Part shown: positions 1 through 64,000 of the stretch, piece after piece
Layout: each line of letters starts with the position of its first letter
Numbering within the stretch: position 1 is the first letter of the stretch
Assembly: GCA_913055615.1 (NCBI GenBank)
Contig: CAJXKK010000001.1
Span: 1-64,000 of the forward strand
Length of the DNA stretch: 64,000 bases
From: an uncultured Ectothiorhodospiraceae bacterium
GTDB taxonomy: Bacteria; Pseudomonadota; Gammaproteobacteria; XJ16; Halofilaceae
Reading direction: 5' to 3'
The notes under the pieces: generated by a model
Told to the model about the DNA's origin: nothing
Database searches by the model: none
Seen by the model: only the letters and a program-made list of their open reading frames with translations
Made by a program: the position numbers and the translations under genes

Positions 1-479
1 TCGTTGAACGTGACCTTGACCTGGTCCTCGCCCATCAGCTTGGCCTTGTTCTTGCCGAAGGACATGGCGCCCTTGCCGGCACCGCCGCCCTGCATCTGGC
101 GCATGAAAAAGATCCACACGCCGATCAGCAGCAGGAACGGGAACCAGCTGATGAAGATCTGGGTCAGGATGGACGTGCTTTCGGGCGGCGCCGCCTTGAT
201 GGTGACGTTGTGCTCCAGCAGATCGCCCACCAGCGCCCGGTTGTCGGACTCCGGACTGAAGGTCACGAACTCCTCGCCGTTCGAGCGCTGACCCTCGATC
301 CGTTGGCCATCGCTCTTGAACATCACCTCGTCAACGCTGTCGCGCTGCACGTCGCTGATGAACTGGTCGTAGGAGATTTCCTGGCGCTGCGGCGTCGTCT
401 GGCCGAAGTTGTTGAACACGGACATCAGCACGACCGCGATGACCACCCACAGCAGGATGTTTTTGAACAGATCGCTCAA
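1..479 (-). CDS. ftsH: FtsH membrane AAA+ zinc metalloprotease, N-terminal part (cut by window edge)
   Basis: Reading leftward from a TTG start, 159 residues are visible before the window ends. A first membrane helix (about residues 7-22, ILLWVVIAVVLMSVF), a periplasmic domain of about 80 residues and a second helix (about 106-126, FISWFPFLLLIGVWIFFMRQ) are followed by the MQGGGAGKGAMSFGK linker typical of gammaproteobacterial FtsH. The ATPase and protease domains lie outside the window. The TTG is chosen because the protein then begins exactly where E. coli FtsH does, and a GAGG lies 8 bases upstream. FtsH is the inner-membrane quality-control protease. It follows rlmE on the same strand, the conserved rlmE-ftsH order. 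Confidence 0.96.
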   Translation of the reverse strand, partial: MSDLFKNILLWVVIAVVLMSVFNNFGQTTPQRQEISYDQFISDVQRDSVDEVMFKSDGQRIEGQRSNGEEFVTFSPESDNRALVGDLLEHNVTIKAAPPESTSILTQIFISWFPFLLLIGVWIFFMRQMQGGGAGKGAMSFGKNKAKLMGEDQVKVTFN

Positions 480-536
480 GGGGTACCTCACTCCGTCAGC
501 GGCGCCATACAGCCGCTTTTAACGTATTGGACCGTA

Positions 537-1154
537 CTACAGTTGCCGCCCGGTCGCCACAATATAGACCTCGCGCGAGCGATCGCGCGATGCCTCCGGT
601 TTGCGAATACGAACGCCCGTGAAATCGGATTTCAGCGCCCGTGTGAACGAATCACTTCCTTCGCCCTGGAACATCTTCGTCACGAACGCCCCGCCCGGTT
701 TCAATACACGGACCGCGAGATCGTGCGCCAGTTCCGCCAGGGCCATGGACGCCGGCTGGTCCACCGCCGTCACCCCACTCATGTTGGGGGCCATGTCGGA
801 CATTACAAGGTCGGCGCCCTCACCCAGTCCCTCGAGCAGGGCGTTGAGCACCGCCTCGTCGTGGAAATCGCCCTCGATGAACCGGACACCGGCGATCGCA
901 TCGATCGGCAGGCGGTCGCTCGCGATCACGAGGCCGTCGTCACCCACGCGGGTGGCCGCGTACTGCGACCAGCTTCCGGGGGCCGCGCCGAGATCCATAA
1001 CCCGCATGCCTCTGCGCAGGAGACCATCCTTGCGGTCGAGTTCCATCAGCTTGTAAACGGCCCGGCCCCGCCAGCCCTCGGCCCGGGCCTGCCGGGTGAA
1101 GGGATCGGCATGCTGCTCGCGCAGCCAGCGCTGGCTGCTCTTGCTACGGGTCAT
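537..1154 (-). CDS. rlmE: 23S rRNA (uridine-2'-O-)-methyltransferase RlmE (FtsJ/RrmJ)
   Basis: 205 residues (E. coli RlmE has 209). The SAM-binding loop reads MDLGAAPGSWSQ (53-64). The K-D-K-E catalytic tetrad of FtsJ-type 2'-O-methyltransferases is present as K35 (RAVYKL), D120 (SDMAPN), K160 (VTKMFQG) and E195 (SREVYIV). The family methylates U2552 in the A-loop of 23S rRNA in assembled 50S subunits. A longer in-frame ORF exists upstream, but MTRSKSSQRW matches the family start. The start overlaps the end of the small upstream membrane-protein ORF by 11 bases, suggesting translational coupling. It precedes ftsH. Confidence 0.97.
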   Translation of the reverse strand: MTRSKSSQRWLREQHADPFTRQARAEGWRGRAVYKLMELDRKDGLLRRGMRVMDLGAAPGSWSQYAATRVGDDGLVIASDRLPIDAIAGVRFIEGDFHDEAVLNALLEGLGEGADLVMSDMAPNMSGVTAVDQPASMALAELAHDLAVRVLKPGGAFVTKMFQGEGSDSFTRALKSDFTGVRIRKPEASRDRSREVYIVATGRQL

Positions 1155-1455
1155 CCCGGTGCTCCGCGAGCCGCGCCTGGCGCAGCGCGAGCAACAGGCC
1201 ACGGGCCCGCGTGTGCACCCACAGGCCCGCGCCGACACCATAGGCGCCCAGCACCGCGAGCTCGCGCGCGCCGTCCAGCCAGTACATGACCAGCGGCGCG
1301 CCGATCAGCGCGAACAAGACAATAGCCGCCAGTTCGCGCTTGATCGAGGCGAGCGCCGCGTGGGCGTCGCGTGCTAGACTCGCGCCGCCTTCAGCTGACC
1401 GGTCGTCGCGATGCTCCGCCGTTCCCAGATCAGCTTCCTCCGGGCTCAGGCCCAT
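1144..1455 (-). CDS. Small hypothetical membrane protein upstream of rlmE
   Basis: Up to 103 residues. The last ~65 residues contain two hydrophobic stretches (ELAAIVLFALIGAPLVMYWL and LAVLGAYGVGAGLWV) separated by a short polar turn, so it looks like a two-helix inner-membrane protein. No family recognised. Its stop overlaps the rlmE start by 11 bases on the same strand, which favours a real, coupled gene. The first ATG would overlap the divergent yhbY start by 45 bases, so translation may begin further in; no good ATG or ribosome site is visible there. Existence likely, start uncertain. Confidence 0.5.
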   Translation of the reverse strand: MGLSPEEADLGTAEHRDDRSAEGGASLARDAHAALASIKRELAAIVLFALIGAPLVMYWLDGARELAVLGAYGVGAGLWVHTRARGLLLALRQARLAEHRDDP

Positions 1456-1704
1456 GGTCGCAAGCCCATTGTACGCCTCGGCCAGCGCGGGCTAACCGAC
1501 GCCGTGGTCAAGGAACTCGAACAGGCCCTCGACGACCACGAACTCGTCAAGATCCGGCTCGCCGGGGCGGGACGGGAAGAGCGGCGGGAGATGATCGCGA
1601 CCCTGTGCGAGCGGACCGGCGCCGAGAGCGTACAGCAGCTGGGCGCCACCGCCACCCTATTCCGCCGCAACAGCCAGCGGCCGCGGATGACACTACCGGA
1701 CTGA
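1411..1704 (+). CDS. yhbY: YhbY family CRM-domain RNA-binding protein
   Basis: 97 residues covering a single CRM domain, with the family features HGRKPIVRLGQRGLT near the N-terminus and a central LDDHELVKIRLAG strand-turn-strand. YhbY associates with pre-50S ribosomal particles. It is divergent from rlmE, as in E. coli and Pseudomonas, consistent with a shared ribosome-assembly neighbourhood. Start ATG agrees with homologues. Confidence 0.92.
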   Translation: MLRRSQISFLRAQAHGRKPIVRLGQRGLTDAVVKELEQALDDHELVKIRLAGAGREERREMIATLCERTGAESVQQLGATATLFRRNSQRPRMTLPD

Positions 1705-1779
1705 CACTCGTGCCGTGTCGGCGACGCGGGGCGCCCGGCGATTCTGGCGCGGTGGCTGGCCGGCGGCCTCACGCGATCC

Positions 1780-2252
1780 TCATTCGTAGCGGATACCGAC
1801 AACCTCGTACTCGCGCCGACCGCCGGGTGCCTCGACCTCGGCGACATCGCCCTCGCGCTTGCCGATCAGGGCCCGGGCGATGGGTGAACTGATGGAGATC
1901 AGGCCACTCTCGATGCTGGCCTCACCGTCGCCGACGATCTGATAGGTCACCTCATACTCGGAATCGAGGTCGAGCAATTCCACCGTCGCCCCGAACACGA
2001 CCTTGTCCTTGCCGGCGAGCGTGCTGACATCGATGACCTCCGCGTTCGAGAGTTTGCTCTCGAGCTCGCTGATTCTGCCCTCGATAAAGCCCTGCTGCTC
2101 GCGGGCGGCGTGATACTCCGCGTTCTCCTTGAGGTCGCCGTGGGCGCGCGCCTCCGCGATCGCTTCGATGACCTGCGGCCGATCGACGTGCTTGAGGCGA
2201 TCCAGCTCTTCGCGCATTTTGGCAGCACCGCGGGCCGTGATCGGGGCTCTGC

Positions 2253-2256
<4 letters not shown>
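1780..2256 (-). CDS. greA: Transcription elongation factor GreA
   Basis: 158 residues, the normal length. The N-terminal coiled coil carries the signature [12 protein letters not shown], with tip acidic residues D41 and E44 that stimulate the intrinsic RNA cleavage of backtracked RNA polymerase. The C-terminal FKBP-like domain ([14 protein letters not shown]) is complete. The ATG overlaps the carB stop in an ATGA arrangement, so greA is the last gene of a carB-greA unit. The longer ORF upstream lies in carB and is rejected as the start. Confidence 0.97.
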
Positions 2257-5477
<3,221 letters not shown>

Positions 5478-5631
5478 GGGCGTGCCCGTGTCGGTTCGAA
5501 GACCCGCCCGCCCGGAAAGCGTTCCGGTGCAGGCGCGGGGCGTGGAGATGCAACCCCCGCCCCTTATGTTCAGAATCAGGTCGGCTTCACCGGGCGGACG
5601 GCTCAGGTCCCCGCCGCAGGCCCGCCGCTCC

Positions 5632-6786
5632 CTATGCGCCGGTCGCCATGGTGGCGCGACCATCCATCAGTTCGATGAAGTGATCGAACAGTGGCCGCAT
5701 GTCGTGCGGCCCCGGGCTCGCCTCGGGATGCCCCTGGAAGCTGAAGGCGGGCCTGTCCGTGTGGTGCAGTCCCTGGGAAGAGCCGTCGAAAAGCGACACA
5801 TGCGTGGCGCGCAGGGTCGCCGGCAACGTATCCAGATCCACCGCGAAGCCGTGATTCTGCGACGTGATCATGACCTGGCCGGTATCGAGGTCCTTCACCG
5901 GGTGATTGGCGCCGTGGTGACCGAACTTCATCTTCGTGGTCCGTGCGCCACAGGCCAGCCCCAACAGCTGGTGACCGAGGCAGATGCCAAAGGTCGGCAT
6001 ATCCGCATCGATGAAGCGCCGGATCGCGTCGATCGCGTAATCGCAGGGCTCGGGATCACCCGGCCCGTTGGACAGGAACACGCCGTCCGGCCCCAGCGCG
6101 AAAACCTCGTCGGCCGGCGTCTGCGCCGGCACCACGGTTACCCGGCAGCCGCGGTCCGAGAGCAGGCGCAGAATGTTGCGCTTGACGCCGAAGTCGTAGG
6201 CGACGACATGGTAGCGCGCGCCGGCGGGATCGTTCGCCTCGGGGTGCCCGCCCTCGAGGTCCCAGGTGCCTTCGGACCAGGGGTAGACCTCGCGCGTGGA
6301 GACCACTCGGGCGAGGTCGGCGCCCGCCAGCCCGGGGAAACCGCGGGCGGACTCGATCGCCGCGTCCTCGTCGGGCGCCTCGCCGGCGGCGATACAGCCG
6401 CCCTGGGCGCCGTGTTCGCGCAGGCGCCGTGTCAGCGCGCGCGTATCGACATCCGCGATCGCGACCACGCCGTTGCGTTCGAGATAGGCCGACAGGGTCT
6501 CCTGATTGCGCCAGCTGCTGGCGACCAACGGCAGATCGCGGATCACGAGACCGGCGGCCTGGACGTGCCCCGACTCCTCATCCTCGAAAGTGGTGCCCGT
6601 GTTGCCGATATGCGGGTAGGTCAGCGTGACGATCTGCTGCGTGTAGGACGGATCGGTCAGGATCTCCTGGTAGCCCGTCATCGACGTGTTGAATACGACC
6701 TCGCCGACGGCGTGGCCGTGGGCACCGATTGCTCGGCCGCGGAAGACGGTCCCGTCCGCGAGCGCCAGGATTGCCGGTACGGTCAA
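5632..6786 (-). CDS. carA: Carbamoyl-phosphate synthase small (glutaminase) subunit
   Basis: 384 residues (E. coli 382). It has an N-terminal CPSase domain ([14 protein letters not shown]...[17 protein letters not shown]) and a C-terminal class I glutamine amidotransferase with nucleophile-elbow Cys in [13 protein letters not shown] and catalytic His in [11 protein letters not shown]. It hydrolyses glutamine and channels ammonia to CarB. The start is TTG because AGGAGA sits 6 bases upstream and the protein then has family length; an ATG 7 codons upstream (6807) is the alternative. A 10-bp perfect inverted repeat lies 24 bases upstream of the start. Confidence 0.96.
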
Positions 6787-6810
6787 GCGTTTTCTCCTGC
6801 CAGACATACG

Positions 6811-6843
6811 AAACGGGAAGTTCCTCTGCGGCCCTTCCCGTTT
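6811..6843 (-). promoter_or_regulatory. Perfect 10-bp inverted repeat in the carA leader
   Basis: AAACGGGAAG (6811-6820) and CTTCCCGTTT (6834-6843) are exact complements around a 13-base loop, between truD and carA. On the carA-coding strand the hairpin is followed by only a few Ts and ends 24 bases before the TTG start. It could be a weak terminator for the upstream tam-truD transcript or a leader/attenuation structure for carAB; the sequence alone does not decide. Confidence 0.55.
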
Positions 6844-6933
6844 CCGGAATGCTCTATTGTGCCCGGGGGAGCCTGTCCGCGGGCGTGCGAATTCTACTGT
6901 AGCGCGGGCGTCACGTCCACGCATGCGGCAGCT

Positions 6934-7983
6934 TTACACGACGCTACCTTCGGAGCGCCCCGCCTGTGCACGGCTTATGTCGATGGCCGTGACCGCCTCG
7001 TCGAGCAGGCTGGTCGCGAAGATACCGCGGCCCAGTGTAAAGCGCAGCTCAAGATCCGCGCCCTGCCAGTGCCAGGCGAGATCCGGAGCCACCGCGCGCA
7101 GCGCACGGCGACGCGCCTGCATATCGATCCGTTCCAGCCCCTCGCGCAGTTCCGACTCATCCGCCAGCCACGCCCGTTCCCGCTCGGCGACGGCCGGCCC
7201 GACCGGCTGCTTTCCGGTTCCCCAGAGGGGGCCGGTCACATCCAGGTCGAATTCATCATGCCGGCTTTTAATATCGTCCTCATCACCCTGGTACTCGAAA
7301 ACCGAGTTCGTACCCGCCAGCATCAGGGCATCGCCGGGCACGGGTCTGATCCAGCTGCCGTCGCGCACGCGCACGTCCAGGACCCGGTTGAACAGCCAGC
7401 TGCGGGCCGCCGACAGGTGGATCCCTCGAGCCCGCTTGACGGCATCCGGGGCGAGCAGCCGCCGCGCGCGACGCAGGTTCTCGCCGCCGTGACCGAACCG
7501 CTGCGGACCGAAATAGTTGGGAAAACCGTTAGCGCGCACGGTGGCCAGGCGTTTCTCGATCACGCCACGATCGCCCGTGACCGCGCGCAGACGCAGGACA
7601 AACCGATTCGCCTGGTGGCTGCCGGTACGCAGCTTGCGGTTGTGCCGCACGGCGTATTCGACCCGCCCCATGGCGGGATCGAGGTCCGACCACTGTGGAT
7701 CCGAGCGCCCCGGGAGCTGGACCGAGAACCACTGCCCGGTATCGGCATGGCGGTCCTTCATGCCGCTGAAACCCACGTCCCGGCGACGAACGCCGGCGAA
7801 TCCGGCCAGTGCATGCGCCACGTCCTCGGTGTTGGCCCCGCGCTTGCGCAGCCAAAGCCAGGCGTGCTCGCCACCGCCACCCGGTTCGAAACCGAGCACC
7901 TCGTCGACCCGGAAATCGGCCGCCTCGGTGCGCAGATCACCCTGCCCGCCGGGGCCGCCCCAGGCCCGCGCGAACGTCATCAT
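6934..7983 (-). CDS. truD: tRNA pseudouridine(13) synthase TruD
   Basis: 349 residues (E. coli 349). The catalytic aspartate is D78 in GFSGMKDRHA. The family motifs NYFGPQRFG and GGENLRRARRLL are present, as is the TRUD insert domain. It isomerises U13 in tRNA-Glu. In most gammaproteobacteria truD sits with surE, pcm and ispF; here it follows tamB instead. Its ATG overlaps the tamB stop (ATGA-type), so the two are probably co-translated. Confidence 0.96.
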   Translation of the reverse strand: MMTFARAWGGPGGQGDLRTEAADFRVDEVLGFEPGGGGEHAWLWLRKRGANTEDVAHALAGFAGVRRRDVGFSGMKDRHADTGQWFSVQLPGRSDPQWSDLDPAMGRVEYAVRHNRKLRTGSHQANRFVLRLRAVTGDRGVIEKRLATVRANGFPNYFGPQRFGHGGENLRRARRLLAPDAVKRARGIHLSAARSWLFNRVLDVRVRDGSWIRPVPGDALMLAGTNSVFEYQGDEDDIKSRHDEFDLDVTGPLWGTGKQPVGPAVAERERAWLADESELREGLERIDMQARRRALRAVAPDLAWHWQGADLELRFTLGRGIFATSLLDEAVTAIDISRAQAGRSEGSVV

Positions 7984-10900
7984 GGATCGATCCCTCCATC
8001 CGTTTCGATACTGTAGAGCAGATCAGCGCTCGCGGCCGCGCCGCTGCGGCCCTCCAGCGACCACCGGCGCGTCAACTCGTAGCGCATGCGCACACTGTTC
8101 GCCTGCTCGGCGAGACCGATGCCATAGCCGACATACAGGCGTGGTGACAGATACCGCCCCAGCACCAGCGCGGGGCCCTCGCCGTTATCGCGATCGCCGC
8201 GATCCACGCTGACTTCGTCGATCCCCAGCTGACCGGCAATGGCCTGGCCCTGCTCCGAACTGGCGATCGCGGCCGCGGCAGCGGCCATGGTCTCGCGACT
8301 ACCGCCCGAACTCTCGCCCAGCGGAACGCCGGCGATCAGATACGACAATTGCTGCGACTCCGGCATCGGTGGTTCGGAGAACAGACTGACGCGCGGCTCG
8401 CGCAGCGTGCCACGGACGTTGACCCCGACCATCACATCGCGCGGCCGGCGGACCGCGCGCACGTCGAGGCCCGGGTCGCCCACCGGCCCGCCGTCGAACA
8501 GCACCCGGCCGCGCTCGATCTCCAGCGATTGCCGATAGATCGTGTATGAGCCCTTGTCGACGCGCAGTTCACCGTTGGCGGTGGTCAGGCGTCCCGGGCG
8601 TTCGCGGATATCGATATTCCCTCCAAGCCGCCCCTCTAGCCCGAAGGCGTCCACCTGCACGTCCGGGCCGAGATCGACGCCGACATCGGCCACGATCCGC
8701 CAGTCCGCCACGGTTTCGGGCTCACCCTGGTCGCTGACGATCACGGCATCCGGGCTCGCCTGGACCGCGCCCGAGAGGTCGCGCGGCGCGATCCGAGCGA
8801 ACGGTACGGCGACCCGCCCATCGATGCGGATATCGCGGCCGTCGACGCGCCAGCGCAGATGGGGCGAGAGATCCAGCGCCAGTTCCGGCACCGAAACCGC
8901 CGTGAACGCCTTACCCGTAATCGTCCCCTCTCCGGACCAGGCCCCGCCGTCACCCCGCTCGAGGTCGATCAGGGCCTCCATCGCACCCTCGCCGGAGCGC
9001 CCGCCGAGATGCACGCGGAAGCCGCTGCCCACCGTCTCCAGCCCGAGTTCCAGCTCGGTAATCTCGGTCCCGAGCGGGATCACGGACACGCGGCCTTCCT
9101 CCAGTTCCGCATCGCCGTTGAGCCGGGGACGGTCGAGGGTACCGCCGAGGCCGATATCCGCGAGCAGCCGCCCCTCGACGCGTCCGATCGCCGGCACGAC
9201 GGCCGCGATGAGCCCGAGATCGTCCATCCTCGCCTGGACCCGCCCGCTCAGCGCGCGTGCCTCGTCCCGGGTGAGCCCGAGTGTCGCCGCCAGTTGACCA
9301 CCATCGGTGAGCGGCAGCCTGATGCGCCCATCGATGCGGTCCGTGCCGAGTGTCGCCTCGATATCCCCGGCCTCCCAGGCGAGCAGCGTCTCCGGTTTCG
9401 CGTCGATCACGCCCTTGACGGAACCCGCGGTGATATCGAGCCGGGCCTCGCCGGTGACCGGTCCCGTACCGCCCGCCAGATCGGCGCGCAGGCCGAGTTC
9501 GCCATCCCAGGTCAGATTCTCCGGGCCGAAGGCGCCGAGGCGGCCGAGCGGAACGGCTGTCGCCTCGATACCGGCGCTCCAGTCAGCCGCCGTCCCTTCG
9601 CCGCTCAGACAGATCCGCGCCGGGTCCTGCAGCAGGCAGATCCGATCCGCCGCGCCACGGCCATCGATCCAGCGGACCGCCGCGGGCCGCGCCAGCGTCC
9701 ACGCCTCGCGCCCGTCGGGTGTGAGGTTGAGCGTCTCCAGGCGGCCACGCCAGTCGGTGCCATCCATGGCCCCGGTCAGTGCCAGATTCGCGCTGCCGCG
9801 CGGGCTTTGTGCGGCGAGATCCAGGCGGTGCCTGTCGGGCCGGCCGGCCAGCTTTACCGATACGGTGTCCAGCGACTCGCCGGCCGCCTCGATACCCCCG
9901 AGCGACAGTTCGAGGAACGAGCCCCGGCTCGCATCGAGTGCGGCATCGGCCTCGAGCGCGAGCGTCTCGACCCGCAGCGCCTCCCAGGTCAGTTCCGCGC
10001 CCTCGAGCCGACCCGCGATCGAGGGCGCCGACGGCGTGCCGCCGATGCGTCCCTCACCCGATATCCGGCCACCCCCGATGCCGGCCAGCGCGCGGATATC
10101 GGGCACGGCCAGCGACCAGTCGATCGCGAGGCGTTTCCCCGCCTCCCCGCTCGCGTCCAGTCGGGCCTCGCCGGCATCCAGGCGCAGCCGCGGAATCGTC
10201 AGTGCATTGTCCGCGTACCGGATCTCCGCAGTCCCATCGACGGGGCGCCCGTCCAGTTCGCCATCGAGGCGGTCGAGGAGGACACTCGCGGTCACTCCGC
10301 CTTCGGCGCCCCACTCGGCGTCGGCACGCAGTGTTGCGCCGATACGGCCGTTCACCGCCGCCCCGAACCGCTGCGGATCGAGATCCGTCAGCTCGGCCTC
10401 CACGCGGGCCCCGCCCGGTTCCTGCCAGCGCACCGCGCCGTCGAGCGCTAGCCCGGCACCGCCCCAGCCGATACGGCCATCGACTCCGTCGAGGCCGCCG
10501 AGCGCCCCGTTGCCCCGCAGCCGTACCTCGGCGGGTTCGTCCGGCCCGACTCCGGGCAGATCGACGCCGGCGCGGGCATCGAGGGAATAGTCATCGAGCC
10601 CGCCTTCAATGGCGAGCCGGCCATCGGGACTGCGGGCGGTGGGCGCGTCCGCGAGGGGCCATTGGAGCCCGCGCCAGTCGAGCGTCAGATCGAACCGGGG
10701 CTCGGCCCCGGCGTACGCCACGCTGCCGCCCAGCGTGGCTTGGGTATCGCCGCCATCGTCCGGCCGCAGGGTCAGGTGGCCCACCCGCAGCGATTTTGCA
10801 TCCGCATCCAGTTCCACGCTGCCCCGGTAGGGCCCGCCCGGCAGGTCCTGGAGCCCGAAGTAGCCAGTCGCGGAGACGCTCTCCAGCGAACCGGTGAGCG

Positions 10901-11810
10901 CGAGATCGGCGCTCGCGGCAAGCGCCGGTGCGTCGGCGAGCCAATCGGCGGGCCGCGTCATCGGGACCTCGATGTCCGCCTGCCACGCCGGCGCCTCGCC
11001 GAACAGCTGCAGCGCGGCGTTCACGCGCACCGCGGTCGGCGCCGTCAATTGGTGTTCGATGCGCAGATCCGCGACCGTGCCACTGAAGCGGCCGGTGCCG
11101 GCCAGGGCCGGCAGATCGCCCCCCGGCGCCCAGTCCCAGACGATCCGACCACTCACCGGATAGGGCGCGGCCGGCTCCGAGCGCAGGTCCGCCTCGATCC
11201 GGCCCGCCGGTGCCGCGACCCGCAAGGACTCGATCGCGAATTCATCGGTGTCCAGGCGCGCCCCGAAGGCGACGCGATCGATCCAGTGCCGGCTGCCATC
11301 GGGCATGTTCAGTTCGATCGGTTCAGCGGCGAAGCGGTCGATCCGTACGGCCAACGGCAGCGCCAGTTGCTCGGGCAATGCCGGCAGTGCCGGACCCCCC
11401 TCGGGCTCCGGCGGCGCCTCCGTCGCGGCGATGTCGACGCCCACATCGTCGATATCAAGCGCCCGTACGTGCACCTCTGCGGCCCAAAGCGCCCCCGGTG
11501 ACCAGTCGAAGTCGACGCGCTCGATGCGCAGCGTGGCCGCGGCCGTGCGCACTTCGAGCCCCTCCACCGCGAGCGGACCGATCAGGCGCCCCTCCACCGA
11601 TTCAATCCGGGTACCGTCCGGCAGCCACGGCCGGGCCTGCGAGAGTGCGAACTGCAGGCCCGATGGCGTTGCCACCAGCCAGGCGATCAGGCCCGCGACG
11701 ACCGCCACCACTGCGAGCAGCAGCGCGCCCAGCGCCAGCGCGAATCGCCGGAAGCGGCGCCGCCGACGCACCGAGGGGCGTTCGCGTTCCGCGGCTTGCG
11801 ATTCACTCAA
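7980..11810 (-). CDS. tamB: Translocation and assembly module inner-membrane protein TamB
   Basis: 1276 residues, close to E. coli TamB (1259). A short Arg-rich cytoplasmic start (VRRRRRFRRF) is followed by one membrane anchor (about 24-46). A long repetitive beta-taco/AsmA-like periplasmic region comes next, then the conserved C-terminal DUF490 block with LSYLIAGVPLG and VSVDRGD near the end. TamB spans the periplasm and works with TamA in outer-membrane protein insertion and lipid transport. The stop overlaps truD and the start overlaps the tamA stop, giving a tamA-tamB-truD unit. Confidence 0.95.
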   Translation of the reverse strand: MSESQAAERERPSVRRRRRFRRFALALGALLLAVVAVVAGLIAWLVATPSGLQFALSQARPWLPDGTRIESVEGRLIGPLAVEGLEVRTAAATLRIERVDFDWSPGALWAAEVHVRALDIDDVGVDIAATEAPPEPEGGPALPALPEQLALPLAVRIDRFAAEPIELNMPDGSRHWIDRVAFGARLDTDEFAIESLRVAAPAGRIEADLRSEPAAPYPVSGRIVWDWAPGGDLPALAGTGRFSGTVADLRIEHQLTAPTAVRVNAALQLFGEAPAWQADIEVPMTRPADWLADAPALAASADLALTGSLESVSATGYFGLQDLPGGPYRGSVELDADAKSLRVGHLTLRPDDGGDTQATLGGSVAYAGAEPRFDLTLDWRGLQWPLADAPTARSPDGRLAIEGGLDDYSLDARAGVDLPGVGPDEPAEVRLRGNGALGGLDGVDGRIGWGGAGLALDGAVRWQEPGGARVEAELTDLDPQRFGAAVNGRIGATLRADAEWGAEGGVTASVLLDRLDGELDGRPVDGTAEIRYADNALTIPRLRLDAGEARLDASGEAGKRLAIDWSLAVPDIRALAGIGGGRISGEGRIGGTPSAPSIAGRLEGAELTWEALRVETLALEADAALDASRGSFLELSLGGIEAAGESLDTVSVKLAGRPDRHRLDLAAQSPRGSANLALTGAMDGTDWRGRLETLNLTPDGREAWTLARPAAVRWIDGRGAADRICLLQDPARICLSGEGTAADWSAGIEATAVPLGRLGAFGPENLTWDGELGLRADLAGGTGPVTGEARLDITAGSVKGVIDAKPETLLAWEAGDIEATLGTDRIDGRIRLPLTDGGQLAATLGLTRDEARALSGRVQARMDDLGLIAAVVPAIGRVEGRLLADIGLGGTLDRPRLNGDAELEEGRVSVIPLGTEITELELGLETVGSGFRVHLGGRSGEGAMEALIDLERGDGGAWSGEGTITGKAFTAVSVPELALDLSPHLRWRVDGRDIRIDGRVAVPFARIAPRDLSGAVQASPDAVIVSDQGEPETVADWRIVADVGVDLGPDVQVDAFGLEGRLGGNIDIRERPGRLTTANGELRVDKGSYTIYRQSLEIERGRVLFDGGPVGDPGLDVRAVRRPRDVMVGVNVRGTLREPRVSLFSEPPMPESQQLSYLIAGVPLGESSGGSRETMAAAAAAIASSEQGQAIAGQLGIDEVSVDRGDRDNGEGPALVLGRYLSPRLYVGYGIGLAEQANSVRMRYELTRRWSLEGRSGAAASADLLYSIETDGGIDP

Positions 11811-13549
11811 AGATCCACCCCGAGGCTGAGATGCAGCCGCGCCGAGTCACCACCATCGATCGCCCTCGCGATATCGACCCGGAACACGCCGACCGGCGAG
11901 CGGTAACGCAGACCAACGCCGGCGGATCGCCGCAGAGCCACGTCCCAGTCGTTCATGGCATTGCCCGCATCGGTAAAGACCGCGGCGCCCCAGTTGCCCA
12001 CGATCAGCTGTTCGAGCTCAACACTGCCGACCGCGAGATGGCGCCCGCCGACGACATCGCCGTCTTCGTTGACCGGCCCCAGGGCCTGATAGTCGAAACC
12101 GCGCACACTGTCATCGCCACCGGTGAAGAAGCGCTGCGACAATGGCAATCGATCGACATCATCGACATCGACCGTGCCGATCTCCCCGCGCACGAGCAGG
12201 CGTGCGCCGTCCCAGAGCCGCGTCACGGCGTTCCCCTGGAGCCGTCCCCGCAGGAAAGTCACATCGGAACCCAGTGTCTCCGCGCCGCCACTGAGCCAGC
12301 CGCCCAGGCGGAATCCGCGGGTCGCATAAATCACGTCGTCGAAGCGACTGTAGCTCAGGCCCGCCCCCGGCAGCACGAGATCCCGCCGAGTGGTCTCATC
12401 GCCGATCGTATCCTCGTTACGCTGGAAGTCGAGCGACACGGTGGCCTGGTAGCGACCGCGCTGCTCGATGCGCCGGGCACCGATCTCGAACTGGCGTTCC
12501 TCGCCATCGCCGATTTCCTCGGTACCGTAAGAGGTCTCGAACTCGAGCCGCTCGCGCGACGGGTCCTCGAGCGGAATGCGGTAGCGCGCGCTGAGGCGAT
12601 TGCTCACCTCGGCCAACTGGATGCGGGTGTCGAATGAATGCCCAGAGCGATTGACACGCCGGTTCTCCCAGCCGGCACTGACCCGGGCCCCCGTATTCGT
12701 GCCGAAGCCGACGCCGAACGCATAGCGATTGCGTGGCCGGGGTTCGAGTCGCACGCGGATGGGCACCCGGCCGGCACTCGCCTGTCCGCGCTGCGCGCGG
12801 ACGTCGACATTCAGAAAATAATCGCTGTCGTCCAGTGCGTACTGCAGTTCGAGAAGCCGACTGCTCTCCCATGGATCGCCGGGTTCGAATGGCACGTAGT
12901 CACGCAGAAACGCCTCATCGAGCACGGTCTCATCGAACGCCACCTCACCGAAGGCGTAGCGCGGACCGCTGTCCAGTATCAGGATGGCGCGCGCCTCGAG
13001 CGCATCGGGATCGATGCGCAGCGTGCTGCGCTCCCAGGACGCATCGAAGTAGCCGCGGGACGCGGCGAGTTCCATGATGCGCCGTTTGGCGCTGTCGTAA
13101 TCGGCGTGGATCAAGGGCGCGCCCGAGCGTAAGGCGAGTTCTTCGCGCAACTCCCTGATCGCCTTGTCGTTCGCCGCCTCCCCGCGGATTTCGATTTCCA
13201 CGTCGGCGAACTTGACCCGCTCCCCGGGTTCGATCCGGTAGCGCGCCCGCCACTCGCCGTCCCCGCCAGTCAGCTCGGGTTCGATATCGGGTGTGTAGTA
13301 ACCGAACGGCTCCAGCGCGAGCCGGATCTCGTCGGGGGCGCGCCGGTGCAGGCGCCGGATCAGACGCTCCGGGACGTCGTCCCCGGTGCGCTCCCCGGCG
13401 ATGGACAGCATGGCCCGCACATTATCCAGAACGGGGCCCTCGACGCCCTCGATCTCGACGTCGACATCAGCGGCGTGTAACCCGCTCGACCACCCTGTCA
13501 GGATGAGCACCAGCACGAGCGCTCCTGGCGCGCGTATCAATCGCGGCAT
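11807..13549 (-). CDS. tamA: Outer-membrane assembly protein TamA (Omp85 family)
   Basis: 580 residues (E. coli 577). The signal peptide ends at GLHA-AD. Three POTRA domains (about 25-265) include the RVKFADVEIEIRGEA strand, and a 16-strand Omp85 barrel contains the lid-loop-like motif FFTGGDDSVRGFDYQ near residue 460. It forms the outer-membrane half of the TAM complex. Start ATG placed just before the hydrophobic signal core; ten further upstream codons lack signal character. It overlaps the end of the NRDE gene by 13 bases and the tamB start by 4. Confidence 0.95.
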   Translation of the reverse strand: MPRLIRAPGALVLVLILTGWSSGLHAADVDVEIEGVEGPVLDNVRAMLSIAGERTGDDVPERLIRRLHRRAPDEIRLALEPFGYYTPDIEPELTGGDGEWRARYRIEPGERVKFADVEIEIRGEAANDKAIRELREELALRSGAPLIHADYDSAKRRIMELAASRGYFDASWERSTLRIDPDALEARAILILDSGPRYAFGEVAFDETVLDEAFLRDYVPFEPGDPWESSRLLELQYALDDSDYFLNVDVRAQRGQASAGRVPIRVRLEPRPRNRYAFGVGFGTNTGARVSAGWENRRVNRSGHSFDTRIQLAEVSNRLSARYRIPLEDPSRERLEFETSYGTEEIGDGEERQFEIGARRIEQRGRYQATVSLDFQRNEDTIGDETTRRDLVLPGAGLSYSRFDDVIYATRGFRLGGWLSGGAETLGSDVTFLRGRLQGNAVTRLWDGARLLVRGEIGTVDVDDVDRLPLSQRFFTGGDDSVRGFDYQALGPVNEDGDVVGGRHLAVGSVELEQLIVGNWGAAVFTDAGNAMNDWDVALRRSAGVGLRYRSPVGVFRVDIARAIDGGDSARLHLSLGVDL

Positions 13550-14286
13550 ACGGCGGTCGCCATCCGCTCGCAGTGCCACGAAACGCTCGATTCACCGATC
13601 ACGGCCCCCTCGGCGTCGAACCGCCGCTCGACACACCTCGCATGGCCCGCGGCATCGATTCGCAGCACCGTCGAGCAACGGGTACCGAAAACGGGATCGC
13701 GGATGAACAAGGGCCGGCGGTCACCGGCACCGCTCCCGGGGGGACTGCAGTCCCCGAGCCGTTCAAGGATCCGGTTCGGGCCGCTCGCCCCGTCGAGGAC
13801 CGGCACAACGCTTGCCCGCGCCCACGCACTGCGCGGGTCATTGACGTTGAGTCCGGCGTTGTCGATCACGTGCAGCCCGGGGGACAGCGTGACCGCGTCA
13901 CCGGTCACACTCGCGCAGTACTGCATCCCGTTCACCGAGCCCGCGAGGAAGTGAAATCCCGCATAGCGCTCGCGTTCCGTCGCCAGTTCGTGCACCCAGG
14001 GCCTCGGTCGATCCGTCTCAAGGAAAGCCGGCACGAGTCCGCCACGCGAGGGGGCACCCGCGGGCGCGGGAAAGCGATGATCATTGAGCACGGTCGCGAA
14101 GCGGCCATCGGGGCCCGTGCCGAACCAGGTCCCACCGGCCGCGCGATCGCGACCCGCCAGAACCCCCTGGCGGTCGGGCCACCACGCCAGCGCATCCGCC
14201 GGGCGATCGTGGCGTTCGTCACGATTGGCGGCGACGACGATGGGGACATCGGCGAGGGGATCGACTGCGACGAGAACCAGGCACAT
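13537..14286 (-). CDS. NRDE (TANGO2-like) family protein
   Basis: 249 residues. It begins with the family signature MCLVLVAV...PIVVAANRDERHDRPADAL, where Cys2 and the NRDE tetrad are diagnostic, followed by AGGTWFG and a C-terminal GTRCSTVL. The family is homologous to eukaryotic TANGO2 and shares an Ntn-hydrolase-like N-terminal Cys. Proposed roles include heme trafficking, but no bacterial activity is established. AGAGG lies 8 bases before the chosen ATG. It overlaps tamA by 13 bases and probably belongs to the same transcript. Confidence 0.88.
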   Translation of the reverse strand: MCLVLVAVDPLADVPIVVAANRDERHDRPADALAWWPDRQGVLAGRDRAAGGTWFGTGPDGRFATVLNDHRFPAPAGAPSRGGLVPAFLETDRPRPWVHELATERERYAGFHFLAGSVNGMQYCASVTGDAVTLSPGLHVIDNAGLNVNDPRSAWARASVVPVLDGASGPNRILERLGDCSPPGSGAGDRRPLFIRDPVFGTRCSTVLRIDAAGHARCVERRFDAEGAVIGESSVSWHCERMATAVCRD

Positions 14287-14361
14287 CCGGATGGCCTCTT
14301 GTCCCGGGCGCCGGCAAAGGGCGGCAACCCCGGGGAAATTTTGCATCGCCCGCGTCCCCGG

Positions 14362-14907
14362 TCAGGCGACCGTCGTGTCCATCGGGATCGCCCAATGCCA
14401 GGGTTCGTAGACAATACCGTGCGCATTCTGGCGCGGATAGGATAGCGCGAAACCGAACCGTTCGGCGTTACGCGTGAGCCATGTAAAGGCATCCGTGTGT
14501 TCGAAGGCCTCGGTCAGCGGCGCCGCGCCGGGAACGCCCAGGTCGACCGCGCGCCCGCCGTGATGTTCCGAATAGCCGGGCGCGGCGTTCACGGCGAGGA
14601 TGTCCTCGATCGCCTCGCCACGCGCGAGTTTGCGTTCAATCAGGCCGCGCTGGTAATCCACGCTCCGCCACGCCGAAACGAGCACCACGCGGATCCCGTC
14701 GCCCTCGGCCGCCGCCTCCATCGAGGCCCAGCGGGCCGCCGCATACGGCTCGAGCCAGTGACGCCTTTGCGTGCGCCCCGGTGAGACCTCGACCAGCGTT
14801 TCCGGTTCCCGCACAAGCGGCAAGCCGGTGCGCGCGGCATAATCCGCGGGCACCCCGAGTTCGCGGTGGATCGCGGCTACACGCTCGGCCCAGGGGTCGG
14901 TAGTCAT
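14362..14907 (-). CDS. M15-family D,D-carboxypeptidase (VanY-like)
   Basis: 181 residues, with no signal peptide visible. The zinc and active-site motifs of peptidase family M15B are present: SAWRSVDYQ, SEHHGGRAVDLG (SxHxxGxAxD) and EPWHW. The family removes terminal D-Ala or trims peptide side chains of peptidoglycan. Lack of an obvious export signal suggests either cytoplasmic action on muropeptides or a start further upstream, which the overlapping small gene makes unlikely. The ATG overlaps the stop of the 58-aa membrane protein (ATGA). Confidence 0.85.
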   Translation of the reverse strand: MTTDPWAERVAAIHRELGVPADYAARTGLPLVREPETLVEVSPGRTQRRHWLEPYAAARWASMEAAAEGDGIRVVLVSAWRSVDYQRGLIERKLARGEAIEDILAVNAAPGYSEHHGGRAVDLGVPGAAPLTEAFEHTDAFTWLTRNAERFGFALSYPRQNAHGIVYEPWHWAIPMDTTVA

Positions 14908-15080
14908 TCGCTCACGAACAGCGCCTGCAGGATCGCCGACAGGAGCAGCGCCCCGAACAGGCCCGCCCCCGTGAACAGCGCGGTCCGCAGTACGCGCAGG
15001 TGCAGTTCGCTACGCGGCGTGCGCAGCGCGCCCCAGAGGCAGAAGCCCGCCAGGATCCCGAGCACAAGAAAGGTCCGCAT
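14904..15080 (-). CDS. 58-residue two-helix membrane protein
   Basis: A short ORF starts at ATG (15078-15080) with GGAG 7 bases upstream and ends in an ATGA overlap with the M15 peptidase gene. The protein begins MRTFLVLGILAGFCLW and ends LLLSAILQALFVSE: two hydrophobic helices (about 3-18 and 34-55) joined by a basic loop (RTPRSELHLRVLR). No family recognised. The ribosome site plus exact stop/start overlap make it a good candidate for a real coupled gene that length-filtered annotation would miss. Confidence 0.7.
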   Translation of the reverse strand: MRTFLVLGILAGFCLWGALRTPRSELHLRVLRTALFTGAGLFGALLLSAILQALFVSE

Positions 15081-15160
15081 GGCGTTTCTCCATTCAGCGA
15101 ATGACGCGGCACACGCCAGCGGCCGCCACCCGGCGATCGTAACCGTTCACAAGCCGACGG

Positions 15161-16471
15161 TCAGCCGAGCGCCTCGACACGGATCCGCTGGACATTGCCG
15201 ATGATCGAATCGAGCGCCTCGAACTGCGTGATGGCCTCATCGATGCGGCTCTCGACCACGCGGCGCGTGAGCATGATCAGCGGTACGGTCGTCTCGCCCG
15301 GTCCCGGCTCCTTCTGCAGGATCGCCTCGATCGAGATGTCCATATCGCCCATGATGCGCGAGACCTGCGCCATGACCCCGGGGCGGTCCGCGGCCTGCAG
15401 GCGCAGGTAGTACGCGGTCTCGATATCCTCGACGGGCATCACCGGGAGATCCGCGATCTGATCCGGCTTGAAGGCGAGATGCGGGACCCGATTCTCCGGG
15501 TCCCCCGTCAGCGTGCGCACGACATCCACTATATCCGCCACCACCGCCGAGGCGGTCGGCTCCGCACCCGCCCCAGCGCCGTAATACAGCGTCGGGCCCA
15601 GCGCATCGGCGTGCACCACGACGGCGTTCATCACCCCATCGACACTGGCGATCAGACGGCGTTCCGGGATCAGGGTGGGATGCACGCGCAGCTCCACATG
15701 CCCGTTGGTACGACGGGCGATCGCGAGGTGCTTGATCCGGTATCCGAGTTCGTCCGCATACGCCACGTCGTCGCGCGTGATCCCGCGGATCCCCTCCATG
15801 TACACCCGGTCGTACTGCAACGGGATCCCGAACGCGATGGAGCCGAGGATGGTCAGTTTGTGCGCGGCGTCGATGCCGTCAACATCGAACGCCGGATCGG
15901 CCTCGGCGTAACCGAGCCGCTGCGCCTCTGCCAGTACGTCGGCGAAGTCCCGGCCGTGGTCGTGCATCTCAGTGAGGATGAAATTGCCCGTGCCATTGAC
16001 GATGCCCGCGAGCCAGCGGATGTGATTGCCGGCGAGGCCCTCGCGGATCGATTTGATGATGGGAATCCCGCCGGCGACCGCGGCCTCGAAGGCGATCATC
16101 ACGCCCTTGCGCTGTGCGGCGGCGAAGATCTCGTTGCCGCGCAGCGCGACGAGGGCCTTGTTGGCGGTCACGACGTGCTTACCGTTCTCGATCGCGCGCA
16201 TGACCAGCTCGAACGCCGGCTCCTGCCCGCCGATCAGCTCAACGATGACCTCCACATCCGGATCGTCCACGACGGTCCGGGGATCCTCCGAGAGCCGAAT
16301 ATCCTGGGTCGACAGCCCCTCCAGGCGTGTGCGGTCGCGCACCGAGGCGTGACTGACAACGATGCCGCGGCCCGCACGCCGCGCGATCTCCTCGGCGTTG
16401 CGCTGCAATACGTTCAACGTGCCACTGCCGACGGTACCAAGGCCTAGGAGGCCGATCTTGACGGGATTCAC
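15161..16471 (-). CDS. hom: Homoserine dehydrogenase
   Basis: 436 residues. The NAD(P)-binding [12 protein letters not shown] (8-19), catalytic-domain motif [10 protein letters not shown] and [20 protein letters not shown] are intact. A C-terminal ACT domain ([20 protein letters not shown]) is expected to mediate threonine feedback. It reduces aspartate semialdehyde to homoserine, precursor of threonine and methionine, and is monofunctional (no aspartokinase). The start is GTG, overlapping the alaC stop as GTGA, with AGGAGA 8 bases upstream. alaC-hom adjacency is common in gammaproteobacteria. Confidence 0.97.
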
Positions 16472-17670
16472 GAATCACTCTCCTGAAAGACGTTGTCCTG
16501 GCGAAACATATTGCGGATGCCCCGCAGCGCCTGGCGTGTGCGGTGCTCGTTCTCGATCAGCGCCAGCCGCACGTGATCATCGCCGTACTGCCCGAAGCCG
16601 ATCCCCGGTGACACGGCCACCTTGGCCTCCGCGAGCAGCCTCCTGGCGAACTCCAGTGAACCCATGTCGCGGTACGGTTCCGGGATCCGCGCCCAGACGA
16701 ACATGGTCGCGAGCGGCCTCTCGACCGGCCAGCCGAGCGCATTGAGGCCATCACAGAGCGCGTCGCGACGCCGCTGATACATCGCGCGGATATCGTCCAC
16801 ACAGGACTGATCGCTCTCGAGCGCGTGGATCGCCGCCACCTGGATCGGCGTAAACATGCCGTAATCCAGGTACGACTTGATCCGCGCGAGGGCGGCGATC
16901 AGGTCCGGATTGCCGCAGACGAAACCGACCCGCCAGCCCGGCATGTTGTAGGTCTTGGACAGCGAATATGTCTCCACGGCGATCTCGCGCGCGCCCGGCA
17001 CCTGCAGGATAGACGGGGCGCGGTAGCCATCGAACACGATCTCTGCGTAGGCGATGTCATGCACGACCCAGATCCCGTACTCACGGGCCATCGCGATCAC
17101 GCGCTCGAAAAATTCGAGATCCGCGCAGTGCGCCGTCGGATTGCCCGGGAAATTCAGCACCAGCATCTTCGGGCGCGGCCAGGAGTCGGTGATCGCCTTT
17201 TCCAGTTCCGCGAAGAAGTCGACCTCGGGCGTGAGCGGCACGTGCCGGATGTCCGCCCCCGAGATCACGAAGCCGTAGGGATGGATCGGATAGGCCGGGT
17301 TCGGCACCAGCACCGCGTCGCCGGGCCCGGTGGTGGCCAGCGCCAGATGGGCCAGCCCTTCCTTGGAGCCGATGGTGACGATCGCCTCGGTCTCCGGATC
17401 CAGTTCGACATCGAAGCGATCCCGGTACCAGCCGGTGATCGCCCGGCGCAGGCGCGGGATGCCGCGCGACACCGAATAGCGGTGCGTATCGCCGCGCCGC
17501 GAGGCCTCGGTGAGCTTGTCGATGATATGCTGCGGGGTCGGCTGGTCGGGATTGCCCATACCAAAGTCGACGATATCCTCGCCGCGCGCCCGGGCGGCCG
17601 CCTTCAGATCATTGACGATATTGAAGACGTACGGCGGTAGCCGTTCGATACGGGGGAACTGTTTTTCCAC
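16468..17670 (-). CDS. alaC: Alanine-glutamate-type PLP aminotransferase (AlaC family)
   Basis: 400 residues, fold-type I class I/II aminotransferase. The PLP lysine is K239 in [25 protein letters not shown] and NFPGNPT are conserved cofactor-site motifs. Closest known group is AlaC/YfdZ, which makes alanine from pyruvate and glutamate. The start is GTG with GGGAGA about 10 bases upstream. It is the first gene of an alaC-hom operon with a TATAAT box in its upstream region. Confidence 0.92.
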
Positions 17671-17724
17671 GACCGCTGGATCTCCCGGGGTGGCATATGC
17701 GCAAGTGACGATGCCAAACCGCTC

Positions 17725-17755
17725 ATTATACGGCCGATCACCCTGACAGGGCCAA
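17725..17755 (-). promoter_or_regulatory. Putative sigma70 promoter of alaC-hom
   Basis: On the minus strand TTGGCC (17755-17750) and a perfect TATAAT (17730-17725) are separated by 19 bases, slightly longer than optimal. The -10 box lies 55 bases upstream of the alaC GTG start. Reasonable but not decisive. Confidence 0.5.
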
Positions 17756-17788
17756 GGTCGTGATTCACCGAATCGCCGCGCTCACATG

Positions 17789-17825
17789 GCCGACGGGAGG
17801 CGCCCGACGCGCACCTCCCGTCGGC
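17789..17825. repeat. Perfect 12-bp inverted repeat between alaC and the trhA remnant
   Basis: GCCGACGGGAGG (17789-17800) pairs exactly with CCTCCCGTCGGC (17814-17825) around a 13-base loop. No T-run follows on either strand, so it is not a canonical intrinsic terminator. It lies upstream of the alaC promoter candidate and before the plus-strand pseudogene, and could be an operator or a rho-assisted stop. The rest of 17671-17980 shows no convincing gene. Confidence 0.55.
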
Positions 17826-17980
17826 TCGATCGCACCTTCCGGCCCGATCCATGCATGAAGATTGGCTGGAATATTTCCATCAGTGGCCGCCCGAGTCATC
17901 ATACGGTCGTGCGATCCCGACAGGCCTCGCCGGCGTCGGGGTCACGAGGGGCGCGGCAACACGAAAACAGAGATACCGCC

Positions 17981-18690
17981 ATGCCGACGGAACCGTTGCT
18001 GGGCATTGCCGATCCATTCAGCGCGTTGACCCACGGGCTCGGGCAATGTTCGCACTGGCCATGGCCCCTCGGCTGATCGCGCGTGGGCTCGGGCGCCCGG
18101 CTGGCACTCGCGGTGTTCGCCACCAGCACCACGCTGCTGCTCGCCACCAGCGCCATCTATCACGTATTCGGACACGGCACGCCGGTGGGTGGCGTATTCC
18201 AGCGCCTCGACCATGCCGCCATCTTCCTGATGATCACCGGTACTTTCACCCCGGTACACGCCATTCTCTTCCGTGGGCCCTGGCGCTGGGGTGTCCTGCT
18301 GGCGGTGTGGACCGTGGCCGTGATCGCCATCCCCGTCAAAACGCTGTTTTTCGACGCGGTCCCCGAATCGGTCGGCCTGTCGGTCTATCTCGGCATGGGC
18401 TGGCTCGGTGCCGGCACCGCATGGATCCTCTGGCGCCATCTCGGCTTTGACTTCATCCGGCCGGCGGTCTGGCGTATACACTCGGGGCGTTCGTGGGGGT
18501 AGCCGGCTCGCCGAACCCGATCCGTGGCATCGTGGGTGCGCACGAGCTGTTCCACTGTGCATCGCTGGTGGGGACGTGGTTCTTCTGGCATTTCATCGGC
18601 GAGGTCGCCCGCACGCCCCCGATCGGCCAAGCGGTTGCGATCGGCTCCAGCCGGGCGGATCCAATATCGAAGGGGCGCCGTCCACGGGCC
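17981..18690 (+). pseudogene. trhA: Frameshifted TrhA/hemolysin-III family membrane protein
   Basis: Family segments occur in order but in alternating frames: DPFSALTHGLG (frame of 17981), MFALAMAPRLIARGL (shifted frame, about 18042-18085), then ATSAIYHVF...RLDHAAIFLMITGTFTP (back to the first frame), then YTLGAFVGVAGSPNPIRGIVGAHELFHCASLVGTWFFW (shifted again from about 18475; parts quoted). At least three one-base shifts are needed to rebuild a seven-helix protein of about 200 residues. The conserved histidines (YH, LDH, HELFH) survive, so decay is recent. Intact relatives are inner-membrane proteins linked to fatty-acid/membrane homeostasis. Sequencing error is possible, but no other gene in the window shows this. 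Confidence 0.8.
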
Positions 18691-18770
18691 GGAGAATGCC
18701 ACCTGGGGCCGGAGCACGGGCCGGGCTGTTACAATCGTGCCAGACCGCATCACTATCGACGGATCCTGCA

Positions 18771-19157
18771 ATGAAGGTGAGCCTCGACACCGGCACGGCC
18801 TCCCACCTGATCAAGGCCTATGGCGCCGGCAGCATCCAGGTCAACGAGACCGTATATGATCGCGACCTGATCGTTATGCCCGAGTCGATCGAGTCGGAGT
18901 GGGTATCGGCACCGATCGCGGAGCTGACAGCGGATCATTTCGCCGCCGTCCACGATTACGCGCCGGAGATCCTGTTGCTCGGGACCGGCCGCCGCCAGAT
19001 CTTCCCGCCAGCCCGCCTCATGGCCGAACTCGGTCGTCAGGGAATGGGGCTTGAGGTGATGGACACCGCGGCGGCCTGCCGCACGTACAACGTGCTGATG
19101 TCCGAAGACCGGCGCGTGGCCGCCGCGCTGATGATGATCGAGTCCGAAGACGGCTGA
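18771..19157 (+). CDS. Mth938-like (DUF498/AAMDC family) protein
   Basis: 128 residues spanning one Mth938-like domain: INVNET-type start (GSIQVNETVYDRDLIVMPE), EILLLGTGRRQIFP and GLEVMDTAAACRTYNVLMSEDRRVAAAL. The fold is shared with the mitochondrial complex I assembly factor NDUFAF3 and AAMDC; bacterial function is not established. ATG at 18771 matches the family start, and a TACAAT box is visible at about 18730. It stands alone between the trhA pseudogene and the rpoS remnant. Confidence 0.88.
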   Translation: MKVSLDTGTASHLIKAYGAGSIQVNETVYDRDLIVMPESIESEWVSAPIAELTADHFAAVHDYAPEILLLGTGRRQIFPPARLMAELGRQGMGLEVMDTAAACRTYNVLMSEDRRVAAALMMIESEDG

Positions 19158-19179
19158 GGCCGACGGTCATCCTGCCGCG

Positions 19180-19485
19180 TCAGGCCCCGAACAGCGCCTG
19201 GGATGAATAGCCGCGCGCCTCCAGTGTGCACCAGAATTTTCTCAGGGCCTCGAGCTGGATCTGGCGTACCCGCTTCACGGGTGATCCCCAGTTCACGACC
19301 GATCTCCTCGAGCGTCGCCCTGGTGTGACCGCGCAGCCCGAATCGGCGCACGACCACCTCCTTGTGCTTGTCACCGAGTTCGCCGCGCCACCGATCGATC
19401 AGGGTCGAACCTGGTGATCGAGTGCATCGGCCCGGGATTGCCCTCCTCGATCAGGTCGAGCAGTGGCAATCCGCGATTCATAGGG
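19180..19485 (-). pseudogene. Deleted rpoS-like sigma factor remnant
   Basis: Two blocks clearly related to the neighbouring rpoS are fused. The first is a region 2 piece, [15 protein letters not shown], running to RFDP (about 19485-19405). The second is a region 4 piece, ELGDKHKEVVVRRFGLRGH...LEEIGRELGI, continuing after a frameshift as IQLEALRKF and ending SSQALFGA (about 19400-19180). Roughly 140 codons (regions 2.3-3) are missing, the 5' end is absent, and a base insertion breaks the helix-turn-helix. Identity to the intact gene is partial, so this is a decayed paralog rather than a fresh duplication. It cannot encode a working sigma factor. Confidence 0.85.
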
Positions 19486-19629
19486 GCGACGATATCATCG
19501 CGGAGGGCGAAACGGATCGAAAGAGGGCCACAGATCGCGAGATGCGCCACCGCCGGAGGGCGGCAAGATTCCGCCAGGTCGCGGGTACTGCCGGGGGCTG
19601 GTGACTGTCGCTTCCGACGGTGCGACTGA

Positions 19630-20595
19630 TCAGGGATAAAAGAGTGTTTCGACGGAGTAACCGCGCCCTTCGAGGATCCGCCGGAGTTTCCTGAGTGCAT
19701 CCAGCTGGACCTGGCGGACGCGCTCACGCGTGACGCCGAGTTCCCGCCCCACTTCCTCGAGGGTCGCGCTCTCGTACCCGCGCAGACCGAAACGGCGGAT
19801 GACTACTTCGCGCTGCTTCTCGCCCAGCTCGTTCAGCCACTCGTCGAAGTGCGCCTTGATATCCGCATGTTCGAGCGTGGCGGCGGGATCGGGCGTGGAC
19901 TCGTCCGGCAGCAGATCGAGCAACGGGCGCTCGCTGTCCCGCGACACGGGTACGTCGAGCGACGACACCCGTTCATTGTAGCGCAGCAGGCGCTCGACAT
20001 CGGCGAGTGGCCGATTCATCAATGCGCTGATCTCTTCGGGGGTGGGTTCACGCTCGAGCTGTTGACCGAGTCGCCGCGCCGCCCGCAGGTAGCTGTTGAT
20101 CTCCTTGATGATGTGGATCGGCAGGCGGATCGTGCGCGTCTGGTTCATCAGGGCGCGTTCGATGCTCTGGCGGATCCACCAGGTCGCGTAGGTCGAGAAG
20201 CGATAGCCGAGTTCGGGATCGAATTTCTCGACCCCGTGCATGAGGCCGAGGTTGCCCTCCTCGATCAGATCGAGCAGCGGCAGACCCCGATTCATGTAGC
20301 GCCGCGCGATCTTCACGACCAGTCGCAGATTCGATTCGATCATGCGCCGCCGGGCCTGGACGTCACCCTGCTGGGTCCGGCGCGCCAGATCCCGTTCTTC
20401 CTCGGCGGTCAGCAGCGCGGAGAACTCGATCGCCTGCAGATACATCCGCGTGGCATCGGCCTCGCGCGCACCGGATCTCTTTGCCGCGACCTTTGCCGGG
20501 GGCGACCCGGGCGAGGTCTGGTCGGCCAGCGGCTCTTCGTGGAGGCCGAGCGTATCGACGCCGGCGTGTTCCTGTTCCGTTTCTTTGCCAGTCAT
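19630..20595 (-). CDS. rpoS: RNA polymerase sigma factor RpoS (sigma-38)
   Basis: 321 residues. Region 1.2 ([21 protein letters not shown]), region 2 ([27 protein letters not shown], shown in part; [15 protein letters not shown]), region 3 ([11 protein letters not shown]) and region 4 ([17 protein letters not shown]) are all intact. SYLRAARRL and the position directly after nlpD identify RpoS rather than RpoD. It directs stationary-phase and stress, including osmotic, transcription. ATG at 20595 has GGAG 7 bases upstream; a GTG 10 codons earlier is the alternative. The main rpoS promoter usually lies inside nlpD. A deleted relative lies 145 bases downstream. Confidence 0.96.
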
Positions 20596-20650
20596 CGCGG
20601 GCTCCGCCCTGCTCCGGGCGGTCACTATGGACCGCTACTGGCGCCACATA

Positions 20651-21439
20651 TCACTCGCGTTCGGGCAGATAGTCAAGCGGATCCACGGGGCTGCCGCCGC
20701 GCCGGATCTCGAAATGCAGCAACGCCGTCCCCTGCCGCGTGCGCCCCATGCGCGCGATCGGCTGCCCCGCATCGACCCGATCACCCTCCGATACCAGCAG
20801 TTCACTGTTATGCGCATAGGCGCTGAGGAAATCCCCCTTGTGCCGGATGATCAACAAGCGGCCATATGCCTTGAGCCCGTCACCGCTGTAGACGACATCG
20901 CCAGTCGCCGTCGCGTGGACCGGCTGGCCCTCCTCACCCGTGATATCGACGCCCCGGCCGCCGGATCGGCCCTCACCGAACCGCGCCACGACGGTCCCGC
21001 GCGTCGGCCAACGCCAGCGCCCCGGCGGGTCGCCGCGCGGTTCGCGTTCGCCCGCTCCGGTCTTGGCCGCGGCCCCTGAGTCGCCCTGCGATCCGGAACC
21101 CGCCCCCGTGTCGGCTCGGGTATCAGCACGATTACCCCCCGATGGGCCGGAATCGCGGCCCGGGGTCGACGCCGGGGCGATCGAGGTCGTCGAGGAAGAA
21201 GCGGTCGTGCGACCGGGTTGCAACCAGAGCCGCTGACCGACGCGGAGATTGCGGGGTTCATCGATGTCGTTCCAGCGCATGAGGTCCCGATGGTCGATGC
21301 CGTAGCGCCAGGCGATCGCGTACAGGGTGTCGCCGGAACGCACGCTGTACACCTCCGGCCGGAAGCGATCGCTGACCAGACTGCCCGCACACCCGGCGAT
21401 GAGCAGGCCGAAAAGGCCGATCGCAAGCCAACGTTTCAT
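20651..21439 (-). CDS. nlpD: NlpD-type lipoprotein, LysM plus degenerate M23 (LytM) domain
   Basis: 262 residues. The lipobox LLIAGC gives Cys17. A LysM peptidoglycan-binding domain (about 31-73: YSVRSGDTLYAIAWRYGI) is followed by a low-complexity Ser/Thr/Gly linker and an M23 fold (about 160-258: GRGVDITGEEGQPVHATATG, YAHNSELL, LLHFEIR). The first zinc His is replaced (GVDI), as in E. coli NlpD, an activator of the amidase AmiC rather than an enzyme. It overlaps yqaA by an ATGA and precedes rpoS. Confidence 0.94.
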   Translation of the reverse strand: MKRWLAIGLFGLLIAGCAGSLVSDRFRPEVYSVRSGDTLYAIAWRYGIDHRDLMRWNDIDEPRNLRVGQRLWLQPGRTTASSSTTSIAPASTPGRDSGPSGGNRADTRADTGAGSGSQGDSGAAAKTGAGEREPRGDPPGRWRWPTRGTVVARFGEGRSGGRGVDITGEEGQPVHATATGDVVYSGDGLKAYGRLLIIRHKGDFLSAYAHNSELLVSEGDRVDAGQPIARMGRTRQGTALLHFEIRRGGSPVDPLDYLPERE

Positions 21440-22020
21440 CCGTTGCCCCGATACACCACCCATATGATCGCGGCCAGCACCAGTACGCCCCAGCCGAACC
21501 ACTCGATCCAGCGCCGCAGGAACGGCTCGACGCGGGGGCCGACCTTGCCGGCGATCCCGCCCACGAGGAAAAAGCGCGCTCCGCGCCCGATAAACGAGCC
21601 GATAAGGAACGGTATCAGCGCGAGATTGAGGGCGCCGGCGGCGATCGTGAACAGCTTGTACGGCAGCGGCGTGAACCCCGCGAGCAGCACCACCCACAGC
21701 CCCCACGCATCGAACCAGCGGACCGCCTCCCGGTACTCGCCGAGCATCCCCACCTCTTCGATCCAGGGCAGCAGTGCCTCGAGCGCGAAGTACCCGATCG
21801 CGTACCCCAGCATTGCGCCCGCGACCGAGGCGACGGTCGTGATCAGCGCGAACCACCAGCAGCGCTCGGGCCGACTGACGGACATGGGCGCGAGCATCAC
21901 ATCCGGCGGGATCGGGAAGAAGGACGATTCGGTAAAGGAGAGCACCGCCAGGTAGCGCGGCGCATGGCGGTGCGCGGACCAGGCGATGACGCGATCGTAC
22001 AGCGGGCCAAACAGGCGCAC
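21436..22020 (-). CDS. yqaA: YqaA/DedA-like membrane protein
   Basis: 194 residues with four to five hydrophobic segments. The SNARE-associated/VTT-type motifs are ESSFFPIPPDVMLAPM and the re-entrant GFTPLPYKLFTIAAGA. The family belongs with DedA/VTT proteins implicated in membrane lipid or proton-dependent transport; YqaA itself is uncharacterised. It starts with GTG five bases after the pcm stop. Position between pcm and nlpD is conserved in many gammaproteobacteria (surE-pcm-yqaA-nlpD-rpoS). Confidence 0.9.
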   Translation of the reverse strand: MRLFGPLYDRVIAWSAHRHAPRYLAVLSFTESSFFPIPPDVMLAPMSVSRPERCWWFALITTVASVAGAMLGYAIGYFALEALLPWIEEVGMLGEYREAVRWFDAWGLWVVLLAGFTPLPYKLFTIAAGALNLALIPFLIGSFIGRGARFFLVGGIAGKVGPRVEPFLRRWIEWFGWGVLVLAAIIWVVYRGNG

Positions 22021-22025
22021 GGCAC

Positions 22026-22709
22026 TCAGTCCCTGCCGCCGAGGAACGGCACGAAGCTGACCATATCCAGCTCCCGTCGCTCGAGGCCGTTATCGCCGCT
22101 GCGGGTATAGGCGAACAGGCGCTGGCCGGCGGCGCCGCCGACCGGGGCAATGAGTGTTCCCGTGGTCGCGAGTTGGCTGAACAGCTCGTCGGGTATGCGT
22201 TCGGGAGCGGCGGTCAGCATGATCCCGTCGTAGGGCCCGTGATCCGGCCACCCCATGTGGCCGTCGGCATACTTGACATGGATGTTCCGCAATTCCAGCT
22301 GGCGGAACCGCTCGCGCGCCCGCTCGAGCAGGTAGCCGATCCGCTCGACCGTATGGACGGATTCTACCAATTCCGCCAGCACGGCGGCCTGGTAGCCGGA
22401 GCCGGTGCCGATCTCGAGCACCCGCCCGCCACCGGCCGGCAGACCGGCGATGAGCGCCTCGGTCATGCGCGCCACCACGAACGGCTGCGAGATCGTCTGT
22501 CCACAGCCGATGGGCAGCGAACTGTCCTCGTAGGCTCGGGTCGACAGCGCCTCGTCCATGAACAGGTGACGCGGTACGTGGCGCATCACCTCGAGCACGC
22601 GCTCGTCGGCGATACCCTTATCGCGCAGGCGCTCGATCAGGCGATCGCGCGTGCGCTGCGAGGTCATGCCGACACCGGCGATTTCGCTACGGGTCAGGCG
22701 TCGGAGCAT
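22026..22709 (-). CDS. pcm: Protein-L-isoaspartate O-methyltransferase
   Basis: 227 residues from this ATG. Motifs: [22 protein letters not shown] (in part) for the substrate site, and [19 protein letters not shown] for SAM binding. It methylates isoaspartyl residues so damaged proteins can be repaired. E. coli and Pseudomonas Pcm start at the residue matching [10 protein letters not shown] (ATG at 22667). The ATG at 22709, overlapping surE by 16 bases, and a GTG at 22721 are also possible; the true start is not settled. Confidence 0.94.
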
Positions 22710-23443
22710 ACTGCCATCCACTCCCCCAGTCGTGGCAGTGTATCGAACCGCGTAAGATCGCAGTTCAGCGGTGTGACGGACACATGGCCGCGTGCCACGG
22801 CATCGAAATCCGTACCCTTGCCGGCATCCTGTTCCGGTCCCGGCGGGCCGATCCAGTAGCAGGTGCGGCCGCGCGGATCATGGTCGACGAGGACCGGCTC
22901 CGAGCGATGCCGATTGCCGAGGCGGGTGCCGCTCCAGCCGGCGAGATCTTCCCACGCGCGATCCGGCACGTTGACGTTGAGGATCGTATCCATCGGCAGC
23001 GGGTCAAGCGCCAGGCGCTCGACGAGCTCGCGAGCGACGCGGGCGGCAGTGTCAAAATGGCGATCCCCGACCAGCGAGACCGCGATCGCCGGCAGCCCGA
23101 GGAAACGCCCCTCCATCGCGGCGGCGACCGTACCGGAGTACAGAACATCATCCCCCATGTTCGCGCCGTGGTTGATGCCACTGACGACCATATCGGGTAC
23201 GTGATCCAGCATCCCGTTGATCGCGAGGTGCACGCAATCGGTAGGCGTCCCCTGCACGGCAATGAAACCGTTATCCTGGCGCTGCGCGTGCAGGGGCCGA
23301 TCCAGTGTCAGCGAGCTGCTCGCGCCGCTGCGGTCGCGGTCCGGCGCCACGACGGTACACTCGGCGATCGGCTCCAGCGCGGCGGCGAGCGCGGCCAGGC
23401 CAGGGGCGCGAAAACCATCGTCGTTCGAAATCAGTATATGCAT
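22694..23443 (-). CDS. surE: 5'/3'-nucleotidase SurE
   Basis: 249 residues. Metal ligands D8/D9 ([10 protein letters not shown]), S39 (DRDRSGASS) and N91 ([13 protein letters not shown]) are all in place. It dephosphorylates nucleoside 5'- and 3'-monophosphates and short polyphosphate, and contributes to stationary-phase survival. First gene of surE-pcm-yqaA-nlpD-rpoS. Confidence 0.97.
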
Positions 23444-23760
23444 GGCTCGATCATCGATCCGATCATCCAGGGGCTGCCAGCGGTCGAAACCCGGTTGCCC
23501 GGTCGACCGCCCGGAATGGTCTGACGCGTGCGGTCAGAAACGCGCACTGTGACAGTGGCACCGCGTCGCGGACACCAGCCGGGTCCGCGGCACGCCGGCA
23601 ACTGTCGGTGATTCGCCCGCACGAATGGCCGTAGACTATACGCGAATCGACGGGGCACGCGCAGCGCTGCAGGGCCCGGGAACTTTGCCCCTACGGAGCG
23701 GACGAAGGGGGTCGTACCCCGCGTACCCGGCCCTTCACCCGAATCAACGGAGACACCGGA
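23444..23760. other. Divergent intergenic region surE / symporter
   Basis: 317 bases with no convincing ORF. It must hold the surE (minus) and symporter (plus) promoters. GGAG lies 8 bases before the symporter ATG, and a short GGGGGTcgtACCCC hairpin occurs near 23707-23720. No operator recognised. Confidence 0.6.
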
Positions 23761-25146
23761 ATGCTGGACAGCCATTTCACGCCGCTGCTCGGCCTGCTTG
23801 CCGTCGTCGGTATCCTGAGTGTGGTGATCACGCCCAGGGTAAGGACAGCCGACGGCTTCTTCCGCGGCTGGAATGACGTCGGCAAGGCGCCGGGCGTACT
23901 GACCCTCACGTTTTCCCAGGTCACCACCTGGATCTTCGCCCGCTCACTGCTCAACGCGGGCATCCTCGGGTATTTCTACGGTATCGCCGGTGCACTCGCG
24001 TATTCGGCCTATTACGGTTCGTTCCTCACCGGCTGGCTGATCATCGACCGCCTGCGCTTCCACCACGGCAACGGCAATATCCAGTCGTTCCTGCAACAGC
24101 GCTTTGGCACGCTCGGCAGTGGCTGTTTCAACGGTCTGGTCTCTCTGCGCCTGCTGAGTGAGGTGTTCGCCAATCTGCTCGTCGTCGGGATCGTGTTCGA
24201 GGCCGCCGGCGGCGGCGCCTCGACCGCGGCCATTATCGCCGTGGCCGGCGTGACCCTGCTGTATTCGATGACCGGCGGCCTGCGCGGGTCGCTGCGCACC
24301 GATGTCCTGCAGATGACCCTGCTGCTGGTGCTGATCACCGCGCTGTTCGGTCTGATGCTGGTGCACCCGGCATTCGACACGCCCGCGATCCTCGCCAGCA
24401 GTCCGGATGCCGGCGGACCCGGCTGGATCCTGCTGTTCGTGGCGCTGCTGCAGGTGTGGAGCTATCCGCTCCATGACCCCGTCATGATGGACCGAGGCTT
24501 TATTGCCGACCAGCGCGACACCCGCCGCAGCTTCCTCCATGCGGCATGGATATCGACTCTTTGCATCCTCGCCTTCGGTGTCCTCGGCGTATTCGCCGGC
24601 CTCAACGCCGGCGACGGTGAGGCGCTGCTGGACACGCTCGGGCGCCTGCTGGGCACGCCGGCGACGCTGATGCTGGCCGCCGCGCTGGTCATATCGGCCG
24701 CATCGACGCTCGACTCGACCTTCTCCAGCGCAGCCAAACTCGCGGTCAAGGATATGGCGGTCGTGGACGCCTCGACCCTGAACGGCCGCATCGCGATGCT
24801 GCTGTTCTGCCTCGGCGGCGTGGGCCTGGTCTTCGTGGGCACCGACGATCTCTATGCGGCGACCGCCGTCAGCGGGACGGCCTCGCTTTTCCTCGCACCG
24901 GTGATCCTGTTCTGCATCCTGGGCGGCCGCGAGGTTGCGCGCTGGAGCTTCGGCGTCACCTTCGCCGTCGCCATTGCCGGTTCGGGGCTCTACTTCCTCG
25001 AAAACGCCGGGCACGTCACGCTGCTGACACCGCTGACCGGCCTCGAACACAAATACAGTCGCCTGCTCCTGATCACGGTGACCGTGCTGGTGATCGGCAT
25101 GGGGGCATTCGGGCTGGGCCTGCGGCGTTCACGCCCCGCGGCCTGA
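23761..25146 (+). CDS. Sodium:solute symporter (SSS) family transporter
   Basis: 461 residues, almost entirely hydrophobic, with about 11-13 predicted membrane helices and the LeuT-fold SSS arrangement. Family-type features are SVVITPRVRTADGFFRGW after helix 1, FSQVTTWIFARSLLNAG in helix 2, and the Na+-site-like helix 8 segment VISAASTLDSTFSSAAKLAVKD. The substrate (proline, pantothenate, sugar, acetate or betaine types exist) cannot be read from the sequence. It is a single gene preceded by a good ribosome site. Confidence 0.87.
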   Translation: MLDSHFTPLLGLLAVVGILSVVITPRVRTADGFFRGWNDVGKAPGVLTLTFSQVTTWIFARSLLNAGILGYFYGIAGALAYSAYYGSFLTGWLIIDRLRFHHGNGNIQSFLQQRFGTLGSGCFNGLVSLRLLSEVFANLLVVGIVFEAAGGGASTAAIIAVAGVTLLYSMTGGLRGSLRTDVLQMTLLLVLITALFGLMLVHPAFDTPAILASSPDAGGPGWILLFVALLQVWSYPLHDPVMMDRGFIADQRDTRRSFLHAAWISTLCILAFGVLGVFAGLNAGDGEALLDTLGRLLGTPATLMLAAALVISAASTLDSTFSSAAKLAVKDMAVVDASTLNGRIAMLLFCLGGVGLVFVGTDDLYAATAVSGTASLFLAPVILFCILGGREVARWSFGVTFAVAIAGSGLYFLENAGHVTLLTPLTGLEHKYSRLLLITVTVLVIGMGAFGLGLRRSRPAA

Positions 25147-25173
25147 CAGGACGGCTTCGGCGAGTGGATGTGC

Positions 25174-25452
25174 GGGTTCGGGTTCTCGCCAAGGCGCCAA
25201 GAGCACCAGGGGACACGAAGGAAAACTGCGGGAGCGGCCTTGGCCGCGAACCGCTCTCCAGTGTCACCGCCGGTCGAGTAATCACCAGCGCTCGGGTGGT
25301 CGAGGAGCACCTGGACCGCGTTTGCCAGCTGATCGATTGACCGAGGTCCCGTGGACGCTGACACCGGTTCGCGAGCGAGCTCGCTCCTACCCTGTCTGTA
25401 CCCTCTTTGCGTCCCCTGGCGCTCTTGGCGACTTGGCGAGAACCCCAAACCC
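25174..25452. repeat. Large inverted REP/BIME-like intergenic repeat
   Basis: The left arm (about 25174-25221, containing GGTTCTCGCCAAGGCGCCAA and CCAGGGGACACGAAGG) recurs as an imperfect reverse complement at about 25401-25452. Inside lie two REP-type palindromes facing each other: GGGAGCGGCCTTGGCCGCGAACC near 25231 (central part GGCCTTGGCC) and GGTTCGCGAGCGAGCTCGCTCC near 25366-25387 (given in part). The structure resembles paired REP elements of pseudomonads and halophilic gammaproteobacteria. It fills most of the 360-base gap 25147-25506; no gene was seen there. Confidence 0.75.
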
Positions 25453-25506
25453 ACCCGTCCAGAACCAAGGCTGCATCGCCACCCCCGGCGGTCCTATACT
25501 GCGGCC

Positions 25507-26058
25507 ATGAACGACCGATCCGACAATCTGCCGGAGGACGAGCGGCGGCTGTTCCGCGAGGCGATGGCGGAGGTCGAGCCGATCGAGACGGATCGACGGC
25601 CGCCGGAGGCCGAGCGTCCGCGGCCGGCGCCGCGTGCGCGCCAGCGCGAGGCCGATGAGGCCGAGGCGCGCGAGGCGCTGGCCTCCGGGGCGCTCGACAA
25701 CGCCGACGAGGATCTCGCGGAGGAGCTGTTTCACGCGCGGCCGGGCATTCAGCGACGCGTGCTGCGGCGCTTGCGCCGCGGCCAGTACGCCATGCAGGCG
25801 GAACTCGATCTGCACGGGTTCACCCGCGCGGAGGCCGCGGTGGCGCTGCGGGATTTCCTCTTCGACTGCCGCGCGCGTGGGCTGACCGGCGTGCGCATCA
25901 TCCATGGCAAGGGCCGACGCTCCGCCAACGAGGGCCCCATCCTCAAGCCCGCCGTCGCCGGCTGGCTGCGGCGGCGCAATGAGGTCATGGCGTTCTGCAG
26001 TGCCCGCCCGGTGGATGGCGGTTCCGGCGCGCTCTATGTGCTCCTCGCCCGTAGCTGA
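25507..26058 (+). CDS. Smr-domain protein
   Basis: 183 residues. A charged, Arg/Glu-rich N-terminal half (about 1-95) precedes a C-terminal Smr domain with ELDLHGFTRAEAAVALRDFL and VRIIHGKGRRS. The LDxHG and HGKG motifs define Smr (MutS2-type) endonuclease domains. Relatives such as SmrB cleave mRNA at collided ribosomes, while others are uncharacterised, so nuclease activity is inferred only. It stops 4 bases before the phosphoesterase gene. Confidence 0.88.
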   Translation: MNDRSDNLPEDERRLFREAMAEVEPIETDRRPPEAERPRPAPRARQREADEAEAREALASGALDNADEDLAEELFHARPGIQRRVLRRLRRGQYAMQAELDLHGFTRAEAAVALRDFLFDCRARGLTGVRIIHGKGRRSANEGPILKPAVAGWLRRRNEVMAFCSARPVDGGSGALYVLLARS

Positions 26059-26062
26059 TCCC

Positions 26063-27007
26063 ATGAGCGCGCGCGGCCGCGTCTGTCCGCTGTCTTATCG
26101 CCACGGGGCCGGCGCCCTGGTTGAGGCGCCCTCGCTGGCAGCCGATGTGGCCTGGATCGCCGGGGGCCTGTACGGCAACCTGTACGCGCTCGCGGCCATC
26201 GAGGCACGCGTCGCCACCGACGCGGAGGGCGATCGCCCGCGCCTGGTCTTCAATGGAGACTTCCACTGGTTCGATACGGACCCGCGGGATTTCGCCACCA
26301 TCCAGCACCGTGTCCTCCGGCATACGGCCCTGGCCGGCAATGTGGAGGCCGAGCTCGCGGCCCCCGATGACGAAGCAGGCTGTGGCTGCGCATATCCCGA
26401 ATTCGTCGACGACGCGACGGTGGAACGCTCGAACCGGATCATCGAACGGCTCCGCGCCACCGCTGCCGGAACACCGGACGCCGCGGACACACTCGCCCGG
26501 CTCCCTCGGCTGCTGCGGCTGCAGATCGGCGATCGAACCATTGGCGTGATCCATGGCGACCCCGATGCGCTCGCGGGCTGGGGGCTGGCCGTAGAGCGGA
26601 TGAAAGGCGCTGCACCCGCGACCGATGCCGCCACCGTGCGCCAATGGGCCCGAACCGCGCGGGTCGATGCCTTCGCCTGCACCCACACCTGCCTGCCATG
26701 GGCCGGAACGCCCGGTGACGTCCCCATCATCAACAACGGTTCGGCCGGAATGCCGAATTTCCGCGGGCGGCCCGACGAGGTACTGGTGACCCGGATCTGC
26801 CCGATCGAACGGCCCGCACCGGACGCGCTGTACGCAATCACCACCCATGGCCTGCGTTACGAGGCCATACCGATCGCGATCGACGGCGATGCCTGGCGCG
26901 AACGGTTTACCGCGAACTGGCCACCGGGATCCCCCGCCCATGACTCGTATTACGGGCGCCTCGGCGCGGGTCCCGGTCACGAGATCAGCGACGCACGGCC
27001 CCGCTAG
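26063..27007 (+). CDS. Calcineurin-like metallophosphoesterase
   Basis: 314 residues. Diverged but ordered metallophosphoesterase motifs are visible: GGLYGNLYAL (for GDIHGN), FNGDFHWFD (GDxxD), LAGNVEAE (GN(H/V)E), VIHGDPD (GH) and CTHTCLPW (GHTH). The first Asp of GDxH is replaced, so the metal site may be unusual. The substrate is unknown; the shape resembles hypothetical phosphoesterases rather than Ap4A or cAMP hydrolases. It follows the Smr gene by 4 bases, so the two are likely co-transcribed. Confidence 0.75.
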   Translation: MSARGRVCPLSYRHGAGALVEAPSLAADVAWIAGGLYGNLYALAAIEARVATDAEGDRPRLVFNGDFHWFDTDPRDFATIQHRVLRHTALAGNVEAELAAPDDEAGCGCAYPEFVDDATVERSNRIIERLRATAAGTPDAADTLARLPRLLRLQIGDRTIGVIHGDPDALAGWGLAVERMKGAAPATDAATVRQWARTARVDAFACTHTCLPWAGTPGDVPIINNGSAGMPNFRGRPDEVLVTRICPIERPAPDALYAITTHGLRYEAIPIAIDGDAWRERFTANWPPGSPAHDSYYGRLGAGPGHEISDARPR

Positions 27008-27067
27008 ACCATGGGGGGTGTCCCTGCCCCTGCACGGCGGGTCACTTGCAGGCGGAGCGGACGCCGT

Positions 27068-27880
27068 TCAGAACCACCAGCGTACGCCGGCGACAACCGA
27101 GGTCGCCTCCGTATCTTCACCATCCGCTTCGATCAGATCCGCGGTATCACCGAAGCGGTCTTTCCAGCTCACGCCAATGTACGGTGCGAACTCGCGGGTG
27201 AAGTGATAGCGCAGGCGAAGACCGAGGGTCAGCCCCCTCACGCCCTCACCGACGCCGAATTCCTCGACCTCATCGAAGGCGTACGAGGTTTCCCCCCGCG
27301 CCTGCAGCATCCAGCGTTGTGTCAGACGCCAGTCGTACTCGCCCTCGAGTTCCGCGCTCGCGTCGCCATCCTCGGTGAACCGCAGGTTTGCATCCATCTC
27401 GAACCAGAACGGCGCCAGGCCCTGCACCCCAATGAGCACGGAGGCACGTTCGCGGTCCGGCCCCGGGCCCCAGGTCTGCTGATGACCGACACCGACACGG
27501 GCATCCCAGAAACGGTCGAAGCGGTAGCTGTAGCCGATATCGAGATTCTCGAGCTCCCCGCCCTCGCCACCGTCGACGACATCCTCGCCCTCGGTCTCGA
27601 GCCAGACACGGTGGAGATCACCGCCGTACCAGGCCTGCAGATCCCAGAGCACGACATCCTCGTCGTCGCCCGCCTGGTACTCCAGACGCTCGAACATCAC
27701 CTGCCCGTAGGCGGTATCGTCGTGTACCGGCAGCGGCCAGTCCGGTTCCGCGTTCGGCCCGGTGCCGGCGGCGGTCGCGGCGGCACTGAGCGTGATCAGC
27801 ATGATTCCGCTACCCAGGCGGGTGGCGGCACGCACGGCTTTCGTATTCAATATGATTGCGCCCTCCGTCACCCGATTCAT
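27068..27880 (-). CDS. copB: Copper resistance outer-membrane protein CopB
   Basis: 270 residues. A signal-like N-terminus (LGSGIMLITLSAAATAAG) precedes an all-beta region typical of CopB/PcoB: MFERLEYQ, LWDLQAWYGGD, YSYRFDRFWDARVGVGHQ and a terminal aromatic VVAGVRWWF. Unlike many CopB proteins it lacks a Met/His-rich N-terminal segment; that feature is in CopA here. The ATG overlaps the copA stop (ATGA). Confidence 0.92.
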   Translation of the reverse strand: MNRVTEGAIILNTKAVRAATRLGSGIMLITLSAAATAAGTGPNAEPDWPLPVHDDTAYGQVMFERLEYQAGDDEDVVLWDLQAWYGGDLHRVWLETEGEDVVDGGEGGELENLDIGYSYRFDRFWDARVGVGHQQTWGPGPDRERASVLIGVQGLAPFWFEMDANLRFTEDGDASAELEGEYDWRLTQRWMLQARGETSYAFDEVEEFGVGEGVRGLTLGLRLRYHFTREFAPYIGVSWKDRFGDTADLIEADGEDTEATSVVAGVRWWF

Positions 27881-29787
27881 GCCACCGACACCACGCGGAA
27901 CATGCCCGCCTTCATGTGGTACATAAGGTGACAGTGGAACGCCCAGTCGCCCGCGGCATCGGCCGTGATCAGGGCGGAGACCATTTCCCCTGGTTTGACG
28001 CTGATCGTGTGTTTGCGCGGCCGATAGCGCCCGGCCCCGGTCTCGAGCTCCATCCACATCCCGTGCAGGTGGATCGGATGATCCATCATCGTGTCGTTCA
28101 CCAGGATCAACCGCAGGCGTTCGCCGTGGTTGAACCGCACCGGACCATCGACCTCGGAGAACTTGCGGCCGTCGAACGACCACATGTACCGCTCCATGTT
28201 GCCGGTCAGGTGCAGTTCGATCTCGCGGGCCGCCGGGCGTTGATCGGGCCATCCGTCGATGCTCATCAACTCGCCGTAGGTCAGTACGCGATGTTCGACA
28301 TGCTCGAACCCGACGCCGGGATCATCCAGCCGTGGACGCGGCCTCGAGGCGACCATTGCCGCCCCCGGGCCGTGATTGTCGGCGCCGTGGGTAACGCTGC
28401 GTCCCGCGATCGGTATCTCCCCTCTTTCGACGGGCGCGGCGTCCATTCCGGTCATGGAACCCTGATCCATGGACCCGTGATCCATCGACCCGTGCTCCAT
28501 TGACTCTTCATCCATGGCGCCGTGATCCATCTCGTCCATGGAGGATCCGCTCATTGCATCGCCGTCATGCCCCGAAGCATCCATCGAGTCATGATCCATC
28601 CCGTCCATGGATCCGTGGTCCATGTCCATCTGGCCGTGATCCATGCCCATCGATGCCATGCCCCGCTCGGTCCGCGGATACATGGCCGGCACCTCCGCCT
28701 CCAAGCCCTCGCGCACGGCGAGCGTGCCACGGGTGTAGCCCGAGCGGTCCATGGACTGGGCGAAGATCGTATGCGCACGCTCCGTCGGCTCGACGATGAC
28801 GTCATAGGTCTCGGCCACGCCGATACGGAACTCATCCGTTTCGACCGGCCGGACGTTCTGGCCGTCAGCGGCGACGACGGTCATCGACAGGCCCGGGATC
28901 CGGACATCGAAGTACGTCATCGCCGAGGCATTGATCACCCGTAGACGCACCCGCTCACCCGGCTCGAACAGCCCGGTCCAGTTGCCGCCGGGCGGGCGCC
29001 CGTTCATCAGGTAGGTGTACTCGGAACCGGTCACGTCGAGCAGATCGCGGGGTGTCATGCGCATCCGTCCCCACATACCGGCCTTTTCCCAGGCCGCGTT
29101 CCATCCCATTTCCTCGATATCCGCGAAGAAGTCCGCGACCGTGCGCTGGTTGTAGTTGTAATAGCCTTCGGCCACTTTCAGATTCCGCATCACGTCCGCA
29201 GGATCATCGAACGTCCAGTCGGAGAGGACCAGCGCGTAATCGCGATCATAGGCGTACGGCTCGGCCTCCGCCGGCTCTGCGATCAGTGGTCCATAGTGAC
29301 CCAGCTGTTCCTGCAGGCCGGAATGGCTGTGGTACCAGTAGGTACCGCTCTGCCGCACGGGGTAGCGGTATTCGAAGGTCTCCCCGGGCGCGATACCGGC
29401 GAAGCTGACGCCGGGGACACCGTCCATCTCCGGGGGCAACAGGATCCCGTGCCAGTGGATCGACGTGGACTCGTCGAGGCGGTTGGTCACGCGCAGGACG
29501 GCGTCGCGCCCCTCGCGCAGGCGGATCAGGGGGGCCGGGATCGACCCATTGATCGTGATCGGCTGTGTGCTGCGCCGCTCACCGATGTGCAGTGGCGTGC
29601 GATCAATGGTGAGATCGAACACGTCGGCTTCGCCAACGGTACGTCGCGGTGCCTCGAGATTGCCGGGACCACCCCAGGCGTAGGCGGGGATCAGGCTGTC
29701 GACCCCCTGGACCAGGCCCAGAGCCACGAGCGTCTGCAGAAACTGGCGACGGGACATGCGCCCGCCGCCGAATGATTCGATTGTCAT
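27877..29787 (-). CDS. copA: Periplasmic multicopper oxidase CopA (copper resistance)
   Basis: 636 residues. A twin-arginine signal (SRRQFLQTLVALGL) is followed by three cupredoxin domains with all four copper-binding motifs: SIHWHGIL, YWYHSHSG, HPIHLHGMW and HCHLMYHMKAGM. A Met/His/Asp-rich insert (about 385-475) carries many MDHGSM-type repeats and probably binds several copper ions. The protein oxidises and sequesters periplasmic Cu(I). GGGGAG lies 9 bases before the chosen ATG, 23 codons into the longest ORF. It is cotranscribed with copB and a small Cys/His protein upstream. Confidence 0.95.
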   Translation of the reverse strand: MTIESFGGGRMSRRQFLQTLVALGLVQGVDSLIPAYAWGGPGNLEAPRRTVGEADVFDLTIDRTPLHIGERRSTQPITINGSIPAPLIRLREGRDAVLRVTNRLDESTSIHWHGILLPPEMDGVPGVSFAGIAPGETFEYRYPVRQSGTYWYHSHSGLQEQLGHYGPLIAEPAEAEPYAYDRDYALVLSDWTFDDPADVMRNLKVAEGYYNYNQRTVADFFADIEEMGWNAAWEKAGMWGRMRMTPRDLLDVTGSEYTYLMNGRPPGGNWTGLFEPGERVRLRVINASAMTYFDVRIPGLSMTVVAADGQNVRPVETDEFRIGVAETYDVIVEPTERAHTIFAQSMDRSGYTRGTLAVREGLEAEVPAMYPRTERGMASMGMDHGQMDMDHGSMDGMDHDSMDASGHDGDAMSGSSMDEMDHGAMDEESMEHGSMDHGSMDQGSMTGMDAAPVERGEIPIAGRSVTHGADNHGPGAAMVASRPRPRLDDPGVGFEHVEHRVLTYGELMSIDGWPDQRPAAREIELHLTGNMERYMWSFDGRKFSEVDGPVRFNHGERLRLILVNDTMMDHPIHLHGMWMELETGAGRYRPRKHTISVKPGEMVSALITADAAGDWAFHCHLMYHMKAGMFRVVSVA

Positions 29788-29894
29788 ATTGCTACTCCCC
29801 GTCAGGGAATCGGGATTGCGGATCAGAGGGCGAATGGCGTTATGCCGTACACCCAACCGTAGACCGGCTCACGCGGATCACCGCGATCGGTCTG

Positions 29895-30278
29895 TTACGC
29901 GCTCGGGACGGGGAATCTCGGGGGTCGGTAATGCGGCTCGGCTACGCGGGAAGGATCGGTGCCATTACGGGCAAGCGCGGGCCGATTCACGTGCGGGGAT
30001 CCGCCCCCGCCGGCCGCAGCCGAAACGGCCGCGCAGGCGGCACAGTGAGCACCCACGCAATCCGCTTCCGCCTGCGCCATCGGGCTTGTCTTCTCAACGG
30101 CATGGAGGCCGGCGTCCGCGTCCACCATGGCCGGCGCCGTCATCGCATGATGCAGATGGTTGCCGGGCGCCGCGTGCATGTTCGGCGTCGCGGCGAGCAA
30201 CGCCACGGCAACCAATGCCGCGAGTCCGCGGGCCACCAAGGCACGGCGTAACGTTCGAAAGCGTCGGGGATTGACCAT
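29895..30278 (-). CDS. Small CopL-like Cys/His-containing periplasmic protein
   Basis: 127 residues. It has a signal peptide (RALVARGLAALVAVALLAAT), then a His/Met-rich start (NMHAAPGNHLHHAM) and a Cys motif CVGAHCAACAAV. Small proteins of this layout (CopL/DUF2946-type) precede copA in xanthomonads and pseudomonads and influence copper induction. The family call rests on size, motifs and position, not full alignment. It lies 107 bases upstream of copA in the same direction. Confidence 0.7.
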   Translation of the reverse strand: MVNPRRFRTLRRALVARGLAALVAVALLAATPNMHAAPGNHLHHAMTAPAMVDADAGLHAVEKTSPMAQAEADCVGAHCAACAAVSAAAGGGGSPHVNRPALARNGTDPSRVAEPHYRPPRFPVPSA

Positions 30279-30457
30279 TGCAGAAGCAAGATAACGGCTC
30301 CCCGCAGCCGGCGCAATCACGCGGAACCAGGACCGATTTGCGGCGCCAGGCGCGCTGATGCATCCTCCAGTACATACGCGCCCTGTTAACGGGCCGATGG
30401 ATCCCCGGGCACAGTGAACCGGCTTTCGGTAACGCGATCAAAACATTGGTATTCAAC

Positions 30458-30985
30458 ATGATACGACGCACAGCTACGCCACTGATCCGAATCATTCCGC
30501 TGGCACTGCTGCTCGCGCCCCTCACTTCGGCCATTGCGGCGGGAGAGCATGAGGGGGGGCACGGCCACGAAGACGGACACGGTGACGGGGGCCACCAGGT
30601 CGCCTTTGGCCAACCGGCGGATCCCGGAGACGCCGATCGCACGGTCGAGGTGATCGCACGCGATACGATGCGCTTCGAGCCCGACCGGATCAAGGTCGAG
30701 GCCGGCGAAACCATCCGTTTCGTCGTGAACAATGTCGGCCAACTGCAGCATTCGTTCACGCTCGGGACACCGGCGAGCCAGAAAGCGCATGAAAAGGAAA
30801 TGCAGGGAATGGCCATGGAAGCCATGGCCGGCCATATGGACAACGATCCGACGGGGATGGTGGTCCAGCCCGGTGGGACGGGCCAGTTGACCTGGCGCTT
30901 CAAGGCATCAGGGCCGATCCAATTCGCCTGTCATATTCCCGGGCATTATCCGGCCGGGATGAAGGGCCGAATCCGGATCAAATAA
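30458..30985 (+). CDS. CopI-like type-1 copper cupredoxin
   Basis: 175 residues. A signal peptide ending near SAIA is followed by a His-rich stretch (EHEGGHGHEDGHGDGGH, 30-46) and one cupredoxin domain. The type-1 copper ligands read H98 (QLQHSF), C158, H163 and M168 (CHIPGHYPAGM). It is probably a periplasmic copper-binding or electron-transfer protein of copper tolerance. Divergent from copL-copA-copB across a 180-base region that must hold both promoters. ATG chosen over an in-frame TTG 4 codons upstream. Confidence 0.9.
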   Translation: MIRRTATPLIRIIPLALLLAPLTSAIAAGEHEGGHGHEDGHGDGGHQVAFGQPADPGDADRTVEVIARDTMRFEPDRIKVEAGETIRFVVNNVGQLQHSFTLGTPASQKAHEKEMQGMAMEAMAGHMDNDPTGMVVQPGGTGQLTWRFKASGPIQFACHIPGHYPAGMKGRIRIK

Positions 30986-31048
30986 AGTTGTCGCGACCGG
31001 GAATGACACCGACCGGTCCGTGACAACGGATAATCGGACGATCGCCAC

Positions 31049-31270
31049 ATGTTTCTGCGTGAAGCGACGAGCCGTCATCTGGTCGAAGTGCTCGATCTGC
31101 ATGAACTGATGGATCCCCACCGCCCCGAATTGGGCGGCCGCTACCATTGGGGTGAGGACATGCCGGAACCGGAAACCTTCAGCAAATCCTCGCTGCTGTT
31201 CCCCTCCGGTGAGCTGTTACCCCGTTGCTGGTGCGACCCGCACTACCGCGACCACGAGCTGCCGCGCTGA
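31049..31270 (+). CDS. Conserved small protein of unknown function
   Basis: 73 residues with no membrane segment. Notable features are RYHWGEDMPEPE, SLLFPSGELLPRCW and DPHYRDHEL. Similar short proteins in gammaproteobacteria are often labelled acetyltransferase, but the sequence is far too short for a GNAT domain and shows no acetyl-CoA motif, so I do not assign that. It stands alone between the cupredoxin gene and convergent sixA. Confidence 0.7.
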   Translation: MFLREATSRHLVEVLDLHELMDPHRPELGGRYHWGEDMPEPETFSKSSLLFPSGELLPRCWCDPHYRDHELPR

Positions 31271-31312
31271 ACGCCCGGCGGTGCGGGATCCTGGCGGGGG
31301 CCGCGGCCGCGC

Positions 31313-31834
31313 TCAGGACTCGGCGTCCCCCTGCAGACCGACCGCGCGCAGGTGGCGCGGTTCCATCACCCAGTCCAGGGTGGCGTTGCCCGCACGCGGC
31401 ATTGCCGGGAATTCCAGCAGGCAGGCCCCGCCCTTGCGCGGGGAATGAAATCCGCGTGCCGATGCGGCCAGGGCATAGCTGATAAAGCGGCCGAGATCGG
31501 GCTCGTGACCCACAACGGCAAAACAGCCGCCCGGCTGCTCGCAGCGGTGCGCGACGGCGGCAAGAATGTCCGCGGCCGAAGCGCCCGAGCCGAGCGTGTC
31601 CAACGGTTCGACAGTGACGCCACCGAACGCCTGCGCCACGATATCGGCCGTTTCCTTCGCGCGCGTAAAGGGACTGCTGAGGATCACGGCGGGCGTCGGT
31701 CCGGTGGCCGCGAGCCCGCGGGCCACGTCGGCCATGGCGCGCCGCCCTTCCGCCGTCAATGCGCGGTCCGCGTCGAGCCCGGACGCCGCCCGGTCTTCAG
31801 CCGCCCCGTGACGGATTACGAGGCAGGGGTGCAT
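31313..31834 (-). CDS. sixA: Phosphohistidine phosphatase SixA
   Basis: 173 residues. Histidine-phosphatase superfamily motif VIRHGAAE with catalytic His9, SSPFTRAKETADIV (second Arg) and FAVVGHEPDL (second His). SixA dephosphorylates phosphohistidine on HPt/PTS-type proteins. GGAGGAG precedes the ATG, which lies 19 bases inside the end of scpB, so it is the last gene of scpA-scpB-sixA. Confidence 0.9.
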   Translation of the reverse strand: MHPCLVIRHGAAEDRAASGLDADRALTAEGRRAMADVARGLAATGPTPAVILSSPFTRAKETADIVAQAFGGVTVEPLDTLGSGASAADILAAVAHRCEQPGGCFAVVGHEPDLGRFISYALAASARGFHSPRKGGACLLEFPAMPRAGNATLDWVMEPRHLRAVGLQGDAES

Positions 31835-32904
31835 GGTGACTCCTCCGGATCGTCTTCATCGGTATCGTCGTCCCTGGCGGCCGGCGTATCCCCGTCGGCG
31901 GTCGCATCCTGCGGATCATCGTTCATAGAGGTTTGGCCCTCTACCGCCAGGATATTCGCATCGCCCCCCTCATTGGAGGCAGTCGGCCGAGCCTCGTCTG
32001 CCGCCGCCGCATTGTCGGCATCTGCGTCGCGTGATTCCGGTGACACGGTGTCGCCATCCGGTGCGTCTGCAGATGCACCCCCTCCCGACGCCGGTTCCGC
32101 CTCGAACCCGAGTTCGGGATACTGCCCCTCGAGGTCCTTGATATCGCTGATCGGCGGCAGCTGATCCAGCGTCTTGAGATTGAAATAATCCAGGAATTCG
32201 CGCGTCGTGCCGTACATGGCCGGACGACCGGGTGCCTCGCGGTGGCCCACCACGCGGATCCACTCGCGCTCGGTCAGCGTGCGGATAATCTGCGAGCTGA
32301 CCGACACACCGCGGATATCCTCGATCTCCGAACGCGTCATCGGCTGCCGATACGCGATGATCGCCAGGGTCTCCAGCAGGGCCCGCGAGTAGCGCGGGGG
32401 CTTCTCATCCCACAGGCGTGCGATCCACGGCTCGAATTCGGTCCGCACCTGGGCCCGCCAGCCGCTTGCGACCTCCTGCAGTGCCAGACTGCGCCCGGAC
32501 CAGTCCGTGGCCAGTTCGGCCAGCGCGGCCCGGACCGCGTTGCGCGGCGGCGCTTCGGTGCTGCCGCCGAACAGCTTCTCGAAGTCGGTTATCGCCAGGG
32601 GGCGCCCGGCCACCAGCAGCGCCGCTTCCAGGATGCGCTTGATCGACCCGGTCGCATAGCCGTCGCCGCTGGCCTCGGCACCCTCGGGCGGCTCTTCCGC
32701 CGTGCCGGTGGGCGTGTCGCCAGACACCGCTTCGTCGCGCCCCGCCCCGCAGGTCTCATCGGCCGCCTGCGCCGGGGACTCGGCAGGCGATGTCGCCTCC
32801 GATTCCGGGCGCGCCGCCGCCGGTTCTTCGCCTGCATCCGCAGCCGCCGGATCCGGCTCGTTCGGGTCTGTATCGGATTCGTGATCTTCAGTCGCCATAT
32901 TCAT
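31816..32904 (-). CDS. scpB: Segregation and condensation protein ScpB with long acidic tails
   Basis: 362 residues against roughly 180-200 for a core ScpB. The two winged helices span about 85-250 (IKRILEAALLVAGRPL, SRALLETLAIIAYRQPMTRSEIEDIRGV in part, GTTREFLDYFNLKTLDQLP). Flanking the core are an acidic N-terminal arm (about 1-75) and a very acidic C-terminal arm (about 255-362, e.g. DDDTDEDDPEESP). ScpB and ScpA form the kleisin part of the SMC condensin. The start overlaps scpA by 17 bases; an ATG two codons later is equally possible. Confidence 0.93.
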   Translation of the reverse strand: MNMATEDHESDTDPNEPDPAAADAGEEPAAARPESEATSPAESPAQAADETCGAGRDEAVSGDTPTGTAEEPPEGAEASGDGYATGSIKRILEAALLVAGRPLAITDFEKLFGGSTEAPPRNAVRAALAELATDWSGRSLALQEVASGWRAQVRTEFEPWIARLWDEKPPRYSRALLETLAIIAYRQPMTRSEIEDIRGVSVSSQIIRTLTEREWIRVVGHREAPGRPAMYGTTREFLDYFNLKTLDQLPPISDIKDLEGQYPELGFEAEPASGGGASADAPDGDTVSPESRDADADNAAAADEARPTASNEGGDANILAVEGQTSMNDDPQDATADGDTPAARDDDTDEDDPEESPCTPAS

Positions 32905-33760
32905 CCGGTTCCGTCTTTTCGGTGTCGGCGTACGCCCGCGCACCCTCCACCGCCTGCAGCCAGATCGGTGCGAACGGCTCCGACTGCACGGCCTCGATCA
33001 GGTGTTCCTTGAGCAGTTCCAGTGTCGCCAGCAGCGTGACCACGACGCCCGCACGGCCGTCCTCGAGCCGGAAGAGCGAGCGGAAATCGACGAACCCGCC
33101 CCCACCGAGGGCCGACAGCACGTCGGACATGCGTTGCCGCACGGACAGGGGCTCGCGCTCGATATCGTGGTGACTGAACATCTCGGCGCGCCGCACCACC
33201 TCGGCGAAAACGGCCAGCAGTTCGCGCAGATCGACATCGGGCTCTGGGGCGCGCTTCTCGATCGGCGGCGCCTGGGCCTCCGCGGGGAATACATCCCGTT
33301 CCACGCGCGGCAGCCGATCGAGATCCTCGGCGGCACGGCGGTAGCGCTCGTATTCCTGCAGCCGGCGTACCAACTCGGCGCGCGGGTCTTCCTCCTCGTC
33401 CTCAGGCTCCGGGCGCGGGAGCAGCATCCGGGATTTGATCTCCGCCAGCATGGCGGCAATCAGCAGATACTCGGCGGCAAGCTCCAGGCGCATATCGCTC
33501 ATCAGCGCGATGTACTCCATGTACTGGCGCGTGATGTCGAAGATCGGTATGTCGAGGATGTCGAGGTTCTGGCGCCGGATCAGGTACAGCAGCAGGTCCA
33601 GCGGCCCCTCGAAGGCCTCCAGAATCACCTCGAGCGCGTCGGGCGGGATATAGAGATCGCGCGGCAACTCGGTCAGCGGCTCACCCCGGATCAGGGCGAA
33701 CGGCATCTCCTCCTGCCGGGTCGCCGCAACCGCCGGATCGGTCGTCTTCTCCGCCGTCAT
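32888..33760 (-). CDS. scpA: Segregation and condensation protein ScpA (kleisin)
   Basis: 290 residues. The N-terminal kleisin motif EAFEGPLDLLLYLIRRQNLDI, the AAEYLLIAAMLAEIKSRMLLP helix (21 residues, shown in part by family) and the C-terminal winged helix (VVTLLATLELLKEHLIEAVQ) are all present. It bridges SMC heads in the chromosome-organising complex. It begins 28 bases after the trpS end and runs into scpB. Confidence 0.94.
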   Translation of the reverse strand: MTAEKTTDPAVAATRQEEMPFALIRGEPLTELPRDLYIPPDALEVILEAFEGPLDLLLYLIRRQNLDILDIPIFDITRQYMEYIALMSDMRLELAAEYLLIAAMLAEIKSRMLLPRPEPEDEEEDPRAELVRRLQEYERYRRAAEDLDRLPRVERDVFPAEAQAPPIEKRAPEPDVDLRELLAVFAEVVRRAEMFSHHDIEREPLSVRQRMSDVLSALGGGGFVDFRSLFRLEDGRAGVVVTLLATLELLKEHLIEAVQSEPFAPIWLQAVEGARAYADTEKTEPDEYGD

Positions 33761-33788
33761 GCCCGATTGCCCCGGGGCCGAAAGTCCA

Positions 33789-35006
33789 TCAACGCTGCGC
33801 CAGGCCCATTACGCGGCGGACCTCCTCAAGCGTGTCGCGGGCCATGTCGCGGGCAGCCTCGGTGCCCTCGGAGAGGATCGCCCGAACCTGACCCGGGTCC
33901 TCTTCGTATTCGCGCGCCCGTTCCCGCATCGGGGCCAATTCTTCCAGCACGCCGTCGACGACGCACTGCTTGCACTCGAGGCATCCGATACCGGCCGTGG
34001 TGCAGCCCTCCCAGACCCACTCCCGGGTGGACTCGTCCGAATACACCTTGTGCAGCGGCCACACGGGGCATTTCTCGGGGTTGCCCGGATCGCTTCGGCG
34101 CACGCGGGCAGGATCGGTCGGCATGGTGCGGACCTTCTTCGCGACCGCGTCCGGATCCTCGCGCAGCGAGATGGTGTTGTTGTATGACTTGGACATCTTT
34201 TGACCATCGAGCCCCGGCATCTTCGGCGCGGCCGTCAGCAGCGGCTGCGGTTCCGGCAGAATGACCTTGGCCGAACCGTCCAGGTACCCGAACAGGCGCT
34301 CGCGATCGCCGAGCGAGATGTTCTGCTGCGACTCCAGCAGTGCGCGGGCGACATCGAGCGCATCCTCCTCACCCTGCTCCTGATAGCGCCGGCGCAGATC
34401 GCGGTACAGGCGTGCGTTCTTCTTTCCCATCTTCTGGATGGCGCGCTCAGCGTTGTGCTCGAAGTCCACCTCTCGCCCGTAGAAGTGGTTGAACCGCCGC
34501 GCGATCTCCCGAGTCAACTCGACGTGCGAGACCTGGTCCTCGCCGACCGGCACGTGCCCTGCGCGATAGATCAGGATATCGGCGCTCTGCAGCAGTGGAT
34601 AGCCGAGGAAGCCGTAGGTGGCGAGATCATGCTCCTTGAGCTTCTCCTGCTGATCCTTGTAGCTCGGCACGCGCTCCAGCCAGCCCAGCGGCGTCAGCAT
34701 CCCGAGCAGCAGGTGCAATTCCGCATGCTCCGGCACGCGCGACTGCAGGAACAGCGTCGCCGAGCCCGGATCGACGCCTGCCGCCAGCCAGTCAATGACC
34801 ATATCCCAGCCATGGCCGGCGATATCGCCCGGGTCCTCGTAATGAGTGGTAAGCGCATGCCAGTCCGCCACGAAGAACAGGCATTCGTAGCTGTGCTGCA
34901 ACTCGACCCAGTTCTTCAGGACGCCATGGTAGTGGCCAAGGTGGAGGTGGCCCGTGGGCCGCATGCCCGAGAGCACGCGCTGATTCTGCGAGGGTACGGA
35001 ACTCAA
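33789..35006 (-). CDS. trpS: Tryptophanyl-tRNA synthetase
   Basis: 405 residues. Class I signatures HLHLGHYHG (HIGH) and KMSKSYNNTI (KMSKS) frame the Rossmann domain; GVDPGSATLFLQS and QSADILIY line the tryptophan site. Near the C-terminus a Cys cluster, CTTAGIGCLECKQC, is present; this subtype is longer than the E. coli enzyme (334 aa) and may bind metal there. TTG at 35006 is preferred: AGAGGT lies 8 bases upstream and the protein then begins SSVPSQNQRVLSGMRPTG as in relatives. trpS-scpA-scpB order is common in gammaproteobacteria. Confidence 0.95.
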   Translation of the reverse strand: MSSVPSQNQRVLSGMRPTGHLHLGHYHGVLKNWVELQHSYECLFFVADWHALTTHYEDPGDIAGHGWDMVIDWLAAGVDPGSATLFLQSRVPEHAELHLLLGMLTPLGWLERVPSYKDQQEKLKEHDLATYGFLGYPLLQSADILIYRAGHVPVGEDQVSHVELTREIARRFNHFYGREVDFEHNAERAIQKMGKKNARLYRDLRRRYQEQGEEDALDVARALLESQQNISLGDRERLFGYLDGSAKVILPEPQPLLTAAPKMPGLDGQKMSKSYNNTISLREDPDAVAKKVRTMPTDPARVRRSDPGNPEKCPVWPLHKVYSDESTREWVWEGCTTAGIGCLECKQCVVDGVLEELAPMRERAREYEEDPGQVRAILSEGTEAARDMARDTLEEVRRVMGLAQR

Positions 35007-35120
35007 GCGTTCGACCTCTGGTCGGGATGGGAGATGGCAAAGCGCCTGATTATACGCCAGCGGCACCACCGGCGCCCAACCCGGACATCGCCCGCCCGGG
35101 CCGGCGTCGTCTGCCGCGAC

Positions 35121-35750
35121 TTACGGCGTCGCTTCGAGGAAATCCACGGGCCCGCGGCCATGCCGCTCCACCTCGACACGATCGTGGTCCAACCGGACCA
35201 CGGTGGTCGGCTCCAGGCCGCAGCTCCCCCCGTCGATGACCAGATCGACCTGGTGCTCCAGGCGATCGCGGATATCCGCCGCGTCGGTCATCGGGTAGTC
35301 GTCACCGGGCAGCAACAGCGTGCTCGTCATCAGGGGCTGCCCCAGCTCAGCGAGCAGCGTCTGACAGATGGCATTATCCGGTACGCGGATACCGATGGTC
35401 TTGCGCTTGGGGTGCTGGAGGCGGCGCGGCACCTCGTGCGTCGCCCGCAGGATGAAGGTATAGGGCCCGGGCGTGAGGCTTTTCACCAGCCGATAGTCGG
35501 CCTTGTCGACGCGCGCGTAGGTCGATATCTCCGACAGGTCCCGGCAGACCAGCGTGAAGTTGTGATCTTTATCGACCCGGCGGATCTGGCGCAGCCGCTC
35601 GGCCGCGGCCTTGTCATCGAGATGGCAGCCGATCGCGTAACAGGAATCGGTGGGCAGCACCACCAGACCGCCCTCGTCAATGATGCGCGTCGCCTGGCGA
35701 ATCAGGCGGGGCTGGGGCGTCTCGGGGTGGATCGCGAAAAACTGGCTCAT
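35121..35750 (-). CDS. yciO: YciO/Sua5-YrdC family protein (threonylcarbamoyladenylate synthase-like)
   Basis: 209 residues, one YrdC domain: [36 protein letters not shown] (in part), [20 protein letters not shown]. The SxxxG/KR anion-binding pattern is preserved. YciO proteins are paralogs of TsaC with weak or unproven TC-AMP synthase activity, so the t6A role is tentative. GGAGGG precedes the ATG. It sits next to trpS as in pseudomonads. Confidence 0.9.
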
Positions 35751-35892
35751 CGGGAAGTCCCTCCGTAACGCGGGGTTGCCACGCCATTGTGCCGCCGTCG
35801 GCGGGCTCCTGCATACGCCGCCGCGGGCATATCGCGCGCGTGACGGCTACGCTATCATGGAACGCTTTGGTCGATGGGCCGGAGGCACACGA

Positions 35893-36195
35893 ATGCTGTA
35901 CGCGATCCTGAGTGAAGACGTCGACGACAGCGGCGCCCGCCGCGCCCGGGCACGCGCCGCCCACCTCGAACGGCTCGAGGTGCTGCAGGGGGCCGGCCGC
36001 CTGCTACTCGCCGGCCCGCACCCGGCGATCGACGCCGCCGACCCGGGCGATGCCGGCTTTACCGGCAGCCTGATCGTCGCCGAATTCGACTCGCTCGAAG
36101 ACGCCCGTGCGTGGGCCGAAGCCGACCCCTACATCGAGGCGGGCGTCTATCGCCACGTCGAAGTCAAACCTTTCAAACGGGTCCTGCCGCGCTGA
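35893..36195 (+). CDS. yciI: YciI family protein
   Basis: 100 residues, one YciI/dimeric alpha-beta barrel domain: [34 protein letters not shown] and the active-site-like DPYIEAGVY. The conserved His-Asp pair typical of YciI is recognisable, but no substrate is known. GGAGG lies 8 bases before the ATG. Divergent from yciO and 66 bases before the parvulin gene. Confidence 0.9.
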
Positions 36196-36261
36196 GACGC
36201 GCCGGCCCGCGCCGACAAGAAGTCCATACGCAAGCCCGACAATCACGGAGGCAATCACCCC

Positions 36262-37119
36262 ATGATCCATCGCTCACTTACGGCCGTGCTCGCGATCGGC
36301 GCACTCGCGCTGACCGCCTGTGGCGGCCAATCCGACGCCGCCACCGAGACGGATGCCGAGTCATCGGCACCCGAAGCCGAAAACGTCGTCGCCCGAGTCA
36401 ACGGCGAGCCGATCACCGCCGTTGACCTGCAGGCCCAGGTCCAGGCCATGTCCCGGCGTGGCCAGCAGGTCAACCAGCAGCAGGCCCTGCAGGAACTGAT
36501 CGAACTCGAACTGATGAGCCAGAAGGCCGAGTCACAGGGACTGCCCGACCAGCCGGAGATCGCCGCCGCGATCGAGCGCCAGCGTTCGAGCCTGCTCGCA
36601 CAGCACCTGATCCGGTCGCAGCTGGAGGATTTCGAGGTCGGCGAGGAGGAACTGCGCGCCGCCTACGAAGAACGCACCAGCGGCGCCGAAGGTACCGAGT
36701 ACAAGGCCCGCCACATCCTGCTCGAGGAGAAAGAGCAGGCACAAGACATGATCCGGCAACTGGATGAGGGCGCCGACTTCGCGGAGCTCGCCGAGAACAA
36801 TTCCACTGGACCGACCAAGAGCCGGGGCGGCGATCTGGGCTGGTTCAGCGCGGAGCAGATGGTCGAGCCGTTCATGAACGAGGTGAAGGCGCTCGGGCCC
36901 GGCGACTACACCGGCACGCCGGTCGAGACCCAGTATGGCTGGCACGTCATCCAGCTGGACGAGACGCGTGAGGCGCAGAAGCCCGAGTTCGAGCAGATGG
37001 AACGCGAACTGCGCAACGAACTCGTCGGCAAGAAGATCCAGGAGTACGTAGGATCACTGCGTGACGACGCCGAGATCGAAATCACGCGCGGCGAGGGCGG
37101 TTCGGGCAGCAGCGACTGA
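36262..37119 (+). CDS. Parvulin-type peptidyl-prolyl isomerase lipoprotein
   Basis: 285 residues. The signal ends in the lipobox LTAC, lipidated at Cys20. A SurA-N-like chaperone helical region (about 45-130) is followed by a parvulin domain (about 140-240: YKARHILLEEKEQA, SRGGDLGWFSAEQMVEPF, YGWHVIQLDE). A Ser/Gly-rich tail follows. Probable periplasm-facing foldase resembling PpiC/PrsA. A CGGACCG/CGGTCCG hairpin without T-run (37137-37166) lies between it and convergent metZ. Confidence 0.92.
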   Translation: MIHRSLTAVLAIGALALTACGGQSDAATETDAESSAPEAENVVARVNGEPITAVDLQAQVQAMSRRGQQVNQQQALQELIELELMSQKAESQGLPDQPEIAAAIERQRSSLLAQHLIRSQLEDFEVGEEELRAAYEERTSGAEGTEYKARHILLEEKEQAQDMIRQLDEGADFAELAENNSTGPTKSRGGDLGWFSAEQMVEPFMNEVKALGPGDYTGTPVETQYGWHVIQLDETREAQKPEFEQMERELRNELVGKKIQEYVGSLRDDAEIEITRGEGGSGSSD

Positions 37120-37176
37120 ACCCGCCCATGGGCCATCGGACCGTTGGGCATCCGCCCGGCGGTCCGGGCCGCCCCG

Positions 37177-38367
37177 TCACAGCGAATCCAGCCCGCGCGC
37201 GAGATCCGCGCGGATATCGCGCACGGATTCCAGCCCCGCCGCCACGCGGATCAGTCCGTCACCGATGCCCGCCGCCGCCCGTTGCTCGGGGGCCAGCCTT
37301 CCATGCGTGGTCGAAGCCGGATGCGTGATGGTCGTCTTCGCATCGCCGAGATTCGCGGTAATCGACAACAGGCGCGTGTGATCGATCACATGCCATGCGC
37401 CCGCCTGCCCGCCGATCACCTCAAACGACAAGATTCCGCCGTACGCGGACTGCTGACGGCGCGCCAGGTCGTGCTGCGGGTGGGCCTCCAGACCCGGGTA
37501 ATGCACCCGCTCGACCGCGGGGTGTGAGGCCAGCCATTGCGCCAGCTCGAACGCGTGCGCGCAGTGTGCCTGCATCCGCAGTTCCAGCGTCTCCAGCCCC
37601 TTGAGGAATACCCAGGCATTGAATGGGCTCATGCAGGGCCCGGCGGTGCGCAGGAAACCGAATACCTTTTCCCCCACTGTCTCCTCATCGCCGACGACGG
37701 CGCCGCCCACGCACCGGCCCTGACCGTCGAGGTATTTGGTCGCCGAGTGGATCACGATGTCCGCGCCGAACTCGAACGGGCGCTGCAATACCGGTGTGCA
37801 GAAGCAGTTGTCCACCACCAGCAGCGCGTCATGCTCATGCGCGATATCGGCAATCGCCCGGATATCCGCGATCCCGGTCAACGGATTCGTCGGCGTCTCC
37901 AGGTAGAGGATTTTCGTCTCCGGCCGCAAGGCCTCCCGCCAGCGCTCCGGCTCCGTAGGCGACACCCACGTGGTATCAATCCCGAGCTTCGCCAGATAGT
38001 TGTTGAACAGCGAGGTCGTGGCGCCGAATACCCCGGTCGACGAGACGATGTGATCCCCGCTCGACAGGAGCGTCAGGCAGGTCGACAGGATCGCGGCCAT
38101 GCCGGAGCCCGTCGCCACACAGCACGTTCCACCCTCCAGCGCGGCGAGGCGCTGCTCGAACGCCCGCACGGTCGGGTTGGTGAAACGCGAGTAGACGTTG
38201 CCGGCACGGTTGCCGGCAAACGACTCCGCCGCCTCGCTGGCCGACGAGAAACAGAAGCTCGAGGTAGCGAAAATCGGTTCGCTGTTTTCCCACTCGTGCG
38301 TGCGGACATGGCCCGCGCGCACGGCGCGCGTCGCCGGGTCGAACCCGGACCAGTCGTCGATGGTCAT
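37177..38367 (-). CDS. metZ: O-succinylhomoserine sulfhydrylase
   Basis: 396 residues, Cys/Met-metabolism PLP family. PLP lysine K211 lies in SATKYLDGQGR; NVYSRFTNPTVRAFE and LYLETPTNPL are cofactor and substrate motifs. It matches MetZ (direct sulfhydrylation of O-succinylhomoserine to homocysteine) better than MetB/MetC, as in Pseudomonas. Start ATG follows a SAM-II riboswitch and a promoter. A longer ORF begins inside the riboswitch region and is rejected. Confidence 0.93.
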   Translation of the reverse strand: MTIDDWSGFDPATRAVRAGHVRTHEWENSEPIFATSSFCFSSASEAAESFAGNRAGNVYSRFTNPTVRAFEQRLAALEGGTCCVATGSGMAAILSTCLTLLSSGDHIVSSTGVFGATTSLFNNYLAKLGIDTTWVSPTEPERWREALRPETKILYLETPTNPLTGIADIRAIADIAHEHDALLVVDNCFCTPVLQRPFEFGADIVIHSATKYLDGQGRCVGGAVVGDEETVGEKVFGFLRTAGPCMSPFNAWVFLKGLETLELRMQAHCAHAFELAQWLASHPAVERVHYPGLEAHPQHDLARRQQSAYGGILSFEVIGGQAGAWHVIDHTRLLSITANLGDAKTTITHPASTTHGRLAPEQRAAAGIGDGLIRVAAGLESVRDIRADLARGLDSL

Positions 38368-38419
38368 GATGGTGTACCCCCGGGGTGATGGACGTTCGGG
38401 TTCCGGAGAACCCATGGGG

Positions 38420-38451
38420 GCTAAAGCGGGCGGCAGTCGGCTCGCTTTAGC
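38420..38451 (-). promoter_or_regulatory. Alternative (anti-aptamer) hairpin in the metZ leader
   Basis: GCTAAAGCG, the conserved 3' strand of the SAM-II aptamer (38451-38443 on minus), is followed 14 bases later by its exact complement CGCTTTAGC (38428-38420). The 9-bp hairpin would compete directly with the SAM-bound pseudoknot. No U-run follows, so control is probably at translation. GGGGG (38380-38376) near the start codon and an upstream CCCCC tract could mask the ribosome site. Confidence 0.65.
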
Positions 38452-38496
38452 GGCATTTATAAGGCGCCCGCAAGCTGATGCATTCAAATCGGCGCC
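38440..38496 (-). ncRNA. SAM-II (SAM-alpha) riboswitch upstream of metZ
   Basis: On the metZ-coding strand the stretch reads GGCGCC, GATTTG, about 14 variable bases including CAGCTTGC, a second GGCGCC closing P1, then TTATAAATGCCGCTAAAGC. These are the SAM-II consensus elements in order: P1 strands, the GAUUUG loop, CUUGC, and AUAAAUG.-GCUAAAG forming the pseudoknot. The class senses S-adenosylmethionine and represses methionine synthesis. It begins about 20 bases after a sigma70-type -10 box and ends 73 bases before the metZ ATG. Confidence 0.92.
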
Positions 38497-38510
38497 ATAC
38501 AGCGCGTGTG

Positions 38511-38539
38511 ATACTAGGCAGGCGCGCAGGACAGGTCAA
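38511..38539 (-). promoter_or_regulatory. Sigma70-type promoter of metZ
   Basis: On the minus strand TTGACC (38539-38534) and TAGTAT (38516-38511) are separated by exactly 17 bases. Transcription would start just before the SAM-II aptamer, the expected geometry for riboswitch control. Confidence 0.75.
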
Positions 38540-38728
38540 TACGCGCGCCCCACTCACTCCCCCGAATACTGGTAAAGCCTGACTCAGCGGGCCTCCGGGT
38601 GGGATTCACCAGTGTTGGGGTGATTACTATTGCGAGTTGATTATTGGAAGCCCTCAGGCCGCAGGGGAACGCGGTCGCCGCCCCGCGCCCATGGCGCAGG
38701 GCGCCCCCGCCGGCGCAGCGAACCCGGA

Positions 38729-39613
38729 TCAGTCCGCGACCAGGCCGTGCTCTCGAACCCACTCCCCGGCGACATCCGCGGGTTCACGCTCATCGACCCC
38801 GACGGCCCGGTTCATCTGCTGCAGCCCCCTGTTGGTCAGGCTCGCGGAGATTTCGTTGAGCGCATTGCGGATCGTATCGTCGAGGGCTTCGGCACGCGCA
38901 ACCGGCACCAGGTTCTGCGCCGGCGAGAGCTCCTTGTCATCCTCGAGCACGACCCATCCGCGCGCATCGATCACGCCCTGGGTCGTAAACATGCGTGCCA
39001 CATCGATATCGCCGTTCTCCAGCGCCCCGGTCGTGACCGGGCCACCCGCGTCCAGCGAGCGGAATTGCGCGAACTCGATGCCGTAGAAATCCCGCAGGCC
39101 CTCCAGGCCGACACGGCGGGTCTTCATCTCGGGCGGTCCGCCGACGACCATGTCGCCCGAGACCGCCGCCAGATCCGAGAACGTATCGAGATCATGTTCC
39201 CGCGCCGTCTCGGCACGGACGACCAGCGTGTCCTTGTTCTGCGCATCGGCCGGCTGCAGCATCTCGAGGCTCTCGGGCAATGCCTCGCGGAGCTTTTGGG
39301 CCACTTCATCCGGCCGGCGCGCCGGGATATCGCCGCCCTCGCTCAGATGGGCCAGCAGCGCCCCGGTATACTCGGGGAGGATATCGATCTCGCCCGCCTT
39401 GAGCGCCGGGTAGACAATCTCGCGCGAACCAAGATTGAGCCGCTTCTCCACCTCGATGCCACGATCCTCCAGCACTTCAGCGTAGACGTTGGCGAGGATC
39501 AACTGTTCGGCGAAATTGGTCGATCCCACGACCACGCGCTGTCCCGCGGCCGTAGCGGCCACGGTCAGCAGTGCGATACCCGCAAGCGTCATCTGCAGCC
39601 ATTTCATGCCCAT
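38729..39613 (-). CDS. Glycine betaine/choline-type ABC transporter substrate-binding protein
   Basis: 294 residues. Signal peptide to ATAAG, then an OpuAC/OsmF-type binding protein: VVVGSTNFAEQLILANVYAEVLE (in part), ILPEYTGALLAHL, and a C-terminal NEISASLTNRGLQQMN. The fold binds quaternary ammonium osmolytes in the OpuC/YehZ family. AAGGA lies 8 bases before the ATG. It is the last gene of a four-gene ABC operon (ATPase, permease, permease, binding protein). Confidence 0.9.
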   Translation of the reverse strand: MGMKWLQMTLAGIALLTVAATAAGQRVVVGSTNFAEQLILANVYAEVLEDRGIEVEKRLNLGSREIVYPALKAGEIDILPEYTGALLAHLSEGGDIPARRPDEVAQKLREALPESLEMLQPADAQNKDTLVVRAETAREHDLDTFSDLAAVSGDMVVGGPPEMKTRRVGLEGLRDFYGIEFAQFRSLDAGGPVTTGALENGDIDVARMFTTQGVIDARGWVVLEDDKELSPAQNLVPVARAEALDDTIRNALNEISASLTNRGLQQMNRAVGVDEREPADVAGEWVREHGLVAD

Positions 39614-39718
39614 ATCACGATTCCTTTTCCGGCATTGACCGGGGGTTGGAGGGATCTGGCAGCGATCCCGGGGGATGTCCGGGTGTCCCTTCGTGGCCCG
39701 AAGGCATCCGGAGTCGGC

Positions 39719-40498
39719 TCAGCCGCGGATGCCCTCGGAAACCATCAATTTCTGGGAAATGGCCAGAATAGCCTCGATGGTGAGGGCGAGCAAAGCGACC
39801 ACGATCGCGCCGCCGACCACCTGGGTCAGCTCGCGCGTCGCGAGTCCGTCGATCAGGTAACGCCCGAGACCGCCGAGTCCGACGTAGGCCGCGAGCGTCG
39901 CGGTCGACATGACCTGCACGGCCGAAGTCCGGATGCCCGCCATGATCACCGGCAGCGCGATCGGCAATTCGATCTGCCACAGGCTCTGCCAGCCGGTCAT
40001 GCCGACCCCGCGCGCCGCCTGGCGGATGTCGGGATCGACGGAACGCATGCCGACATAGCTGTTGGTTACGATCGGCGGAACGCCCAGCGCGACCAGCGCG
40101 ACCAGGATGGGGGTATCGCCGTAACCCACGAGCAGGAATACGAGGATCACCACACCGAACTCCGGTACCGCGCGTCCGATATTCGATACATTGATCGCTA
40201 GCAGGCCACCACGGCCGAGATGACCGAGCCCGATCCCCACCGGCAGCGCGATCAGCATCGCGATGAGCATGGAGACAAAGACGTAGTAGACATGCTCACC
40301 GACACGGACGGGGATTCCGCTGTCACCCTGCCAGTTGGCCGGATTCGCGAACCAGTCGACGGTGTTCAGGAAGATACCGACCTCACCGCCCGCGGCAGCG
40401 GCGCCGGCGGCCTTGACCGTGAACACCACCAGCACGACGACCGTCGCCACCGCCGGCAAGGCAAAACGCATCGACATGAGGCCGCGGAGAAGGGTCAT
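39719..40498 (-). CDS. Osmolyte ABC transporter permease (OpuC/YehW type)
   Basis: 259 residues with about six membrane helices and the binding-protein-dependent permease loop (ARGVGMTGWQSLWQIELPIALPVIMAG, shown by key residues EL-P-ALP-IMAGIR). The N-terminal helix plus extracellular loop resembles YehW. It pairs with the next permease upstream and overlaps it by an ATGA. Start set at that ATG rather than at the longer ORF. Confidence 0.9.
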   Translation of the reverse strand: MTLLRGLMSMRFALPAVATVVVLVVFTVKAAGAAAAGGEVGIFLNTVDWFANPANWQGDSGIPVRVGEHVYYVFVSMLIAMLIALPVGIGLGHLGRGGLLAINVSNIGRAVPEFGVVILVFLLVGYGDTPILVALVALGVPPIVTNSYVGMRSVDPDIRQAARGVGMTGWQSLWQIELPIALPVIMAGIRTSAVQVMSTATLAAYVGLGGLGRYLIDGLATRELTQVVGGAIVVALLALTIEAILAISQKLMVSEGIRG

Positions 40499-41130
40499 TC
40501 GCGGCCCCGCCGCCACGGCGTCAGCAACCACAGCGCGCCGACCAGGGCCAGATCGACCACCACGGCGAGTACGACCGACAGGAGGAATCCGACGAAGATG
40601 GGTGTCGTGCGATGCAGCGTGAAGCCGCTGATGAAAAGCTGCCCGAGGCCGCCCTGCCCGATCAGCGCCGTCACGGTCACCAGTCCGATGGTCGTAACCG
40701 CCGCGATCCGCACACCGGCCATGATGACGGGCAGCGCGACGGGCAGTTCCACGGTGAACAGCTGACGCAGACGGGTGTAACCCATTGCCCGGGCGGCCTC
40801 ACTGACAGCACGCGGCACACCGTTGAATCCGGCGACGATATTGCGGAACAGGATCAGCAGCGTATAGATGGTGAGACCGATCAGCGACGTCGTCACAGAC
40901 AGCCCCGTAAACGGGATCAACAGGATGAACAGCGCCAGCGAAGGGATGGTGAAGGCCACCCCCGTCACCGCGAGCGCGGTGCCATACATCCGCGGCCAGT
41001 GCACCGCCGCCAGCGCCAACGGGAACGCGATCAGGAAACCGAACAGCATCGCCAGCCCGGCCAGGTGCATGTGCTCCAGGGTCTTGTCGAGCAGCACAGC
41101 GGTGTTGCTTTCGATCCAGGACCAGCGCAC
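40495..41130 (-). CDS. Osmolyte ABC transporter permease (OpuC/YehY type)
   Basis: 211 residues, five to six helices, a GTG start, and the EAA-type loop ELPVALPVIMAGVRIAAV. IPSLALFILLIPF is typical of OpuCB/YehY permeases. It lies 5 bases after the ATPase stop, so the ABC genes are translationally packed. Confidence 0.9.
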   Translation of the reverse strand: MRWSWIESNTAVLLDKTLEHMHLAGLAMLFGFLIAFPLALAAVHWPRMYGTALAVTGVAFTIPSLALFILLIPFTGLSVTTSLIGLTIYTLLILFRNIVAGFNGVPRAVSEAARAMGYTRLRQLFTVELPVALPVIMAGVRIAAVTTIGLVTVTALIGQGGLGQLFISGFTLHRTTPIFVGFLLSVVLAVVVDLALVGALWLLTPWRRGRE

Positions 41131-41135
41131 GGGAT

Positions 41136-42224
41136 CTACGCCAGTACCCGGTTCAGGCTTGCCTGGGTCAACACACCCTGCAGGCGCTCCTCGCTGTCGA
41201 GTCTCGGGGCGATGCCGATGGTCGAGGCCACCATTGCATTGACCGCTGCGCGCAGCGAGTCACCCTCGCTCACCGTATAGCGGAACGCCGTGGTCACCGC
41301 GTCGGCGACCGCGGCGCCGGTCAATGCATCGAGCGCGAGCCACCCATGCACGCGTCGATCCTCGCCCACCACGATCACCCAGTCGCGACCATGACGCCGG
41401 GCGATCTCGCGGGCCGCTTGCGCACTGTCACCTGGCGTGACGACGGGGGCGTCCTCCACCGCGACATCCGCGACATCGATCAGCGCGAGGCGGCGCAACT
41501 CGCGATCACGCCCGAGAAATCCGACGACAAAATCATCCGCGGGTGACGCGAGCAGTTCGGTCGGCGATGCGTACTGGGCGATCCGCCCACCATTGCGGAA
41601 GACCGCGATGCGATCACCCAGCTTGATCGCCTCATCGATATCGTGGGTTACGAATACGACGGTCTTGCCCAAACGCTGCTGGAGCCGCACCAATTCGTCC
41701 TGCAGGTGCGTGCGCACGATCGGATCGACGGCCGCGAACGGTTCGTCCATGAGCATCAGCGGTGGATCCGCGGCGAGCGCACGCGCGACCCCCACCCGCT
41801 GCTGCTGCCCGCCCGAAAGCTCGTGCGGAAAACGATCGAGCAGATCCGGCGTCAGGCCCACCAGTTCGGCGAGTTCTTCAACACGCCGGTCGATCCGTTC
41901 CCGCGGCCAGCCGAGCAGGCGCGGAACGGTGGCGATATTCGCGCCGATCCGGCGATGAGGGAACAGTCCCGAGGTCTGCATGACATAGCCGATGCCACGC
42001 CGAAGCTGGATCCGGTCCTGGCCCATGATATCGCTGCCGTTCATCAGGATGCGGCCGGAGGTCGGATCCTCGAGGCGATTGATCATGCGCAGCGAAGTCG
42101 TCTTGCCACACCCGGAGGGACCGACCAGTACGGTCAGTTCGCCATCCGGTATTTCGAGATCGAGGGCCTCGACCGCTGGCGGGCTGTCGTCAAACCGCTT
42201 GGTCACGGACTCGAATCGGATCAT
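41136..42224 (-). CDS. Osmolyte ABC transporter ATPase with C-terminal CBS domains (OpuCA type)
   Basis: 362 residues. Walker A VGPSGCGKTT (34-43), signature LSGGQQQRVGVARAL and Walker B MLMDEPFAAVD are followed by a CBS pair (about 245-355). In OpuA/OpuC transporters the CBS module senses ionic strength to gate uptake of betaine-type solutes, which would fit a halophile. The longer ORF upstream of MIRFESVTKRF is rejected because this is the conserved ABC start. Confidence 0.92.
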   Translation of the reverse strand: MIRFESVTKRFDDSPPAVEALDLEIPDGELTVLVGPSGCGKTTSLRMINRLEDPTSGRILMNGSDIMGQDRIQLRRGIGYVMQTSGLFPHRRIGANIATVPRLLGWPRERIDRRVEELAELVGLTPDLLDRFPHELSGGQQQRVGVARALAADPPLMLMDEPFAAVDPIVRTHLQDELVRLQQRLGKTVVFVTHDIDEAIKLGDRIAVFRNGGRIAQYASPTELLASPADDFVVGFLGRDRELRRLALIDVADVAVEDAPVVTPGDSAQAAREIARRHGRDWVIVVGEDRRVHGWLALDALTGAAVADAVTTAFRYTVSEGDSLRAAVNAMVASTIGIAPRLDSEERLQGVLTQASLNRVLA

Positions 42225-42667
42225 CGAATGTTCGCCGGTCGGGATCGGTTGTCGGATAGGCCATGCGCCATCGCCCGCCGCACACCGCGTCCGCGCGAGG
42301 GCGCGTGGCGTCGCGACCACCTGAGCGTCAACGAGACCAGCATGATCCTGAACACATGCCGCGGTGTCGACCCTGGGCGCATGACGGCCGCAGTGTCAGC
42401 CGCCCGCACACGGCACGAGTGCCTCCTGATCGATGGCATCTGACGATCTTCGGATAGCGGCCGCTATAGGATGTTTCGGCGAGTGGCGCCTCGCCGTGGT
42501 CGCCCGCCGATCGCCTGCAGCCGGGCTGCCTTGGGACGCCCGGGTGAACCGCAGGGGTTGCGTTGCGCAGCCGCGGTAGGGTCAGTTCCCATCAGGACTG
42601 TCGGCGTCACCGGTCACCACGATCGGTACACCCCGGAACCGGCCGGTCCGCACTGGGGGGATGGTTC
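42225..42667. other. Intergenic region upstream of the osmolyte ABC operon
   Basis: About 440 bases without a convincing gene. It must contain the ABC operon promoter on the minus strand and ends at the terminator of the next operon. Short ORFs here lack ribosome sites and recognisable proteins. No clear -35/-10 pair was identified. Confidence 0.55.
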
Positions 42668-42743
42668 GAAAACAAAAAAGTATACCGCACCGGACGATGC
42701 CGCCGTTCGAACAAACGGCGGCAGAGCGCCCGGTACGATATAC
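42668..42743 (-). terminator. Strong rho-independent terminator after the acidic-repeat peptide gene
   Basis: Read on the minus strand: an outer stem of about 14 bp (42743-42730 with 42693-42680, two mismatches) and an inner perfect 9-bp stem GCCGCCGTT/AACGGCGGC (42722-42714 with 42707-42699, 6-base loop) are followed by TTTTTTGTTTT. It lies 26 bases beyond the peptide stop codon and closes the ligase-doxX-peptide operon. Confidence 0.9.
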
Positions 42744-42768
42744 CTGTCGTGAATCCTGCCGCGGCCGT

Positions 42769-43092
42769 TCAATAGCCGCTTTCGGATTCACCCTCTGCTT
42801 CGCCTTCGGCCTCACCTTCGGCCTCACCTTCGGCCTCACCTTCGGCCTCACCTTCGGCCTCACCTTCGGCCTCGCCTTCGGCCTCGCCTTCGGCTTCACC
42901 TCCGGCCTCACCTTCGGCCTCGCCGTCCGCTTCGGCCACGGTCATCTGGTACCCATCATCGGCGACCGCATCGGAGACAATTGCATGCCCTCCCGACACG
43001 CCCGCGACGAGTGCCAGCACCGGTGCCGCGTAGGCGATACCGCGTGACAGACTGCGAAGCAGTTGCTGCCGTTGCGCTTCTTCTTGAGACAT
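42769..43092 (-). CDS. Leader-plus-acidic-repeat peptide, (GEAE)n tail ending in GY
   Basis: 107 residues. The N-terminus MSQEEAQRQQLLRSLSRG is polar. It is followed by a hydrophobic, signal-like stretch (19-37: IAYAAPVLALVAGVSGGHA) and a short spacer with DDGYQMTVAEA. From residue 57 to 103 there are about 11 GEAE-type repeats, then ESESGY. AGGAGGAGAT precedes the ATG. No known family recognised. It is the last gene of an operon with a TTL/PqqD fusion enzyme and DoxX. I infer that it is a modification substrate (precursor) or exported acidic peptide. The Glu/Gly-rich tail with C-terminal Tyr resembles tubulin tails. Confidence 0.85.
   Translation of the reverse strand: MSQEEAQRQQLLRSLSRGIAYAAPVLALVAGVSGGHAIVSDAVADDGYQMTVAEADGEAEGEAGGEAEGEAEGEAEGEAEGEAEGEAEGEAEGEAEGEAEGESESGY
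42805..42924 (-). repeat. 12-bp tandem repeat encoding GEAE
   Basis: Ten consecutive 12-base units (plus-strand form TTCGGCCTCACC). The first five (42805-42864) are identical; the later ones differ at one or two bases (CTCGCC, CTTCACC or TCCGGC variants). The unit is in frame with the peptide, so copy-number change by slippage would only lengthen or shorten its tail. The high identity points to recent expansion. Confidence 0.95.
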
Positions 43093-43181
43093 ATCTCCTC
43101 CTGAGACTTTGCGACCGAAGTCGCATTACACGAGGTCGAAATGCACCTCGATCGGCTCATCGCCGGTGACCATGGAGACAA

Positions 43182-43601
43182 TCAGAATTCGTTGCCCCTC
43201 ACGAGGATGTACAGGGCCACGAGCAACAATGTGACCTGGAACATCATGCCCCCGAGCGGATGAGTCGGCGTGGCCATGAAATGCCACTGCCCCCAGTGCT
43301 CCATGACGATCGCGCCCAACATAACGGGTACGGTCATCACGGCACCAAGACGGGTAATCCAGCCGTTCGTCAGACCTCCAAGCACGATCAACGCGCCGGC
43401 ACCGATCTCGGCAAGCGCTACGAGTAACGCCATGAGGTACGGTAATTCCATGACCGCCGCGAATCCGTCGATCCCGCTCCCCATGAACTTGTCGATCCCC
43501 GTATAAAGGAATACGGATAAGAACGCCGCCCGAACAAACCAGTGCGCGTGCCGGCCAACGGCATCGAGGGATTCATCCCCGCTATTCATCGGTGCCCCCA
43601 T
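43182..43601 (-). CDS. DoxX family membrane protein
   Basis: 139 residues with four membrane helices: RAAFLSVFLYTGIDKFM, PYLMALLVALAEIGAGALIVLGG (in part), LGAVMTVPVMLGAIVMEHWGQ, and FQVTLLLVALYILVRG. The early IDKF and AEIGAGALIVLGG segments are typical of DoxX. DoxX proteins occur with quinone or thiol chemistry and in several peptide-modification operons. GGAGGA lies upstream of the ATG. It is between the ligase and the acidic peptide. An 89-base gap before the peptide contains only a 15-codon ORF (MVTGDEPIEV...) of doubtful meaning. Confidence 0.88.
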   Translation of the reverse strand: MGAPMNSGDESLDAVGRHAHWFVRAAFLSVFLYTGIDKFMGSGIDGFAAVMELPYLMALLVALAEIGAGALIVLGGLTNGWITRLGAVMTVPVMLGAIVMEHWGQWHFMATPTHPLGGMMFQVTLLLVALYILVRGNEF

Positions 43602-43706
43602 GCTCTCCTCCTTTTGTCATCATTCCAGCGATTGCGGTGTCACCACAGCGTGTCCATCACTTCGGCACCGTGGCCTTCCGTAATGTGTGGCTGAGCATGG
43701 CAGCTA

Positions 43707-46205
43707 TCAGCGATCCGCATAATCCGTACTTGTACGGACCGTTTCCTCTTCGTTTGCGACGGCCGCACCACTGTCGGCCGCCGGGATCAATTCCGCGATC
43801 CGTTCCCCCTTGGCATCGCGATCAACGGCATAGATCGGGCGTTCACTGAGCCATTCGGCGATCCGCGCTATTGTCTGTCGATCCGGGCGTTCCGCGTCCG
43901 GCTGATAAACCTGCGGGATCAGATACGCGAGCGCGGCATGGAACCCGATGCGTTCAGGCTGTGCGTCGCCCTGGTGGCTCGTCGGGGTCCGAGCGATGAT
44001 TACGGCCTCGATCGACTGCAGTCGGTTTTCCGGCATCGACGCCTCCAGCGCGCCGAGACGCCCGAACGACCACAGCGGCATGCCGGGCGTTGCATCAGCG
44101 GCCTCAGCGGGGTCATACGTGTGGCGCAGGGGCAACCCGAGGCCATGCACACAGCCCGTCTCCGCCAGATCGATCCGTACGCCACCGCTGACGCCGCCAC
44201 CCGCCACCTCGCGGCATGTCAGTGCGAGGCGATCATCGCCATCGCCGCCCTCACGGCATACCAGCGCGTTGCGCGATGCGCGCTCGTCAACCGCGGCGCT
44301 GAACCGGACGAGGGCCGCCGGCAAAGCGATCTCACCGGACTCCGGCGCGCGCTTGAGTAAATCCTCCACCAGCCAGGGTCCCAGCGCCGCGAGCGACAGG
44401 TTCTCCGCGACCGCCGTACCATCGGTGATCACATCGAAGCCGTGTCGCGAGCGCACGATCTCGATCTGCACGCCGGCCGCGTCGCAGCCGCTGCTGCGCA
44501 GGGGCTGGAAGATCGGATCCAGACGCCGGAAAGCCGGTCGACTCCAGCCACGCAGTTCCAGCGGATTCGCGCCACAGAGCAACTCCAGCCGATGGAGATG
44601 CTCGGCCCCGTCGATCCGCGCATGGCGGCTGTCGGTCCATGGTTCGGCCCAATCGGTGGTGGGCTCGTCCGCCAATGTCTGGATCAGGAGCCCGTCGCGG
44701 GACCAGTCCGCGAACGCGTCCCACACCTGCCGTTCAACCGCGGTCAGTGCCTGCGGGTCGCCGTCCGGGTCGAGTCCACTGGCGGCGACGAGCTCGCGCA
44801 CGACCGTATCCGGATCGCCGCCCTCGCTCGCGTGGAGCCAGATCAGCGACGCGGTCGGGTTGGGCGCGAAGACCTCGCCACTGGCCTCGGCATAGAGCGT
44901 GAGCTGGTCATCGGCGATCACCTCGGCGACACGCCAGCGGCGGGCGACCGGGTTCTCCACGGTACGCCCGGCGACGTGGCGCGCCAGAACCATGTCGGCG
45001 CGGCGCGGGAACGGGAAAAACGGCAGGTGGCGCTCCGGCTCCGGTGTCGGGTATACCCGCCGGAACCCGCCGGCACGGCCCGCCTCCGCGTCAGCCTCCG
45101 CAGCGAGCTCTTCCGGCGAGCCGTCCGCGCCCACGCGCTGGCGATTGGCGTCATTGAGACCAACAAGGGCGACCATGTCGTTCACCAGCCGGTGTTTGAC
45201 CTGCTCCTCGACGACGCCCCCGTCCTCCGGGGCGGCACAGACCCCGAGCGACGGGCTTAGGTTGCACTCGAGCAGCCACGGGTTGAGGTCCTCATCAACC
45301 AGGCAATCCATACCGATCAGTTCGTAGCATCCGCGCGGATCCGCCCCGAAACGATCAGTCGCCGAGCGCATGTTTTCGCGCGCCCCGATCAGGGTCAGGG
45401 CGATCAGATCGTCGATGCGTTCGAACAGCTTTTGATCGTCGTGCCCCTGTTCGCGAAGCCAGGCGCGGTAGCGCTTGAAATCGATGAATACGACCGGCGA
45501 CTCAGCGTCGGTGTTGTGCGCATTCACATCGGGGTTGGTCTGATGGACGTAGGGATTTGATCGATCTTCGAGCGAGTACGGACAGGACGCGAGTTTGGCG
45601 AAGCCCTGTTCGTACACGTAGACCCGCAACGGTTCGACCGAACTGACCAGGACATAGAGCCGCAGGACATACTTGCGGTCTTTCATAAGATGCGGCCGGG
45701 AGAGATACCCCTGCACCAGCCAGCGATCATCGGTCGGCGTCTCCGCCACATCGTCGAGCAGCCGGATATCGCGCCCGCGGGCACCGTTCTTCGGTTTCAG
45801 CATCCACAGCTGATCGGGATCGTCCGTGGCCGCCGACAGCAGCGCGTGGTAATCGCCCGGCATGCTGTAGACGCTTGGAACGAATTCCGTCCGCCGGGCC
45901 AAAGTGCTGCCCTCGCCGTACGCTACCGTTGCCCGCTCGCGGATCGCGCGCAGCGTAGCGTCCAGGCGACTCTTGATCGTCAGGCAGTTGTTACCTGGTA
46001 TATGGTTAACAGTGCGATTCGGCGCCGTTGCCCGGAAGGCCGCGCGCTCGGGCATCCCGGTATGCCAGCACGTATCCCACTCTTTTTCGTCGCCCGGCCC
46101 CCAGAGCGCCGGATCCAGCGAATCCTCGAAGAAAACGTCCTGTTCGCGTTCCCGCCGGCCCGACAGGCGGTAGCGGAAACGGGCTGACCGATCGGCTTCA
46201 CTCAT
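43707..46205 (-). CDS. TTL-family ATP-grasp ligase fused to PqqD-like and HprK-like regions
   Basis: 832 residues; GGAGGT lies 4 bases before the ATG. Residues about 65-350 form a tubulin-tyrosine-ligase (TTL/TTLL) domain: VNHIPGNNCLTIKS, MLKPKNGARGRDI (K137), WLVQGYLSRP, DRKYVLRLYVLVSS (K178, R182) and GMDCLVDEDLNPWLLECNLSPSLG (D300, E313, N315), all expected ATP/Mg residues. About 423-510 resembles PqqD (peptide-binding): LYAEASGEVFAPNPTASLIWLH. About 535-805 resembles HprK-related proteins of RiPP clusters but has no P-loop. TTL enzymes ligate an amino acid onto a Glu-rich tail. The PqqD region suggests recognition of a leader peptide, probably the acidic-repeat protein two genes downstream. 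Function is inferred. Confidence 0.88.
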   Translation of the reverse strand: MSEADRSARFRYRLSGRREREQDVFFEDSLDPALWGPGDEKEWDTCWHTGMPERAAFRATAPNRTVNHIPGNNCLTIKSRLDATLRAIRERATVAYGEGSTLARRTEFVPSVYSMPGDYHALLSAATDDPDQLWMLKPKNGARGRDIRLLDDVAETPTDDRWLVQGYLSRPHLMKDRKYVLRLYVLVSSVEPLRVYVYEQGFAKLASCPYSLEDRSNPYVHQTNPDVNAHNTDAESPVVFIDFKRYRAWLREQGHDDQKLFERIDDLIALTLIGARENMRSATDRFGADPRGCYELIGMDCLVDEDLNPWLLECNLSPSLGVCAAPEDGGVVEEQVKHRLVNDMVALVGLNDANRQRVGADGSPEELAAEADAEAGRAGGFRRVYPTPEPERHLPFFPFPRRADMVLARHVAGRTVENPVARRWRVAEVIADDQLTLYAEASGEVFAPNPTASLIWLHASEGGDPDTVVRELVAASGLDPDGDPQALTAVERQVWDAFADWSRDGLLIQTLADEPTTDWAEPWTDSRHARIDGAEHLHRLELLCGANPLELRGWSRPAFRRLDPIFQPLRSSGCDAAGVQIEIVRSRHGFDVITDGTAVAENLSLAALGPWLVEDLLKRAPESGEIALPAALVRFSAAVDERASRNALVCREGGDGDDRLALTCREVAGGGVSGGVRIDLAETGCVHGLGLPLRHTYDPAEAADATPGMPLWSFGRLGALEASMPENRLQSIEAVIIARTPTSHQGDAQPERIGFHAALAYLIPQVYQPDAERPDRQTIARIAEWLSERPIYAVDRDAKGERIAELIPAADSGAAVANEEETVRTSTDYADR
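43723..43738. promoter_or_regulatory. Palindrome TCCGTAC-tt-GTACGGA upstream of doxX
   Basis: A perfect 7+7 bp palindrome with a 2-base spacer, inside the last codons of the ligase gene and 122 bases upstream of the doxX ATG. The 14-mer CGTACTTGTACGGA recurs at 47723-47736 in a larger palindrome upstream of the DinB-like gene. It could be an operator, but no regulator gene is nearby. Confidence 0.4.
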
Positions 46206-46455
46206 GAGTACCTCCATTACCATGTCCATGAGCCGGCGAGGCCCGGCCCGTGATCCGCATTGCAGCGCGCCTGCAGTGTTCCCCCGTAGCGGTGCCCAGC
46301 AGGGAATCATCTTGCGAACCGAATGTAGCCCCAAGGCCCCGGGGGAGAAATATGGGGAACTACGTATAGGCCGGGCCGGAACCGTTCGCGACACTGGCGC
46401 GCACTCCCGGGCCATCACCGGCGGGAGAGAATGCGAACCACGTGGAGGCACGATT

Positions 46456-46947
46456 ATGGCTGTGGTCTTTGACGAAGGGTTTTACGAGGGATTCGGTCCG
46501 CAGTGGACGGAATCGCTCGAGGCCATCGCGCACGAAACCGGCATCGATTCGCTGTTGATCATGCGCTCGACTCCGACGCACATGGTTACGGCGGCGAGCG
46601 CGGGGCCTCGCCGCGACAGCTACCACCCGGGCGATGCCGGCCCGAAGAGCGTGAATCCCGGCTGCCACAAGCTCTACTGCGAACAGGTTGTGAATGAGGG
46701 ACAGCCGCTCGAGGTCCGTGACGCCCGTACCGACCCGGAATGGGAGGGCAACGAAGACCTCGTCCAGTTCGGCCTGGGCACGTATCTGGGCTTCCCCCTG
46801 CGCGGGCCGGACCAAGAGATCCTCGGCACGATCTGCGCGCTCCACCATGAGCCGTTCGATTTCGATGCCGGCGAGCCAAGCCTGCGCGACCGCCTGCAAA
46901 CGCTGCAGGGCGAAATCGAACGCGATCTGTCAGCCGCCACGGCCTGA
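46456..46947 (+). CDS. GAF-domain protein
   Basis: 163 residues, a single GAF domain: LYCEQVVNEGQPLEVRDA (key CE, PLEV-DA), DPEWEGNEDLVQFGLGTYLGFPLRGPDQEILGTICALH (in part). This subtype usually appears as the sensor half of histidine kinases or diguanylate cyclases; here it stands alone without an output domain. GGAGG precedes the ATG. It is divergent from the TTL ligase across 250 bases, so it might share regulation with that operon. Ligand unknown. Confidence 0.85.
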   Translation: MAVVFDEGFYEGFGPQWTESLEAIAHETGIDSLLIMRSTPTHMVTAASAGPRRDSYHPGDAGPKSVNPGCHKLYCEQVVNEGQPLEVRDARTDPEWEGNEDLVQFGLGTYLGFPLRGPDQEILGTICALHHEPFDFDAGEPSLRDRLQTLQGEIERDLSAATA

Positions 46948-46957
46948 CGGTGACACG

Positions 46958-46988
46958 CCCGGGCGCTGCGGCGGTCCCAGCGCCCGGG
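46958..46988. terminator. Hairpin after the GAF gene
   Basis: CCCGGGCGCT (46958-46967) and AGCGCCCGGG (46979-46988) pair perfectly over 10 bp, 11 bases after the GAF stop and between convergent genes. There is no T-run, so termination would be partial or bidirectional. Confidence 0.55.
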
Positions 46989-47002
46989 GCTATTCGCGAT
47001 TA

Positions 47003-47023
47003 CCGGATGCCGGCAGCATCCGG
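47003..47023. terminator. Second hairpin between convergent GAF and DinB-like genes
   Basis: CCGGATGC (47003-47010) and GCATCCGG (47016-47023) form an 8-bp stem with a 5-base loop. It is adjacent to the larger hairpin and 45 bases from the DinB-like stop, and could serve as that gene's terminator. Confidence 0.45.
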
Positions 47024-47067
47024 ACGCCGGGCGGCAGGTTAAGAATCCGCTCCGGGGAGACTCAGCG

Positions 47068-47619
47068 CTACGGCACCGCGGCCACGGGGTCGCCCGATTG
47101 CGCCCGGTAGCGAAGGGTCGAACCGGCGACACCGAATCCTGCGGGCAGGCCGCGGCCATGCCATTGCGCGAGCAGCGCGATCAAGGCCATATGGTGGACC
47201 GTATGGCTGAGCACGAAGTGGCATTCACGCTCGAGTGTCGATTCGATCTCGCAGGGGGCCCGCTTATCGTCGGCGGAGGTGTACCGCACCCGAACCGACG
47301 CGGGGCCCTGCGTTTCGGGCAGCGCCGCCAGGCGCTCACGGAGCCTGGCGATACGCTCGCTGGCGACCCGCGGATCCGTTTCGACCTCCGGATCGCGTGC
47401 ACGGGTCTCATAGTCGATGCGGCCACCAGAACACTGTAGCAGGCTCTCATAGTGCTCCAGCACATGGCGCACATGCCTGCCGATGGGATCGGCGCCAACC
47501 TGCTGATGGGTATAGTCTCCCGGTTCCAGGCGTGCCAGCAGTCCGTCGATGTGGTCGAGCTGGTCCAGATTGTCGCGGCAGAGCGCCGCGAGATTCGCCG
47601 CCACGGTCGCAGTCGTCAT
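47068..47619 (-). CDS. DinB-like putative metal-dependent protein
   Basis: 183 residues, four-helix DinB/YfiT-like pattern. Candidate metal ligands are HVRHVLEHYE (about 49-58) and the C-terminal HFVLSHTVHHMALIALLAQWHG (HxxxHxxHH, about 133-148; shown by motif). Members include thiol-dependent transferases and DNA-damage-inducible proteins of unknown function. AGGGAGG lies 7 bases before the ATG. A 26-bp near-perfect palindrome lies about 100 bases upstream. Confidence 0.75.
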   Translation of the reverse strand: MTTATVAANLAALCRDNLDQLDHIDGLLARLEPGDYTHQQVGADPIGRHVRHVLEHYESLLQCSGGRIDYETRARDPEVETDPRVASERIARLRERLAALPETQGPASVRVRYTSADDKRAPCEIESTLERECHFVLSHTVHHMALIALLAQWHGRGLPAGFGVAGSTLRYRAQSGDPVAAVP

Positions 47620-47714
47620 CCCGTATCCTCCCTGGTCAGCCGGCGTGGCGAATTCCCTGCCGGGCGTATCGCCTTTCTGCCGTTATCGGGATATTTCCAC
47701 GCCACACGCCAGCC

Positions 47715-47740
47715 GACCATGCGTACTTGTACGGATGGTC
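47715..47740. promoter_or_regulatory. 26-bp near-perfect palindrome upstream of the DinB-like gene
   Basis: GACCATGCGTAC-tt-GTACGGATGGTC: 12-base arms with a single mismatch. It lies 96 bases upstream of the DinB-like start codon in a 254-base gap without a gene (47620-47873). The core CGTACTTGTACGGA also occurs at 43724-43738. Likely a dimeric regulator site or a stable hairpin. Confidence 0.5.
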
Positions 47741-47873
47741 GAGCGCGCGCTCACCTGCGTTGCAAACATGCCTGCACGCGGAACCCGGGAAGCAGGCCGG
47801 CCTTGCCCGGCATTGCGATCCGGGCTAACCGTATCGAGGCGCCTTTGCCGGGCAATGCCGGCAATGCACACAC

Positions 47874-48326
47874 TTATCCGGCCGACTCGAAAGGCCGTGC
47901 AGCGTCACGCACCTCATCGGATAACGCCGTGCCGCGCTCCGTGTCAGGATCGACCAGTACAACCACCGATTCGGTCGTGGCGATACAGCGCTCGCCGACG
48001 AACAGACCCTGGCCGAGTGTGATTGAACTGTTGCCGATGCGCGTAACGCGCGTCCCGATATCCACGGTACCCGGATAATACGACTGTGCACGGAACTGGA
48101 TATCAAGCCGGGCGATCACCCAGAGCGGCCCATTACCGCCCGTCAGCGCGGTCGACATGACGGCATCAAGGAATTCGACACGACCGAATTCAGCATAGAT
48201 GGTGATGGCGACGTTGTTCACGTGGCCTAGCCGATCGATATCCTGGAAGCGGATTTTTTCACTCGTCCAGTGGGGGAAGCCCGAACGGTCCGTCAACTCG
48301 GGTTTATTCGACACGGGCTCACTCAT
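47874..48326 (-). CDS. Hotdog-fold acyl-CoA thioesterase (4HBT type)
   Basis: 150 residues, one 4-hydroxybenzoyl-CoA-thioesterase-like hotdog domain: IRFQDIDRLGHVNNVAITIYAE (key D-x-H-VNN), RLDIQFRAQSYYPGTVDIGTRV (in part). Asp in FQDIDRLGHVNN is the expected catalytic residue. The acyl-CoA substrate is unknown. The ATG overlaps the RidA gene stop (ATGA), so the pair is one unit. Confidence 0.9.
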   Translation of the reverse strand: MSEPVSNKPELTDRSGFPHWTSEKIRFQDIDRLGHVNNVAITIYAEFGRVEFLDAVMSTALTGGNGPLWVIARLDIQFRAQSYYPGTVDIGTRVTRIGNSSITLGQGLFVGERCIATTESVVVLVDPDTERGTALSDEVRDAARPFESAG

Positions 48327-48673
48327 GCCCGCGCCGCCACCGCGATCATCTCCACCTTGAGCTCGGGCAGCGCCAGCTTCGCCTCCCCCGCTACACGCAC
48401 GGGTGCGGCGCCTTCCGGGACCCACGCATCCCAGACTGTATTCACCTCGTCGAAGTGCGCGGCCATGCTGGCCACCCATATCGTGACCTGAAGCAGTTGT
48501 TCGCGGCTGCTCCCGCAGCCCGCGAGCAGTTCGTCCACGCGTTGCAGCGCCTGCCGGGGCTGGTTCTCGGCGGTTTCGCCGGGCTCGCCGACCTCGCCGG
48601 CGAGATAGATCGTGCCGCCGTCGATCACGGCCTGGCTCATGCGGGTACCCTCGTCGAGGCGTTCAATGCTCAT
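48323..48673 (-). CDS. RidA (YjgF/YER057c/UK114) family protein
   Basis: 116 residues, trimeric chorismate-mutase-like fold: MSQAVIDGGTIYLAGEVGE, QPRQALQRVDELLAGCGSSREQLLQVTIWV (in part), WVPEGAAPVRVAGEAKLALPELKVEMIAVA (in part). The Arg in APVR, which binds imine substrates in RidA, is present, so 2-aminoacrylate deaminase-type activity is possible, though many subfamilies exist. First gene of a RidA-thioesterase pair. Confidence 0.9.
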   Translation of the reverse strand: MSIERLDEGTRMSQAVIDGGTIYLAGEVGEPGETAENQPRQALQRVDELLAGCGSSREQLLQVTIWVASMAAHFDEVNTVWDAWVPEGAAPVRVAGEAKLALPELKVEMIAVAARA

Positions 48674-48775
48674 GGTTATTCTCGGCTCCTGGGTTTGCGC
48701 ACGCGCCCCGACAGACATTCATCCGCTTCGTTCCGCAATGGGGTGCCGAAAACGCCGCGACCGTCCGCCATGGCA

Positions 48776-49459
48776 TCAGCCGGCGCTGGCCACCGATGCG
48801 TTGCTGTCAGACTCGCGTTGACGCCTTGCGAAGGTCGCGCTCTGGGTGGGATGGCCGAGCTCGGGGTGCCAGTCGCCAATGCCATCGAACGTTACCCGGT
48901 AACCGTTGCGGCGGGCCACACCGGTCGCCCAGCGACGGAACCGGCAACGATCCCATTCAAACTCGTGGCTCGGTTCGCGATGCTGTCCGGGCCAGAGATT
49001 GAACAGCGGATTGTATTCCCGATTGGGTGTGGTCACGCACACGAGGCGAGGCCGCATCCCGCCGAATACCGCCGATTCCAGCCGCGAGAGGCGCTCAGGC
49101 TTGATATGCTCGATCGTCTCGACCATCGCCGCGGCATCAAAGTCCGCCAGTGCATCGTGGTTTTCGAGATACGAACCGCGCACGAACCGCAACCGCGCCT
49201 GCGGCCCTCGCTGCCACGCGGTCAACGCGTCCCGGGCCTCGATCAGCGATTCGCCCGAGACTTCGAGTCCGATGATCTGCTCGAACTGCGGTTCGTGCAC
49301 CAACCGCGCCAACAGCGCCCCGGAACCGCAGCCCAGATCGAGTACGCGGCGGGCGCCGGCCTGCTTCATGCACTGGAACACGTGATCCAGACGGGCCTGG
49401 TGTAACGAAACCGTATCCGGGTCATCTGCACTCGATGCGAATAGCGATCGACCGATCAT
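48776..49459 (-). CDS. Stand-alone Hen1-type RNA 3'-terminal 2'-O-methyltransferase domain
   Basis: 227 residues. SAM motif VLDLGCGSGALLARL (39-53), and the Hen1 metal set E114, E117, H118 (MVETIEHI) and H165 (SHEFEWDR). Hen1-specific VFGGMRP, VTTPNREYNPLF and GHPTQSATFAR are also present. Bacterial Hen1 normally has an N-terminal domain and a Pnkp partner for RNA repair; neither is present here. Eukaryotic Hen1 methylates the 3' end of small RNAs. The start is uncertain: the reading frame continues upstream into a MITE, and ATG at 49459 is the first good conserved position. Confidence 0.82.
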   Translation of the reverse strand: MIGRSLFASSADDPDTVSLHQARLDHVFQCMKQAGARRVLDLGCGSGALLARLVHEPQFEQIIGLEVSGESLIEARDALTAWQRGPQARLRFVRGSYLENHDALADFDAAAMVETIEHIKPERLSRLESAVFGGMRPRLVCVTTPNREYNPLFNLWPGQHREPSHEFEWDRCRFRRWATGVARRNGYRVTFDGIGDWHPELGHPTQSATFARRQRESDSNASVASAG

Positions 49460-49557
49460 GCGCCGTGCACACTCCGGCCTGTCGCGTGTTTGAAGCACAG
49501 TGCGCCTGTACCGGTACTGTTGGCCATATCGATCCCGCACGTGGAAAGCCCCGCAGT

Positions 49558-49724
49558 CTAGCAGTCTGTCGGACTTAGGCTCATCTACTGCGGCAAGTGG
49601 GAATCGGTCCATATTCCCGATCCTCCTCGTCAAATAGTCACCACTATTCTCCTCGGATGATCGAAAATCTGGCCTCGATTCCCACTCGCCTCGCTACGAT
49701 GCCCTAAGTCCGACAGACTGCTAG
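49558..49724. mobile_element. 167-bp MITE-like element with 22-bp terminal inverted repeats
   Basis: CTAGCAGTCTGTCGGACTTA (first 20 of 22 bases, 49558-49579) is matched by its exact reverse complement at 49703-49724. The outer CTAG may be a 4-bp target duplication. Inside, AGTGGGAATCG (49596-49606) pairs with CGATTCCCACT (49676-49686) and AATAGTcaccACTATT (49633-49648) forms the tip, so the whole element folds into a long hairpin. No transposase is encoded. It lies between the RND pump gene and the Hen1-like gene and supplies the upstream region of the latter. Confidence 0.85.
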
Positions 49725-49742
49725 CGCGGTAATCGACCGAGT

Positions 49743-52700
49743 TCACTCCGGGCCGAGGTCGCCCCTCGCTTGCGTGGAGCTCCCTCGACTCCGCGCGAAT
49801 CGCTCCAGCAGCACCAGCATCGCCGGGGTGAATAACAGGGTGATCGGTGTCGCGAACAGGAGCCCACCGGCGACACCCGTGGCGAGCTGGATCCAGTAAT
49901 CGGTGGACGGTGCGCCGATGTGGAAATCGCGTTCCACGAAGTCCACGGTCCAGCCGAGGACCATCGGCATCAACCCCAGAATCGTCGTGACGGCGGTCAA
50001 TACCACCGGCCGGAACCGCAGGGCCGCCGTGCGCAGCGCCGCATCCGCTGACGCCAGTCCGGCGCCGCGTTTTTCGTTGTAGGTATCGATCAGCACGATA
50101 TTGTTGTTGACCACGATCCCCGCGAGCGCGAGCACCCCGATCCCGCTCATGACGATGCTGAACGGCTCACCCCGCACCAGCAGCGCGAGCAGAACGCCCG
50201 CCGTCGAGAACAGGATGGCGGACAGGACCAGCAGGGCCTGCCCGAATTGATTGAACTGGGTCACCATCAACGCGAGCATCAGCAGCAGCGCCAGACCGAA
50301 TGCGAGCACGAGGAAATCACGCGCCTCGGCCTGATCCTCCGTCTCACCGCGAAAGCGTACGCTCACCTCTTCGGACAGGTCCGACGATGCCAACTCCTGC
50401 TGCAGCCTGCTCACTCGCTCATCCACGAGCAGGCCTGACGCGACATCCGCAATGATGGTGTGCGCACGTTGTCCGTCACGGCGTTTGATCAGGCCCGAAG
50501 TCGGCACGGGCACGAGCTCGGCGAAATTGGCCAGCGGCACAAGGCCGTCGGCCGTCGGCAGATCCAGGTTGGCAAGCTGCTGCAGATGGCGTTTATCGGC
50601 CGGCAGCCGCATGCGGATATCGACCTCTTCGTCCGTGCCCTCCGGGCGATACGTGCCGAGCAACAGACCATCAGTCAAAAGCTGAACGCCCTGTCCGAGC
50701 TGTGGTACGTCGATACCAAATCGGGCCGCCTGCTCCCGATCGAACTGGACCTCCAGGTCAATCCCCGGCAGCGGCAGATCATCCTCCACATCGACGAACC
50801 CGCCGACACGCTCCATCGCCGCGCGCATATCACGCACGGTCGCAGTGATCTGCCCGGGATCCTCTCCCCGAACCTCGAGCTGGATCGGCCGCGCGGAGGT
50901 CGGACCGCGCTGTTGGGCCCGCACCTGAATGCGCAGGCCGGGGACGTCGCCCGTGCGCTCCCGGATCCGTTCGATCACCACTGACGCCGGATCGCGGGCG
51001 CGCCATGGCGTCAGCTCAAGCTGGATAACGCCAATGACATCCTCTGCGTAGTCGCCCTCGAGTCGCCCCAATTGGGTCCCGATCGTGCGCGCATAAATCG
51101 CACCGATCTCGGGGATGTTCTGGACCCGGGACTCGACCCGCTGCACCAGCGCATCGGCCTCCCAGACGGACAGATCCCCGCGTGCCTGGACCTGAATCTG
51201 GACAAAGTCCGGTTCGATATCGGGGAAGAACTCCAAGCCCCGGCCATGGACGCCGTACGCGAGATACGACAGCGCGAGCAGGGCCAGCACACCGGCCAGC
51301 GTCCACCAGGGCTGCAGGACCAGCGGGCGCAGTGCACGGATGTACCCCGCGGTGATACCACCAAGCCGGTCAAAATCACCCTGTTCGGCCGCTTCCGCCC
51401 GCTGGACCTGTCCCGCATTGACCGCTCGGCGCGAGCCGAAGACGGCACCCAGCGTCGGTACGAAAATCAACGCCATGGCCAGGGACGCGGTCAAAGTGAC
51501 GATCACGGTGACCGGCAGATAGACGATGAACTCGCCGACCATGCCGGGCCAGAAGATCATCGGCGCGAACACCGCGATCGTTGTCGCCACGCCGGCGGTG
51601 ATCGGCCAGAGCATGCGCTGGGCCGCGCTGCGGAATGCCTCCACTTTCTCCATGCCCCGTGCCAGATAGCGGTCAGCCAGCTCACCGACCACAACCGCCC
51701 CGTCGACCAGCATGCCAACCACAAGGATCAACGCGAACAGCACCACAATATTGAGCGTGAAACCCGCCAGCCACAGGACCAGGATCCCGGTGAGAAAGGC
51801 GCCGGGAATCGCGATGCCGACCAGCAGCGCCAGGCGCAGCCCCATGGCACCGAGGATCACCAGCGCCACGATGATCACGGCGGTGATCACGTTGTTCTCG
51901 AGATCCCCAAGCAGATCCTCGACATCCTTCGCGCCATCCTGGAGGTACGTTACTTCCAGCGATTCGGGCAGATTCGCGATTTCACGATCAATGGTCGCGC
52001 GGGCTCGCGCGACGACATCCAGAATATTGGCCCCCGTCGCCTTGCTGATTTCCAGTGAGACGGAAGGCTGGCCGTTGATACGCGTAAATCCCTCGGGGTC
52101 ATGGTAGGTCGAGCGGACCTCGGCGACATCGCCAACGGTGACGACCGTATCGCCCTCTACACGGATCGCCGTGTCGCGAACGTCCTGTGGGTCATCGATC
52201 ATGCCGGGGACCCGCAAAGGAATCCGCCCCGCACCCGTATCGACCGCGCCGGCCGCGATCAGCCGGTTGTTGCGCTGGATAGCGCCAGTGATCTCCTGGT
52301 AGGACAGCGCATAGCTTTCGAGCACCAGAGGATCGGCGAGCACCTCCATCATCTCCTCGCGGTCGCCGCCGATATCGACCTCGAGCACGCCGGGCAGCGC
52401 CTCGATCTCGTCACGCAGATCACGCGCGACGCGCACGAGCGTGCGCTCATTCATCGGACCGGACAGATTGACCGTCAGCACCGGGAACAGCGACAGATCG
52501 ACTTCCCGGACGTCGGGCTCATGCGCGTCCTCGGGCAGTTCCGGTTGGACGCTGTCCACCTCCTCGCGTACGTCCGCCAGCGCCTGGCGATTATCCGCGC
52601 CGGCCTCGAAATCGAGCCGCACCAGCGCGAACCCCTCTCCGGCCCAGGACTGCAACTCGTCCACGCCCCGAATGCTCTGGAGCTCGCGCTCCAGTGGCCG

Positions 52701-52895
52701 CAGCATCAGGCGCTCGGCGTCGTCCGCACTCACGCCCGGATACGGCACGGTCACGAAGAAAATCGGGATATCGACTTCCGGGTTGGCTTCCTTGGCGATC
52801 GTGACGTACGCGCCCGTCCCCGTGAGCAGCAGGATCAACAGCGCGAGCAGTACCGTACGCGCATGCGCGACGGACCAGGTGACCAGCCCTTTCAT
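49743..52895 (-). CDS. RND-family efflux transporter, inner-membrane permease
   Basis: 1050 residues, AcrB/AcrD/AcrF superfamily architecture with 12 helices and two large periplasmic loops. Seen: N-terminal helix, EANPEVDIPIFFVTVPYPGVS, proton-relay helix 4 with VVGMLVDGAVVVGELADRYL, and VLALAGIVVNNNIVLIDTYNE in the second half. Substrate unknown. It is a two-gene system with the adaptor upstream and no outer-membrane channel in the window; TolC-type partners are often encoded elsewhere. ATGA overlap with the adaptor gene. Confidence 0.93.
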   Translation of the reverse strand: MKGLVTWSVAHARTVLLALLILLLTGTGAYVTIAKEANPEVDIPIFFVTVPYPGVSADDAERLMLRPLERELQSIRGVDELQSWAGEGFALVRLDFEAGADNRQALADVREEVDSVQPELPEDAHEPDVREVDLSLFPVLTVNLSGPMNERTLVRVARDLRDEIEALPGVLEVDIGGDREEMMEVLADPLVLESYALSYQEITGAIQRNNRLIAAGAVDTGAGRIPLRVPGMIDDPQDVRDTAIRVEGDTVVTVGDVAEVRSTYHDPEGFTRINGQPSVSLEISKATGANILDVVARARATIDREIANLPESLEVTYLQDGAKDVEDLLGDLENNVITAVIIVALVILGAMGLRLALLVGIAIPGAFLTGILVLWLAGFTLNIVVLFALILVVGMLVDGAVVVGELADRYLARGMEKVEAFRSAAQRMLWPITAGVATTIAVFAPMIFWPGMVGEFIVYLPVTVIVTLTASLAMALIFVPTLGAVFGSRRAVNAGQVQRAEAAEQGDFDRLGGITAGYIRALRPLVLQPWWTLAGVLALLALSYLAYGVHGRGLEFFPDIEPDFVQIQVQARGDLSVWEADALVQRVESRVQNIPEIGAIYARTIGTQLGRLEGDYAEDVIGVIQLELTPWRARDPASVVIERIRERTGDVPGLRIQVRAQQRGPTSARPIQLEVRGEDPGQITATVRDMRAAMERVGGFVDVEDDLPLPGIDLEVQFDREQAARFGIDVPQLGQGVQLLTDGLLLGTYRPEGTDEEVDIRMRLPADKRHLQQLANLDLPTADGLVPLANFAELVPVPTSGLIKRRDGQRAHTIIADVASGLLVDERVSRLQQELASSDLSEEVSVRFRGETEDQAEARDFLVLAFGLALLLMLALMVTQFNQFGQALLVLSAILFSTAGVLLALLVRGEPFSIVMSGIGVLALAGIVVNNNIVLIDTYNEKRGAGLASADAALRTAALRFRPVVLTAVTTILGLMPMVLGWTVDFVERDFHIGAPSTDYWIQLATGVAGGLLFATPITLLFTPAMLVLLERFARSRGSSTQARGDLGPE

Positions 52896-54007
52896 GAATC
52901 ACCGGGTGCGTCGGAATGGGTGGGCAACGCCTCACCTTCGGCGGTGCGGGCGCGAACCTCCTCGCCGGCAGAAACGAAGTCCTGGCCCACCGTGATCAAA
53001 CGGATTCGCTCCGGCAGCCCGGTCACCCAGACACCATCCGGAGCGGTCCGGATGACCTCGATCGGGTGAAAGACGACCCGGTTATCATCATCGACGATTT
53101 TGGTGCCCACCCGGCCGGCGTCATCCAGGCTGATGACGGCCGCCGAGACCTTGTGGGCCTCGACCTCCCGGGTGGGGATCTCGATCTCGGCACTGATCCC
53201 CGAGGGCAAGGCGCCCTCGGCGTTAGGGACCTCAACCTCGACCCGGAAGGTCCGCGTGCCGGGCCGTGCCACACGGGATACGAACGTCACCCGACCCTCG
53301 GCCCGACGGCCATCCAGGAAGCGCAGGCGCGCCGGTTGACCCGACTCGATCCGCTCTATCTGGTGCTGTGGAACCTGCGCGACACCCAGCAGGGGATCGT
53401 TGTCGACCACCTCGGCGACGGGATCACCCACGGACACGAAGTCTCCCTGCTCCGCGATCCGCCGGTTCAACCTACCCTCGATCGGCGACCGGATGCGGGT
53501 ATTCTTGATATCCAGTTCGATCGCCTCCAGGCGAGCATGGGCAGCGGCGACTTCCGCCTCGCGGGCATCCAGCTGGATCGGCGGGGCGGCACCGTCTGCG
53601 ACCAGGCGCGCGGTCGCATCGCGCTCACTCTGGCGGTCCCGCAACCGCGCGATCGCTTCCTGGCGCTTTGCCTCGCGGTCATCCATGCGCAGACGCGCCA
53701 GGCGCTCGCCAGCGTCGAGATCCGCGCCGAGGGCCACATCCCACCCGGCGATCTGACCAGCGGTCTCGGCACGCACCTGGATGCGCTGGTGGGGCTCCAC
53801 ATCGCCCTGCAAAGCGACGATGCGCTCGACGCGCTGTGCACGCCGTTCCTCGACCGCGACCGTCATCGGCTCGGTGCCCCCCGATTCGGATACCTCGGGT
53901 GGCTCGCGCATGATGACACCAGAGGCGATCCAGGCAACCGCAACCAGGGCCAGCAGTATCACGCCGATCAGGCGCGGGCGGCGGCGAACAATGGAAGCGA
54001 TAGACAA
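52892..54007 (-). CDS. RND efflux periplasmic adaptor (membrane fusion protein)
   Basis: 371 residues. One N-terminal membrane anchor (RLIGVILLALVAVAWIASGV), a biotinyl-lipoyl-like hairpin split by a short alpha coiled coil (QEAIARLRDRQSERDATARL), then beta-barrel domains (TRIRSPIEGRLNRRIAEQGD, VPNAEGALPSGISAEI). AcrA/HlyD-type adaptor linking the permease to an outer-membrane channel. Not a lipoprotein (no lipobox). Confidence 0.92.
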   Translation of the reverse strand: MSIASIVRRRPRLIGVILLALVAVAWIASGVIMREPPEVSESGGTEPMTVAVEERRAQRVERIVALQGDVEPHQRIQVRAETAGQIAGWDVALGADLDAGERLARLRMDDREAKRQEAIARLRDRQSERDATARLVADGAAPPIQLDAREAEVAAAHARLEAIELDIKNTRIRSPIEGRLNRRIAEQGDFVSVGDPVAEVVDNDPLLGVAQVPQHQIERIESGQPARLRFLDGRRAEGRVTFVSRVARPGTRTFRVEVEVPNAEGALPSGISAEIEIPTREVEAHKVSAAVISLDDAGRVGTKIVDDDNRVVFHPIEVIRTAPDGVWVTGLPERIRLITVGQDFVSAGEEVRARTAEGEALPTHSDAPGDS

Positions 54008-54107
54008 GCGGGCGTCTCCCTGCGCATGCGGGGCAAGATTTCGGCCTCGAACAGGCCACGGACGATTTTACGCCAGCAACGCGCCGCTGGCATTCCGGAT
54101 AATCGGC

Positions 54108-55007
54108 TCAGGGCGTCTCGCGACTCGGCTCGACCGGCCCCGAACGCCGCCGTACCCGGCCCTCGCGCCAGATCGTGTAGAGCCCGGCACCCACGATCAG
54201 GGCGGCGCCGGCGAGCATCAGCGCGTCCGGGCGTTCATCGAACGCCAGTGCGCCGAGAATCATCGCGAAGACAAGCCGCGTATAGCGAAACGGCACGACC
54301 ACGGCGACATCGCCCGTGCGCGTTGCCGCGACAATCGCGTAGTACCCCAGTCCACCGACGACGAAGGCTGCCCCCAGCCGGGTCAGATCGACCGTAGCGG
54401 GCATAACCGGCGGCGTCGCCAGGAACAACATCATGAGCAGTCCCGTAGGTACCACGACCGCGAACCCCCATACGGAGAGCTGGGCGCTGGTCACCGCGGG
54501 CGGGACATGGCGTACCGCGAGATCACGCAAAGCCAGCCCCGCCACGGCGATCACCGCGAGCAGGGATTCCGGCGCGAAGCCCTCAAGCCCCGGGCGGATA
54601 ATCAGCAGCACCCCTACAAAGCCGACCCCGATCGCCGTCCAACGCCGCCAGCCGACGGGTTCATGCAGGAACAGCGCTGCCCCGAGCGTAACCGCAAGCG
54701 GGGTCGCCTGGAGAATCGCGGAGGCGCTTGAGAGCGTCGTCAGCACGATTGCCGAGACGAATGCGGACGTCGCGATGATCTCGCCCAGACTACGCAGCAG
54801 GATCGGCCAGGACAGCAACGCCCGCGACCAGACCCGATTCCCCCGGATTACGCTGAATGCAGTGAAACTGATCGTCCCGCCGAGACCGATCATCGCGATC
54901 ACCTGCCCCATAGGCAGGGCGCCGGCCATCTGCTTGATGAGCATGTCCTCGAGCGCGAAGCCGGCCATCGAAGCCACCATCAGGAGACTGCCGCGTATGT
55001 TCTCCAT
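54108..55007 (-). CDS. EamA/DMT-superfamily exporter
   Basis: 299 residues, ten predicted helices in two EamA repeats. Typical features are SASAILQATPLAVTLGAALFLHEPVGWRRW (in part) and VPFRYTRLVFAMILGALAFDERPDALMLAGAALI (in part). Substrate (amino acid, metabolite) unknown. GAGGGG precedes the ATG. Single gene after the betaine-binding-protein terminator. Confidence 0.9.
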   Translation of the reverse strand: MENIRGSLLMVASMAGFALEDMLIKQMAGALPMGQVIAMIGLGGTISFTAFSVIRGNRVWSRALLSWPILLRSLGEIIATSAFVSAIVLTTLSSASAILQATPLAVTLGAALFLHEPVGWRRWTAIGVGFVGVLLIIRPGLEGFAPESLLAVIAVAGLALRDLAVRHVPPAVTSAQLSVWGFAVVVPTGLLMMLFLATPPVMPATVDLTRLGAAFVVGGLGYYAIVAATRTGDVAVVVPFRYTRLVFAMILGALAFDERPDALMLAGAALIVGAGLYTIWREGRVRRRSGPVEPSRETP

Positions 55008-55080
55008 CGATTCCCCTCTCGACGGGCCGGCGGCCTGCCCGGGCCGGGCCGGACCGGGCCGCGCACTCCACCACCCACAC

Positions 55081-55119
55081 AAATAAAAGGCCCCACCCCC
55101 GTGAAACGGCGGTGGGGCC
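55081..55119 (-). terminator. Rho-independent terminator of the betaine-binding-protein gene
   Basis: On the minus strand GGCCCCACC (55119-55111) pairs with GGTGGGGCC (55097-55089), followed by TTTTATTT. It begins 24 bases after the stop codon. Confidence 0.92.
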
Positions 55120-55143
55120 GATACGCTCGCCTCGCGAACGGGG

Positions 55144-56103
55144 TTACAGTTCGTACTCGGCCTTCACTGCTTCGAATGCCGGATCGCCATCGACGGTCGT
55201 CACACCATCAAGCCATTCGCGGACACGTTCCGGATTGGCGGCGATCCAATCACGTGCGACTTCGTCTTCCGCCCGCTCCTCGTAGCTGTGCTCGTAGATC
55301 CAGCGGCTCTGCGTGTCGGGCTCGACCCGGTACTGGCTGAAGAAGCGGTTCACGTTGGGCATATCACTCTCGAGGCCGTTGCGCGTGAGCGTGTACACGG
55401 TCGATTCCGTATGCGCGATCTCACTGTCATCCGGGGCTTCCAGATAATGCAGATCGTACTTGATATTCATCCAGTGCGGCCGCCAACCGTAAAACGCGAC
55501 CCAGTCCTCGCGCCCGGTTGCGCGCCCGACCTGGGCGAGCATGGCCGTCGTACCGCTCGATACCAGTTTCCACTCGCCAAGATTGTGCCGATTCTGCTTG
55601 ATCGCTTCCTTGACGCCGGTATTCCAGGTACTGCCGGACTCGATGCCGTAAATCGTCTTCTCGAAGCGATCCGCGTACTCGTTGAGGTCCGACATCGACT
55701 CGACACCGGCATCCCGGACATAAGTCGGGACCGCAACCCCGGACAGGGCACCCTCGAGGTTCGCGGTCAGCCGCGTGATTTCGCCGTCCTGCACCAACGG
55801 ATCAATCATGGAGGATGAGATCGGATACCAGCCACCAAGGCCGACATCCAGATCGCCATTGGACAGCCCCTCGAGTGTAAGGGGCGTGTTGAGCTGTTTG
55901 GTGTCGATTTCGTATCCGGCGGCTTCCAGCAGCTGCGCCGAGACCTCACTCTTGACGGTCACGCCCGGCCACGGCTGCACACCGAAACGCACCTCTTTCG
56001 ATTCTTCGGCCTGGACCGCGCCGGTGGCGGTCATCAGGGTCAGCGCGCCGGCCGCCAGGCCGCGCACGAGGAAATTCGAGAAATCGCTCGAATGGAACGC
56101 CAT
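55144..56103 (-). CDS. Second glycine-betaine-type ABC substrate-binding protein (ProX/OpuAC)
   Basis: 319 residues. Signal peptide (GALTLMTATGAVQAEE), then an OpuAC domain: VRFGVQPWPGVTVKSEVSAQLLEAAGY (in part), VGLGGWYPISSSM, WVAFYGWRPHWMN. Aromatic residues such as W in the FYGWRPHWM loop are typical of the cation box that binds quaternary amines. No permease or ATPase is adjacent, so it either supplies an uptake system encoded elsewhere or works with the ABC operon 13 kb away. GGGAGGA precedes the ATG. Confidence 0.9.
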   Translation of the reverse strand: MAFHSSDFSNFLVRGLAAGALTLMTATGAVQAEESKEVRFGVQPWPGVTVKSEVSAQLLEAAGYEIDTKQLNTPLTLEGLSNGDLDVGLGGWYPISSSMIDPLVQDGEITRLTANLEGALSGVAVPTYVRDAGVESMSDLNEYADRFEKTIYGIESGSTWNTGVKEAIKQNRHNLGEWKLVSSGTTAMLAQVGRATGREDWVAFYGWRPHWMNIKYDLHYLEAPDDSEIAHTESTVYTLTRNGLESDMPNVNRFFSQYRVEPDTQSRWIYEHSYEERAEDEVARDWIAANPERVREWLDGVTTVDGDPAFEAVKAEYEL

Positions 56104-56356
56104 AGTGATCCTCCCATCGTTCCCGCGCGATCCGCGCTGGACACCGCAGCGGACCGGTACCGGGATGTGTTGTTGATCCGTGGCGGGAATGCCACGAGGA
56201 GGGACCATCCTGCGCGCTCGGGTGGACGAAATTTCGCCCGAACCGACCGTATCTTTGCATGATCCGCCATCGCCAGGACTGGAGAAGTCGCGCGCATCAG
56301 CGCCGCCGACAGCATTGCGCGGGTTCACTCAGCCCCTGCAAGCGGCATCGGCCCAT

Positions 56357-56532
56357 TCACTGCACCGGTAATTTCCCTCGGGTGACCCGCTCAAGGGACT
56401 CTCCCAGTCCAACCCGATCCCGGCCGCTGTGTTTGGCCTGATAGAGGGCCTGATCCGCCCGGCCAATCAGTGCATCGGCCGTATCGTTTGTCCGCATCCC
56501 CGCGAGCCCCGCGGTACCGGACCGACCAGCGA
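56357..56532 (-). pseudogene. C-terminal remnant of a GGDEF (diguanylate cyclase) gene
   Basis: In one frame the stretch reads AGLAGMRTNDTADALIGRAD and continues QALYQAKHSGRDRV, ending in a stop at 56357. ADxALYxAKxxGR is the invariant last helix of GGDEF domains. The active-site GGDEF motif and everything upstream are missing; the frame runs back into the end of the GlcG-like gene. It is a truncated leftover of a larger gene. Confidence 0.75.
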
Positions 56533-56985
56533 TTATGAAACCCCGGCCACCACCCCCGCCGCCTCGATCCCGATAACCGCCACGGCCTCGTCCGCCTCGG
56601 AGGTATCCCCGCTGACGCCCACCGCGCCGATAATCTCATCGGCCATGTCGAGCACCGGCACGCCGCCAGCGACCGGCACGGCGCGGCCACCAGTCGCATC
56701 CGAAACGGCGCCCAGGAACGCGGGGCGCTCTTCGTTCACCGCTCCGAACGCCCCGCTGGACGTCCCCACGCCCAGGGCAGCCCAGGCCTTGCCGCGAGCC
56801 ACGTCGAAACGGGCGATGCCCGCCCCATCCTCGCGTTCAGCGGCCACCGGATGACCGCCGCCATCGAGCACGACCACCGTCATCGGCTTAAGATTCTGCT
56901 CCCGCGCGGCATCAATCACCGCGCGGACGATCGTGCGCGCCGTTTCGAGCGGGAGATGGACTGCGTGACGATGGAAAGCGGACAT
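56533..56985 (-). CDS. GlcG/HbpS family heme-degrading-domain protein
   Basis: 150 residues, one GlcG domain: MTVVVLDGGGHPVAAEREDGAG, GKAWAALGVGTSS, GGVPVLDMADEIIGAVGVSG and a final EAVAVIGIEAAG. Related proteins (HbpS, PduO-C, GlcG) bind heme or cobalamin, but many have no known function. AGGAGG lies 9 bases before the chosen ATG; a longer ORF start nine codons upstream is rejected. Confidence 0.88.
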   Translation of the reverse strand: MSAFHRHAVHLPLETARTIVRAVIDAAREQNLKPMTVVVLDGGGHPVAAEREDGAGIARFDVARGKAWAALGVGTSSGAFGAVNEERPAFLGAVSDATGGRAVPVAGGVPVLDMADEIIGAVGVSGDTSEADEAVAVIGIEAAGVVAGVS

Positions 56986-57112
56986 GGCGCAAAACCTCCT
57001 GGCACAAGCCATTGACGATCACCTGCAGCCTGACGCAATCGCGCCATCGGCGCAAAACCGCGGGTTCGAACGCCGCCGACCCGGCCGCGAGCCGTAATGC
57101 CGGGTTGCGCAG

Positions 57113-57655
57113 TCACCACATCATGTCATCCGGGACCGGGAAGTCCGCGTATGGATCGTCGTCGGACTCCGCGTCCGGGGTATTCAGGACCAATACCGCC
57201 TCGGCGTCGATCTCCTCGATGCGGCCCGCGGTCGCCCTCGGTACGAGCTCATAGCGCTCGCCACAGGCCACGAGCGCGATCTCCCCGTCCGCGAGCCGGC
57301 GGTGCTGGCCAGTGCCCAGCCGGATCTCCTTGATCCGGCTCCCGCGCGTGAAGTGGTAGGCCACATCACCCTCGCCGCGCTCGACACGGTGGGTCTCGAT
57401 GATCTGGCGCACACGATCGGCCGCTTCCTTGTCACGGCGGCGCGCCTGACGCTCCGACTCGAGTTGGCGGTCGCGCTCCACCTTCTCCGCCCGTTCCCGC
57501 TCAGCCGCCTCGGCCTGCGGGTTCGGCGCGGCCGGCTCGCGGCGCGATCGCTTCGGGCTACCCTTCTTCCTCTTCTTCCCCTGCCGAGCCTTGCGCACCT
57601 GCTTCTCGTCGGCCAGACCCAGCTGCTTGAATTGATCCTCAAGGGACTTCGACAT
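57113..57655 (-). CDS. DUF2058 (YaiL-like) nucleoprotein/polysome-associated protein
   Basis: 180 residues. It starts MSKSLEDQFKQLGLADEKQ, then a very basic stretch (KARQGKKRKKGSPKRSRR). A long charged helix follows (about 50-105, rich in E/R, likely coiled coil), and then a compact C-terminal domain (DVAYHFTRGSRIKEIRL, GEIALVACGERYELVP). E. coli YaiL belongs here; the family is annotated from association with nucleoid or polysomes without a defined role. Confidence 0.88.
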   Translation of the reverse strand: MSKSLEDQFKQLGLADEKQVRKARQGKKRKKGSPKRSRREPAAPNPQAEAAERERAEKVERDRQLESERQARRRDKEAADRVRQIIETHRVERGEGDVAYHFTRGSRIKEIRLGTGQHRRLADGEIALVACGERYELVPRATAGRIEEIDAEAVLVLNTPDAESDDDPYADFPVPDDMMW

Positions 57656-57839
57656 GACTGCACTCGGGGTAAGCGGGAGTAGTTGCCAAAGGATAACCGA
57701 CACACCCGCCGGACCCCAGCGATGGCGCCCAGTGTTTTCGGTGCACGCGGGGATTTACGGTCCTGGGGCCACCGGCCGCGGCGTCATCGGTACCCACATG
57801 CGCCACCATGAAAGTTGCGTCCTCGCGACCCCGTCAGGG

Positions 57840-58475
57840 CTAAGAGGTTACCCCGGAGTCGTCACTCGACAAGGACCGCTTAAGGCGGCCACGGCGTTTC
57901 TGCATCAGCCGCAGCCACATCCAGAGACCGACGGCGACGACACCACCGGCAATAATCCCGTTGAAATCGGCGGCGAACTCGGCGACGGCCGGTAGGCTCT
58001 CGGCGAACGCATAACCGAGGCCGACGTACAGCACCACCCACACCACTTCGCCGGCCGCGCCCCACACACTGAAACGGATCCAGTGCATACGCCCCGCGCC
58101 GCTGGCGAAGTTGACGTAAGGCCCGAGTGGGCTGACGAGCCAACGGCTGAGGAACACACCAACGCCGCCCCACTCGTCAATCGACGCCCGCGCCCGACCC
58201 AGAAGGAAGGTGCGCCGCCGCCCGGCCTCAGCCCAACGCTCCAGCGGTCCCGCGCAGGACCGCCCGATTACATACCCGGTCTGGTCACCGACGAGCGCCC
58301 CGGCATACGCGGACAGCACCGCGGTGGTCAGCACGAGATCGCCGGACGCCGCGAAGGCGCCCCCCGTGAGCATCATCAGGGAGGCCGGCACCGGTAGCGC
58401 CAGACAACTCAACAGGGTCACGGCAAACAAGGCTGCCGCGCCGTAATTCGCCACGATGGTGAAGACCGCGTCCAT
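57840..58475 (-). CDS. DedA family membrane protein
   Basis: 211 residues, about five helices. Family motifs are SCLALPVPASLMMLTGGAFAASG (in part), GDQTGYVIGR and FLSRWLVSPLGPYVNFASGAGRM (in part, containing the conserved Arg and Pro). DedA/VTT proteins act in membrane lipid recycling and proton homeostasis. The basic tail (KRRGRLKRS) is cytoplasmic. The ATG shares one base with the stop of the upstream small gene (TGATG). Confidence 0.9.
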   Translation of the reverse strand: MDAVFTIVANYGAAALFAVTLLSCLALPVPASLMMLTGGAFAASGDLVLTTAVLSAYAGALVGDQTGYVIGRSCAGPLERWAEAGRRRTFLLGRARASIDEWGGVGVFLSRWLVSPLGPYVNFASGAGRMHWIRFSVWGAAGEVVWVVLYVGLGYAFAESLPAVAEFAADFNGIIAGGVVAVGLWMWLRLMQKRRGRLKRSLSSDDSGVTS

Positions 58476-58825
58476 CAGTCCCCACCACCCCCATGGACAC
58501 GCGCCGTTTCATCAATCCGCCGCTGCATCTCCTCGAGGGTCAGATCCGAGGCGTCAGCGATATCCGCCAGCGTGCGCCGCTTGCCCTCTTCGGCGTCCAA
58601 CTCCAGCACCTCACGGACCACGTCATGCGGCAGGTTGTAGGAATGCGCCACATAGCGCGGCGTCATCCAGTCTTCCAGTGACTGGCGACGGTGATCGGGG
58701 TCGGCCCAGTACAACGTGAAGACCAGCAGCCGCACGGCAAAGAACGCCGTGACCGCGATCGCGGCGATAAACGCCAGCAGGAGTAAGCGGTGCTTGCGCC
58801 AAAACGTACGGACGACGGTCAACAT
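58475..58825 (-). CDS. Hypothetical membrane-anchored protein upstream of dedA
   Basis: 116 residues. One membrane helix (about 14-38: LLLLAFIAAIAVTAFFAVRLLVF) is followed by a soluble, probably periplasmic part: WMTPRYVAHSYNLPHDVVREVLEL and RTLADIADASDLTLEEMQRRI. The latter looks like a small helical, helix-turn-helix-like unit. No family recognised. Its one-base stop/start overlap with dedA suggests a linked role. Confidence 0.75.
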   Translation of the reverse strand: MLTVVRTFWRKHRLLLLAFIAAIAVTAFFAVRLLVFTLYWADPDHRRQSLEDWMTPRYVAHSYNLPHDVVREVLELDAEEGKRRTLADIADASDLTLEEMQRRIDETARVHGGGGD

Positions 58826-59132
58826 AGAAGGGAACCTCGAATCTCCCGTGATCGAGAGTATCCCGGCGAGGGCTTCAAACCCAACCGCCGTGCCTGCTCA
58901 CGCTCACATATCCTCCGGAGTCCGGCTCCCGGATGCGCGCCGGTCAAGCGCCGCCTGCACAGCGGGCTTACTGTCGCCTGCCTGCAAAATCCGAAGGTAC
59001 ACCCCACTTATTGCTCCCGGCGTCACCTGAAAACGGGGGATTACCCGTCCAGATTGGGGTTGATTTCGGGGTTGCCGGGGTTGTGGTTTTCGGGCCGGTG
59101 GTCGGGGTGGATCCGTGGCGCAGTCTGGACGG
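58826..59132. other. Intergenic region with no recognised gene
   Basis: About 300 bases between the small membrane gene (minus, starting at 58825) and the MTIP gene end. ORFs across it lack ribosome sites and family similarity. The last third is unusually G-rich on the plus strand and runs into a REP-like palindrome. Confidence 0.55.
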
Positions 59133-59164
59133 CGGTTCGCGGGCACGCCCGCTCCTACAGGGTG
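59133..59164. repeat. REP-like palindromic element overlapping the MTIP stop codon
   Basis: GGTTCGCGGGCACGCCCGCT followed by CCTACAGGGTG. The core GCGGGCACGCCCGC is a palindrome, and the flanks match the REP-type units inside the 25.2-25.45 kb inverted repeat (CGCGAACC ... GGAGCG ... GTAGG). The MTIP stop codon (59155-59157) lies within it. Confidence 0.7.
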
Positions 59165-59883
59165 AGGCTCTGGAGGATTCTGGCGGCTCGGTTCATGCCG
59201 GCGTTGAGGTGGTGGCGGATCTCTTCGAGGCTGATCTCTTTGTCGGTTTTGCCGGCGGCGGGGTTTACTACGACAGCGAGGCAGGCGTAGGGGATGGCGA
59301 GCTCCCTGGCCAGGGCGGCTTCGGGCATGCCGGTCATGCCGACGATGGTGCCGCCGTCGCGTTCGAGGCGCTGGATCTCGGCTGCGGTTTCGAGGCGGGG
59401 GCCCTGGGTGGCGGCGTAGCAGCCGCCGTCGGTGGCCGGTATGTCGGCCTTTTGTGCGGCGTTGAGCAGGGCCTGGCGGACGGATCGGGTGTAGGGCCAG
59501 GTGAAGTCGATGTGTTCGACTTCGGCGCCCTCGCCTTCAAAGAAGGTCGACGGGCGACCCCAGGTGTAGTCGATGAGCTGGTCGGGGATGACGATGCCGC
59601 CTGGGCCCGGTCGTTCGGGGATGCCGCCTGTGGCCGCGACGGCGACGATGCGCTCGACGCCCGCGTCAGCGAGTGCGCGCAGGTTGGCGCGATAGTTGAT
59701 CTGATGTGGGGCGACGGAGTGGTCGTGACCGTGGCGCGGGAGGAAGGCGATCGGGGTGTTTCCGATCGTTCCGGTGACGAGGCCGGCCGAAGGGGTGCCC
59801 CAGGGGGTGGTCGGGGCGTGTTCTTTACGGTTCTCGATGAGGTCGAGTTGGTCGAGGCCGGTGCCACCGATTATACCCAGCAT
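59155..59883 (-). CDS. S-methyl-5'-thioinosine phosphorylase (MTAP/PNP family)
   Basis: 242 residues. GIIGGTGLDQL (phosphate loop), RHGHDHSVAPHQINYRANL (key HGH, NYRAN) and MTGMPEAALARELAIPYACLAVVVNPAAG (key MTGMPEA, VNPAAG). The Asn of VNPAAG replaces the Asp that recognises 6-amino purines in MTA phosphorylases. It matches the Pseudomonas aeruginosa MTIP subgroup, which uses methylthioinosine. Role: methylthioadenosine salvage after deamination. It follows hpt, as in pseudomonads; hypoxanthine released here is the Hpt substrate. Confidence 0.92.
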   Translation of the reverse strand: MLGIIGGTGLDQLDLIENRKEHAPTTPWGTPSAGLVTGTIGNTPIAFLPRHGHDHSVAPHQINYRANLRALADAGVERIVAVAATGGIPERPGPGGIVIPDQLIDYTWGRPSTFFEGEGAEVEHIDFTWPYTRSVRQALLNAAQKADIPATDGGCYAATQGPRLETAAEIQRLERDGGTIVGMTGMPEAALARELAIPYACLAVVVNPAAGKTDKEISLEEIRHHLNAGMNRAARILQSLTL

Positions 59884-59981
59884 TCTTTGTCGTCCCGTGT
59901 TCGATCGTGCGCTTGCGTCGAGGCGTGGAATTATGGCGTGTGGTCGGTGTCGGGTTAAAAAGCGACCTACGGTCCGGGAGT

Positions 59982-60527
59982 CTATTCCGGTGCGGCGTAG
60001 ATGCCGGCGGCGTTGCGGTGCCAGCCGTGATAGTCCATGCCGTAGCCGAAGACGTAGCGGTCGGGGATCTCGAGCCCAATGAAATCGGCTTTGGCCTCCG
60101 GGGTTTTGCGGTCGTGATTCTTGTTGACCAGCACGGCTGCCCGGACTTCGGCGGCACCCTGTTCTTCGCACCAGGCCGCGACGACGGCGAGCGAATGGCC
60201 TTCATCGAGGATATCGTCGACGATCAGTACACGGCGGCCCTCAAGCGGTGTCCGCGGTGAAGCGAACCATTGGAGGTCGCGGCCGCGTGTGGTGTTGCGG
60301 TAGCGCGTGACGTGGATCGAGTCGAGTTCCAGCGGTGCGCGCAGTCTGGTCAGTAGCATGCCGGTGGTGACGATGGCGCCCTGGAGCAGGCACAGGGCGA
60401 TGCAGTCGCGCCCGTCCAGCCAGCCGTCGATCGCGGTGGCGAGGCGATCCGCCGCCGCTTCGACCTCGGCCGGTGTGTAGAGGCGCTCGGTATGGTCGAT
60501 CGCCGGTATGCTCGCCGGTGCGTTCAT
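59982..60527 (-). CDS. hpt: Hypoxanthine(-guanine) phosphoribosyltransferase
   Basis: 181 residues. PRPP-binding motif VLIVDDILDEGHSL (about 117-130), and ALCLLQGAIVTTGML with the flexible-loop region VTRYRNTTRG. The C-terminal FIGLEIPDRYVFGYGMDYHG is a type I PRTase hood region. Converts hypoxanthine to IMP, completing the salvage route from methylthioinosine by the next gene. ATGA overlap with the mscS-type gene. Confidence 0.92.
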   Translation of the reverse strand: MNAPASIPAIDHTERLYTPAEVEAAADRLATAIDGWLDGRDCIALCLLQGAIVTTGMLLTRLRAPLELDSIHVTRYRNTTRGRDLQWFASPRTPLEGRRVLIVDDILDEGHSLAVVAAWCEEQGAAEVRAAVLVNKNHDRKTPEAKADFIGLEIPDRYVFGYGMDYHGWHRNAAGIYAAPE

Positions 60528-61756
60528 TCGCCCCCCTCGCCTTCAGCGTCATTATCGGCCTGGCCATGCCGGCCAGGTCCGCGCGTGGTCTGCGTGCGGC
60601 GTTGCCAGGAGGCGGCGTTGGCCTCGTCGTCGACATACGCCGGTTCGCCGCCCGGCTGTGGCATCGTTGCCACGTGCAGGGTCGATGTCGGGTAGGCGAT
60701 CTCCGCGTCATACGAGCGGATGATGTCGCCGATGCGCAGCATGATCTCTTCCTTGACGGCGTGATACGCGGCCCAGCGCGTCTCGCGCGTGAGGCAATAG
60801 ATCATGAAGTCGAGCGAGGACTCGCTGTACTGCGTGAAGTTCACGATCAGGGTCGCCTCACTGTCGATCTGCTCGTGCCGGTCGAGCATCGCGCGGACGT
60901 CGTTGACGATGCTCGATACGGCGGCGATGTCGTCGTAGCGCACGCCGACGGTCTCGTAGATGCGCCGGTGCGTCATGCGCGAGGGGTTCTCGACGATGAT
61001 GTTCGAGAAGATCGAGTTGGGGACGTAGAGCGGCCGCTGGTCGAAGGTGCGCAGGCGCGTGATGCGCCAGCTGATGTGTTCGACGGTACCCTCGATATCA
61101 CGATCGGGCGAGCGCACCCACTCGCCCACCGCCATCGGGCGGTCGAGATGCAGCATGATGCCGCCGAAGAAGTTGGCGAGCATGTCGCGCGCGGCGAAGC
61201 CGATGGCGATGCCGCCGATGCCGCCGAAGGCGAGCACGCCGGAGATCGAAAAGCCCAGCGTCTGGAGCAGGACGAGGCCGACACCGATAAGGACGGCGGC
61301 GCGCACAAGCTTGCCGATCGCCTCGACGGTGGAGCGGTCGGGGCCGTCGTCGGGGCCGTACGAGACCCTGCGCACGCGCTCGATCAGGCGACCCTCGACC
61401 GCCCGGGTGAGGCGCAGCGCGAACCAGCCCAGTGCGACGATCACGCCGGACTTGCGGATGGCACCGACGTAATCGAACACAGCGGCATCGGTGTCTGCAT
61501 AGCGGCCGACCGCCTCGGCGGCGACGCTGATGCCGACGATCCAGATGATCAGACCGATGGGGCCGACGAGCGACCAGAGTACGGCGTCGTCCCAGAGGTT
61601 GTCCGTGTTGCGCGCACGGCGGGCGAGGCCGCGGAGGACGACACGCTGAATGAGATCGAGTGCCGCGGTGGTGAACAGGATCAGGAAGACCCAGACCATC
61701 CAGCGATGGCCTCCGGCCCATGTCGTGAGATCGATCAGCCAGCCCGGTATGCTCAT
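60524..61756 (-). CDS. MscS-family mechanosensitive channel (large, YnaI-like)
   Basis: 410 residues. About four to five membrane helices, with the pore-lining helix GFSISGVLAFGGIGGIAIGFAARDMLANFFGGI (shown in part), then the MscS beta domain (GEWVRSPDRDIEGTVEHISWRITRLRTFD in part) and the C-terminal cytoplasmic domain. A charged tail ends DAEGEGGE. Opens on membrane tension to release solutes on hypo-osmotic shock, complementary to the betaine uptake systems here. Start ATG 14 codons into the longest ORF places it 17 bases after nagZ. Confidence 0.9.
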   Translation of the reverse strand: MSIPGWLIDLTTWAGGHRWMVWVFLILFTTAALDLIQRVVLRGLARRARNTDNLWDDAVLWSLVGPIGLIIWIVGISVAAEAVGRYADTDAAVFDYVGAIRKSGVIVALGWFALRLTRAVEGRLIERVRRVSYGPDDGPDRSTVEAIGKLVRAAVLIGVGLVLLQTLGFSISGVLAFGGIGGIAIGFAARDMLANFFGGIMLHLDRPMAVGEWVRSPDRDIEGTVEHISWRITRLRTFDQRPLYVPNSIFSNIIVENPSRMTHRRIYETVGVRYDDIAAVSSIVNDVRAMLDRHEQIDSEATLIVNFTQYSESSLDFMIYCLTRETRWAAYHAVKEEIMLRIGDIIRSYDAEIAYPTSTLHVATMPQPGGEPAYVDDEANAASWQRRTQTTRGPGRHGQADNDAEGEGGE

Positions 61757-61772
61757 GAACGCTTCCGCATCA

Positions 61773-62804
61773 TCAGGCGTCGGCGCCGATGGCATCAATG
61801 ATCGCTCGGGCCTTGCTCCACTGCGGGATGGACGCGAGTTCGCGATCGATGCCCGCGGCCGGATGGCCGTGCAGGCGCATCAGGCGCGCCGCCGACACCG
61901 GGCGATCCTCGACCGGCAACGTCTCCACCACTTCGGCGGCCTGCTCGCGGTCGTTGCAGACGAGGACCATATCGCAGCCCGCCGCGAGGGCCCTGCGTGC
62001 GCGCTCGACGCTGCCGCCGACCGCGCCAGCACCGGCCATCGCCAGGTCGTCACTGAACACGGCGCCGCCGAAGCCGAAACGCTCACGCAGGATGTTTTTC
62101 AGCCAGATGGACGAGAAACCGGCCGGTACGTCATCGACCACCCGATAGGTTACGTGGGCCGGCATGACACCGGGCAGGCCCTGGTGGGCGAGGCGCTCGA
62201 AGGGGATGCCGTCGAGCTGGAGGATGTCCTCGAGGTCGCGCGGGTCGACCGGGCACTCGTAGTGCGAATCCGGCGCGACGCTGCCGTGGCCCGGGAAATG
62301 CTTGCCAATGGCCGCCATGCCGGCCTGGCCCATGCCGCGCATGAGTGCCGCGCCAAGCCGGGCGACCGCCTCGGGATCGTTGTGGAACGCGCGGTCGCCG
62401 ATGACGGCGCTGATATCGCGGCGCAGATCCAGTACGGGCGCGAAACTCAGATCGACGCCGACGGCGAGCAGTTCCGCGGCCAGCAGCCAGCCCAGCGCGC
62501 GCGCCCCAGCCTCCGCGTTATGCGGGTCCTCGTCGAAACGCTCGCCGAGGCGTCCCATCGGCGGCAGCCGGCTGAAACCCTCGCGGAAGCGCTGGACGCG
62601 GCCACCCTCCTGATCGACGGCGACCAGCAGGTGCGGTTCGCGCAGGGCGTGGATTTCCTTCACGAGGGCCGCAACCTGAGCGCGGTCCTCGTAGTTGCGG
62701 CTGAACAGGATGACGCCGCCGACGTTCGGGTGCATCAGCAGCTCGCGGTCCTCGGCCGTGAGGCTCTTGCCGCCGATGTCGAGCATGACCGGGCCGAGCG
62801 CCAT
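61773..62804 (-). CDS. nagZ: Beta-N-acetylglucosaminidase NagZ (GH3)
   Basis: 343 residues. GH3 motifs AVDQEGGRVQRF, KHFPGHGSVAPDSHYE (with the catalytic His of the DSH loop) and VFSDDLAMAGA (nucleophile Asp). It removes GlcNAc from anhydro-muropeptides in peptidoglycan recycling. The ATG shares one base with the ispF stop. ispD-ispF-nagZ-mscS-hpt-MTIP appear co-directional and tightly packed. Confidence 0.96.
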   Translation of the reverse strand: MALGPVMLDIGGKSLTAEDRELLMHPNVGGVILFSRNYEDRAQVAALVKEIHALREPHLLVAVDQEGGRVQRFREGFSRLPPMGRLGERFDEDPHNAEAGARALGWLLAAELLAVGVDLSFAPVLDLRRDISAVIGDRAFHNDPEAVARLGAALMRGMGQAGMAAIGKHFPGHGSVAPDSHYECPVDPRDLEDILQLDGIPFERLAHQGLPGVMPAHVTYRVVDDVPAGFSSIWLKNILRERFGFGGAVFSDDLAMAGAGAVGGSVERARRALAAGCDMVLVCNDREQAAEVVETLPVEDRPVSAARLMRLHGHPAAGIDRELASIPQWSKARAIIDAIGADA

Positions 62805-63283
62805 CAGCGCGCCTCCAGCAGCACAACGGCGTGCGCGGCGATGCCCTCGCCGCGGCCGAGGGCGCCGATGCCCTCATGCGTGGTCGCCTTGACGTTGACC
62901 GCGCGCCGATCGACATCGAGCTCGGCCGCGATGCCCTCGCGCATGGCGTCGATGTGTGGGCCGATGCGCGGGCGCTCGGCGATGATCGTGAGATCGGCGT
63001 TGACCGCGGCCCAGCCGCGATCGCGCACGAGCGCGACCGTACGCCGCAGGAGTTTCTGGCCGGGGGCGTTCGCCCATGCGGGTTCGGTATCCGGGAAGTG
63101 GCGGCCGATATCGCCGAGGCCCGCGGCGCCAAGCAGCGCATCGCACAGCGCGTGCAGCGCGACGTCGCCGTCCGAGTGCGCACGCAGGCCGAAAGGCGCG
63201 TCGATGCGCTCGCCGCCGAGCATGACGTGATCGCCTTGCGTGGTCGCGTGTACGTCGTAGCCGTGTCCGATTCGCATGGTCAT
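62804..63283 (-). CDS. ispF: 2-C-methyl-D-erythritol 2,4-cyclodiphosphate synthase
   Basis: 159 residues. RIGHGYDVHA (metal ligands Asp10 and His12), RAHSDGDVALHALCDALLGA, and IGRHFPDTEPAW complete the active site. Forms the cyclic diphosphate in the MEP isoprenoid pathway, two steps after IspD. The ATG overlaps the ispD stop (ATGA); a second ATG two codons on is equally good. Confidence 0.97.
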   Translation of the reverse strand: MTMRIGHGYDVHATTQGDHVMLGGERIDAPFGLRAHSDGDVALHALCDALLGAAGLGDIGRHFPDTEPAWANAPGQKLLRRTVALVRDRGWAAVNADLTIIAERPRIGPHIDAMREGIAAELDVDRRAVNVKATTHEGIGALGRGEGIAAHAVVLLEAR

Positions 63284-63975
63284 CGTAATTGTCCGCCGCG
63301 CATCGCCAGCACGGCCTCCGCGAGCGGCAGGTCGTGTGGCCGGGTAATCTTGATATTGGCCGGGTCGCCTTCGACCAGGCGCGGCGCGTAGCCGGCGCGT
63401 TCCATGGCCGAGGCTTCGTCGGTGATGGCCGAGTCGGTCGCGTCCCCGAGCGCGTCGCGCAGCGTACCACCGTGGAAGAGCTGCGGGGTCAGCGCCCGCC
63501 AGAGCCCGCTGCGGTCCTCGGTGGCGGCAACGTGGCCGTCGCCGTCCGCGCGCTTGAGCGTGTCGCGCACCGGGACGGCGAGGAGCGCGCCGGCCGGGTC
63601 GGATGCGAATGCGAGCAGCCGTTCGATCTCGTCGCCGGACAGGCACGGGCGGGCGCCGTCATGCACCAGTACCGGGCCGTCCACGGCGCTGCCGAGCGCG
63701 CCCAGCCCGGCCGCCACCGAGGCCGCGCGGCTGGCGCCGCCGGTGACGCTCAACAAGCGCGCATCACTCGCCGCCTGCAATCCGGCGAACCGGGTGTCAT
63801 CGGGGGCGAGCGCCACAACCAGCCGCTGCAGGCCAGGGTGCGCCAGCAGCGGTGCAAGTGCCCACTCGATCACCGTGCCGCCGGCCAGCGGGAGATACGT
63901 CTTGGGGGTTGTGCCGCCCATGCGCGCGCCGGCACCGGCGGCGGGGACGACGGCATTGAACGCGACCGGGCTCAC
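63280..63975 (-). CDS. ispD: 2-C-methyl-D-erythritol 4-phosphate cytidylyltransferase
   Basis: 231 residues. CTP-binding loop VVPAAGAGARMGGTTPKTYL, then VLVHDGARPCLS and the C-terminal EGDPANIKITRPHDL. Third step of the MEP pathway. The start is GTG, overlapping the stop of the gene upstream (GTGA), which is probably ftsB given the widespread ftsB-ispD-ispF order. Confidence 0.97.
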   Translation of the reverse strand: MSPVAFNAVVPAAGAGARMGGTTPKTYLPLAGGTVIEWALAPLLAHPGLQRLVVALAPDDTRFAGLQAASDARLLSVTGGASRAASVAAGLGALGSAVDGPVLVHDGARPCLSGDEIERLLAFASDPAGALLAVPVRDTLKRADGDGHVAATEDRSGLWRALTPQLFHGGTLRDALGDATDSAITDEASAMERAGYAPRLVEGDPANIKITRPHDLPLAEAVLAMRGGQLR

Positions 63976-64000
63976 TGGTTGTCGGACTCCGGTGCGGGGC
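63972..64000 (-). CDS. C-terminal end of the gene upstream of ispD, probably ftsB (cut by window edge)
   Basis: The last eight codons of an ORF are visible (PAPESDNQ, then TGA), overlapping the ispD GTG start. Nothing in these residues identifies the protein. ftsB is inferred only from the common ftsB-ispD order in gammaproteobacteria. Confidence 0.4.

Follow-up and report, generated by a model that had tools for sequence, protein, structure and literature searches.

A TTLL-type ligase paired with Glu-rich peptides suggests a bacterial version of protein-tail glutamylation

To our knowledge, TTLL enzymes that glutamylate the side chains of acidic tails have been described in eukaryotes only. 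Enzymes of the TTL fold use Tyr, Glu or Gly as the donor amino acid. TTLL5, an enzyme bearing an initiase signature, glutamylates RPGR on its Glu-Gly repeats (PMC13052805, PMC4890669), and a glutamylated EGEGEEEG peptide served as the immunogen for the antibody GT335 (PMC4890669). Bufferin and oxazolin clusters typically encode an exported precursor together with DoxX (PMC12452194). A search of a single literature collection returned no paper linking TTL with PqqD, or a bacterial TTL with a RiPP. Here we describe a locus that pairs a TTLL-type ligase with a Glu-rich repeat peptide and whose relatives are carried by some salt-loving and marine bacteria. We think it probable that the pair forms a leader-guided protein-tail glutamylation system.

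The window (the whole stretch of DNA analysed, 64,000 nt) contains three co-directional genes on the minus strand, placed at 42668-46205 by an earlier reading of the letters without database searches (hereafter the sequence-only reading). They encode a TTLL-PqqD-HprK-like ligase of 832 aa (43707..46205, with its ATG at 46205), a DoxX membrane protein of 139 aa (43182..43601) and the substrate peptide of 107 aa (42769..43092). An intrinsic terminator follows at 42672..42745, also on the minus strand. A simple scan reported only a weak candidate there; the description of the terminator as strong is nonetheless correct, because its 68-nt hairpin followed by U6 is very stable when the 3′ end is folded (MFE -52.6 kcal/mol, z -7.6, with 0 of 200 shuffles as good). 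Gene order and orientation are the same in both other species of the window genus, although in one of these genomes the ligase gene merges into that for DoxX. The view of the locus as a self-contained operon holds in the window's own lineage but not elsewhere, where the genes diverge, converge or are unlinked. Within the limits of the collections searched, we rejected a mobile or phage system because neither plasmids nor viral contigs yielded a relative and the phage collection gave only two distant TTL matches at 26% identity.

The TTL/TTLL catalytic domain occupies ligase residues 63-345 (45171..46019), where Pfam TTL (PF03133) matches with an E-value of 4.7e-55 and 187 bits against a cut-off of 20.1; the structural match extends over residues 27-398, and the AlphaFold model of the ligase has a mean pLDDT of 75.5. 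TTLL6 is the top match by profile and by structure alike. Profile matches to PDB entries run from TTLL6 (2.5e-65) and TTLL7 (3e-57) to the glycylase TTLL3 (9e-22) and TTL (2e-18), and VIA-align Z is 34.9 for TTLL6, 26.4 for TTLL7 and 25.5 for TTL. The catalytic domain is glutamylase-like. Among 15 aligned orthologs, K137 (the ATP lysine) and the Mg-binding residues E313 and N315, the presumed metal ligands, are invariant, as are R143 and L316. We take these last two sites to correspond to Q180 and H362 of TTLL6, and an arginine plus an aliphatic residue there to be of the initiase type. They are the sites changed in engineered TTLL6 (6vzq, 6vzr), where R replaces the wild-type Q and I the wild-type H. 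As judged from aligned residues alone, the active site, with its arginine and aliphatic residue, resembles this engineered 'initiation' form. The residue rule (Mahalingan 2020, on TTLL initiation and elongation) was taken via PDB titles and sequences and PMC13052805.

The most likely donor is glutamate, an inference from relatedness only that has no biochemical data behind it. The same architecture could attach a different amino acid (Gly, Ala, Cys or Tyr, for example) at the C-terminus or on the tail glutamates. The donor range of TTL-fold enzymes would allow this, sulfurtransferase and sulfur-transport genes lie near several loci, and several DoxX-linked peptides end in Tyr (that of the window, which closes with -SESGY, and five others). 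We nevertheless consider another donor unlikely, though not negligible, since the profile matches to TTLL3 and TTL fall far below those to TTLL6 and TTLL7 and structural Z likewise drops from TTLL6 to TTL. Were Cys the donor, the product would be a thiol-bearing gamma-glutamyl polymer fit for sulfur carriage.

Ligase residues of about 421-503 (44697..44945) form a PqqD-like RRE domain of three strands and three helices. Pfam PqqD lies under its cut-off in the window ligase (residues 437-481) and over it in orthologs L016, L026 and L030. We accept the region in the window because the structural match supports it: Foldseek aligns the domain with TbiB1 carrying its leader peptide (prob 1.00, TMt 0.81-0.84), its best RRE-type matches are TbiB1 and lasso B1, each with leader, and PqqD 5sxy is also matched. 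The fusion of a TTL ATP-grasp ligase to a PqqD-like region, proposed by the sequence-only reading, is borne out, and an RRE-type fold inside the modifying enzyme is a mark of RRE-dependent RiPPs that the ligase bears. Residues of about 538-795 (43821..44594) form a PEPCK/HprK-like domain, which hhalign pairs with PqqD-HprK_rel_A proteins (TIGR04352) at 97.4-97.8% probability and which reaches a VIA-align Z of 14.9 against PEP carboxykinase. Its Walker A P-loop is missing, with GASGRGKST of L126 aligned to CREGGDGDD of the window ligase, and the whole domain is absent from L026 and L030. Spiribacter salilacus, a cultured carrier, has a ligase of 465 aa and a peptide of its own. Three short TTLs without PqqD have other neighbours and lack the system's leader.

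The window DoxX is confirmed as such by PF07681 (E 1.1e-9). It scores 19 bits for HvfX (NF050144) against a cut-off of 80, and DoxX proteins of the gammaproteobacterial loci score 19-25 bits. DoxX adjoins the peptide gene in gammaproteobacterial loci only and is missing from alphaproteobacterial ones, and both it and the cytochrome are absent at many loci that retain ligase and peptide. The proposed partnership with DoxX therefore stands for gammaproteobacterial loci and one peptide type, but DoxX is not a core part. A bufferin/HvfA-type metal-binding system, with a tail that buffers metal ions whether or not it is modified, could account for an exported precursor beside a weakly HvfX-like DoxX. 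It is improbable, since the window genome has no match to MNIO (PF05114; the control search was positive in 2 genomes), the tails have no Cys and the alphaproteobacterial loci have no DoxX. Homology of the window peptide itself to bufferin or HvfA (GYxM..AE followed by GE repeats, like EGKCG) was dropped because MNIO and Cys are lacking and the GY motif is rarely met outside DoxX-linked gamma peptides. As for other neighbours, a rhodanese gene adjoins the ligase gene at four loci and accompanies a YeeE transporter gene at a fifth; DUF302 and YeeE are neighbours at one more. Neighbour genes hint at a role in periplasmic sulfur oxidation, an inference without biochemical data that is suggestive only because Spiribacter-type loci share synteny.

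The peptide opens with a conserved leader or signal anchor (residues 1-38, 42979..43092) with the motif RxxLLxxLSRGLxYxAP. It is conserved within the window genus and belongs to a family of 51 distinct peptides. A leader profile finds a single significant copy in the window genome, that of the peptide. Leaders are signal-like or bear a lipobox, with a lipoprotein signal in Parvularculaceae. A precursor with a conserved leader and a variable core, encoded near the enzyme, is a further feature of RRE-dependent RiPPs met here. The Glu-rich tail is the presumed acceptor (42772..42933), and the peptide gene has 11 copies of a 12-bp tandem repeat (TRF) that specifies GEAE, confirming the (GEAE)n C-terminal half read earlier. 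The NCBIfam and Pfam families that this tail hits (PARP, TolA, serine-rich) were set aside as low-complexity matches. Across the 51 tails (3251 residues) we counted 978 Glu, 131 Asp and 0 Cys, a Glu:Asp ratio of 7.5:1 against about 1 in seven window proteins. The tails conserve Glu, not net charge, while the repeat sequence changes. Some run on into a SoxA/TsdA cytochrome c domain.

It is also possible that the tail is not the acceptor but an unmodified polyanionic brush or spacer, and that the ligase's target is DoxX, some other protein or the leader region. Where a cytochrome is fused, the repeat does sit, spacer-like, between anchor and haem domain, and some tails, such as alphaproteobacterial ones with K or scattered EEAA/EEAAD, do not resemble one simple repeat. 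We hold this to be quite improbable: the many loci with neither DoxX nor cytochrome keep ligase and peptide, and Glu is conserved even where charge is not (the L016 tail has 24 K/R alongside 22 E).

The full ligase was found in 37 genomes, and all 37 encode a peptide with the leader and Glu-rich tail, a pairing beyond chance because it recurs so widely. The case that would have refuted the sequence-only reading, ligases without an acidic-repeat peptide, did not occur among them. The two genes are linked at 34 of 39 ligase loci; their order has shifted among co-directional, divergent and convergent, and the pairing was never lost. Within a Parvularculaceae-type family of 62 genomes, ligase and leader peptide occur in the identical 12, and 14/14 ligase loci adjoin the peptide gene (Fisher 5e-13, without correction for kinship). 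In the order of G376 (54 genomes), 17 carry the ligase and those 17 plus 2 more carry the peptide (Fisher 4e-12, likewise uncorrected); 4/17 carriers keep both genes, unlinked. A leader-first search of 398 genomes spread across the phylum gave three carriers, all with the ligase. In two draft genomes DoxX and peptide are present and the ligase was not found. Functionally unrelated genes linked through descent only are strongly disfavoured: many sampled genomes are closely related, but linkage survives three orientations and two classes, and both genes are retained when unlinked and missing together.

In the proposed leader-guided glutamylation, the RRE domain would bind the conserved leader in the cytoplasm, and the ATP-grasp domain would activate gamma-carboxylates of glutamates in the disordered tail and join free glutamate to them, most likely as branch mono-glutamates. 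The tail would be modified before export; the hydrophobic leader would then act as a signal anchor, or as a lipoprotein signal in Parvularculaceae, displaying the modified acidic tail in the periplasm, where it would stand on its own, neighbour DoxX or tether a c-type cytochrome. The earlier proposal that the ligase holds the leader and modifies the tail is supported by the co-occurrence, the match to a leader-bound RRE and the glutamylase-like domain; without biochemical data, the reaction, leader binding and export are inferred. We identified no eraser, protease or dedicated exporter, nor did we see a leader peptidase or ABC exporter. More tentatively, and with somewhat less than even confidence, we suggest that bacteria have their own version of the tubulin/RPGR glutamylation code, a founding class of ribosomal peptides and proteins guided by a leader. 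In it, exported proteins, some of them membrane-tethered SoxA/TsdA-like cytochromes, would have their low-complexity Glu-rich tails decorated by an RRE-fused TTLL initiase, which would tune periplasmic electron or sulfur transfer.

A bacterial TTLL that has substrates of its own and a domain to read their leader would offer a simple, two-gene, co-expressible model of tail glutamylation and a new enzyme class for RRE-guided peptide modification, and would carry such modification over to full-length proteins, namely cytochromes tethered by a Glu-rich stretch. The persistence of drifting, repetitive Glu-rich tails in exported bacterial proteins becomes a testable question.

Several known systems share parts of this design. 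As would be the case here, graspetides have an ATP-grasp ligase that modifies acidic side chains in a ribosomally made peptide, but theirs is MdnC-type, not TTL-type, and here a free amino acid is the expected nucleophile; in the window genus, the GE and GEAE tails contain just one Lys/Arg and isolated Ser only, and so do not meet the graspetide criterion of core Lys/Ser/Thr acceptors for omega-ester or amide macrocycles. The bufferin/oxazolin (HvfABCX) MNIO clusters share the exported precursor, repeat-rich tail and DoxX neighbour, and differ in having MNIO, a DUF2063-type partner, not seen here, and tail Cys. Over its whole length, the ligase's C-terminal half aligns with PqqD-HprK_rel_A proteins of the HPr-rel-A system (a PqqD-like chaperone and HprK-related kinase A), whereas the ligase has lost Walker A and Spiribacter-type ligases have dropped the domain entirely. 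RRE-dependent RiPPs (lasso B1, PqqD) likewise join a PqqD-like RRE to the modifying enzyme or place it alongside, and have a small precursor with a conserved N-terminal segment and variable tail; unlike in these, the enzyme here is a TTLL amino-acid ligase, the leader would also serve as signal anchor, neither a leader peptidase nor an ABC exporter is apparent, and some precursors carry a cytochrome c domain. Finally, the system shares with eukaryotic TTLL glutamylases (TTLL5 with RPGR-ORF15, and TTLL4/5-type initiases) the TTLL domain and the initiase-type signature, and with TTLL5/RPGR-ORF15 a disordered, Glu-Gly-rich, tubulin-tail-like repeat substrate and, by inference, its recognition via a region outside the repeat. 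It differs in being bacterial, with substrates inferred to be exported and no tubulin, and in how the substrate would be read: the TTLL5 CID reads a C-terminal basic domain, whereas the bacterial ligase would use its RRE and an N-terminal leader.

The ligase, DoxX and peptide genes lie on the minus strand at the position where the sequence-only reading had placed them, with the 832-residue ligase (46205, ATG, to 43707) followed by DoxX (43601–43182) and the 107-residue peptide (43092–42769). Downstream on the same strand, a 68-nt terminator hairpin ending in U6 (42745–42678) folds at −52.6 kcal/mol, whereas shuffled sequences average −29.5 (z −7.6). The other two species of the genus have the trio in unchanged order. 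At L004:1177–3030 (on the same contig as L014), in one species of this genus, the ligase is broken off within PqqD and passes out of frame into DoxX, owing either to a deletion or to an assembly fault. A GAF-domain protein (46459–46947, plus strand), divergent from the ligase, adjoins it across the genus (L003, L004), and a DinB-like protein (47068–47619, minus strand) lies near the system, as it does within a few kb at 11 other, gammaproteobacterial loci.

By fold and residues, the ligase is a TTLL-family protein. Its TTL domain spans residues 63–345 (Pfam, 187 bits), and a 15-ortholog profile searched against the PDB ranked the TTLL6 polyglutamylase first (2.5e-65), followed by TTLL7 (3e-57), TTLL11 (2e-32), TTLL3 (9e-22) and TTL (2e-18). 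The AlphaFold model (mean pLDDT 75.5) likewise placed TTLL6 first (Z 34.9, rmsd 2.9, 342 residues aligned), ahead of TTLL11 (Z 30.8), TTLL7 (Z 26.4) and TTL (Z 25.5). At two positions where wild-type TTLL6 has CQG and NHS, 6vzr (‘Engineered TTLL6 bound to the initiation analog’) and its sibling chains have ARG and NIS, and all 15 aligned bacterial ligases have [AS]RG and NLS; neither R143 nor L316 varies among them. The meaning given to the engineered residues reportedly comes from Mahalingan 2020. Initiases attach the first glutamate of a branch. They are set apart by an active-site signature, which TTLL5 carries (PMC13052805). Judged by this signature, and with the residue meaning as reported, the bacterial ligases look like initiases.

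Short TTL-family proteins without PqqD occur at L029:6004–8049, L031:5854–7709 and L033:5953–7850, adjoining secreted-looking proteins of 228–258 residues whose N-terminus resembles R[RK]xLxxxLxxGG and which carry the motif WxxPVVESxVLPAHAQT; these are perhaps a second bacterial TTL/substrate pairing. Another TTL match (L032) has the appearance of eukaryotic contamination, from a rumen ciliate, in a Selenomonas ruminantium MAG contig.

PqqD is sub-threshold in the window ligase (residues 437–481, Pfam), and orthologs at L016, L026 and L030 pass the cut-off. In the separately folded C-terminal half (mean pLDDT 79.9), residues 421–503 fold into a domain of three strands and three helices. Among small structures it comes closest to TbiB1, a lasso-peptide RRE solved with its leader (prob 1.00, TMt 0.81–0.84); lasso B1 with leader and PqqD are further close matches. 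The remainder has a PEP carboxykinase/HprK fold (Z 14.9), with HprK/P also among the structural matches. Alphaproteobacterial PqqD-HprK_rel_A proteins align end to end with this half (hhalign probability 97.4–97.8%). The Walker A loop is lost from the PEPCK/HprK-like domain, and identity with the HPr-rel-A kinase system was rejected on that hhalign evidence. Spiribacter-type ligases lack this domain entirely, so the system does not depend on it.

A scan of 85,000 species genomes gave 20 loci with ligase relatives, in whose neighbourhoods each full ligase adjoins a gene with the common N-terminus RxxLLxxLSRGLxYxAP. After this leader, which in Parvularculaceae ends in a lipobox-like LLAGC/LLAAC, comes a Glu-rich tail of the GEAE, GEGE, EATPEAMPE, EAKG or EEAAE type. 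Across 51 distinct peptides, the 3251 tail residues include 978 Glu, 131 Asp and 83 Lys+Arg but no Cys, compared with an E:D ratio of about 1 in seven window proteins; Glu is retained while the repeat sequence drifts. At L016, L017, L075, L122, L123, L140, L154, L157 and L158 the repeat runs on into a SoxA/TsdA-like cytochrome c domain, identified by Pfam in L016, L017 and L140 and by C..CH and sequence likeness in the others. Gammaproteobacterial genomes frequently carry two or three substrates: DoxX-linked, (GE)n divergent to the ligase, and cytochrome fusion. Several DoxX-linked peptides (window 42769–42780, L004, L055, L102, L108) end in Tyr (-SESGY, -EGGY, -ASY), resembling the C-terminus of alpha-tubulin.

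Among the 62 genomes in G375's family, ligase and leader peptide occur in the same 12, side by side at 14/14 ligase loci; G375 itself, a Marinicaulis-type genome, has two diverged copies of the pair (L093, L087). Of 54 genomes in the order of G376, 17 encode the ligase; the leader turns up in all of these and also in G418 and G425. G417, G421, G423 and G424 contain both ligase and DoxX-peptide although the two are widely separated, and G396 has them on separate contigs. Searching 398 genomes across the phylum for the leader first gave three carriers, each of which has the ligase, and a 385-genome alphaproteobacterial sample held three ligase genomes, all with the peptide. In total, the peptide is adjacent at 34/39 ligase loci and present in 37/37 full-ligase genomes, so that the ligases without an acidic-repeat peptide that would have refuted the sequence-only reading were not found (0/37). 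Kinship inflates the co-occurrence p-values; the layout changes and unlinked cases are independent of them. As the layouts (co-directional, divergent, convergent, unlinked) require at least four changes on the ligase tree, linkage was either preserved through rearrangement or restored.

The expected recurrence with an acidic-tail peptide thus held, but that with DoxX failed in alphaproteobacterial loci. DoxX lies directly upstream of one gammaproteobacterial peptide type and is missing from alphaproteobacterial loci, and is therefore an accessory part. Among the 20-kb gammaproteobacterial loci, five have a secreted rhodanese next to the ligase and some have a YeeE-type sulfur transporter. These neighbours and the SoxA/TsdA cytochrome domains suggest sulfur oxidation in the periplasm, though only as a lead.

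From the observed domains, residues, co-occurrence and composition we infer, as the best reading, that the PqqD-like RRE would bind the peptide leader, that the TTLL domain would attach branch glutamates to tail Glu (reaction and donor both inferred), and that the peptide may be exported and remain anchored; the role of the system is likewise inferred. In RPGR-ORF15, TTLL5 glutamylates Glu-Gly repeats, with recognition via a separate domain (PMC13052805, PMC4890669), and this pair serves, by analogy, as the working model.

No description of the TTL-PqqD/peptide combination was found in the literature searched, a single collection. Identity with graspetides was rejected. Identity with bufferin/MNIO systems was rejected too, on the absence of MNIO matches in the window genome and on the Cys-free tails. 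With modification and leader removal untested, the system meets the RRE and leader criteria of RiPP systems.
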